Below, piece after piece: positions 1-32,937 of a DNA stretch of 32,937 nucleotides (the first letter of the stretch is position 1; each line of letters begins with the position of its first letter). Below the pieces are notes generated by a model. That model saw only the letters and a program-made list of their open reading frames with translations, ran no database searches and was not told the origin of the DNA. The stretch is from an uncultured beta proteobacterium (GTDB lineage Bacteria; Pseudomonadota; Gammaproteobacteria; Burkholderiales; Burkholderiaceae_C): positions 1-32,937 of the forward strand of contig CAISJH010000016.1 of NCBI GenBank assembly GCA_903885585.1, read 5' to 3'. The translations under genes and the position numbers were made by a program.

Positions 1-1332
1 GGCGTCCCAACTCTCTATCCCTAGGCTGGCCAAGAACTTGTCCTGTGCCTGACTTCTTTGCGGCGCGGTGATAGCCCAAGTGGGCTGGTCGCCCCGGCCC
101 GTAACGAACGCCAAGTCTTCGTCGGAAAGCAGCGCCTTGAGTGTTGCTCGCGCTTGGCATAAGCGAGATGCTGGTGCGTAGCCTCCTGCGAAGGTCGGCA
201 CCAACGCCTGTGACTTCATCTCCTCGACGATAGTCGTACGGATGACCCTGTATCGCTCAGGAAGGGGATCGTCGTTGTTTGGAAGGACAGCCAAAAAGTC
301 TCCACTCAACAGGCCAAGGTCCTTGACCGAATGGAGCGCTCTTGCGCTGAGTCGTGCCAGTTGTTCAAACAGTGGCGTGTTCTCTGGAGTGTTCTTGATG
401 CTCGCGCGGCTGAGCTCGGGAACGAAGGGGGCGTGCAGGTGATAGCGAAGTCCCGATACCTCCTTGTCTGCCGGAAAGAACACGGAGACCATTCCTCGTT
501 CCGACGGGATGATGCGTAGCTGGCCGGCGATTGGCTTCTTGGGGTCGAAGGACTTCTGTTCGCCACGGAAGGCAAGCTCGAAGGCGATGGCAACGGCTTG
601 CTTCTCAATGCCAGCTATCGGCGCCGAGAACTGATGGACATCAGAAACGGCGGCCGCGAACCGCAGCCAATGGGAACTTTGCACATCCCTGCCCTCGACC
701 TGCTTGAGCACCTCGATATGTGATGGTGAGTGCTCGTGGCGAAGCACAGCGCCTTCAACACCCGCTACGCGCCACCGGATGTACTGCAGGCTGCGAAGGA
801 ACAGCAGCGTGGTCTCGGAGAGCTGTTGCAGCCCCGCCTTAACCTCGGCGTAGGCGGTCTCCTTGTTCTTCTTTGGATTGTTGAAGGGGAACTCAAAACG
901 CGTTCGACTTCCAAGTCCTTCCCGACCCGGTACCGGAATGGGTAGAAAGCGCCGATCAATCTGGAAGCTGTACTCCGACGAGTAGACGGTTGGGTTACTC
1001 GTGTACGTATAGACGGACTTGAATCCGACGCCGAACTTGCCAATGCGGTCGGGGTCGTCCTTCTTTGTGCTGTTGTTGATTCCGGTTATCGCGTCAATGT
1101 CGTCCAGGTTGAACTGCCGTTCTCCGTTGTGCTCGAAGACGCACTTCGATTCAGAGAGCTCGAACATCACCTCCGAAGCACCTGTGTCCTCGGCGTTCTG
1201 GAGCAGCTCGTAGATGAAGTGCGCCTCGTCCGGATAGAAGTCGTCGAAGATGTCAAGGTTGATGCCTTTGTTCTTGGCGAGCGCGGCCAAGAACTCCCGC
1301 CGCTGGGCAGCAAGTTCCTCCAGAGTGTTCAT
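1..1332 (-). CDS. Sacsin/HSP90-like GHKL ATPase-domain protein, C-terminus beyond window
   Basis: The frame is open for 444 codons from an ATG at 1332 to the left edge, so the gene is partial. The N-terminus carries a GHKL (HSP90/MutL/histidine-kinase type) ATP-binding fold: the N-box is LLQNAED around N46 and the glycine lid motif GKFGVGFKS lies at residues 98-106. The spacing is that of sacsin-like ATPases, which are found in many large bacterial defence-associated proteins. ATP binding is well supported; the substrate is unknown because the effector or C-terminal part is missing. The start overlaps the stop of the upstream helicase by one base (TAATG), implying translational coupling and a joint function. 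A MutL or histidine kinase is unlikely because neither the following transducer nor a kinase region is seen in the first 440 residues. Confidence 0.85.
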   Translation of the reverse strand, partial: MNTLEELAAQRREFLAALAKNKGINLDIFDDFYPDEAHFIYELLQNAEDTGASEVMFELSESKCVFEHNGERQFNLDDIDAITGINNSTKKDDPDRIGKFGVGFKSVYTYTSNPTVYSSEYSFQIDRRFLPIPVPGREGLGSRTRFEFPFNNPKKNKETAYAEVKAGLQQLSETTLLFLRSLQYIRWRVAGVEGAVLRHEHSPSHIEVLKQVEGRDVQSSHWLRFAAAVSDVHQFSAPIAGIEKQAVAIAFELAFRGEQKSFDPKKPIAGQLRIIPSERGMVSVFFPADKEVSGLRYHLHAPFVPELSRASIKNTPENTPLFEQLARLSARALHSVKDLGLLSGDFLAVLPNNDDPLPERYRVIRTTIVEEMKSQALVPTFAGGYAPASRLCQARATLKALLSDEDLAFVTGRGDQPTWAITAPQRSQAQDKFLASLGIESWDA

Positions 1333-4300
1333 TACCGCCTCCGCACTTCAATCACGCCAAACACCGCGGGCGTTGCCTTGATGTCTCCGCTCTCGGCAGC
1401 CTTTCTGAGCGCAGCCACCCGGACGTCGAAGTCAACCTGAGCTCGCTCCAATTCCGCCTGCTTCATCACGCGAATCTTGTCGTTCGTGGCCCGCCCGATT
1501 TGCTCTTCCAAGAGGGCTCGCCGCGCTGTGAAGCTCGCATTCAGGCTTTGTATTCGAACCCCAACAAGCTGGCGGTTGTCTTCTGCGTGCTGCGTGGACT
1601 GCCGCAGCCACAACTGGTGGTGCACCTTGTCCAAGTCATCCCAAACTTGTTGCCCAGGAAGCTCCAGCCCGGACGCGTCAACGGCAGATGGGAGCACCTC
1701 CAGCAGAGCGTCCGCAACCGCTGGACTCTCGGTCACCGGTATCAAGTCTTCTTCGCGCTTAGCCCCTTGTCTCAACCAGCGATAAAGAGCGAATGGGTGG
1801 AGGCCTTCCGGCAGCACCTCGTTGATGACGGCCAGTCGCACCGCAACGGCGTCAGTTTCTTGCAGGAACGCCGCGGCCTGCCGAAGCAGCGGATGACCCA
1901 GAGAAAGTAGTGCTGCGCTCGCGTTCTCGACCGCCGCCTCTTGCTCGAAGGTGACCGAGAGGGTCGGAGAAGTTCCCTTTAGCCATCTCTCCCACGCCCG
2001 GTGCATGGGGTCGGTTGAGCGAGGGAGTCTGCGGAAGTCGTCCAACAGTGCGGCGCGCGCCTCCTGACTCAGCCGCAAAGTCTTGAGCGCCTTCTCTCCA
2101 AGAAGATAGTCCTGCTCCTTCCCGAGCCGACGAGCTAGGTACGAACCGACGGCCAAGATGAGGGCCTGGGGTTCAAGCCAATGGCTACGAGACTTCGCCA
2201 GCCGCTGCTCCCAGGAGGCAGCAGCAAGGTTGAGTCCGAAGAGTTCACCCTGACGCTCCTCCAGTCTCTGCTCCTCTTCGAGCTGCCGAATCTTGTTGTC
2301 GGACAGTTGGAGAAGGCGCCGCTTCCTTTCCTCTTCACTCAGAGCGAACGACTCGGCGATGTTGTGCAACTCCTTGGTGATTTCACCGAGGATTTCCTCG
2401 TTGCCGCCGATGGCGTGCTGGAAGACCCCAATCCGACTGAGGCAGCGGTCAAAAATTTCTGCGTCTATCGTGCCTTGGGTGATGAAGTTGAAGATGCCCA
2501 CCGCCTCGCTGGTTTGCCCATAGCGGTCGATCCGGCCGATGCGCTGTTCGACACGCATAGGGTTCCACGGAAGGTCAAAATTGATAAGGCAATCGCAGAA
2601 CTGGAAGTCGAGGCCTTCGCATCCGACTTCGGACGAGAGCAAGACGTCGATGGTCTCTTCGTTTTCCTTGGGCAACGAAAAGCGTCTGCGCAGTGCTGAC
2701 CGCTCCTCGTCGGGTACACCGCCATGGACGAGTCCGAACCGAACACCGGCTGCGGTCAACTTCCCCACGAGATAGCGGAGGGTGTGGCGGAAGGTGCTGA
2801 AAACCAGCACCTTGTTGCGGGGCATGGCGAGCTTGTCAGTCACCACCTGCATGAACGCCGCGGCCTTCGGATCGTTCGGGTCCAGGTTGCTCGCTCGCTG
2901 AAGCAGCGACGCGATGTCTCCGCGTACTTGCTCGACGAAATCGAACTCCCGCTCGACTCCGTCATCGGGGTCATCGGCCTCCTCAAGGCTGGCAAGCTTG
3001 CCTTGTAGGACGTCTCGCAGCGCCGGCGCCAGCCCATATAGGCTGCTCGCGGCCTGCCGGCTCACCGTAGACATCATGAACTTCACGTTCTGGTCCCCAT
3101 GGAGCTTGGCGAGGATGCGGGCGATGACACTCAACAGGTCATCGTGCAGTTCCTTCTGGCTCGGAGTGAATTCAGTGCTGACCGTCTCTGCCTTCCGAGT
3201 CGTGAACTCGCCGATGTCTCGACGCCTTGTACGGTTGATGAGCGAGCTGAAAGTGAAAAGCTCTTCTAAAGAGTGGATGGTCTTGATGCGTGACTCACCG
3301 TCCTTTCCTCCCTCGGTAAGGCCGTCGTAGATGTGCTGGAAGCCCGGGTTGGTGGCCAATACCTGGCGCCCCCACATGGTCGTAGCCACCGCTCGCAGTT
3401 CTTTTCTGACTTGTTCGGACCATCCAGCTTCACCGCGTCGACATGCCTGAATCGCTGCGTTGATGAACTGGTTGGGCTCTGCCATCTGCTCGAAGCTGGC
3501 TGGATCGATGATCACGTCAGGTCGCAGAACATTGAGCAGCGTGTAAAGGTCATTTCGGCCGAGCTGAACCGGTGTGGCCGAAAGGAAAACGACGGCTTCT
3601 GCGTTGTCGGCGAAGTATCGAACCGCCTGATGCAGAAACGTCTCGCTGTTTCGGATGTGGTGAGCCTCGTCGACTATGACGAGGTCGAACTTCGGCGGAG
3701 GGTCGAGTTCAAGAAGACCGGGATCCCGCGCCTTGCCTCGGCCAAATCTGCCGAACAGGAGGTCGTTGTCGAACAATGAGGTCGGCAATATCGCTCTTTC
3801 GTACTGCGTAGGCCACTCGCCACCGAGATGTGTCTCCTTGATGCAGTGTCTGAGCAGTGAACCATCGAGATGTACAAAGTGCTCATCGAAGCGCTTCATC
3901 TCCAGTTCCCACTTCCGCTCCGTGACTAGCGATTTGGGGCAGATGATGAGCACCGACTTGATGTCGCTCCGCGCCTGTAGCTCCTTGAGGATTAGGCCAG
4001 CTTCGATAGTCTTGCCAACACCAACCTCATCCGCGACCAACAGCCGGGGCCGGTCGGCTCGTATGAGCTTGAACACCGGCCGGTACTGATACGGCACGAA
4101 GCGAACTCGACCAGAGTTCAAGGAGTAGAGCGCCGACGCGGACGGCGAAGACAGTTGGATGGCACTGAGTAGGGAAGACAAGCCAACTGCCGTAAGCGTC
4201 GTGCGGACTGTTTCAGGCTCTTCTAGGGCCCGGAGTTGACTCTCGTAGTACACCTGTCGCGCGCCGTTCTCGAAGACGCGGTACCGAGTCTCCGCAGCCT

Positions 4301-4910
4301 CACCTGCCAGGATGTCTAGTACGGGTAACACTGTTGCGGGGTTCGACCGAAGACAGAGCAATTGGCCGACCATAAACTTGCTCGCGGGAGTTAGTGCCGA
4401 TGCGTGGGCAGTCGCTCCGCCTGTAGCCACGGTTGCGTTTATTGCTTGGGTGGCCGCCACGTAACGCTCGGGCATTGGAGCGAGCCCCCGCAAGGTCTCT
4501 TCTTTGAACGCCGATATCCGCCCTGTCAGGTCCGAGTTGGCACCCACGACGGCTAGCAGACGGTCCAAGGTGTCTGCGTCACGGAAGGTGTCTGTCGGAT
4601 TCACACCACCAACTGGCGCGTGTGCCCAGCGATTCCGAGCGCTTTGCAGTTCCTTCACCCAGTTACGGCCTTCTCTTGGAAGCGGATTAATGGCGGCCAG
4701 GTCATTCCAGTTCTGGTCGAGGACACGCAGTACTGCGGCTAGGTCCAGACCGCTCAGGCTCCGAATGCGCCTCTCCTCGGTGAGGCGCTGCTGCTGGAAC
4801 GTCAATCGGTTGACGACGTGATCAAGCCACCAGTTCTCGCCGAAGCTCGAAAGCCTTTCCTCAAGCCATTTCGCAATGACGCCCGCAGACGCCTGAAGTA
4901 GTTCGTTCAT
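1332..4910 (-). CDS. SNF2-type DEAH helicase with N-terminal Swt1-like HEPN domain
   Basis: This 1192-residue superfamily 2 helicase has Walker A EVGVGKT with GKT at 299-301, the DEAH box at 414-417 (VIVDEAHHIRNS), a SATP motif III region, and motif VI QRIGRIDRYGQ starting at about Q789, so both RecA lobes look intact. The first ~110 residues resemble a Swt1-type HEPN domain and contain the RNRWAH motif at 92-97, which fits the R-X4-H signature of HEPN RNases. The C-terminal ~350 residues are charged, partly coiled-coil, and not assigned. The start ATG is preceded by GGGGAG at good spacing. It is co-transcribed with the GHKL ATPase downstream (1-nt overlap). Helicase identity is certain; the HEPN call rests on motif and position; a role in phage or plasmid defence is inferred from architecture. 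Confidence 0.93.
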   Translation of the reverse strand: MNELLQASAGVIAKWLEERLSSFGENWWLDHVVNRLTFQQQRLTEERRIRSLSGLDLAAVLRVLDQNWNDLAAINPLPREGRNWVKELQSARNRWAHAPVGGVNPTDTFRDADTLDRLLAVVGANSDLTGRISAFKEETLRGLAPMPERYVAATQAINATVATGGATAHASALTPASKFMVGQLLCLRSNPATVLPVLDILAGEAAETRYRVFENGARQVYYESQLRALEEPETVRTTLTAVGLSSLLSAIQLSSPSASALYSLNSGRVRFVPYQYRPVFKLIRADRPRLLVADEVGVGKTIEAGLILKELQARSDIKSVLIICPKSLVTERKWELEMKRFDEHFVHLDGSLLRHCIKETHLGGEWPTQYERAILPTSLFDNDLLFGRFGRGKARDPGLLELDPPPKFDLVIVDEAHHIRNSETFLHQAVRYFADNAEAVVFLSATPVQLGRNDLYTLLNVLRPDVIIDPASFEQMAEPNQFINAAIQACRRGEAGWSEQVRKELRAVATTMWGRQVLATNPGFQHIYDGLTEGGKDGESRIKTIHSLEELFTFSSLINRTRRRDIGEFTTRKAETVSTEFTPSQKELHDDLLSVIARILAKLHGDQNVKFMMSTVSRQAASSLYGLAPALRDVLQGKLASLEEADDPDDGVEREFDFVEQVRGDIASLLQRASNLDPNDPKAAAFMQVVTDKLAMPRNKVLVFSTFRHTLRYLVGKLTAAGVRFGLVHGGVPDEERSALRRRFSLPKENEETIDVLLSSEVGCEGLDFQFCDCLINFDLPWNPMRVEQRIGRIDRYGQTSEAVGIFNFITQGTIDAEIFDRCLSRIGVFQHAIGGNEEILGEITKELHNIAESFALSEEERKRRLLQLSDNKIRQLEEEQRLEERQGELFGLNLAAASWEQRLAKSRSHWLEPQALILAVGSYLARRLGKEQDYLLGEKALKTLRLSQEARAALLDDFRRLPRSTDPMHRAWERWLKGTSPTLSVTFEQEAAVENASAALLSLGHPLLRQAAAFLQETDAVAVRLAVINEVLPEGLHPFALYRWLRQGAKREEDLIPVTESPAVADALLEVLPSAVDASGLELPGQQVWDDLDKVHHQLWLRQSTQHAEDNRQLVGVRIQSLNASFTARRALLEEQIGRATNDKIRVMKQAELERAQVDFDVRVAALRKAAESGDIKATPAVFGVIEVRRR

Positions 4911-5368
4911 TCCGCTCCCCTACCGCAAGCTCGTTCGCAGCTCGTCCAAGATGATGGCGACGGGCGAGGCGAGCAGGTCTTTAAGTGCTTACTATTTGTC
5001 TATAAATACTGCTAGATTAGCAATAATTTGGCTAGATGCAACTACGGAGAAGTCCGCAATGGGCCAAGGGAGTGACCCTGAGGGCGTCCTAGGGCAACGG
5101 TCATAAAAGGCCCAAAGCAGGTAACTTACCTCGTAAAGCAGCTGCCTTCTTACGTCCGATTTGTGTGTGTGAGGAGCTGGCTTGGGTTCACTGCACGCGG
5201 ACCCCTCTCAGTCCTGCGGTAACGACGTCAAATAAGCAATGTGATTCGCACGAACTTGAGGTAAGGCTTGGACGGCGACAGGCCGAGTACAACTGCCGAT
5301 CAGTATTCGCTGGTTTTGGTGTCAGCTTTCAGCCGTCGCCAACACTTGCCGCTTGAACTCCCCCAGTC
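4911..5368. promoter_or_regulatory. Gene-poor spacer with AT-rich likely promoter region of the helicase operon
   Basis: No convincing gene lies here. About 4980-5037 is strikingly AT-rich in an otherwise GC-rich window. It holds two direct copies of GCTAGAT at 5011-5017 and 5031-5037 (20-bp period) and a small dyad TGCTA-gat-TAGCA at 5010-5022. This is the natural place for the minus-strand promoter of the helicase/GHKL operon, but no textbook -35/-10 pair stands out. Between the AT-rich patch and the helicase, minus-strand 4988-4920 reads 22 sense codons with GC-rich codon use and then TAG, without a start codon; it could be a gene-end remnant or chance. Short ORFs on the plus strand (for example 5165-5356) have no recognisable features. 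Confidence 0.4.
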
Positions 5369-5686
5369 TTGAGCCGCCAATCGAATGCACCCGCTGTACA
5401 GCCTAGAGATGTGAGCGGCAGTCTCAAGATCCCTCTTTTGGGGGATTGCCCACTTGAGGGAGCAGCTCAGATCATCTGCGTTGTGACACCGACCGAAATC
5501 GCCCGTGAATTGGAGCTGCTGCGGCCATTCCTGAAGGAACTCATGGTGATGAGTGACGCCCGCGACAGGGTGTTGCAGGGCAACGCCTTCACGCAGAGGG
5601 ACTCGCCAGACGTGACCATCGACAAGCTGATCATCTCCGTGTTGACCGACTCGATGGCAGGTGACGCGCCAATAGGCCAAGGCTAG
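5369..5686 (+). CDS. Small hypothetical protein
   Basis: A 105-residue ORF begins at a TTG codon; a GTG at 5411 is an alternative start, and neither has a strong ribosome binding site. The middle (IICVVTPTEIARELELLRPFLKE in two parts) suggests a beta strand followed by amphipathic helices. I do not recognise a family. It reads in the same direction as the following four small genes and its frame looks more protein-like than the opposite-strand ORF at 5300-5725, which is Cys/Trp/Arg-rich. It could also be a decayed gene. Confidence 0.45.
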   Translation: MSRQSNAPAVQPRDVSGSLKIPLLGDCPLEGAAQIICVVTPTEIARELELLRPFLKELMVMSDARDRVLQGNAFTQRDSPDVTIDKLIISVLTDSMAGDAPIGQG

Positions 5687-5764
5687 GTAACTTGGCCGGC
5701 CTGAGCATCCCGGGCGGCGGAGCAATTCAGGAGTCGAGCAGACCTTGAGGCAACATCAACGCTC

Positions 5765-6205
5765 ATGATCGACATCGACTTGGAAGCCACCTACCGCGTC
5801 ACGGAATATGTGGTGGAGCCCCTCTCGGGCAGGGGGCAAGACGCGGGCGTTGACCCCATCGTGTTGAAGATCGACAGTGCGAGCCGGGAGTTGCGTGCGC
5901 TGCATCGCCGGCACGGCGTGGACTGCAGTTGTTTCATCACGGCGTGCAATCCCTTCAGCCGTCCGTTGGATGAGGAGAGCAACCTTCATCGACAAGAGGC
6001 CTTGGCGGCGGAATTGCGCCGCAGGAGCCTGAGGTTTCTGCCGGGAGAGGGGCGCCATCCTTCGAACGGCTGGCCACCTGAGCCGAGTTTTCTGGTGCTG
6101 GGGTTGGCGCTGGAGGTTTCCAAGAATCTGGGGCGCCACTATGAGCAGAACGCCATCGTGTGGGCGGGAGCGGATGCGGTGCCTAAGCTGGTAGTGCTGG
6201 TGTAG
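5765..6205 (+). CDS. DUF3293 domain-containing protein
   Basis: This 146-residue protein matches the DUF3293 family over its whole length: an N-terminal strand-rich part starting YRVTEYVVEPL, a central ITACNPFSRPLDEESN segment, and a C-terminal part ending in FLVLGLALEVSKNLGRHY followed by a short strand motif (NAIVWAGADAVPKLVVL). The ITA-x-NP motif and the glycine/leucine-rich FLVLGL segment are the family's typical landmarks. The biochemical function is unknown. It is probably cytoplasmic, having no signal peptide or membrane segment. It starts 78 bases after the preceding small ORF and is followed by the HU gene on the same strand. Confidence 0.85.
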   Translation: MIDIDLEATYRVTEYVVEPLSGRGQDAGVDPIVLKIDSASRELRALHRRHGVDCSCFITACNPFSRPLDEESNLHRQEALAAELRRRSLRFLPGEGRHPSNGWPPEPSFLVLGLALEVSKNLGRHYEQNAIVWAGADAVPKLVVLV

Positions 6206-6298
6206 TGCCGACGCTGTTTGTTCAAGGGCAGATGAGAACCCGCATTGCGAGAATCTCTGTCCGACAATCCCGCCCGCCCGGATGTCCGGGCAGCAACG

Positions 6299-6688
6299 AT
6301 GAAGAACATGAACAAGGCAGAACTGATCGAGCACATCGCTGGCGCGCACTCCCTGACCAAGGCTGAAGCCGGTCGCATCGTCGAGACCTTCACGAGCGCG
6401 ATCGTGAACACCGTCAAGAAGGGTGGCGCGGTCGTGATCCCCGGCTTTGGATCATTCAAGCAAGTGGCTCGTGCGGCCCGCACTGGGGTGAACCCGTCCA
6501 CGGGTGCCAAGCTCAAGATCGCCGCCACCAAGGCGCCCAAGTTCACGCCGGGCTCTGCGTTCAAGGCTGCGGTGGACCCGAAGGCAGCGCGCCGCAAGGC
6601 TGAGAAGGCCGCTGCGGGCAAGGCTGCAGCGCCTGCAAAGAAGCCGGTCGCCAAGAAGGCCGTTGCCAAGAAGGCCGGCAAGGCCTGA
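6299..6688 (+). CDS. HU-family DNA-binding protein with Lys/Ala-rich C-terminal tail
   Basis: The start is placed at the ATG at 6299 (an ATG at 6308 giving MNKAELIEHIA, the classic HU beginning, is equally possible), producing about 129 residues. Residues ~4-95 form a complete HU/IHF fold: helical dimerisation part, then VIPGFGSFKQVARAARTGVNPSTG, which includes the RxGxNPxTG DNA-binding beta-arm motif. The last ~40 residues are repeated Lys/Ala/Pro (KKPVAKKAVAKK-type), as in eukaryotic H1-like tails of betaproteobacterial and other HU variants. Its role is nucleoid compaction, with the tail expected to raise non-specific DNA affinity. The longer reading from 6245 adds residues not seen in HU proteins. 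Confidence 0.95.
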   Translation: MKNMNKAELIEHIAGAHSLTKAEAGRIVETFTSAIVNTVKKGGAVVIPGFGSFKQVARAARTGVNPSTGAKLKIAATKAPKFTPGSAFKAAVDPKAARRKAEKAAAGKAAAPAKKPVAKKAVAKKAGKA

Positions 6689-6714
6689 TGATTTGAGGCG
6701 CGCTTGGTCGAGCA

Positions 6715-6738
6715 TCTGTGGCTTGATCAAGCCACAGA
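6715..6738. repeat. Perfect 24-bp palindrome
   Basis: The 12-base half TCTGTGGCTTGA is followed immediately by its exact reverse complement, with no spacer. It lies 26 bases after the HU stop and 27 bases before the next ATG. In RNA it would fold into a stem with a tiny loop, but no T-run follows, so it is not a standard intrinsic terminator. A protein-binding operator or a bidirectional RNA-processing/3'-end hairpin are the reasonable readings. Confidence 0.7.
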
Positions 6739-6765
6739 CCTCTCAGACGCCCACCCACCAGCAAC

Positions 6766-7065
6766 ATGACCAGCGTTTCCGCCATCGCTACTTCAGGTAT
6801 GCGTGCAGCTGACTCGGCACTGCGCACCTCGGCCCACAACCTGTCCAACCTGGAGACTGCAGGGTTCAGGCGGGAGCGGGTGGTCAACACCGCGCGGGCC
6901 GAGGGTGGTGTCGAGGCCTCGGCTATGCGGTCTCAGGCTGAAGGGGCCTCGATCGAGGAAGACCTCGTGGCCCAACTCCAGGCGAAGAACGCCTTCTTGG
7001 CCAACCTGGCGGTGTTTCGGGCTGGCAGCCGCGCTACGGGCAGCTTGCTGGACGTGTTGGCCTGA
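6766..7065 (+). CDS. Short flagellar basal-body rod/hook-like protein
   Basis: This 99-residue protein has the two conserved ends of FlgB/FlgC/FlgG-family axial proteins. The N-terminus (SVSAIATSGMRAAD, then SAHNLSNLETAGFRR) corresponds to the flg_bb_rod motif, normally xxNLANxxTPGFK. The C-terminus (EEDLVAQLQAKNAFLANLAV, then GSLLDVL) corresponds to the terminal coiled-coil helix of FlgC/FlgG. The whole central domain is absent, since true FlgC is about 135 residues and FlgG about 260. No other flagellar genes are in the window. It may be a stand-alone accessory protein or a fixed relic; export by the flagellar system is an inference from the preserved terminal helices. Confidence 0.75.
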   Translation: MTSVSAIATSGMRAADSALRTSAHNLSNLETAGFRRERVVNTARAEGGVEASAMRSQAEGASIEEDLVAQLQAKNAFLANLAVFRAGSRATGSLLDVLA

Positions 7066-7122
7066 ACTGAGCTGCTGCCTGGCGGTTCTGCGCAGAACAC
7101 CAAATTGTCAGGACCATCCAGG

Positions 7123-7428
7123 ATGAGAGACGGCTCGCAGATCCTGGTGCCGCGGAGTTTCACGGCTCTGTTTATCCCTGGAGGCCGGCTCCGGCCCACC
7201 GAGACGGCGGCCTTCATCGAGCAGCGCTACGAACTCTGCGAAGACTTCGCCCAGATGCTGGTGGACAAGGCCAAGGCAAGGCAGTGGGAACTCGGCATCA
7301 CCGAGGCTGACGTCCTGGAGCGCATGGCGCAGGGGCTGTCAGCCTCAGAGGTGTTCAGTGCCGCCGAAGCACAGTGGGTGTTGCGTCGGTTGGCAGAACT
7401 GTTGGGTTGGAGCGACCCCGTCGCTTGA
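7123..7428 (+). CDS. Small conserved protein of the type annotated 'ATPase with chaperone activity'
   Basis: The ORF opens at 7105, but the ATG at 7123 (preceded by AGGA) gives the expected beginning, MRDGSQILVPRSFTALF, and a 101-residue product. It resembles a group of ~100-residue betaproteobacterial proteins with the pattern 'VPxSFxALF...RYELCEDxAQML...GITEADVLERMxxGL'. Databases often label these 'ATPase with chaperone activity', but no Walker motif is visible, so that name is not supported by the sequence. It is helix-rich, cytoplasmic and of unknown function. It sits 57 bases after the flagellar-like gene. Confidence 0.75.
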   Translation: MRDGSQILVPRSFTALFIPGGRLRPTETAAFIEQRYELCEDFAQMLVDKAKARQWELGITEADVLERMAQGLSASEVFSAAEAQWVLRRLAELLGWSDPVA

Positions 7429-7490
7429 CTGCCGCGAGCTTTGCTTGCGACTGATGAGCCCCAAGGCTCAAAATTGATCTCGACCTTTCG

Positions 7491-7772
7491 ATGACAGGTG
7501 TTCTGGTGTCCAACGCATTCCTCAACTTCCTCGCAAGCCTCAAGACGCAGGGCGTGGCTGCGTTGACGGTTGAGACGGAAGCTTCGGAGGGGCTTGACGG
7601 CGACATCAGGGCGGCGATGGTGGCCAATGAGTTCGATCTCTTCGACGATGGCGGCTACGCAGGACGGATGACTTCCAACGGGCTGGGAAGCCTTGATATT
7701 GGCGGACGACTCGGCTGGCCGTCACCGGACTTGGCTGATCGTGGGTTTGGTCAGGATCACGGCTTGACCTGA
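7491..7772 (+). CDS. Doubtful small hypothetical ORF overlapping the 3' end of traG
   Basis: This 93-codon ORF starts at an ATG without a clear ribosome binding site. The first ~60 residues look ordinary for a soluble protein (VSNAFLNFLASLKTQGVAAL), but the last third is low in information and converges onto the opposite-strand traG stop, overlapping it by 16 bases. No family recognised. It may be a real small gene, a decayed gene or chance. Confidence 0.35.
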   Translation: MTGVLVSNAFLNFLASLKTQGVAALTVETEASEGLDGDIRAAMVANEFDLFDDGGYAGRMTSNGLGSLDIGGRLGWPSPDLADRGFGQDHGLT

Positions 7773-10573
7773 TCGGGTGTGGGTTTTGTTCCCACGTCTG
7801 AGCGATTGGAGGCGTCGGCGCCGACCGTACTCCAGACTGCAGGATTTCCTCCATGGTCTTTGCGAGTGTTGGTGACGGCCACGTTCTGGTTGTAGTCCTG
7901 GTTCAGAGTCTGCTGGATTTGGGACACCTCTGATTTCTGGGCTTCGACAGCCACCCGCACCGATTCGCGCTGGGTGCGGACGCTGCTCAGCGGGGAACGG
8001 TCAATTGCTGTTCTCGGACTGCCAACCCCTGCGGCATCTCTGGCTTGGTGGACGGTTGCGTCGTGCAACCGCCGCTGATCCGCCAGGGCATCATTAGCCT
8101 GATGCTGATTGGGCACCTGCCAGTCTGAGGCCGGACTTGGAACCTCAGTTGGCCAAGCGGTGCCGACTGGACTCGGAGGCAGTGGGCTGTCGGCCGGCAC
8201 ATAGCGCTCAGCCACCGATCCACCCCGCGCATATCCCATGGCGATGTCCATCACGGTGCGTTGCATCCGTGCTGGGTCTTCCTCGCGCAGAAGGCCGCGC
8301 TCGGCCAGGCGGGCGGCCGCGTAGTTGGTGAAGTCGGTCTGTGCACCGCTGCTCCACTCGCGCATGAACTGAGCTGTACGGGCCAATTCTTGAGCTTGGC
8401 TGGTGGCTCGCTCGCTCGTGTTTTGCCGCTCCGCCGCCTCTCGGAATGATGAGTCGAAGCCGCTGGTGGCTGCTGCACGGGAGCTTCGAGCCCACTGGTA
8501 CGCCTCCGAGGACCGGAAGTCTCGTGTCAATGAAGAAGCGCCAGAAACCTGTGTGGTTTGAACGGCGCTACGGGCGTAGTCATATGCGCTTGCGAGAGAC
8601 TGTTGATCAAGTGTCCTGCCGTCTGCTTGCGCTCGTGCACCGATTTCGGTCATCGGGATCTTGATGCCTGCACTCGCGGAGGCGACGATGGACTTCCCGA
8701 CCGTGGACTCTTCTCTGAGGCCAAGTTGCCTGTTGACATTACGCGCCACGGCATTGAGCGTCTGTATCTGGCTCGACCTCGATCCACCCTCTGACACGCT
8801 GGAGTCCCCACTTCGCTGCTCAGATCGCTCGTAGCTCTCCTGCAGCCCCATGGCCTGGGTCAGGGCGGTGGCCTGGCTGCGTTGGAAGGCTTCGCGCTCT
8901 GTCTGGGCTGTGGTCTGCGCGTTGCGTGCGTTGTCCGCCACCGACTGCGCTTGCCGCTCGCTGATGGTGAAGGTGGTGGGCAGGCGGCTCATGGTGGCTT
9001 GGTAGCGGAAGATGCCTGCATCCGCACCAATCCCTTGGATGGTGGTGCCGTGGGCGTCGGCTGCGGAGGTCATGAAGGCTGATGTACGGTTGGGGGCCAG
9101 TTGTTGCTGGTCGAACTGCACGTTGTTCTGGCTGATGAGGCCCTTGGAGGCGGCAGCTCCCTCGCTGGTGGCTGCGCCCTGCAAGACGCCTGTGGCTGCC
9201 ACTGCCTGGAATCCAGCTTCAGCCCCTTTGACCAGCGCGGCCGCGATGGCCGGTATGGACAGCACCATGTAGCCGGCCACGGCCTGATCTGACACGGCAC
9301 CATGGTGAATTCGGGCGGCGGTCTCTAGCGCCAAGCCCTGCACGGTAGACCCCATGCGAGAGGCGGCCTCCAGGTTGCGGGCGCTGGCGAGCGTGCCCAC
9401 GTAGTTGAGGATGGCGTACAGCGGCGGCCACAACTGGATCCACACCAGGCCCATCGCAAAACTGCGGATGCCCGTGGCCAGCCCCTTGCCCTGGGCCAGC
9501 AGCAACACGAGCAACACAAAGGGGAAGACGGCGTAGACCACCGCCTCGATCACGTTGCGCACCAGCGGCAGCGCCTGCTCGGCCAGCTTGCCCATGGTGA
9601 GGAAGGCCGTGTTGGCTGAGGCCGTGGCCTGTGCCCGGGCGGTGGCCAGCATCAGCGCCGCCGGGTCGTTAAGGCGCTGGCTGGCCACGCTGCCAGCGTC
9701 TTGCACCAGGTTGATGAGGATGTTCTGCCGCAGAAGGTCACCCGCGCCCTGAGCGGCGCTGGCGATACGGGTCTTGAGATAGGCCTGCTCGATCTGGGTG
9801 TCGATGTTGCCGAGGGCTGTAGTCGTGTTGAGGCTCGGGTTCAACTGCAGCGCCAGGACAGCGCGGGCGCTGGCTACAGCCGCTGGCAGACGCTGGGCGA
9901 GGTAGGCGTAGGCGTCGGGGCAGGTGCCTACCTGGGCGGGGCTGCCATAGGCGGTGAAGCGGGCGGGGTTGGGCGAGCCCATCAGAGACCACAGGTCGTT
10001 GCTCTGGGAGAAGGTGGCCGGGTTGATGGTGCCGTCTTGCAGGTCATAGGCGGTGCAGTTCTGCACAAAGCCGATCAGGTCGGTGCGCAACTGCGGGTCG
10101 GCGACTGTCACGCTTCGCGAGGCCTGGATCAGGCGGTTGCCAAACATCACGCCGTTCTTTTGGTACGCCAGTGCCTCGGGCAACTGGGCGCCGGCATCTG
10201 GAATCGTCTGGAAGGCGGTCTCGAAGAACTCGGTGAGGGTGTTTCCTATCAGGCTGGTGGCGTGGCCGAAGAACGCCAGGCCGAGGGGCACGTTGTCGAT
10301 GGCCACTGGCGTCTGGCTGCCCAGCTTGTCCACCACCACCACGGTGGCCTTGGGCAGGAAGGCGGCTTGGTAGACCAGGAGGAAGCCGATCAACCAGCCC
10401 CAGCCATGAAAGCGCCCGGGAGTGAACAGGCCCGCGAAAGCGGCCACCAGCACCCCGGTGATGGCCACGGCCCGCAGCAGGCCCAGGTAATCGGCCCCGC
10501 CCATGATGGCGGCAATGGCGTTGAACACCCCGGTGAGGGTGTCCACATTGCCGTAGGCGTAGATCTCGAACAA
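7757..10573 (-). CDS. traG: TraG-like mating-pair stabilisation/pilus assembly membrane protein
   Basis: This 938-residue inner-membrane protein is the last gene of the transfer operon. The N-terminal half matches the TraG_N family: it opens FEIYAYGNVDTLTGVFNAI, with membrane segments near residues 32-50, 58-72, ~340-365 and ~370-400, plus another before residue ~460. The C-terminal half is Gln/Ser/Ala-rich, largely helical and presumably periplasmic. In F this part mediates mating-pair stabilisation and entry exclusion. The start is a TTG (complement of CAA at 10571-10573) because the conserved N-terminus begins there; no Shine-Dalgarno is seen. It lies 41 bases after traH, separated by a run of ten G (plus strand), so the start is less certain than elsewhere in the operon. 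Confidence 0.93.
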   Translation of the reverse strand: MFEIYAYGNVDTLTGVFNAIAAIMGGADYLGLLRAVAITGVLVAAFAGLFTPGRFHGWGWLIGFLLVYQAAFLPKATVVVVDKLGSQTPVAIDNVPLGLAFFGHATSLIGNTLTEFFETAFQTIPDAGAQLPEALAYQKNGVMFGNRLIQASRSVTVADPQLRTDLIGFVQNCTAYDLQDGTINPATFSQSNDLWSLMGSPNPARFTAYGSPAQVGTCPDAYAYLAQRLPAAVASARAVLALQLNPSLNTTTALGNIDTQIEQAYLKTRIASAAQGAGDLLRQNILINLVQDAGSVASQRLNDPAALMLATARAQATASANTAFLTMGKLAEQALPLVRNVIEAVVYAVFPFVLLVLLLAQGKGLATGIRSFAMGLVWIQLWPPLYAILNYVGTLASARNLEAASRMGSTVQGLALETAARIHHGAVSDQAVAGYMVLSIPAIAAALVKGAEAGFQAVAATGVLQGAATSEGAAASKGLISQNNVQFDQQQLAPNRTSAFMTSAADAHGTTIQGIGADAGIFRYQATMSRLPTTFTISERQAQSVADNARNAQTTAQTEREAFQRSQATALTQAMGLQESYERSEQRSGDSSVSEGGSRSSQIQTLNAVARNVNRQLGLREESTVGKSIVASASAGIKIPMTEIGARAQADGRTLDQQSLASAYDYARSAVQTTQVSGASSLTRDFRSSEAYQWARSSRAAATSGFDSSFREAAERQNTSERATSQAQELARTAQFMREWSSGAQTDFTNYAAARLAERGLLREEDPARMQRTVMDIAMGYARGGSVAERYVPADSPLPPSPVGTAWPTEVPSPASDWQVPNQHQANDALADQRRLHDATVHQARDAAGVGSPRTAIDRSPLSSVRTQRESVRVAVEAQKSEVSQIQQTLNQDYNQNVAVTNTRKDHGGNPAVWSTVGADASNRSDVGTKPTPDQVKP

Positions 10574-10588
10574 GCCAGGGGCGGGAAA

Positions 10589-10598
10589 GGGGGGGGGG
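10589..10598. repeat. Homopolymer tract of ten G/C between traH and traG
   Basis: Ten consecutive G on the plus strand (C10 in the transfer-operon mRNA) lie between the traH stop at 10615 and the TTG start of traG at 10573. The traG frame stays open upstream through this tract as far as the traH stop region, so a start upstream of it would make traG length-sensitive to slippage. Confidence 0.8.
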
Positions 10599-10614
10599 AC
10601 GAGTGAGGGTCGCC

Positions 10615-12180
10615 TCAGGACCCGCGCTGGCCCGCACCTGCGCCGTAGTCCAGCATGGACTTCACCGCCTGAGGCATGGTGCTCCAGAGCTGCCGCTCCA
10701 GGGTCTGCAGGTCCTGGGTCATGGCCGAGACCGAGCGGACCTTGGCATAAGCAGCCTGCTTGTCGGCCGCCAACTGGCGCAGTGCGTCTCGGCCACTGTC
10801 TTGCAGCGTCTGGACGAACTGCGCCTCGATAGCCGAGCGCCGAAGGGACTGGGACAGCGCGCCGAGCGCCTGGCGAAGCGTGCGTGAAAGAAACGTCTCG
10901 GCATAGTCCAGCGCGATCACGTCCTTGTAGGTCTCGATGAGCGTCTCGGCGGTACTGGAGCCCGGCACGGCGTTGGCAATCGACAGCATGCGGTAGACCG
11001 GCTCAGTCGTGCTGTTCACAAACCCGATGTCGGCCGGAGACTGCGCGGTGCGGGTGGCGATGTTGTCGGACAGGCGGCGCAGTCGCTCGGCCACCAACTG
11101 GGTGAAGGGTTTGACCGAGACGGTGCTTCGGCTGGGGTTCAGGCACTCGACGGTCTCGTCGCAGGTGTAGACCTCCATCTGCACTTGGCCCGGCGTGGTG
11201 GATTCCGCCTTGCCGTGCATCAGGTCCCGCAAGCCCAGGATGGTGGGCTCCAGGTGGCGCGGTCCGGCGCCGCTGCCGTCATCGGCTGGCGGCGTCAGGA
11301 TGACAGTACCGATCACGCTCATGATCAGCTCCTTCTCCTGGCGGCTGATGCTGCCGCCCACCTGGTTCAAGGCGATCCAGGTGACGTTGCCCTTGGCGAA
11401 GGTGGCGTTACGCACGTTGGGGTCGGCCGAGTCTGCGGCCGTGCGCACCACGCCGGCGGCGCCCGAGGCGCAGGTCATGCGGGCTTCGGCCCGGTCTGAG
11501 ACGCTGCCCAGGTACTGGGAGATGTTGGCGCAGCCGCTTTGCACCGACTGGTCGAACTCGCCCACCATCCCGTTGACGAGCGACTGCGCCGCCTCGCACG
11601 AGTTGATGTTCATCGCGTTGATCTTGTTGACCTGGTCCTGCAGTTCGGTCAACAGCTTGTCGATGTCGGGCGAGATGGACTGCAGCGCGAGCTTGAAGGC
11701 GTAGCCCACGGCGTTGGCGCCGATGTTGCGCAGCAGGGCGACGAATTGCTCCTTGTTGATGAAGGAAAACGCGCCGCCGTAGAGGTCGATGCCGCCGCAG
11801 CCTGCGCGCACGCTGGGCAGTTGCGCCTGCAGCAGCGGGTAGTTGCGCCCAGGGGCGCGCATCATCAGGCTGCCACCGGTGTAGAGGTTCATCGCCTGGC
11901 CGCGGAACGCTCCAGGGCTTGTGACGTTGCCGATGGCACCCAGCTCATCGAACATGGACTGCATCTCGGCGTTCAGGCTGGCGGGCGTGGCCTGCAACGG
12001 GGACAGGGCGATGGCACAGGCCAGAAGCGCGGGGAGTGCGCGGGAGCGGCTGGTGGTCTTGCCATTGCTGCGTATCCTGCTAGTGCCGCTATTGCTGCTA
12101 CCGCAGCGGTTCCGGTTATCACTGTCCCGCTGGAACGACTGCACCGCCGAGTCGGGGACGGAGGGTGTTTGTCTGGTCAT
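10615..12180 (-). CDS. traH: TraH, F-type pilus assembly protein
   Basis: The start is set at the ATG at 12180, which overlaps the traF stop by four bases (ATGA); the product is 521 residues. After a long basic N-terminal region, a secretion signal (ALPALLACAIALSPLQA) is followed by the mature protein beginning SLNAEMQSMFDELGAIGNVTSP. Typical TraH features follow: GRNYPLLQAQLPSVRAGCGGIDLYGGAFS, given here as the conserved block around the CGGID motif, then FINKEQFVALLRNIGANAVGYAF. TraH is a periplasmic/outer-membrane-associated component of F-pilus extension that acts with TraF, TraU, TraW and TrbI. Conserved cysteines fit the DsbC/TraF folding genes in the same operon. The unusually long, polar ~45-residue leader before the hydrophobic core is odd; an internal start could shorten it. 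Confidence 0.93.
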   Translation of the reverse strand: MTRQTPSVPDSAVQSFQRDSDNRNRCGSSNSGTSRIRSNGKTTSRSRALPALLACAIALSPLQATPASLNAEMQSMFDELGAIGNVTSPGAFRGQAMNLYTGGSLMMRAPGRNYPLLQAQLPSVRAGCGGIDLYGGAFSFINKEQFVALLRNIGANAVGYAFKLALQSISPDIDKLLTELQDQVNKINAMNINSCEAAQSLVNGMVGEFDQSVQSGCANISQYLGSVSDRAEARMTCASGAAGVVRTAADSADPNVRNATFAKGNVTWIALNQVGGSISRQEKELIMSVIGTVILTPPADDGSGAGPRHLEPTILGLRDLMHGKAESTTPGQVQMEVYTCDETVECLNPSRSTVSVKPFTQLVAERLRRLSDNIATRTAQSPADIGFVNSTTEPVYRMLSIANAVPGSSTAETLIETYKDVIALDYAETFLSRTLRQALGALSQSLRRSAIEAQFVQTLQDSGRDALRQLAADKQAAYAKVRSVSAMTQDLQTLERQLWSTMPQAVKSMLDYGAGAGQRGS

Positions 12181-13163
12181 GGCGTGCTTCTGACTTTGAG
12201 CGTGGCTTTGAGCGTGGCCAGATCGCTGGAGGTGGTGGAGAAGGTCATAGTGGCGGCCGCTGTTGCCGGGTCGGACCAACTGGCAGATGGCGTTGGATCG
12301 CTCCGCTCCCTGGCGAGCGCGGCGATGCGCTCTAGCAGGTCGGCTTCTGACATGAGCCCAAAGCCGACGGTTCGGATCTCCCGCAGGCGTGGCTGGGTCA
12401 GATACAGGGCGGGTACGGCGCGGGCGTTCAAGCGAGCAGCCATGCCGTTGTCGCGCCGAGCCTCGGGGAACTCGGGCAGGGTGCTGCCGTCCAGGCTGAT
12501 GGGCAGCACGGTCAGGCTGTGCGCCTGAGCGAAGCGCTTGAGGATGGGGGCGAAGCGGTGGCAGAACGGGCAGTCGCCTCTGAAAACGAAGACGAGGCCG
12601 TGGGTGGCAGCCAGGCTGCGCACGGCCTGCTCGTGGTCGGTCTGCTTCTGGGCGTCAAACGCTGCCACGGCCAAGGCTTGGGTGGGGCGGCCCGAAAGCG
12701 CGTAGTCCAGGTCGGGTTCGGTCCAGACCAGGCGTTGCCAGCGCTGCGCAAAGCGCTCGGCGGTATCCATGACTTGCCGCTGGTAGCGCATGTACGCCCC
12801 CAGGTTCTGGTCGGTCGGATTGATGACGGCCACGCGTTTGAGTTCTTCCAGGCGGACCTGCATCGCTTCGAAGGTGTCGAGTTCGGGCGGGCGGGGGCGG
12901 GCAGGAGGGGGTGCAGGTTCTGGCGGTGCATCTGCCGCGGGTCGGGGTTCCTCAGCCACTGGGGCCGGGGGTTCCCGGTACCAGAACCAGCCTTCCTGGG
13001 TGCGTCGCCAGTAAGCGGGTGCGGTCGGTGCGAGATGGGTCACCTTGACCTGTGAGGTGGCCTTGGCGGGTGCCCCTGGTGGGTCAACTGGCGCCGCCCC
13101 GGAACCGCTCGCCCAGGCCGCTATTACCCACGCCAGCAAGGCCCTTGATTGACCTGACCTCAC
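12177..13163 (-). CDS. traF: TraF, thioredoxin-like F-type pilus assembly protein
   Basis: The GTG start at 13163 is chosen because it makes a 4-nt GTGA overlap with the preceding gene and gives a signal peptide directly (SGQSRALLAWVIAAWASGSGA); the product is 328 residues. After a proline-rich linker comes the conserved TraF region (YRWRR-like APAYWRRTQEGWFWYREPP, then LDTFEAMQVRLEELKRVAVINPT). A thioredoxin fold follows with the redox motif CPFC at C198/C201 in VFRGDCPFCHRFAPILKRF. F plasmid TraF lacks the two cysteines, whereas SXT-type relatives keep them, so this one is probably an active periplasmic thiol oxidoreductase helping fold TraN, TraU and TraH. Its stop overlaps the traH start. 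Confidence 0.95.
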   Translation of the reverse strand: MRSGQSRALLAWVIAAWASGSGAAPVDPPGAPAKATSQVKVTHLAPTAPAYWRRTQEGWFWYREPPAPVAEEPRPAADAPPEPAPPPARPRPPELDTFEAMQVRLEELKRVAVINPTDQNLGAYMRYQRQVMDTAERFAQRWQRLVWTEPDLDYALSGRPTQALAVAAFDAQKQTDHEQAVRSLAATHGLVFVFRGDCPFCHRFAPILKRFAQAHSLTVLPISLDGSTLPEFPEARRDNGMAARLNARAVPALYLTQPRLREIRTVGFGLMSEADLLERIAALARERSDPTPSASWSDPATAAATMTFSTTSSDLATLKATLKVRSTP

Positions 13164-13543
13164 GGCTCTGCCTTCCCCTTGCCCAGCAGGCTGCCGTCCT
13201 CGCAGACGCTGACCTGCCAAACCAAGTTCTGATCTGATTTGGTGCCGTTGACCAGGACGTCTTGTTGTCGGGTGGAGACCTCCAGCCGATGGCAGCCGGG
13301 CTGTGGCAGGGGATGCAGTCGGTTCACCTGCACCTCGATGGGTCGGGTGGTCGAAAAGGTCTTGCGGATGTACTCAGCCCCTGGACCTTCCAGCACGGCA
13401 CGGGCACTCCCGTGCTGAAGGGCCTGAAGCAGCAGCGGCTGGATCTCGGTGATGGTGCTGGCCTGAAGTGGGGAGAGAGCGCCGAGCAATGCCGCCCCCA
13501 GCAGCAACCTGATCTCGACATGAGTCATGACCGTCTTCGTCAC
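13160..13543 (-). CDS. Small secreted protein of unknown function inside the transfer operon
   Basis: A GTG at 13543 overlaps the traN stop (GTGA); an ATG at 13528 gives a cleaner signal peptide beginning MTHVEIRLLLGAALLGALSP and ending ...PLQA. The product is about 127 residues (122 from the ATG). The mature part has two cysteines (in QPGCHRLEV and QVSVCEDGS), which could form a disulfide, and a mostly beta-strand pattern. It also ends in a GTGA overlap, with traF, so it is certainly translated with the pilus genes. I do not recognise the family; its position between traN and traF suggests a periplasmic accessory to pilus assembly or mating-pair formation. Confidence 0.85.
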   Translation of the reverse strand: MTKTVMTHVEIRLLLGAALLGALSPLQASTITEIQPLLLQALQHGSARAVLEGPGAEYIRKTFSTTRPIEVQVNRLHPLPQPGCHRLEVSTRQQDVLVNGTKSDQNLVWQVSVCEDGSLLGKGKAEP

Positions 13544-14757
13544 GGACCACCCCCAGGCTGCACGCTGCGGTTGATGTTCTGCTGAGCCCGCTGCTGCAAC
13601 TCGCCCAGATTCGGCAGCGACGGCGCGATCTCCGCAAAAAACTCGCTCAGGTCCATGCGGGAGAAGTCCAGCGTCTGGAGCTGATCGAGCGTGAAGCCAC
13701 CGCAGTCCGGGCGCGTGGCGCTGCCCCAGCCGCGGCCGACCTGGGCGCGGCCCTGCTCGTTGAGGATGCGTGACAGGCGGGAGTTGAAACAGCAGTAGCT
13801 TTGCGTGGTCTCCACACAGGTGCGGATGATGGGCAGACGCTTGGAGCAGTAGCTGCCCAGGTCGTGGCACAAGCGGTGGTCGCGCTTCATGGCCAGCACC
13901 TGCTCGGCTTGTTCGCAAGACAGTAGCCCGGAGAGCTGGATCGCCAGCATGGCGATGCCCCAGGGTCCGGGAATCAGGGCCTCGACGAAGGAGCCCACCG
14001 TGACGTTGCCGGCCATCAGCCCAGCCAGGGCGGAGGACCCGCCGCCGCTGCCAAACAGCGCCTCGAAGCCCGAGATTACGAGGTTGGGCGCATCCGACGT
14101 GAAGAGCGCGTCGTACATGTAGCTGGAGCCGACAGCGCCGCCCACCTGACCCGCAGCGCCGGCCATGAGACTGAAATTGCTGAAGCCTCCGCCGCTGCCG
14201 CCCGAGCCCTTGCAGCAATTCACGAGCCCGAAGAGCTTCTTGCGGCAGCGGTTGTCGTAGCCCTTGAACACCTCCAACGTGTCTGGGTCCAGGTAGCGGC
14301 CCGCCTCGCGCTGGACCTCGAGACTGGCCACCGCCTTCGCAAAGTCCGCGTCAGGGGCGTGCGACGTGTCAAAACACTTGCCGTCCTGGCAGAACTGCTG
14401 TGAGCCGCAGTGGGTGATGACGGTGGTGGCGCCGGTGGCCACCTTGCACTGCCAGGTCTGCTCCGACAGCATGCAGGCGCCGCTCGCGCTGCGCTCCATG
14501 CAGGTGGAAGTCAGGGGGCTGCAGCCTTGGTTCTGCAGCGTCTGGCAGTCGTTGGTGCTTTGCGCAGAGATGCAGGTGTAGTCGTAGCGCAGCCGCCAGC
14601 AGTCGCGGTAGACCTCGTAGCCCTGGATGTTGCGGGTCTGCGGCCCCTCCACGCAGGTCTGGCCTGAGCGGTAGCAGTCAGCGGGATGGGCGGCGGTTGA
14701 GCAGCCAAGCAGCGTCAGCCACAACCCGGCGAGAGAAAAGGCTCGGCTCCAGTTCAT
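13540..14757 (-). CDS. traN: TraN C-terminal-type protein with own lipoprotein signal
   Basis: This 405-residue protein corresponds to the cysteine-rich C-terminal part of TraN, the outer-membrane mating-pair stabilisation protein. It has paired CxxxxxTC motifs (CYRSGQTCVEGP, CTSISAQ-type repeats) and then the diagnostic TraN block CRKKLFGLVNCCKGSG, a glycine/alanine-rich stretch, and a final Cys-rich segment (SYCSKRLPIIRTCVETTQS). Unlike the usual single TraN chain, it begins with its own signal peptide and a lipobox, LTLLGC with C19, so it should be a lipoprotein. The ATG overlaps the stop of the N-terminal-type gene by four bases. A recent frameshift is unlikely because the signal peptide lies exactly at the junction. 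Confidence 0.88.
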   Translation of the reverse strand: MNWSRAFSLAGLWLTLLGCSTAAHPADCYRSGQTCVEGPQTRNIQGYEVYRDCWRLRYDYTCISAQSTNDCQTLQNQGCSPLTSTCMERSASGACMLSEQTWQCKVATGATTVITHCGSQQFCQDGKCFDTSHAPDADFAKAVASLEVQREAGRYLDPDTLEVFKGYDNRCRKKLFGLVNCCKGSGGSGGGFSNFSLMAGAAGQVGGAVGSSYMYDALFTSDAPNLVISGFEALFGSGGGSSALAGLMAGNVTVGSFVEALIPGPWGIAMLAIQLSGLLSCEQAEQVLAMKRDHRLCHDLGSYCSKRLPIIRTCVETTQSYCCFNSRLSRILNEQGRAQVGRGWGSATRPDCGGFTLDQLQTLDFSRMDLSEFFAEIAPSLPNLGELQQRAQQNINRSVQPGGGP

Positions 14758-15782
14758 CGCGCCCTGGCCTCCAGCGCACCGCAGTCATCCTCCCAGCGGT
14801 CTTCAAAGCTCACCTTCAGGGGAATGGCAAAGGTGTTTTGCGATGAGACCTGTGTCCCCTGGCAGGGGTTGGCGAAGCCTGAAGTGATGGTGCAGGTCTG
14901 GCCGTTGCAGGTCTGGCTGAACCAGGTCTCGTAGCAATAGCCTCCTTCCATGCTGCTGGGGCCAGCGGTGCGGGGCAAGGTCAACCCCACAGCACCGGGC
15001 ACATCCTGGACGCCGAGTTCGGTGTGGAATTCATTGGTGTCGCGGGCCTGGGTGTAGGCGTGCACCTGGTAGCCGTTGGCGGTGCAGCTGAAGTCCATCT
15101 GCACGACATCGACGCAGCCGGGGCAGGGGTCGGTGATGACGCGGGTGAGGAACTCGCCTGGCGTGCAGCCCGGGGTGAAGACGGGCGTGACCACAAGGAC
15201 ATGGTCACAAGTGGCGGAGTCAAGCTGGCGGTACTCGTGGCAGCGCTCGGTGATGTAGCGATCTGGTGCCTTCTGCTCGATCACGGTGCAGGCGCTGTAG
15301 GTGCCCGCAATCTGGCCGGCGATGCTCTGGGGGTTGGCCGTGATCGTGCGGCTTCGGGCGAGCAGCGGGTCGTTGTCGCGCAGGGTCAGGGGGGAGCGCT
15401 GGGTGGGGTTGCTCTGGCTGTACTGGATGGCCGCGCATTCGGGCGAGGGACGGGCTCGCTGCGAAGGAGTGGCGCAGGCGGCCGTGACTGAGCCTGCGGC
15501 GCCGCCCAGGTTGGGGCTTCCGAAGTAGCTGGTCTGTAGCGGCGTGCCCGCATAGCCAGGCACCTGCGCGGTGGCGCCACTGGCCCCGATGGAAGTGCGC
15601 GCCTTGGTGTTGCCGGTGCGGCCCATGGATTGGCCCTGCTCGAACGCGGACTGGCTGGAGGTCTGGCTTCCCACCGGGAGGGACAGCAAGATGAACAGTG
15701 CACTCAGGGTCAGGGTGAGGGCAAGGGGGAAGCCATGCCGGGGCTTGCGCGACTTCTCGCTGGGGCGCAAATTGGTCCTCAC
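14754..15782 (-). CDS. traN: TraN N-terminal-type protein
   Basis: The GTG start at 15782 overlaps the trbC stop (GTGA). The product is 342 residues, with a hydrophobic signal segment (LALTLTLSALFILLSLPVGS) after a basic N-terminus. The mature protein has the N-terminal features of TraN: SAFEQGQSMG followed by an SPQS-like low-complexity part, then cysteine pairs (CTVIEQKAPDRYITERCHEY, then CDHVLVVTP) and a C-terminal part with CYETWFSQTC and CNGQTC. It is a periplasmic or outer-membrane component for mating-pair stabilisation, presumably associating with the separately encoded C-terminal half. The assignment to TraN is by order (between trbC and traF) and these Cys patterns. Confidence 0.85.
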   Translation of the reverse strand: MRTNLRPSEKSRKPRHGFPLALTLTLSALFILLSLPVGSQTSSQSAFEQGQSMGRTGNTKARTSIGASGATAQVPGYAGTPLQTSYFGSPNLGGAAGSVTAACATPSQRARPSPECAAIQYSQSNPTQRSPLTLRDNDPLLARSRTITANPQSIAGQIAGTYSACTVIEQKAPDRYITERCHEYRQLDSATCDHVLVVTPVFTPGCTPGEFLTRVITDPCPGCVDVVQMDFSCTANGYQVHAYTQARDTNEFHTELGVQDVPGAVGLTLPRTAGPSSMEGGYCYETWFSQTCNGQTCTITSGFANPCQGTQVSSQNTFAIPLKVSFEDRWEDDCGALEARAR

Positions 15783-16654
15783 GGGCGAACCTTCCCTGGG
15801 CTCGCACGGCCACCCTCAAGCCGGGCCAAGGTGCCCGAAACCTGGGCGGCGGCCTCCGGCACCTCGCGGACGAGCGTGTTCAGTGCATGCGCGAGGCTGA
15901 CGTCCCCTGCGATCAGGACGTACCGATCTCTGGCTTTGGCTTGGGGTGACTTGGACGTAGGGGCCGGGTCAGCGCAACTGGTTCTGCAGGCATCGGATTC
16001 CGGCGGGGCAGCCACTCCCGCGCCCAGATCCACGACGAATGTGGGCGCGCGGGTGATCCGGTACCGCTCAAAGGCTTCCGGATCGATGATCCAGTGGGGG
16101 CTGGGAGTGCCTGACTGGGCAGGCAGGCCCAGGATGTCCCCCACCGCGGCCACGGTCTGCCGCATGGACTGGTTCTTCAGACCGCGCAGCACCAGCGTGG
16201 CACCACTGCGGGCCGCCTGCTCGGCCAACAGGCGCAGGCTCTGAGGTGGCATGTCGAGTGTGATGAAGATACGAATCGGCTGAGGGGTGTCCGGACCCAG
16301 TTGCTCAGGCCCTTGCTGAAGGCGAGCAGCCGACCGTGCCAAGGCTTCGATGTCGAGCTGGGAGCCTTGAGGAGACAGCTGGGCGGGGAGACTGGGAACC
16401 GCAGAGCGCGTGGCTCTGTCTGCATCAACCTGGGGCGTGGTCCGACCAGGCAACTGGATGGACGGCATGGGGCGCTCGCGCACAGCTTTGGCCATGTCAT
16501 CGGCCGTCGGCCACCGCGGTGTCGGCGCAGCAGGCGCGGTCACTGCGGGCGCTGCGCAGACGAGAGCTGTGCCGAGAGCTGTGCCGGCCAGGCTTGAGCA
16601 GAGCCAAGCTACCCGCGCGACGCCCCAACAAAACGAGTCAATACGCGCCCACAC
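15779..16654 (-). CDS. trbC: TrbC, F-type pilin assembly protein
   Basis: The GTG at 16654 overlaps the end of traU by 17 bases; the product is 291 residues. The N-terminal signal-like segment (WGVARVAWLCSSLAGTALGT) is followed by a linker. The conserved TrbC_Ftype domain, a thioredoxin-like fold without the CxxC, occupies about residues 105-270, including IRIFITLDMPPQSLRLLAEQ, a strand LVLRGLKNQSMRQTV, and IDPEAFERYRITRAPTFVV with the cis-Pro loop. TrbC is a periplasmic factor for pilin processing and pilus extension. The order traW-traU-trbC-traN is the F/SXT order, which confirms the call. Confidence 0.92.
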   Translation of the reverse strand: MWARIDSFCWGVARVAWLCSSLAGTALGTALVCAAPAVTAPAAPTPRWPTADDMAKAVRERPMPSIQLPGRTTPQVDADRATRSAVPSLPAQLSPQGSQLDIEALARSAARLQQGPEQLGPDTPQPIRIFITLDMPPQSLRLLAEQAARSGATLVLRGLKNQSMRQTVAAVGDILGLPAQSGTPSPHWIIDPEAFERYRITRAPTFVVDLGAGVAAPPESDACRTSCADPAPTSKSPQAKARDRYVLIAGDVSLAHALNTLVREVPEAAAQVSGTLARLEGGRASPGKVRP

Positions 16655-17666
16655 AGCAGTTGCGCTTCCTGAAGAGTTGGTACGAAAAATCCTCGCCCTG
16701 TACGGGGAAGGATTTGCCTGCGCCCCAGGTGATGGTGGTGCGCCCGTAGGGCTGGCAGCAACTGCCGTCGGTGCGACCCGTGGCCGGCACCGGGTAGACC
16801 ATCTGGAGCTTGTAGTGCGTCTTGTCCATGACCTGCTGGGGGTAGAGGCCGCACAGACCGGCCGAACCTGCGCCTGCGAAGGTCACGAGTTGCCTGTGCA
16901 TCTTGGCGGTCATGCGCTGCACGAGCAGGGCGGAGGCCTGCACCCCGCCGATGTGGGTGGTGACGTGTCCGTTCATCGGGTAAATCGAGCCCTGGCAGCC
17001 TGCGCACCAGAACAACGGTGCCTGGCCCCAGCCGGTGCTTGCAGCCACGCAGTCAGCGGCGCAAGCCGCCTTGGCCACCGGGTTGGCGAACAGCAGTGCC
17101 TCGGGGTGCAAGATGGCCGTGAGTTCGTCGTCAGCCCACAGCGGGTCCACCTCGGTCAGATAGGCAATGTCCAGCCCGCCCGGCTCCAGGCAGGGGAAGT
17201 CCAGCAGCACTTCCATCCACGACAGGATGGGGTTGGCGTACCAGTGCACCTGGTAGAAGCTGTTGCGGGTCTTGCTGTCGTGGCCCACCTGAGCGCCACG
17301 GGGGACATGGATGCCGGGGTCCAGCGCGATGCCGCCTAAGCCCACCAGACAGAAGGGTGTGCGCGTCACATCCACCATCCTGGCCGGCTCCCAGAAGCCG
17401 ATCGAAACCCCCAAGAGAGGCGGGTTGCTGCAGTAACACAGCGGTGAGGACGGGTTGCCGATGTCTGGCTGCCCGTCAGAGACGATGGGCACCGAGCCGA
17501 TGGTCAGCGGAAAGAGGCAGCTCCAGCAGATGTCAGTGATGGGATTGGCAAAGCGGCCGTGGCAGGTGGAGGCAAACGCTGTCCCTGGAAACACGCTCCA
17601 GCCCACGCAGGCGAGGACGAGCGTCAGCAGGCGCAGCGCTGATCGAACAACGTCAGAGCAACTCAT
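16638..17666 (-). CDS. traU: TraU, F-type DNA transfer/pilus assembly protein
   Basis: The ATG at 17666 overlaps traW by 14 bases; the product is 342 residues. The signal peptide (SALRLLTLVLACVGWSVFPG) ends before ASTCHGRFANPITDICWSC, the hallmark start of mature TraU. Further conserved blocks are the LFPLTIGSVPI and PSSPLCYCSNPP segments, GFWEPARMVDVTRTPFCLV, and the C-terminal GRTTITWGAGKSFPVQGED. The protein is rich in cysteines, expected to be in disulfides, and depends on the DsbC/TraF system in the same operon. TraU is periplasmic and needed mainly for DNA transfer and to a lesser degree for pilus formation. Confidence 0.96.
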   Translation of the reverse strand: MSCSDVVRSALRLLTLVLACVGWSVFPGTAFASTCHGRFANPITDICWSCLFPLTIGSVPIVSDGQPDIGNPSSPLCYCSNPPLLGVSIGFWEPARMVDVTRTPFCLVGLGGIALDPGIHVPRGAQVGHDSKTRNSFYQVHWYANPILSWMEVLLDFPCLEPGGLDIAYLTEVDPLWADDELTAILHPEALLFANPVAKAACAADCVAASTGWGQAPLFWCAGCQGSIYPMNGHVTTHIGGVQASALLVQRMTAKMHRQLVTFAGAGSAGLCGLYPQQVMDKTHYKLQMVYPVPATGRTDGSCCQPYGRTTITWGAGKSFPVQGEDFSYQLFRKRNCCVGAY

Positions 17667-18324
17667 CGATGCGCAGCCGGCGGCCGTCCTGGGTGACGAG
17701 GGCGGGCACCTGACGGATGCCCAGGCGTTGGACCAGCAGACCCTGCTGGTCGTAGAAGACGGGACGTTGCCAGCGCCGCATCAATTCCAGGTAGGAGCCG
17801 CCCGTGAGGATGAGCTTCAGCTGACCCATGCGTTCGTCGATCAAGAGCTTTGCGCGCTTGAGTTGAGATTCGTCGCGGGCATCCACGAAGAGCAAGGGCC
17901 GTGACAGGGGCACCACGTCCAGAGGGTTGATCGTGGTGCCTGGGGGCACCAGCACCCGTCCGTCGGCGTCGGTGATGGGCTGCGTCACAAGCAGGGTCGG
18001 GTCGAAGTGGAAGCTACGAGCTTGGGTGGTCTTGACAACCCCAGTGACTGGTGGCGGGTTCTCCACCTGATCGCGAAGGCGCTGCTGGGCCTGCCGGTTC
18101 ACGCGGTCAAGTTCGCCAGAGCGCTGGGCGGCTTGCAGGCGGTCCAGGATCACCTGCAGGAGGTTGGGCTCAGCAATCGGGTAGGTGGGTCCGATGGCGC
18201 CCAGATCCCGGGCACCGACCGTCAGCGGTACGCTGCAAAGAGCGACGATCAGGGCCAGGGCACCGACTTGCCCCCTGAATTGCCGGCCAGAAAGCTGGCC
18301 AAAGCATCGATCAGAACAACGCAT
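17653..18324 (-). CDS. traW: TraW, F-type pilus assembly protein
   Basis: The ATG at 18324 is preferred over the TTG at 18336; it gives 223 residues and overlaps the end of the peptidase gene by 14 bases. A signal peptide (VGALALIVALCSVPLTVGA) precedes RDLGAIGPTYPIAEPNLL, the typical mature TraW start. The C-terminal half contains YDPTLLV-like FHFDPTLLVTQPITDADG, a VPPGTTINPLDVVPLSRPLL segment and a terminal thioredoxin-like piece, GIRQVPALVTQDGRRLRIDE, all seen in TraW. It is periplasmic and interacts with TrbC and TrbI-type partners in pilus extension. Confidence 0.94.
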   Translation of the reverse strand: MRCSDRCFGQLSGRQFRGQVGALALIVALCSVPLTVGARDLGAIGPTYPIAEPNLLQVILDRLQAAQRSGELDRVNRQAQQRLRDQVENPPPVTGVVKTTQARSFHFDPTLLVTQPITDADGRVLVPPGTTINPLDVVPLSRPLLFVDARDESQLKRAKLLIDERMGQLKLILTGGSYLELMRRWQRPVFYDQQGLLVQRLGIRQVPALVTQDGRRLRIDELL

Positions 18325-18850
18325 AGGCCTTGCCAATGACGCGGGAGCGGTGGATCCAGCCGGTCAGCGCGTAGCGCGAGTCCAGGCTGTCGGGGTGCGG
18401 GGCGTGCACGAAGAGGTGGTCGTACGGGATGACACCCGTGGGTCCCGGCTCCAGAGGTTGGCCCTGCAGGCCGAGTGTCTTGGCCCGGGCGACGGGCGTG
18501 CCGTTGATGTGAAACAGGCCGTCCAGGTCGCTCACCTGGTCACCCGGCACGCCCGCCACGAACTTCACGAAAGTCACGCCTTCGGGGTGCGGCCCACCGC
18601 CGTGCCACCGAAAAGCCACCAGATCGCCACGGCCAGGCGTGGCCGCCTTGTCGATCAGAAAGAGTTGATACGGCAGGCTCTGGCTGGCGTTCAGCCCGAA
18701 GGTAAAGCGTGTGGGCAACCAGGCGGCCGTGGCAATCAGCGCTGAGGCGCCCAGCACGGCGGCGCGTCTCTTCCATGCTCTGCGCAGCAGACTTCTGGAA
18801 TCAAAGCGTGACGACAAGCTCATGGCGCTCATGGCCTTCGATGTGTCCAT
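18311..18850 (-). CDS. trhF: S26-family signal peptidase (TraF/TrhF type)
   Basis: This 179-residue protein has one N-terminal membrane anchor (AAVLGASALIATAAWLP). The S26 catalytic serine is probably S58 in NASQSLPYQLF, and the catalytic lysine K96 is in FVKFVAGVPGD, which matches the KRVxGxPGD box. The C-terminus contains VPYDHLFV-like VIPYDHLFVHAPHPDSLDSRY, the DSRY box of leader peptidases. In RP4 and SXT systems such enzymes process the pilin or other secreted transfer proteins; the pilin encoded at 26914-27225 has an AxA cleavage site suitable for it. It starts 4 bases after the trbI stop. Confidence 0.93.
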   Translation of the reverse strand: MDTSKAMSAMSLSSRFDSRSLLRRAWKRRAAVLGASALIATAAWLPTRFTFGLNASQSLPYQLFLIDKAATPGRGDLVAFRWHGGGPHPEGVTFVKFVAGVPGDQVSDLDGLFHINGTPVARAKTLGLQGQPLEPGPTGVIPYDHLFVHAPHPDSLDSRYALTGWIHRSRVIGKAYALF

Positions 18851-18854
18851 CGGT

Positions 18855-19349
18855 TCACAACCCCAGTTCCCGACGCGCCTGGTCGGTCAGGTCAGGCAGG
18901 TCGGCGCTGCGGGCAAGTACCGAGCCCCGGGCAAGCACGAGGCAGCGGCAGGTCTCGGGCAAGGTCTGCATCAGTCGGGCGACCTCCTGACCGAATTCGG
19001 TGACCTCGCGCAGGGCCTGCGCGCGTTGGGTGTCGGTGCTGCGAGGCTCCACCAGCACGGCGGTGACCTGCGCCTCCTTGAGCCGGTAGAGCTCAGCCAC
19101 GTCCAGCACGGCCACGGCGGGCGGGCGGGTCTGGTGCATCCAAAGCCAAGCACCGGTCACCAAAGCCATGCTGATCAGGAAGTTCAAGCCCAGCAGCAGG
19201 AAAAAACCTTCGCCGTCGTTAGGTCGAGGAGCCCGAGGGGCGAGTGCGCCTCCTGCCCAGATCGGCAGGTCAGGATGTGTGATCTCCTGCTGGGCAGCAT
19301 GCGGCTGGCTGGCATTCGGCGGGGTAGCGTTGGCGTGGGCTTCCGTCAC
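18855..19349 (-). CDS. trbI: TrbI, F-type conjugal transfer inner-membrane protein
   Basis: The GTG start makes a GTGA overlap with the end of traC; the product is 164 residues. After a polar, proline-rich cytoplasmic tail there is one membrane segment (FFLLLGLNFLISMALVTGAWLW), then a periplasmic part with VAVLDVAELYRLKEAQV and a C-terminal strand rich in CRCLVLARGSVLA, matching the F-type TrbI family (not the VirB10-like TrbI of RP4). In F it affects pilus retraction and outgrowth. The location between traC and the peptidase/traW is conserved in F- and SXT-like systems. Confidence 0.9.
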   Translation of the reverse strand: MTEAHANATPPNASQPHAAQQEITHPDLPIWAGGALAPRAPRPNDGEGFFLLLGLNFLISMALVTGAWLWMHQTRPPAVAVLDVAELYRLKEAQVTAVLVEPRSTDTQRAQALREVTEFGQEVARLMQTLPETCRCLVLARGSVLARSADLPDLTDQARRELGL

Positions 19350-21967
19350 GCCTGCCCCCGCTCACGCAGCACCGCCTCGATGGCTTCGGCCACGCTCAGG
19401 CCCGCATCGCGTCTGGCCTGAATGGCGCTGAAGTCCTCGGCGCGGCTGCTGAAGAGCAGCAGGGTGCTCGGATCCACGATCAGCCGGCCCACGCCCTGTC
19501 CGGCGGGTGAGTGGATGAAGACCTCGGAGTAGGCACCGTGCTCGGTGCGCAGCGACTGCATGAGCCGCTTCATCCCGTCGTCCATCGCCACCTGACCCAG
19601 CTTGTCCATCATCTCGTTGGACTCGGGCTTCTGGCGCAGCAGGAACATCCAGTCGGAGTTGTCGAGCGCCGCCTTGGCCGCCGGGTTGCGGTAGTAGTCG
19701 TCCACGCCTTGGGTGGCCGACATGAACGCACCCTTGTACTTGCGCGCCCGGCGGTAGCCGGCTTCGATGAACTCGGCCGTGGCCCCGCCCGAGAGCAGGT
19801 CCCAGGCCTCGTCAATGATCACGATCTTCTTGCGCTCGCGCGAGAAGTACATCTCGCGGGTGATGCGGTACATCACGATGAGCAGCACCACGGTCTGCAG
19901 ATCCTTCTTGGCCTTGAGCTCCTCCAACTCCAGCACGATGAAGTCGCTGCTGAAGTCAATGGGCTTGCCGGCATCGAACCAGCGTCCGTAGGCCCCGTCA
20001 CGGGTGAAGGGCAGCAGCATGGCGGCCAGATCCTTCAAGCGCCGGTCGCCTTCGGATCCCGCCGGCACCTCGTCTTCGAGGTGGCCGCTTGCCAGCAACT
20101 GCTGCACGTCAGTGACGGTCATGGCGCGGCCCTTGGCGGCCCAGACCTTCTTGATGGCCGTACCCAGCGTGGAGAACCGAAAGCCGTCCAGCGGCTCGCG
20201 CGGCGAGACCATCTGGGCGAGCAGGGGCTGCAGCAGCTCCATCTCCTCGTCGATGTCCTCCACCAGCGCAAACGGGTTCAGCGACAGCCCGGCTTCCTCG
20301 GTGAACTCGATGAAGGTGCCACCGAAGTTGCGGCAGGCCTTCTCGTAGGAGCGGCCCACGTCGATGATCCACACCCGGGCCCCGCAGCCCAGGTAGGAGG
20401 CGGCAATCTCGTTGAGCAGCAGCGACTTGCCCGACCCTGAGGTCCCCGCGATGGCCACGTTGAAGTTGCCGGCCGGGTTGTCATAGACGTCCAGCGGCAT
20501 GAGCTGGCCCCGCCTGCCGATCAACATGAGCACGGGCGTGCCCGTGCCGGCCCACTCGGCCACCAGGGGGGAGAGGTGGACGGCGTTGGCCGAGGTCTTG
20601 GTGCTGACGCGCTTGACGCGCTTCAAGTCGGCGTGGAAGGGCGCCGACAGCGTCATCGGCAGGCTCGCGAGCAGGGCCTGCGTCATCATGAGCGCGTCGG
20701 TGCTGAGCTCGAACCCGCGGGAGCGGAAGACTGCGCGCGCAGCCTGCTCGGCGCGGGTGATGGCTGATGGGTCGGGCAGGGCGCTGAACAAGGCGAGCTG
20801 CAGGTTCAGATCCACCAGTTGCTGGCCGTCGTCCAGCGCCTTGAGCACGATGTCCCAGTCGGCCTTGCGCTCCTGCATGTCCGGCAGAAAGCGCGCCATG
20901 TAGCTGGTGGCGTTGGTGGTGGCGCGCGCGGCCTTGAGAAATGCCCAGTTGCGGGTGGCCTCGGCGTCGAGCACGTGCACGCCCAGCGTAATGAGGAAGG
21001 GGCAGGGGATCTGCAGCGTGGCCTGGTAGAGGTCGCCGATCAGGCTGCCGGCATTCCACAGCGCAAAGCGGGCGGGGTAGGAGCGCACCGACATGAGGCG
21101 GGTGCGAGTGAGGGAGGGCGATCCTTCAGACCCGTTTGCTTCAGCGAAGTGGCCGAAGCCGGGGCTCGGGACAAGGTGGCTGAACTCGATGCCGTCGGCA
21201 TGTACGCGCAGGCGAGTGGCCCGATCGATGACCTGATCCCGTAACTCGCGGCCGTCGTCGTAAGTCAGAGGAGCGGCCTCACCTGCAAAGCGGTGCGGGT
21301 CGAGGAGGGCAGAGACGGTGTTGACGAGATCTTCAGCCGTCCAGTTCCGAGCCGGAAAACCTGCCGCATGCAGCGTCGCCCTGAAGCTGTCGCGCAGCAG
21401 CAGCAACTCGTCCAGGCGGCTCATGTCGTCCGCGCTGCCGGGCACGGTGACCGAGACGATGAGGCGGAACTGCCGCAGCAGCAGGCTTTGCGTGGGCAGC
21501 AGCGAGCGGTGGCGGCCAGCCAGATAGTGGGCCACGCGCTTGCGGGCCATCGAGCGGTGGATGTTGGAGTGCCGGCCAGCGCGGCCGCGCTCCTCCCACT
21601 CTGGGATGGGGCCGTCCGGATTGCGCAGACTGGCGTAGCGGGCCAGGAGCGGGCGGATGGCGGGGCTGGCGAGCAGGTGGAACTGGATGCCGGTGCCTGC
21701 TGGCGAGGAGGCATACAGCGAGGTCAGCACTCGGGCCATCTCCTCGTCGGCGCCGGACTGTGGGCGCAGTTCCATGCAAAAGCCCAGCCCGTCGCGATTG
21801 ACGAAGACCTGTCGATCGTCCAGCCAGGCGCGGTAGGGCAGCCACTGGGAGAAGGTGGCTGCGGACGCGCCGATGAGAGACGGCCCGTCGGGGCGGCCTT
21901 GCAGCAGGTCGGCAGAAGTGGCTCGGGCCAGGGTGGACTGCAGGTCTTGCAGGAGCGACTGGAGCAT
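19346..21967 (-). CDS. traC: TraC, type IV secretion ATPase (VirB4 family)
   Basis: This 873-residue VirB4-family ATPase powers pilus assembly and substrate transfer from the cytoplasmic face. The N-terminal TraC_F_IV domain covers roughly residues 20-450 (SQWLPYRAWLDDRQVFVNRD at the start). Walker A GTSGSGKS is at about 508-515, and Walker B IVIIDEAWDLL has D719/E720. It is followed by the FMSATQGVDDYY sensor-like segment and the QKPES box typical of TraC. The start is 19 bases after the traV stop. It is full length relative to F TraC (~876 residues), with nothing missing. Confidence 0.97.
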   Translation of the reverse strand: MLQSLLQDLQSTLARATSADLLQGRPDGPSLIGASAATFSQWLPYRAWLDDRQVFVNRDGLGFCMELRPQSGADEEMARVLTSLYASSPAGTGIQFHLLASPAIRPLLARYASLRNPDGPIPEWEERGRAGRHSNIHRSMARKRVAHYLAGRHRSLLPTQSLLLRQFRLIVSVTVPGSADDMSRLDELLLLRDSFRATLHAAGFPARNWTAEDLVNTVSALLDPHRFAGEAAPLTYDDGRELRDQVIDRATRLRVHADGIEFSHLVPSPGFGHFAEANGSEGSPSLTRTRLMSVRSYPARFALWNAGSLIGDLYQATLQIPCPFLITLGVHVLDAEATRNWAFLKAARATTNATSYMARFLPDMQERKADWDIVLKALDDGQQLVDLNLQLALFSALPDPSAITRAEQAARAVFRSRGFELSTDALMMTQALLASLPMTLSAPFHADLKRVKRVSTKTSANAVHLSPLVAEWAGTGTPVLMLIGRRGQLMPLDVYDNPAGNFNVAIAGTSGSGKSLLLNEIAASYLGCGARVWIIDVGRSYEKACRNFGGTFIEFTEEAGLSLNPFALVEDIDEEMELLQPLLAQMVSPREPLDGFRFSTLGTAIKKVWAAKGRAMTVTDVQQLLASGHLEDEVPAGSEGDRRLKDLAAMLLPFTRDGAYGRWFDAGKPIDFSSDFIVLELEELKAKKDLQTVVLLIVMYRITREMYFSRERKKIVIIDEAWDLLSGGATAEFIEAGYRRARKYKGAFMSATQGVDDYYRNPAAKAALDNSDWMFLLRQKPESNEMMDKLGQVAMDDGMKRLMQSLRTEHGAYSEVFIHSPAGQGVGRLIVDPSTLLLFSSRAEDFSAIQARRDAGLSVAEAIEAVLRERGQA

Positions 21968-21986
21968 GGAGGTGTCCGGGGCCTGA

Positions 21987-22655
21987 TCAGCGCTGCGGGG
22001 TAGTTGCGGGCGCTGCAGCTCTGGGAGGCGCGGTTGCCGAGCGGGGTGCCTCCGAGCGAGAGTTCCCGCCTTGGAGAGCCGCAGGGGGCTTGACCGCGTC
22101 CTGGGTTCTGGCGCCGACTGGGCGTACGTGCTCTATCCGCCAACGGCCGATATCTATCAGCACGTGCACGTTGGAGGCCTCGTGGAGGTCTCCGTCTGCG
22201 TCTTCCCAGGGGGCAACCCAGAGGCGCAGCACGCGCGGTGGAAGCCTCAGGGGTTGGGCTTCGGCGATCGCGACTGAGGCTGCTGCTGCTTCAGAGACAG
22301 CGGGTACGGCTTCTTGATTGGGCTCTGATGAGTCGCCAGCTCGACTTGCAGGGCCTGTTGGACTTGCAGCACGGTCAGTCGGCGCTCGGAGACCTTCCAC
22401 GGAGAATGACACCGATTCGGCTAGCGGATCAGGCCTTCCAGGCGGTGTCACTGTGCTGGGACTGTTCTTCGCGTTGGCATACACGCCAGAGACGGACGTG
22501 CACTGCGAGCCGGTGGGCGCGTTACATGCATAGCGGGTGTCTCCGCCGACGGCCGACATCTGGCTGGCGCAACCGCTCAGGACGGTCGCAGCCATGACAG
22601 CCAGGGCCAGGGCCGTCGCAGTCCGCCGGTGTTGCACAGCCCTAGTGGTCATCAC
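21987..22655 (-). CDS. traV: TraV, outer-membrane lipoprotein of the transfer channel
   Basis: The GTG at 22655 overlaps the dsbC stop (GTGA), or an ATG one codon later may be used; the product is 222 residues. The lipoprotein signal ends in TVLSGC with the lipidated cysteine near position 29. The TraV signature follows: a pair of cysteines in YACNAPTGSQCTSVSGVYANA. The rest is a proline/alanine-rich, poorly conserved linker with a short C-terminal structured block, PPRVLRLWVAPWEDADGDLH. TraV is the VirB7-like lipoprotein that, with TraK and TraB, makes the envelope-spanning core complex. Confidence 0.94.
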   Translation of the reverse strand: MMTTRAVQHRRTATALALAVMAATVLSGCASQMSAVGGDTRYACNAPTGSQCTSVSGVYANAKNSPSTVTPPGRPDPLAESVSFSVEGLRAPTDRAASPTGPASRAGDSSEPNQEAVPAVSEAAAASVAIAEAQPLRLPPRVLRLWVAPWEDADGDLHEASNVHVLIDIGRWRIEHVRPVGARTQDAVKPPAALQGGNSRSEAPRSATAPPRAAAPATTPQR

Positions 22656-23629
22656 GGCTTCGCCCTCGCTGATGGACTGCGGGAGGAACGTCCTGCTGCT
22701 GAACTCTTGGGCGTAACCGCAGGAGGAGATGACGAGCTTGTCGCCTTGGAAGTGTTTGAAGTACTCGTCGTATCAGCCTGTGCGTTGAACTCCGTATCCT
22801 TGCTGGGGACACCCAGCCAGGCCTCGACTTGTTCCCGGCCAGAAGCCCCCTGGAGCATTCGCCCGTCCCCAGCTACCAGAGTGGGAGTCCCGTGAATGCC
22901 CAACGACCGTCCCAGTTCGACGTTCCGGTCAATTGGGTGGTCGCAATCTGCGGTGGCTTGTGGGACTTGTCGATCCACTGTTCCATCGCCGCTCTGGGAA
23001 CTCCTCCTCATCAGCACATGCCAAGCCTCGACCCGAGCGGCGATACGTTGTCGGGCGTCGCTAGAGCCTGAAGCGTCTGACCCCGTCGCGCACCACACCT
23101 TGACGGCCTTGTCGCGGGCCTGGGGGTGCAGGGATGCCAGGGGCATGACGAAGGTGTAGATCGTCACGTCGGTCATGTCCTGCAGGTCGACTTCGAGCCG
23201 CTTGCAATACGGGCAGTCCGGATCGCTGAATACCGCCAGAAACCTGCTGCCGTTACCCCGCACCTCGGTGATGGCGTCGGACAGTGGGAGATCCTTCACG
23301 TCGATGCGCGACAGCACCTGGCGACGCTCGGCGGTGAGATCGCGCTGCTCGCGCATGTCGAACAAGTGGCCGAAGAGAAAGTGGCGTCCTGCCGCGTCCA
23401 CGTAGGCGAGATTCGCGCCCATGGCCACCTCGAAGACACCGGGCCAGGGCGTCGTGTTGACGGACTTGAAGTGGGTAGCTGGATACAGGCTGCGCAATTG
23501 CGCGAGCAAGTCCTGGCTGGCCTTGTCCGCAGTGCTCGCCAGGGCCGTGCCGAGACCCGTGGACATCAAGACTGCAGCAGCCAGGGTAGTCAGTCTTCGA
23601 ATTGCAGGATCAGTCTTCATCCGAGTCAT
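22652..23629 (-). CDS. dsbC: DsbC-family thiol:disulfide isomerase of the transfer operon
   Basis: This 325-residue periplasmic protein has a signal peptide (LTTLAAAVLMSTGLGTALA), an N-terminal DsbC dimerisation-like domain (residues ~35-110) and a thioredoxin fold with CPYC at C139/C142 in FSDPDCPYCKRLEVDL. The cis-Pro loop is in LGIHGTPTLVAGDGRML. The C-terminal ~50 residues are a serine/threonine-rich tail not usual for DsbC. Placed between traB and traV as in SXT-type elements, it isomerises disulfides in TraN, TraU, TraH and TraV. It overlaps traB by 20 bases and traV by four. Confidence 0.95.
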   Translation of the reverse strand: MTRMKTDPAIRRLTTLAAAVLMSTGLGTALASTADKASQDLLAQLRSLYPATHFKSVNTTPWPGVFEVAMGANLAYVDAAGRHFLFGHLFDMREQRDLTAERRQVLSRIDVKDLPLSDAITEVRGNGSRFLAVFSDPDCPYCKRLEVDLQDMTDVTIYTFVMPLASLHPQARDKAVKVWCATGSDASGSSDARQRIAARVEAWHVLMRRSSQSGDGTVDRQVPQATADCDHPIDRNVELGRSLGIHGTPTLVAGDGRMLQGASGREQVEAWLGVPSKDTEFNAQADTTSTSNTSKATSSSSPPAVTPKSSAAGRSSRSPSARAKP

Positions 23630-25193
23630 TCCTGTTGAGTCCGCCAGGTCCTGAGCCCAGGCGGGCAGCCAGCCCGGCCCGCTGCAGGTTTTGGCTGCGG
23701 GAGGTCAGTGCCGGGGTGGAGTCGCCCGGCGCAGTGCTGGAGTTCAAGGGGCTGCTCAGGCTCACCCCCTGGGTGATGACCACGTCCACCGTACGTCCGG
23801 CATCGACTTCGATCACCGGAAACACCTTCTCAGCCAGGCTGATGTAGTACTGAGCGAGCCGGTCCAGAGCCTTGCCTACGCCGGTCCCCACACCTGCTTC
23901 CAGCTGTTTGGAGGGCTCCACCGTCGAGGTGGAGCCCAGCGGGGAGACCGAGAGCGTGGTGGCGTTTTGCTGGAACGCGCTGCCAATGCCGCTGGCCACG
24001 CCGGCCAGCAACGCATTGGCCAGGATCTGCCCTTGCTTGGAGACGAGCCGGCCCCTCAGTCCTGCCTTACCGTCCTCTCCCGTGACGTAGCCTTTGACGG
24101 GCACGTCGATGGCTGTGCCGTCCCTGGTGACGCAGGACAGGGCTTCGGTGCGGATGTAGGCGCGCTCGGCGCTCACATCACCGTAGCCCGCACCCACCAC
24201 AAGGCAGGACTTCACCTGCGCCCGGAATCGGTTGGGCAGCACGGCGTGGTCCAGCAGTTGCAGCAGCACGGGCTGCGGGTCGCGCTGGGCCTGCCCGCCG
24301 GTGGGCGCATCCAGACCACCCAGCAGCAACGCCCGGGCGAAAGAGCCGCTGGGCAGGTAGTGGCGGGTGTCGCGGGCGGACGTGTTGCTCTGCCCAGTTG
24401 CTGGCTCCGAGCCGGCTGAGGCGGACGCTGTCTGCGCCGACGACGCTGGAGCGCCGCCGGCTCTTTGCCTGGACTGCAGTGAATTCGGCGCAGTACCCTT
24501 GACGGCTGCTCGACTGTCTTCCAACACGACCGTCACGATGCCAGCTGGCGAGCCCATGAATCCGGGGCTGCTCGGTCCCGTGGCCAGACCCCCCGAAGAA
24601 CCTTGTGAAGCTTGCCCCTGAAAACCTGCCGATCCCGAAGGAGCCCCGGTGGATCTCAGTGGCGGCGGCAGCGGCACTTGTGCTGAGTTTGCCCCTGACC
24701 TGTCTGGCCCGAAGTTCGGCCGCAGGGCCGGCGCCTGGACCGCAGGTGGAGGCAGGGGTGTCAGCCCTGAAAGGCTCGCGGAAGAAGACGCCGCGCCGGA
24801 TCCTCCCTCCAGTTTCTTGAGCCGCTCCAGCATCTCCTTGCCTTGCTGCTCAAGCTCGGTGTTGCGCTGCAGGAGGTCCCGCGAGCGCTGTTCCACGGCC
24901 TTGAGTTGCGCGTCGGCCTGGCCGCGCCAAGCGTCCCGCGGATCCACCTGAGCACCAGGCGCCAGGATCTGGGTGGTCTTGGGTTTTGCGGGCTTGTCCT
25001 TCTCGGGTCGGCTGGAACTCAGGGACACCGCCAGGGCGGTGCCGATGACGACCACTACGACCCCACCAGCCAGCAGCAACATCTGGCGGCGGCGCACCGC
25101 GCCGTTGCTTCCCGAGGGATTAACTACCTCAGCGCTTGCGGGGGGTAGGCCGGAGGGGCGGGCTGTGGAGCCCGGGGCGACGGACTCACTCAT
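23610..25193 (-). CDS. traB: TraB, VirB10-like channel scaffold
   Basis: This 527-residue protein has a cytoplasmic tail, one membrane segment (MLLLAGGVVVVVIGTALAVS), a coiled coil (KAVEQRSRDLLQRNTELEQQ region, about residues 90-130) and a long Pro/Gly/Ser-rich periplasmic linker. The C-terminal TrbI/VirB10 domain begins around YLPSGSFARALLLGGLDAP and includes RAQVKSCLVVGAGYGDVSAE and GRLVSKQGQILANALLAGVA. It spans both membranes, linking the ATPases to TraK/TraV. The start overlaps the end of traK by 8 bases. Confidence 0.95.
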   Translation of the reverse strand: MSESVAPGSTARPSGLPPASAEVVNPSGSNGAVRRRQMLLLAGGVVVVVIGTALAVSLSSSRPEKDKPAKPKTTQILAPGAQVDPRDAWRGQADAQLKAVEQRSRDLLQRNTELEQQGKEMLERLKKLEGGSGAASSSASLSGLTPLPPPAVQAPALRPNFGPDRSGANSAQVPLPPPLRSTGAPSGSAGFQGQASQGSSGGLATGPSSPGFMGSPAGIVTVVLEDSRAAVKGTAPNSLQSRQRAGGAPASSAQTASASAGSEPATGQSNTSARDTRHYLPSGSFARALLLGGLDAPTGGQAQRDPQPVLLQLLDHAVLPNRFRAQVKSCLVVGAGYGDVSAERAYIRTEALSCVTRDGTAIDVPVKGYVTGEDGKAGLRGRLVSKQGQILANALLAGVASGIGSAFQQNATTLSVSPLGSTSTVEPSKQLEAGVGTGVGKALDRLAQYYISLAEKVFPVIEVDAGRTVDVVITQGVSLSSPLNSSTAPGDSTPALTSRSQNLQRAGLAARLGSGPGGLNRNDSDED

Positions 25194-26028
25194 GATCGCG
25201 CCGCTGCCGAATGACGAAGAGGGCGGTGACCTGGCCCGGCTCTAACCGATCGTGCTCCACGCTCACGGCCATGACCCCGGGCTTGAACAGGTGCTGTTCA
25301 TGCACCCGAAGCGTCTGCGGGCCAATGTTCGCAAGCCGGTACCGCTCACCGACAAGGCCGTCACCCAGCCATTGGCGCTGCAGCACCAGTCGGGTACCTA
25401 CCCACAGCGGCTGCTCATGACGCACCTCCCGCACCTCGAAGTCGGGCGTCTCCTGGTTGTCTGCCATGACGACGAGCAGGTTCTTCAACTGCCGAACATG
25501 CCTTGGAGAGCGGGGATCTGGGCGGCCATCAGAGGATGGTCCCGGGCCTTGTATAGAGTGCCTGCGAGCACCGGAGGGGCCAGAGGTGCCCGTGGGTCGC
25601 AGCATGATGGTGTCGGCCGGGGTGTCCACCGGCTGCAGCAGCAGGCCCACCGTCAGCGGTTCGCCCCCGACCTCGATGGTTACAAAGAGGTTGATGGGTC
25701 TTGGGTTCTCGGGGGAGGTGGGTCGGATAAAGATCTGACCCTGGTCCTCGTCCTTCTCCATCAGGAACTCCCCACCCTGAGCCGTGACCTTGCGGATACG
25801 ACCACCCTCCACGGCGATGCGGGTCAGCTCCTTGCTTGAGAGGCGCCCGAGCACGGTCTGGCCTTCCGTAGCTTCGAGCACCTGCAGCGCGTGCGCCTCA
25901 GGGCTTGGGGTCAGCATCAGGAACATCAGAGCGACCGGTGTCAGGCTGGTCAGGCGTTGCGCGAGCCGGGCGGGCAGACTTGGCTGCGGGCGCTCCTTCA
26001 GCGGATTCAGAGGATTTGAGGGGGTCAT
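25186..26028 (-). CDS. traK: TraK, VirB9/secretin-like channel component
   Basis: The product is 280 residues from the ATG at 26028, with a signal peptide whose core is LTSLTPVALMFLMLTPSPEAHA. The mature protein begins LQVLEATEGQTVLGRLSSKELTRI, the TraK family opening, followed by GRIRKVTAQGGEFLMEKDED and NLFVTIEVGGEPLTVGLLLQ. The C-terminal part ends with EQHLFKPGVMAVSVEHDRLE-type strands as in VirB9-like proteins. It forms the outer-membrane core ring with TraV and TraB. Its first ~43 codons overlap, in another frame, the end of traE (131 bases), so these bases encode both proteins unless traK begins further in. Confidence 0.93.
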   Translation of the reverse strand: MTPSNPLNPLKERPQPSLPARLAQRLTSLTPVALMFLMLTPSPEAHALQVLEATEGQTVLGRLSSKELTRIAVEGGRIRKVTAQGGEFLMEKDEDQGQIFIRPTSPENPRPINLFVTIEVGGEPLTVGLLLQPVDTPADTIMLRPTGTSGPSGARRHSIQGPGPSSDGRPDPRSPRHVRQLKNLLVVMADNQETPDFEVREVRHEQPLWVGTRLVLQRQWLGDGLVGERYRLANIGPQTLRVHEQHLFKPGVMAVSVEHDRLEPGQVTALFVIRQRRDHE

Positions 26029-26584
26029 GGGGGTCGGTCTCCCGGAAGGACTTCAGCGTGATGCGGCCGTTGGTCCACTGCAGTTCGATGACGTAGCCCT
26101 TCGGGACGTCCGAGACGCGGCGGTCGCTGATGAAGGTGGTGAGTTGCCCGCGCACGCCCACGCGCATCGCGCGGGCGTCCACCGACAGGTCTCGAGCGCT
26201 GAAGACGGTGGAGGCGCCGTCGCGCTTCAGGCGCTCGGCCGCATTGGCAAGCGTCGTCTTGAGTTCACCGTGTACGGCCGGTGCGGCGTAGCCCAGCAGC
26301 ACCCGCGACTGGTGATCCACGCTCTGAGGCGTGACGTTGAGCGTGAGTTGCAGCAGGAAGTACCCCATCTGCTCCAGGTACTCCGGGCTCGCCCGGCCAC
26401 TCTCGATCCAGAAGCTCCTCTGGATCTGCGGCGGCACGACGATCACCCGCTCCCGATCCACGAGGCTCAAGGCCAGGCCCGCGAGCAGCAGGTTGGCGCC
26501 CATGGAGCCCAGCAGCAGAGCTGCGAGCAGCACGGTGGCACGGCGCGCACTTGCAGCGTCAGCCTGGAGGACGGACAGCTTCAT
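25898..26584 (-). CDS. traE: TraE, VirB8-like inner-membrane transfer protein
   Basis: The product is 228 residues; the ATG overlaps the traL stop (ATGA). One N-terminal membrane segment (ATVLLAALLLGSMGANLLLA) is followed by the periplasmic domain typical of TraE: VIVVPPQIQRSFWIESGRAS, YLEQMGYFLLQLTLNVTPQS and a final ISDRRVSDVPKGYVIELQW segment. F TraE is about 188 residues; this one has ~40 extra, Pro/Ala/Ser-rich C-terminal residues encoded inside the start of traK. The tail looks disordered and may have arisen by loss of an earlier stop codon. Confidence 0.94.
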   Translation of the reverse strand: MKLSVLQADAASARRATVLLAALLLGSMGANLLLAGLALSLVDRERVIVVPPQIQRSFWIESGRASPEYLEQMGYFLLQLTLNVTPQSVDHQSRVLLGYAAPAVHGELKTTLANAAERLKRDGASTVFSARDLSVDARAMRVGVRGQLTTFISDRRVSDVPKGYVIELQWTNGRITLKSFRETDPHDPLKSSESAEGAPAAKSARPARATPDQPDTGRSDVPDADPKP

Positions 26585-26871
26585 CCGAACAGCTCCCGCT
26601 CATGCGAGGGCGGCGTGCGCTTCAAGCCACTCAAGCTGCTGGGCAGGTGCCAGTACATGAGGTGCAGCGCAAAGGCAGGGTGACGTCCGGACTTGATGCG
26701 CCCGTAAGCGGAAGCCAGCAGCAGGCCCACGACGCAGCCGGTGACGAAGTAGCCCGCCACCATGCCGGCCAGAGCCGCGCCGAGCACCAGCAGTGAGACG
26801 TCCAGATCCCACCAGAACATGCGCGGCGGATCGTTCAGCCGCCGGGGGATGTCGAGGCTGGCGTCGACCAT
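26581..26871 (-). CDS. traL: TraL, small inner-membrane transfer protein
   Basis: This 96-residue protein begins IPRRLNDPPRMFWWDLDVSL, the standard TraL motif. Two adjacent hydrophobic segments (LLVLGAALAGMVAGYFVTGC and VVGLLLASAYGRIKSG) are followed by HPAFALHLMYWHLPSS and a short basic tail. It corresponds to VirB3-like membrane components located near the TraC ATPase. It lies 42 bases after the pilin gene and overlaps traE by four bases. Confidence 0.95.
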   Translation of the reverse strand: MVDASLDIPRRLNDPPRMFWWDLDVSLLVLGAALAGMVAGYFVTGCVVGLLLASAYGRIKSGRHPAFALHLMYWHLPSSLSGLKRTPPSHERELFG

Positions 26872-26913
26872 GGTGCTGGTGCCGAAGACTTGAACTCTGG
26901 TGGCCGCCCGCCG

Positions 26914-27225
26914 TCAGATGACGGCCGTCATGATCGAGTCGATGATGGTCGGTACGTAGACCATGAATAGCGCGAAGACCACGCCGGCCAGCGCCGGGAT
27001 GGGCGAGGAGCGCGCCACGCCGATGCCCGCGCCCAGGATGAAGGCGGCAATGGCGATCGACTTCCCCAGGAAACCCGTGGCCCAGTCCAGCATGGTCGTG
27101 TACATGCTCTGAAACTCGGTGCCTGTGCCACCAGCCAGTGCAGGGCCGGCGCACGTCAGCAAGAGGGCGGCGGCGATCAGGGATGTTTGGGAAAACCGAG
27201 CAGGGCCGAGTTGATGAATGCGCAT
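26914..27225 (-). CDS. traA: TraA-like conjugative pilin
   Basis: The start is the ATG at 27225 (the frame is open further upstream but that part lies inside the transglycosylase gene); the product is 103 residues. The signal peptide (LIAAALLLTCAGPALA) has an AxA site. The mature ~73 residues begin GGTGTEFQSMYTTMLDW and have two hydrophobic helices: FLGKSIAIAAFILGAGIGVA and, after a short polar RSSPIP turn, ALAGVVFALFMVYVPTIIDS. This is the VirB2/TraA-type pilin layout. Position ahead of traL matches F-like operons. It begins 11 bases after the transglycosylase stop. Confidence 0.9.
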   Translation of the reverse strand: MRIHQLGPARFSQTSLIAAALLLTCAGPALAGGTGTEFQSMYTTMLDWATGFLGKSIAIAAFILGAGIGVARSSPIPALAGVVFALFMVYVPTIIDSIMTAVI

Positions 27226-27236
27226 GGGAGTGGTCC

Positions 27237-27764
27237 TCAGTGCTTGGGGTGGAGGGTTGGGGAGGAGGCGCTGGTGAGGGAGAGTTGCCGCTGGACGCGG
27301 CGCACATAGGCCTGTCGTTTGGACGGCGTCCTGGCGTTGTAGGCACCCACCGCCTCCCAGGAGTAGCCCAGGCGCTGGACGTTGCCCGCCAGGATCCAGG
27401 CCCCCACCTGCAGGCTGGTGCAGGGGTGCAGCAGGTCGTGTTCGCTGATGCCGTGCCTGGCCAGCACGGGCAGCCAGTTCGAGTTGATCTGCATGAGGCC
27501 GATGTCGCGGCTGCCATCCGCATTGCGGCCGATGGCCTGTGGGTTGAGGCCGGACTCGGTGCGGGCGATGGCCAGCAGCAGTTCGGTGCTGAGCCCGTAG
27601 CGGTCGGCGGCTTCCTGCCAGCAGGCCCACGCAGGCCCGCTGATCAGGGTGGCTGACAGGGCTGCTTGCAGCAGAGCCGTTGCGGCCCGTTCGCTGCTCT
27701 GATGTGGGGTGCAAGTGTTGATGGGGCCTCCGCTTCGGTTGGCCGGTGGCTTGTGAAGGCGCAA
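27237..27764 (-). CDS. Lytic transglycosylase (VirB1-like)
   Basis: This 175-residue SLT-domain protein opens the peptidoglycan for the transfer apparatus. The catalytic glutamate is E70 in AIARTESGLNPQAI, followed by the SRDIGLMQINSNWLP block and, near the end, VGAYNARTPSKRQAYV. A hydrophobic stretch ending SGPAWACWQEAADRYG acts as the signal peptide. The start shown is a TTG at 27764; no in-frame ATG precedes the conserved part, so the exact start is uncertain. It is the first gene of the long minus-strand transfer operon, directly beside the divergent regulatory region. Confidence 0.93.
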   Translation of the reverse strand: MRLHKPPANRSGGPINTCTPHQSSERAATALLQAALSATLISGPAWACWQEAADRYGLSTELLLAIARTESGLNPQAIGRNADGSRDIGLMQINSNWLPVLARHGISEHDLLHPCTSLQVGAWILAGNVQRLGYSWEAVGAYNARTPSKRQAYVRRVQRQLSLTSASSPTLHPKH

Positions 27765-27807
27765 CCGGTGAAGGCCATCCTAGGAACGCAAAGCGGGGTG
27801 TGCCGCG

Positions 27808-27836
27808 GAATCAGTACTTTGTTGGTGTACTGATTC
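27808..27836. repeat. Inverted repeat IR1 (operator-like)
   Basis: Arm GAATCAGTAC at 27808-27817 and its perfect reverse complement GTACTGATTC at 27827-27836 are separated by 9 bases. It lies 44 bases upstream of the transglycosylase start, in the expected promoter zone of the minus-strand operon. Confidence 0.85.
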
Positions 27837-27953
27837 GATCGGCCGGAACGGCCCCTCTTGGAGGTCTGAACGGGGTACTCAGGCCAGTGCGGCAAGACCG
27901 TGATTCGCAGCCTCTTTTCCCCTCGTAGGAGGCCCCTGCCGAGCGGGGTCGTG

Positions 27954-27975
27954 AGACACCTTCAAGCAGGTGTCT
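27954..27975. repeat. Hairpin with 8-bp perfect stem in the divergent region
   Basis: AGACACCT at 27954-27961 pairs perfectly with AGGTGTCT at 27968-27975 around the 6-base loop TCAAGC. A few bases later comes GGTCTCTTTT (27981-27990). It is preceded by a weaker CCCC/GGGG dyad at about 27933-27948. The run of T is too far from the stem for a clean terminator, so a relaxase/nic-type hairpin or a regulatory RNA structure are alternatives. Confidence 0.6.
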
Positions 27976-28009
27976 GCGAAGGTCTCTTTTGAGGCTCTCG
28001 GCCGAGTGC

Positions 28010-28037
28010 GAATCAGTACAAAAGAAGTTACTGATTC
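28010..28037. repeat. Inverted repeat IR2 (operator-like)
   Basis: GAATCAGTA at 28010-28018 and TACTGATTC at 28029-28037 are perfect reverse complements, separated by 10 bases, and extend one more pair outward (C28009/G28038). The arms are the same sequence as IR1, about 201 bases away centre to centre. IR2 lies 37 bases upstream of the traI-like ATG, where a repressor would cover the plus-strand promoter. Confidence 0.85.
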
Positions 28038-28074
28038 GGCCAGTGAGGGTCAACGGCCAGCCCAAACTGGGCTG

Positions 28075-29040
28075 ATGACGACCTCAAACCTCATTGAACC
28101 CATCGCCCACGGCCAGCGGACAAGTCATCGCCTCGGCGTCCCCATGCCGCTGTCGTCCTTGATGACCTTGATGCGCATCCGCATGGGATTGCCTGCCGAG
28201 ACCTTCGCCCGCGCCGTCCAACCCCTGATGCAGGGGCTGGAGGCCACGGTGGGAGACCTTGGCGCTGCAAGAGCGGCTGAATTGGCGATCCGGTCTCTGG
28301 ACATCCGGCGCGAGCGCATCCTGCCCCCGCACGCCCCACCCGAAGTGGTGGGCGCTCTGGCGCCAAGGTGGACCTATGCCGTGGTGGTGACGAGCCTGCT
28401 GCGCGGCCTTCGCGATGATGGCCAGGAGGATGCCTGGGGCCTGTTCGAGACCACTGTGCCGCTGGAGGTGCGCAATTGGCTGGAGCAGGATGGTCAGGTC
28501 TGGGATGCTTTTGGTCGCTGCTTTGCGGGCTCCTCGGGGAGCGCCAACCCCATCAGCCAGATCGTGGAGGAGGCAGCAGGTGCCGGCCCGTCTGCTGAAC
28601 GGGTAGTCCATCCAGTGTCTGTAGACCCCATACCCCAGGGACTCGGTGGTGACTTCATGCGCTGGGTGCGTTCGGGACTGAAAGATCGATCGCTGGTCAT
28701 CAACACGCCAGAAGCCCTGGTGCACCGAGTGCCTGAAGGGTTGCTGCTGTTGTCGCCAGGCATCTTCCGTGTGTTTTTACTGAGCCATGCTGAGCAGACC
28801 GGCGGCGCTCGTGAAGTCCCGGAGACGGTGGCCGACCCGCTGAGGCACCTGCAGCGCGAGGTCTTCAAGCTGGGCTGGCATGTGAACAGTGACGGCGGCG
28901 TGACCCTGCACGCCTATGTGTGGCGTGATGGACCGAAGCTCGGCGTCAAGGTGCATGGGGTGCTGATATCGCCAGCGCAGCGCCTCGCCGAACCCCTGCC
29001 GCCCGTCAACGAGGCCTTGGAGAGGCAGACACCCGCATGA
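28075..29040 (+). CDS. Short MobH/TraI_2-like protein with TraI_2_C domain
   Basis: The start is placed at the ATG at 28075, giving 321 residues; an earlier in-frame ATG at 27970 would run through IR2 and is less likely. The last ~120 residues match the TraI_2_C domain of MobH-class relaxases: FMRWVRSGLKDRSLVINTPE, HRVPEGLLLLSPGIFRVF and LQREVFKLGWHVNSDGGVTL. The N-terminal half follows the TraI_2 layout (LPPHAPPEVVGALAPRWTYA, VVVTSLLRGLRDDG), but the HD-type histidines are absent: the usual LLHDLGK is LLRGLRD here. SXT TraI is about 716 residues. It overlaps traD by four bases (ATGA). It may be a catalytically dead partner of a relaxase outside the window, or a divergent relaxase. Confidence 0.8.
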   Translation: MTTSNLIEPIAHGQRTSHRLGVPMPLSSLMTLMRIRMGLPAETFARAVQPLMQGLEATVGDLGAARAAELAIRSLDIRRERILPPHAPPEVVGALAPRWTYAVVVTSLLRGLRDDGQEDAWGLFETTVPLEVRNWLEQDGQVWDAFGRCFAGSSGSANPISQIVEEAAGAGPSAERVVHPVSVDPIPQGLGGDFMRWVRSGLKDRSLVINTPEALVHRVPEGLLLLSPGIFRVFLLSHAEQTGGAREVPETVADPLRHLQREVFKLGWHVNSDGGVTLHAYVWRDGPKLGVKVHGVLISPAQRLAEPLPPVNEALERQTPA

Positions 29041-31097
29041 GCAGCGGGCTCGAAGCTCGCCTGCGGCCAGCGCATGAGGCGGTGGCGGCTGTGACCTCGA
29101 CCGCAGCTGCGGCCATGGCAGTGAGCGTTCCAGACCTGCTGCTCATCTCGCCACCCTGGCATCTGGTGCTCGCGGCAGGTCTCCTCGGTCATGCCGCTTG
29201 GCGCGGTACCAGCGCTCGGGACGTGTTGCGCTACCGACGCAACCTGCGGCGCCTGCGACGCTTCGAGATGTCCTCGCTGCAGATCCCCTGGTCCACGGAC
29301 CGGCTGTACCTGGGCAAGGGCTTTCGGTGGGACCAGCGGCACACGCAGCGCCTGTTCGAGGCGCGCCTTCCGACGAAGCAGGCCCTTTTGTCGCAGGGAT
29401 TGCCCCAGAAAGCCGCTGAATGGGTCGGTCTGTCTGACCCTGCCCCCGTCGGTCTTGGCGGAGACCCGGCCTTGCACGGGGTGGAGCCGGATGAGTCCGA
29501 CATCTGGATGGACCTGTCCGAGCGCGTGGGCCACACCCTGGTGCTGGGCACCACCCGCGTGGGCAAGACGCGTCTGGCCGAACTGCTGATCACACAGGAC
29601 ATCCGCCGTGGCGAGGTGGTGATCGTGTTTGACCCCAAGGGTGATGCTGACCTGCTGCGCCGCATCTACGCCGAGGCCCAGAGGGCAGGGCGGGGCGAAG
29701 CCTTCTTCATGTTCCACCTCGGGCATCCGGAGATCTCCGCCCGATACAACCCGGTGGGCAGCTTCTCACGCATCACCGAGGTGGCCACGCGCATCGCCGG
29801 CCAGTTGCCTTCCGAAGGGCAGTCCGCCGCCTTCAAGGAGTTCGTCTGGCGCTTCGTCAACGTGATGGCCCGGGCGCTGGTGGCGCTCGGCCGCTCGCCC
29901 AACTACGAGGAAATCAACCGCCACGCCTCGGACATCGAGCCACTGTTGGTGGACTACTTCGAGCAATGGCTGGACCGTGAGCCTGCTGCGGAGGGTTGGC
30001 GAGAAGAGTTGCAGCGCCAGCCCATCGACAAGAAGAGCCTGGACAAGGGGCTGCAGTCGCGTGGCGCGCGGGCAGTGAGCTTGGTGGAGTACGCCCGGCG
30101 CCGGCGTCTGTACGACCCCATCGCCCACGCGCTGGCTTCCACCCTGAACTACGAGAAGAGCCACTTCGACAAGCTGGTGGCCTCGCTCCTGCCGCTGATG
30201 GAAAAGCTCACCACCGGCCGCACCGCCTCGCTGCTGTCGCCCGCCAGGAGCGCGCCCGGCGACTGGCGGCCCGTCTTTGACTGGACCACGGTGATCAACG
30301 TGGGCGGCATTGTCTACGTGGGGCTGGACGCGCTGTCTGACTATGAGGTGGCCGCAGCGGTGGGTAACTCGATGTTTGCTGACCTCACCAGCGTGGCCGG
30401 CAGTCTCTACAAGTTCGGGCCGGGCAGGGGGCTGCCGGGCCAAGTCAATTCCCGTCGTATTGCGATCCACGCCGACGAATTCAACGAGTTGATCGGTGAC
30501 GAGTTCATCCCCTTGCTGAACAAGGCGGGTGGGGCGGGCTTTCAGGTGACGGCCTACACACAGACCTGGTCGGATGTGGAAGCCCGCATCGGTTCGCGCC
30601 CCAAAGCCGGACAGATCGCCGGCAACTTCAACACGCTGGTGATGCTCCGGGTCAAGGAAGTGGCCACGGCCGAACTGCTCACCGACCAATTGCCAACGGT
30701 TCAGGTCACGTCCACCGTGGCGTCATCGTCGGTGTCCGACACCAATGACCCGGGCGAGTTCACCGACTTCGCCAGCCGCAACGAGGACCGTATCGCCACC
30801 GAGACGGTTCGGATGCTGGAGCCCACCTATCTGGTGCAACTGCCCAAGGGCCAGGCCTTTGCCCTGCTGCATGGCGGACAGCTTCACAAGATCCGCATGC
30901 CTTTACCCAGCGCGGCGCACGACCCGGTGATGTCGGCCGGGCTGGCCGAGATTGGCGCGGCACTCAAGGCCAGACTGGACGGGCCTTGGTTGTGGCCGGC
31001 CGGAGTGTCCCTGCTTCGGGCGGAGCCCGGTGAGACAGGCGCTGGGGATCTTGCCGAGGGACTGGAGGGGAGGGATGCCCAGCAACGCCAGCTTTGA
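29037..31097 (+). CDS. traD: TraD coupling protein (SXT/TOL family)
   Basis: This 686-residue type IV coupling protein has N-terminal hydrophobic segments (VPDLLLISPPWHLVLAAGLL region), Walker A GTTRVGKT at 171-178 and Walker B VIVFDPKGD with D199. The FNTLVMLRVKE and QLPTVQV segments are typical of the TraD SXT/TOL family. It is an inner-membrane ATPase that delivers the relaxase-DNA complex to the TraC/TraB channel. It is full length for its family. It is coupled by ATGA to the traI-like gene upstream and overlaps the DUF4400 gene downstream by 23 bases. In this element the coupling module is divergent from, rather than within, the pilus operon. Confidence 0.97.
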   Translation: MSSGLEARLRPAHEAVAAVTSTAAAAMAVSVPDLLLISPPWHLVLAAGLLGHAAWRGTSARDVLRYRRNLRRLRRFEMSSLQIPWSTDRLYLGKGFRWDQRHTQRLFEARLPTKQALLSQGLPQKAAEWVGLSDPAPVGLGGDPALHGVEPDESDIWMDLSERVGHTLVLGTTRVGKTRLAELLITQDIRRGEVVIVFDPKGDADLLRRIYAEAQRAGRGEAFFMFHLGHPEISARYNPVGSFSRITEVATRIAGQLPSEGQSAAFKEFVWRFVNVMARALVALGRSPNYEEINRHASDIEPLLVDYFEQWLDREPAAEGWREELQRQPIDKKSLDKGLQSRGARAVSLVEYARRRRLYDPIAHALASTLNYEKSHFDKLVASLLPLMEKLTTGRTASLLSPARSAPGDWRPVFDWTTVINVGGIVYVGLDALSDYEVAAAVGNSMFADLTSVAGSLYKFGPGRGLPGQVNSRRIAIHADEFNELIGDEFIPLLNKAGGAGFQVTAYTQTWSDVEARIGSRPKAGQIAGNFNTLVMLRVKEVATAELLTDQLPTVQVTSTVASSSVSDTNDPGEFTDFASRNEDRIATETVRMLEPTYLVQLPKGQAFALLHGGQLHKIRMPLPSAAHDPVMSAGLAEIGAALKARLDGPWLWPAGVSLLRAEPGETGAGDLAEGLEGRDAQQRQL

Positions 31098-31785
31098 GGA
31101 CAGCGCCGTCTTCCGGGTGCTGCTTAAGCCCTTCAAACTGGCCTTCGCGGCGACGCTTGGACTGGCGGGCTTGCTGCTGGTGGCCTGGACCGTGGACTGG
31201 CTGTACGTGGAGCACGTGTGGCCGGGGCGAGTCGAGGGGCTGCGTGCCTTGCTAACTGAAGAACTGGCAGCGGGCGCACAACTCGCTGCCCGCCAAGGTA
31301 CTTCGGCTTGGCCCGTCTCTGGTTCAGCCAACGGCCTTTACGCCCTGGTCTTCAAAGTCACCGGTCTGCATGACATGGGCCAGCGCTTTGCCGATGGCTC
31401 GCCGCTGTCCATCCCCGACACGGTCTTGCGGCGTACCTGGGTCGCCCGTCAGGAGGAAATTGAAGTTGCCATGCTGGGCACGCAACTCGTGGGCTTGAGA
31501 GCAGGCATCCTGATCCGGTTCCTGCCGCTGCTCATCCTGCTGTACGCCATTGGTGCGACTGACGGGGTGAGCCAGCGTGCTATCCGCCAAGCGCAGGCTG
31601 GCCGGGAGTCAGCGAGTCTCTACCACCGGGCCAAGTACGCGCAGGTGGTTGTCCTGGTCACAAGTGTTGTGGGTGTGCTGGTCTGGCCGGCGCCGGTGTC
31701 TTGGGAGTTTTGTTGGCTTTTGGTTGCTGTCGTGGTCGGCGTGCTGGCGGCAGGGCAGTGGGCCTTCTATAAGAAGCACGTGTGA
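31075..31785 (+). CDS. Integrating-element membrane protein (DUF4400/TIGR03747 type)
   Basis: The ATG at 31075 has an excellent ribosome binding site (GGAGGGGAGGG) and gives 236 residues. There are four membrane segments: one near the start (FAATLGLAGLLLVAWTVDW), one before the middle basic loop (LIRFLPLLILLYAIG), and two near the C-terminus (VVVLVTSVVGVLVWP, CWLLVAVVVGVLAAG). The motif GLHDMGQRFADGSPLSIPDT and the loop DGVSQRAIRQAQAGRESASL are those of the DUF4400 family that follows traD in many integrative conjugative elements. The role is unknown but always linked to TraD. The stop is followed 42 bases later by the stop of the convergent yhaV gene. Confidence 0.92.
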   Translation: MPSNASFEDSAVFRVLLKPFKLAFAATLGLAGLLLVAWTVDWLYVEHVWPGRVEGLRALLTEELAAGAQLAARQGTSAWPVSGSANGLYALVFKVTGLHDMGQRFADGSPLSIPDTVLRRTWVARQEEIEVAMLGTQLVGLRAGILIRFLPLLILLYAIGATDGVSQRAIRQAQAGRESASLYHRAKYAQVVVLVTSVVGVLVWPAPVSWEFCWLLVAVVVGVLAAGQWAFYKKHV

Positions 31786-31827
31786 ACTGGTCGCGACTGC
31801 CAGATTTGCTGTAAACGCGACTTCAGC

Positions 31828-32337
31828 TCAGGTCTGCGTACGCCCGGCAGCGACCTGCTTCGATTTCCGCGCCTCGGCATTGGCCTCGGCCAGCAGCAGG
31901 TCCCAGTCACCCGGAGGGTGGCCGCTTTCCAGCATCTTCCGAAAGACCCGGTAGGCGTCGTCGCTGCTCTCGTAGGCGCGCTTGGTGTCCTCGTCATTGA
32001 CCCACGCAAGCACGATCACCTTGCTCGGCGCGTGGTAGCGGAAGAACAACCGGTACTGCTGGAAGAACTTGGCACGGAACCAGTGCTTGTGATCTTCACC
32101 GAGGGTGTTGCCTTGCCGGTACTCCGGTCGTGCCGGGTCTTGTGGGATCACATCGAACGCCAGCCGATTGATCGCCGCCAGTCGCTTGGTCGCGTTCTTA
32201 CCCGTATACCCGGCTGGGTCCTTATGCCGGAGGGCTTCGACCTGCCGAGCCAGCGCTTCGAGTTGGGCCAGGAATTGCGGGTGAGCGAAGACCGTCCAGC
32301 CGTGAATGACCAGGGGAGCGGGCTTGCCCGCTGTCAT
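31828..32337 (-). CDS. yhaV: YhaV-family RNase toxin
   Basis: This 169-residue protein matches YhaV (E. coli YhaV is 154 residues), a RelE-superfamily ribosome-dependent RNase. The family blocks are all present: VIHGWTVFAHPQFLAQLEAL, KNATKRLAAINRLAFDVIPQ, PEYRQGNTLGEDHKHWFRA, the RelE-like core FQQYRLFFRYHAPSKVIVLA, and WVNDEDTKRAYESSDDAY. Its ATG overlaps the prlF stop (ATGA), so antitoxin is made first, as in the E. coli pair. It should be toxic without PrlF. The last ~15 residues are a basic extension. Within a conjugative element it would act as an addiction module. Confidence 0.96.
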   Translation of the reverse strand: MTAGKPAPLVIHGWTVFAHPQFLAQLEALARQVEALRHKDPAGYTGKNATKRLAAINRLAFDVIPQDPARPEYRQGNTLGEDHKHWFRAKFFQQYRLFFRYHAPSKVIVLAWVNDEDTKRAYESSDDAYRVFRKMLESGHPPGDWDLLLAEANAEARKSKQVAAGRTQT

Positions 32338-32663
32338 TCATCATCCGACGACAGGGCTGCGTCGAGATCGACCTCTACGCCGCTGGTGAGTGCTTGGATG
32401 CGCTGTACCAAAGCCGCATCGATGGCTTTCAAGCGCTCCGGATGGCTGGCCATGTCGCGTGCCAAGAAACCGAGAAATTGGCCGAGTACCGGGTCGTGTT
32501 CCTCCGAGGGTTCGGCTCGCGACAACACGACCTCGCCGCCAGGGCGAATCGTGTAATGGATCTTGTCGCGCTTGCCCAGTTGGAGGGCTCGGCGCACGGT
32601 TTCCGGCACCGTGGTCTGGTATCGGTCGGTCAGCGTGGACTGGACTTCGAGGGTGGCAGCCAT
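32334..32663 (-). CDS. prlF: PrlF-family antitoxin (AbrB/MazE fold)
   Basis: The ATG at 32663 gives 109 residues (E. coli PrlF is 111). The N-terminus is a SpoVT/AbrB swapped-hairpin DNA-binding domain (LTDRYQTTVPETVRRALQLG, then DKIHYTIRPGGEVVLSRAE). The C-terminal helix region, HDPVLGQFLGFLARDMASHP onward, is the PrlF toxin-binding part, and the tail is acidic. It neutralises YhaV and represses its own promoter. The longer reading from 32726 would run across the operator and is rejected. Confidence 0.96.
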   Translation of the reverse strand: MAATLEVQSTLTDRYQTTVPETVRRALQLGKRDKIHYTIRPGGEVVLSRAEPSEEHDPVLGQFLGFLARDMASHPERLKAIDAALVQRIQALTSGVEVDLDAALSSDDE

Positions 32664-32679
32664 GTCGCCTTCAGTTTTG

Positions 32680-32770
32680 GGAGAGGTACTGGCCCGCATG
32701 GTAATGCAGAAGCCTTGTATTGGCAATGCATCTGCATTGTCAGGGCTCGTTCAAGGTCGCGCAATGCAAA
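32680..32770 (-). promoter_or_regulatory. prlF-yhaV promoter and palindromic operator
   Basis: A perfect inverted repeat CAATGCA-tc-TGCATTG lies at 32724-32739. Further half-sites are TAATGCA at about 32702-32708 and CAATGCA at 32762-32768. On the minus strand CTGACA (just upstream of the palindrome) and TACAAG about 18 bases later could be the -35 and -10 elements, so the palindrome would lie inside the promoter, as expected for autoregulation by the PrlF-YhaV complex. The half-sites and palindrome are seen directly; the promoter assignment is an inference. Confidence 0.6.
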
Positions 32771-32937
32771 CCGCCGCCATACCAGTTCAAGCCGATCGCG
32801 TTGATGAACACGACCCGCTTGCCTGGGAAGGCCTCTGAGAACAGCTTTTCGACGCGCGCTTGTCGCTCGAGCGGTGTGCCGTGGGGCAGGTAATCTGGCA
32901 ACAACACCAAACCGGGCGCGATGACGAAGTTCAAGTA
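32740..32937 (-). CDS. C-terminal end of an agmatine deiminase/PAD_porph-family protein
   Basis: The frame is open from the right edge to the stop at 32740, so only the last 65 residues are seen. They match the end of the agmatine deiminase/peptidylarginine-deiminase (PAD_porph) family: a strand NFVIAPGLVLLPDYLP, a helix RVEKLFSEAFPGKRVVFINA, and the terminal catalytic block NWYGGGLHCATLNEP, in which the cysteine of GGGxHC is the nucleophile. The family converts agmatine to N-carbamoylputrescine or modifies related guanidino substrates. Whether the gene is intact cannot be judged. It is probably chromosomal or cargo rather than a transfer gene. Confidence 0.85.
   Translation of the reverse strand, partial: YLNFVIAPGLVLLPDYLPHGTPLERQARVEKLFSEAFPGKRVVFINAIGLNWYGGGLHCATLNEP

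Follow-up and report, generated by a model that had tools for sequence, protein, structure and literature searches.

A recurrent SNF2 helicase-GHKL ATPase gene pair carrying a Swt1-type HEPN domain, a candidate two-gene antiphage module

Two adjoining genes, an HEPN-bearing SNF2 helicase gene and a sacsin-like GHKL ATPase gene, were characterized at one end of a 32,937-nucleotide contig of an uncultured beta proteobacterium (CAISJH010000016.1, assembly GCA_903885585.1), analysed at its full length and here called the window. Many bacteria carry the pair, often with phage-defence genes nearby, and it is therefore probably a little-noticed two-gene immune system. Our preferred reading, held at about even confidence, is a horizontally moving antiphage module in which the motor-ATPase core licenses RNA cleavage by the HEPN domain. 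A preliminary description of the window had reported both genes and proposed that they form one defence complex in which nucleic acid sensed by the helicase triggers HEPN RNA cleavage. Its observation of the genes was confirmed and its interpretation as a whole is partly supported: the HEPN domain is real, the unit is conserved and the neighbourhoods compared are rich in defence genes, but the proposed trigger is conjectural and HEPN cannot be the sole output of the pair.

The helicase gene (1332..4910, minus strand) encodes 1192 amino acids with Pfam matches to HEPN_Swt1, SNF2-rel_dom and Helicase_C, and 31 relatives were recovered by genome scan. The HEPN domain earlier suspected from an RNRWAH motif was recovered by profile search at residues 13-123 (4542..4874, minus strand; PF18731, E 2.4e-15, 57.3 bits against a curated cut-off of 27.5). 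The R-x4-6-H RNase motif of Swt1-like HEPN domains is intact at R92-N-R-W-A-H97 (4620..4637, minus strand, located by alignment), and the domain is accordingly a predicted RNase. In the alignment the Arg is present in 28 of 29 HEPN-bearing rows and the final His in all 29; a His replaces the motif Arg in L022, which was counted against the defence-module reading. Across the wider set of 48 loci, 38 of the 39 that bear HEPN fit a motif expression requiring the N, the W and the closing H, 37 of them with the Arg; the exception is L080, where the HEPN domain is cut. The HEPN domain evolves under purifying selection, with a dN/dS of 0.133 against L004 and values of 0.06-0.13 across the four pairs, out of six, that allowed the computation. 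The linker that follows (residues 124-178, 55 codons; 4377..4541, minus strand) evolves fast, at a dN/dS of 1.0 versus 0.05 for the motor with L004 as comparison, and at 0.23-1.4 in the four of six computable pairs.

The motor is of the RapA/DrmD-like SNF2 type. Its first domain (residues 282-496; 3423..4067, minus strand) is covered in Pfam by ResIII over residues 282-448 and by SNF2-rel_dom over residues 409-496 (E 1.2e-18), and contains an invariant Walker A motif GVGKT (G297-T301; 4008..4022, minus strand) and a DEAH box (D414-E415-A416-H417); K300 of the Walker A motif and the DEAH residues show no variation across 31 sequences (alignment A2). The second domain is Helicase_C (residues 694-798; 2517..2831, minus strand; PF00271, E 5.8e-20). 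Between linker and motor, residues 179-230 (4221..4376, minus strand) matched no family and include the conserved columns G182, E207, Y210, V212, F213, Y222, S224 and Q225. By position, this stretch may occupy the place of the Tudor domain in RapA/BrxHII helicases, an architecture described in the accessible part of PMC12839542.

The partner is visible for its first 444 amino acids in an open reading frame that is open at the window edge (1..1332, minus strand). Its C-terminus is missing because the window is the complete contig of the assembly and the gene, whose product is ~1040 amino acids long in relatives, runs off the end; no other contig of the same assembly matched a complete relative at E 1e-5. 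The GHKL ATP-binding region (970..1236, minus strand) carries the boxes ELLQNAED and IGKFGVGFKS, which are invariant in 24 sequences (alignment A1). The N-terminus matches SACS (PF25794, 65.1 bits against a cut-off of 32.8), and the family profile matches sacsin in the PDB (5v47, E 7.3e-17). In relatives, an McrA-like HNH-fold domain lies near the C-terminal end (EcoKMcrA, PDB 6ghc, E 3.7e-5); the window's own copy ends before it, and the earlier reader could not have seen a domain located beyond the contig end. The fold was revealed only by profile search against solved structures, the C-terminal pieces giving nothing above cut-off against Pfam. The catalytic His-His of the HNH motif is absent in 24 of 24 A1 sequences, where a FEAVE-type sequence replaces LEVHH, and from this alignment the fold is judged to be degenerate, its catalytic histidines lost.

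The helicase stop codon overlaps the partner start by 1 nt in the window (TAATG; 1332..1334, minus strand), as had been described. Among the 22 junctions listed for relatives, 19 show a 4-nt overlap and three a 4-nt gap, start codons being assigned mechanically. The partner adjoins the helicase on the same strand in 44 of 48 family loci, and three of the remainder are cut by contig ends. These 48 loci are a chosen set, from which the distant helicases L041-L044 were excluded while the equally distant archaeal L046 was included (L041 scored 364 bits and L046 409 bits); L075-L077 were found via the partner and are thus uninformative on pairing, and without them the count is 41 of 45. By record titles, the family loci span six bacterial phyla and one archaeal plasmid. 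Chance adjacency of two unrelated genes is refuted by this recurrence over several phyla and an archaeon and by the overlapping junctions, and its probability is close to nil; nothing within the family speaks for it, only the more distant helicases L041-L044, which have other neighbours and no partner and were counted against the defence-module reading. The treatment of the pair as a unit thus held, and homologues scattered without the partner and outside defence contexts were not the pattern found.

The distribution of the pair is patchy, the helicase family having no match at E 1e-30 in any of 60 other near genomes. No conserved third gene accompanies it; the widest neighbour cluster occurs in 6 of 31 loci, and the tested member of that cluster is PDC-S68. 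In E. coli, 61 of 5426 genomes were matched, none across >80% of the gene; the ten matches listed cover ~3% of it, and the one region inspected was an SNF2 gene within a MADS-type locus. A phage collection held three records with the helicase, of which two were inspected; PglZ in one and type III R-M genes in the other make both look bacterial. Plasmid matches H10-H16, the distant IMG/VR loci L082 and L083, and L045 fell outside the analysis.

Enrichment in defence islands, an expectation of the preliminary description, was borne out when 16 loci were compared with 16 control regions from the same genomes: judged from the models listed, 10-12 of 118 neighbours were defence genes versus 1 of 123 controls. 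The comparison reports models (29 in the test set, of which 25 were listed, and five in the control); the protein counts of 12 and 1 are a hand reading of the model lists, and 10 is the cautious count. The contrast would lose much of its force if each of the five control models stood for a separate protein, yet one protein elsewhere matches all five together. The longest ORFs were left out (1 of 119 in the test set, 5 of 128 in the control), the loci were chosen because their flanks were long and a control stretch could be used, two of them (L012, L018) had been inspected beforehand, and in some cases no more than 23-50 kb separated control stretch and pair. At 1e-40, about 102 or more of the 118 neighbours match no defence model, which was counted against the defence-module reading. 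BREX, type III R-M and a Druantia/Dpd/DrmMI/Dsr2-like operon are single occurrences near pairs. PglZ precedes the pair in L048; the PglZ and BrxL models were each matched by 1 of 118 neighbours, with no further PglZ or BrxL in the 25 models listed at 1e-40.

The conjugative element noted earlier beside the pair is an F-type conjugation cluster within the window, and the rhizobial relatives are plasmid-borne, one of them on a plasmid typed conjugative. Such surroundings would suit a mobile-element maintenance or toxin-antitoxin-like device, in which an HEPN toxin restrained by the motor and the ATPase serves the conjugative element. This is decidedly unlikely, given that several copies sit on contigs of 0.3-5 Mb (L023 and L029 are titled chromosome, the contig alone being judged), that ATP-driven machinery of >2200 amino acids is unlike small toxin-antitoxin pairs, and that defence genes are found among the neighbours.

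The HEPN domain is retained on the helicase in 39 of 47 judged loci. In seven of the eight HEPN-less loci (L029, L033, L035-L037, L039 and the archaeal L046) the ATPase still stands beside the helicase, and HEPN therefore cannot be the sole output of the pair; the remaining one, L040, is truncated and shows no ATPase. These absences, together with the four or five HEPN gains or losses required by a tree with an arbitrary root and several long terminal branches, were counted against the defence-module reading. No separate HEPN gene was found at E 1 beside the HEPN-less helicases in a six-frame search of all eight loci with a family-derived model (positive controls L005 and L048); the search had little flanking sequence to cover in L039 and L040 and might overlook a divergent HEPN. 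The L029 genome has one HEPN_Swt1 match ~1.5 Mb off, within a DUF499-type protein.

Retention of the core without HEPN in these seven loci would fit an arrangement in which the helicase-GHKL core is the true defence, recognising, blocking or remodelling foreign DNA in R-M fashion, with HEPN as no more than a replaceable suicide effector of last resort. R-M sets combining GHKL ATPases, SF2 helicases and HNH nucleases are a long-standing theme (Iyer et al. 2008, PMC2292703), and BREX-related systems are said to use HEPN as a backup effector (PMC12839542), according to the accessible parts of both papers. Set against this, an intact DNase was not recognised in the pair, the His-His being missing throughout A1, and HEPN, which evolves under purifying selection, is kept in most judged loci. 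We regard this arrangement as possible, though tentatively.

For the antiphage module, we infer the trigger, the target RNA and the complex as follows. The motor and an ATP-gated GHKL dimer would join in one complex on DNA, where the degenerate HNH and Tudor-like parts may read DNA or DNA modification without cutting. Stalling or capture on foreign DNA would alter the complex and free or pair the HEPN domains, which would then cut cellular RNA, tRNA or mRNA, and the cutting would halt phage production, probably via growth arrest. In HEPN-less lineages, the core would have to work alone or with another effector.

The nearest solved structure to the helicase by profile is RapA (8so8, E 3.2e-45). 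A transcription factor, in which a RapA-like motor for recycling RNA polymerase bears a fused RNase and works with a chaperone-like partner, would accord with this and with a small ORF upstream of rhizobial HEPN-less members that looks sigma-factor-like by eye and has no family match. RapA orthology was rejected, however, as the helicase scores 196 bits, far under the equivalog cut-off of 576, and the family's absence from the near genomes and the defence neighbourhood also leave such a role very improbable. A doubtful variant of immune function is a transcription-coupled RNA sensor, in which the RapA-like motor would engage RNA polymerase or R-loops of invading DNA, the sacsin-like ATPase would act as a chaperone-style clamp until a foreign or modified template is met, and the tethered HEPN would cut, on site, the RNA being transcribed or tRNA close by; an ancestral GHKL-helicase-HNH restriction system would then have had its DNA nuclease disarmed and an RNase put in its stead.

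Among known systems, the best PADLOC match of the helicase is DISARM DrmD (388 bits), and membership was rejected: the DrmD equivalog in NCBIfam gave 331 bits against a cut-off of 610, and a DrmB-type gene with MZB, which we take to be the DUF1998 domain of DrmB, was absent from the window's own genome, which is 96% complete and has the pair at the edge of a contig. MZB was likewise absent from 15 of 23 pair genomes; in L006, the next ORF downstream of the pair, 2142 aa long, does contain MZB. TmtA, presumably the protein of the system named Tiamat, has the same N-terminal part of sacsin-like GHKL type, matched at 168 bits by L004 and at up to 252.7 by the archaeal relative. The better matches end at profile positions 448-840 of 1302-1655 and leave the C-terminal HNH-like domain outside, and the partner is accompanied by a helicase; Tiamat membership, as a whole-profile match in a stand-alone gene, was rejected. 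BREX membership was also rejected, PglZ and other BREX core genes not being part of the unit.

The BREX-related (BR/Hma) systems share with the pair a RapA-like Swi2/Snf2 helicase, BrxHII, and an N-terminal nuclease position (HKD in Type-2 BR), and Type-1 BR uses HEPN as effector; the accessible text does not contain GHKL, sacsin or HSP90 (PMC12839542). Of the RapA-like architecture with an iREase and a C-terminal alpha+beta domain, sequence comparison shows RapA profile coverage of helicase residues 258-1058. The pair differs in having a GHKL ATPase and no DUF499 ATPase, and membership was rejected: DUF499 is absent from the window's own genome and present in 6 of 23 genomes, the nearest ~11 kb from a pair (G439).

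The HEPN-SNF2 fusion itself was already tabulated in 2013: entry WQE_15321 in Table 1 of Anantharaman et al. (PMC3710099) likewise combines a Swt1-type HEPN, which that paper calls active, with a SWI2/SNF2 ATPase. The likeness is by domain fusion only. The accessible part of that paper mentions no partner of the sacsin-like or GHKL kind for the fusion, and it also places a sacsin-like ATPase fold and a different HEPN within one animal protein; the present pair ties that fold to an HEPN RNase in bacteria. No description of the helicase-ATPase pair was found in a library of open-licence literature.

With GHKL boxes and an SF2 helicase in one operon, the pair resembles the MORC/paraMORC R-M loci, where GHKL ATPases likewise accompany SF2 helicases (SWI2/SNF2 in one group), HNH or restriction nucleases lie nearby and spread is horizontal; the word sacsin is absent from the accessible text (PMC2292703). 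Unlike those loci, the pair has no methylase, its HNH fold appears degenerate and its intact nuclease domain is a predicted RNase, suggesting a nuclease swap that left one subunit with a disarmed HNH fold and gave the other an RNase. At two genes and ~6.7 kb, it should be easy to clone and test, and if the antiphage reading is true, it would extend the helicase-ATPase family of DISARM, the BREX-related systems and the GHKL R-M systems by a compact, methylase-free member.

The contig is complete within the window; its parent assembly comprises 5.5 Mb in 862 contigs. The helicase gene (1332-4910, minus strand) encodes 1192 aa, and its end overlaps by 1 nt (TAATG) the partner gene, also on the minus strand, which runs for 444 aa up to the contig edge that cuts it. 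Pfam placed HEPN_Swt1 at helicase residues 13-123 (E 2.4e-15), together with SNF2-rel_dom, ResIII and Helicase_C domains, and a sacsin domain in the partner protein. The top PADLOC models were DrmD for the helicase (388 bits) and TmtA for the partner (174 bits). Against NCBIfam the helicase scored 331 bits for DrmD (610 required) and 196 bits for RapA (576 required); as both scores lie under the cut-offs, it is neither DrmD nor RapA by curated standards. RapA was the closest solved structure in a profile search (E 3.2e-45). Much of the remainder of the window is taken up by an F-type type IV secretion/conjugation cluster (7757-31097, both strands; 9 of 10 proteins matched in a profile scan), with TraG_N, TraH, TraN, TraU, TraC, TrbI-type and TraK genes on the minus strand and, on the plus strand, genes for TraI_2 plus a coupling protein, and the pair sits at the contig edge. 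By eye only, an ORF at 6245-6688 resembles HU-type DNA-binding proteins and has a lysine/alanine-rich tail.

Querying genome contigs with the window helicase in a single scan yielded 31 helicase loci (45-89% identity), deposited as Pseudomonadota, Verrucomicrobiota, Lentisphaerota, Planctomycetota, Actinomycetota and Margulisiibacteriota, all loci from phyla other than Pseudomonadota being metagenome bins. Additional plasmid-borne relatives included those of rhizobia and the archaeon Methanomethylovorans; phage-collection records, IMG/VR contigs and random genome samples were the other sources. Helicase and partner were same-strand neighbours in 44 of 48 distinct family loci, the window counted and the more distant helicases L041-L044 excluded, or in 41 of 45 when three loci detected via the partner (L075-L077) were left aside. 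At three of the four remaining loci (L016, L040, L049) the contig stops before the partner could appear, and at L080 it was seen only as an inverted fragment (3339-5408) downstream of the helicase. Gene order was reversed in L033. The 22 junctions listed comprised 19 overlaps of 4 nt and three gaps of 4 nt. At L023 (16422-18851) the partner is split into an N-terminal part of 942 aa, a 598-aa ORF and then the C-terminal domain. The partner was absent from the next genes checked beside the distant helicases, that of L041 being visible for 252 aa without a match to it; the following gene encoded an Hsp70-like protein in two cases and a transposase in one. In L042 (11811-13574) and L044 (11894-13663), on Sphingobium and Aminobacter plasmids, this Hsp70/actin-like protein, with a DFGTSS motif by eye, replaces the sacsin-like partner and gave no NCBIfam match; Hachiman HamA lies nearby in L044.

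The pair is rare in random genome samples. Among 368 other genomes sampled from the class, 3 carried a close helicase and one a distant helicase; among 397 others sampled from the phylum, 3 carried the pair. Three further genomes of the latter had a sacsin-like protein without such a helicase at E 1e-30; these matches stop at model position 783-790, and the ORF of one, L069, is cut there. The helicase was absent from all 60 other near genomes. In the tree, a Pseudomonas copy groups among beta-proteobacterial copies, in keeping with transfer.

Across the 24 aligned partner sequences the GHKL boxes are invariant (E42, N46, D49; G98, F100, G101, G103, K105), and the 21-sequence partner profile matched animal sacsin (E 7.3e-17). 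Profile positions 919-989 matched the HNH nuclease EcoKMcrA (6ghc, E 3.7e-5), with the cysteines, PF...DG and LCP motifs aligned; the LEVHH of McrA reads FEAVE or similar in 24 of 24 sequences. The C-terminal domain may thus be a disarmed HNH fold, presumably inactive and presumably zinc-binding, kept as a reader. A similar degenerate HNH-like domain was seen in the C-terminal half of an 851-aa Proteus plasmid protein (L047, 4189-6741), beside restriction genes.

The HEPN domain was present in 39 of 47 judgeable loci, L025 starting within the gene. In the first alignment, where 29 rows bear HEPN, the Arg of R-N-x-W-[AS]-H was retained in 28 (L022 has His instead) and the motif's last His in all 29. 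HEPN dN/dS values (0.133, 0.071, 0.057 and 0.094; computable for four of six close pairs) lie near those of the motor (0.03-0.06 in five close pairs), and those of the 55-residue linker, from few codons, were 1.0, 0.23, 1.4 and 0.45 (four of six). Low HEPN and high linker values are the pattern of a functional domain on a flexible tether. The helicase lacks HEPN in eight loci (L029, L033, L035, L036, L037, L039, L040, L046), with no HEPN found elsewhere within them and the partner visible in seven, which counts against a fixed role for this domain. The tree requires 4-5 HEPN gains or losses, and places L029 and L033 within a well-supported group whose other members carry HEPN. On rhizobial plasmids, ORFs of 176-184 aa upstream of the HEPN-less helicase (L035, 11306-11836; L036, 11303-11833; L037, 11286-11840) resemble small sigma factors by eye; those of L035 and L037 had no match in Pfam or NCBIfam.

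For 16 of the 31 helicase loci, neighbours were sampled on either side of the pair, at most four ORFs per side, each 120 aa or longer. As controls, each of these genomes supplied eight ORFs lying centrally in a 17-20-kb stretch that was on a different contig or 23 kb or more away from the pair. At E 1e-40, 29 PADLOC models were matched among 118 neighbours. Among the 25 of these listed, PDC-S68 was matched by four proteins, and PglZ, BrxL, type III MTase, type III REase, SoFic, DrmMI-like, PDC-S40 and PDC-S01 had one member each. Five models, each a type II MTase with a single member, were matched among the 123 control ORFs; the five hits are probably one protein. Fisher's test gave p 0.0012 for 12 (pair neighbours) versus 1 (controls), and 0.0046 for 10 versus 1. 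Individual loci carried PglZ (785 bits) immediately upstream of the pair (L048), type III MTase (L018, 700 bits; L049, 516 bits, with a weak type III REase match), the run DruE-like, DpdE, pair, DrmMI-like and Dsr2 (L017), a 2142-aa MZB-bearing ORF immediately downstream (L006), and a DUF499 gene about 11 kb away (genome G439). L048 (MT835838.1), deposited as an unverified 'Bacteriophage sp.', has PglZ, the pair and by eye a methylase-like edge ORF, and resembles a bacterial BREX locus more than a phage. A gene of about 1250-1300 aa (cluster c2) adjoins the pair in 6 of 31 loci, including L012 (16797-20669); the member scanned singly matched the candidate defence family PDC-S68 (1501 bits).

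All three sets of motifs (motor, GHKL, HEPN) are intact, the genes overlap and the context is one of defence. The pair, which the preliminary description proposed as one defence complex beside a conjugative element, is a real module and probably antiviral. SNF2/RapA motors track along double-stranded DNA, GHKL ATPases form dimers on ATP and serve as clamps, and HEPN domains cleave RNA as dimers. A motor-clamp pair would recognise foreign DNA, and such recognition would release HEPN activity. The pair was undescribed in the open-licence literature searched, a weak absence since most subscription journals lay outside that scope; our verdict is a new form of helicase-plus-ATPase defence. The match of the partner to TmtA is confined to the N-terminal part of that profile. 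A HEPN-SNF2 fusion is already tabulated (WQE_15321, Table 1, PMC3710099), and HEPN parts of R-M systems are proposed to be restrained and freed once restriction fails (Anantharaman et al. 2013, PMC3710099). In other papers, HEPN is treated as a backup effector in a study of BREX diversity (PMC12839542) and listed as a variable co-effector on DndF (PMC10853773), R-M loci combine GHKL and SF2 helicases (PMC2292703), and RapA-like defence helicases bear an N-terminal nuclease in some cases (PMC12839542).
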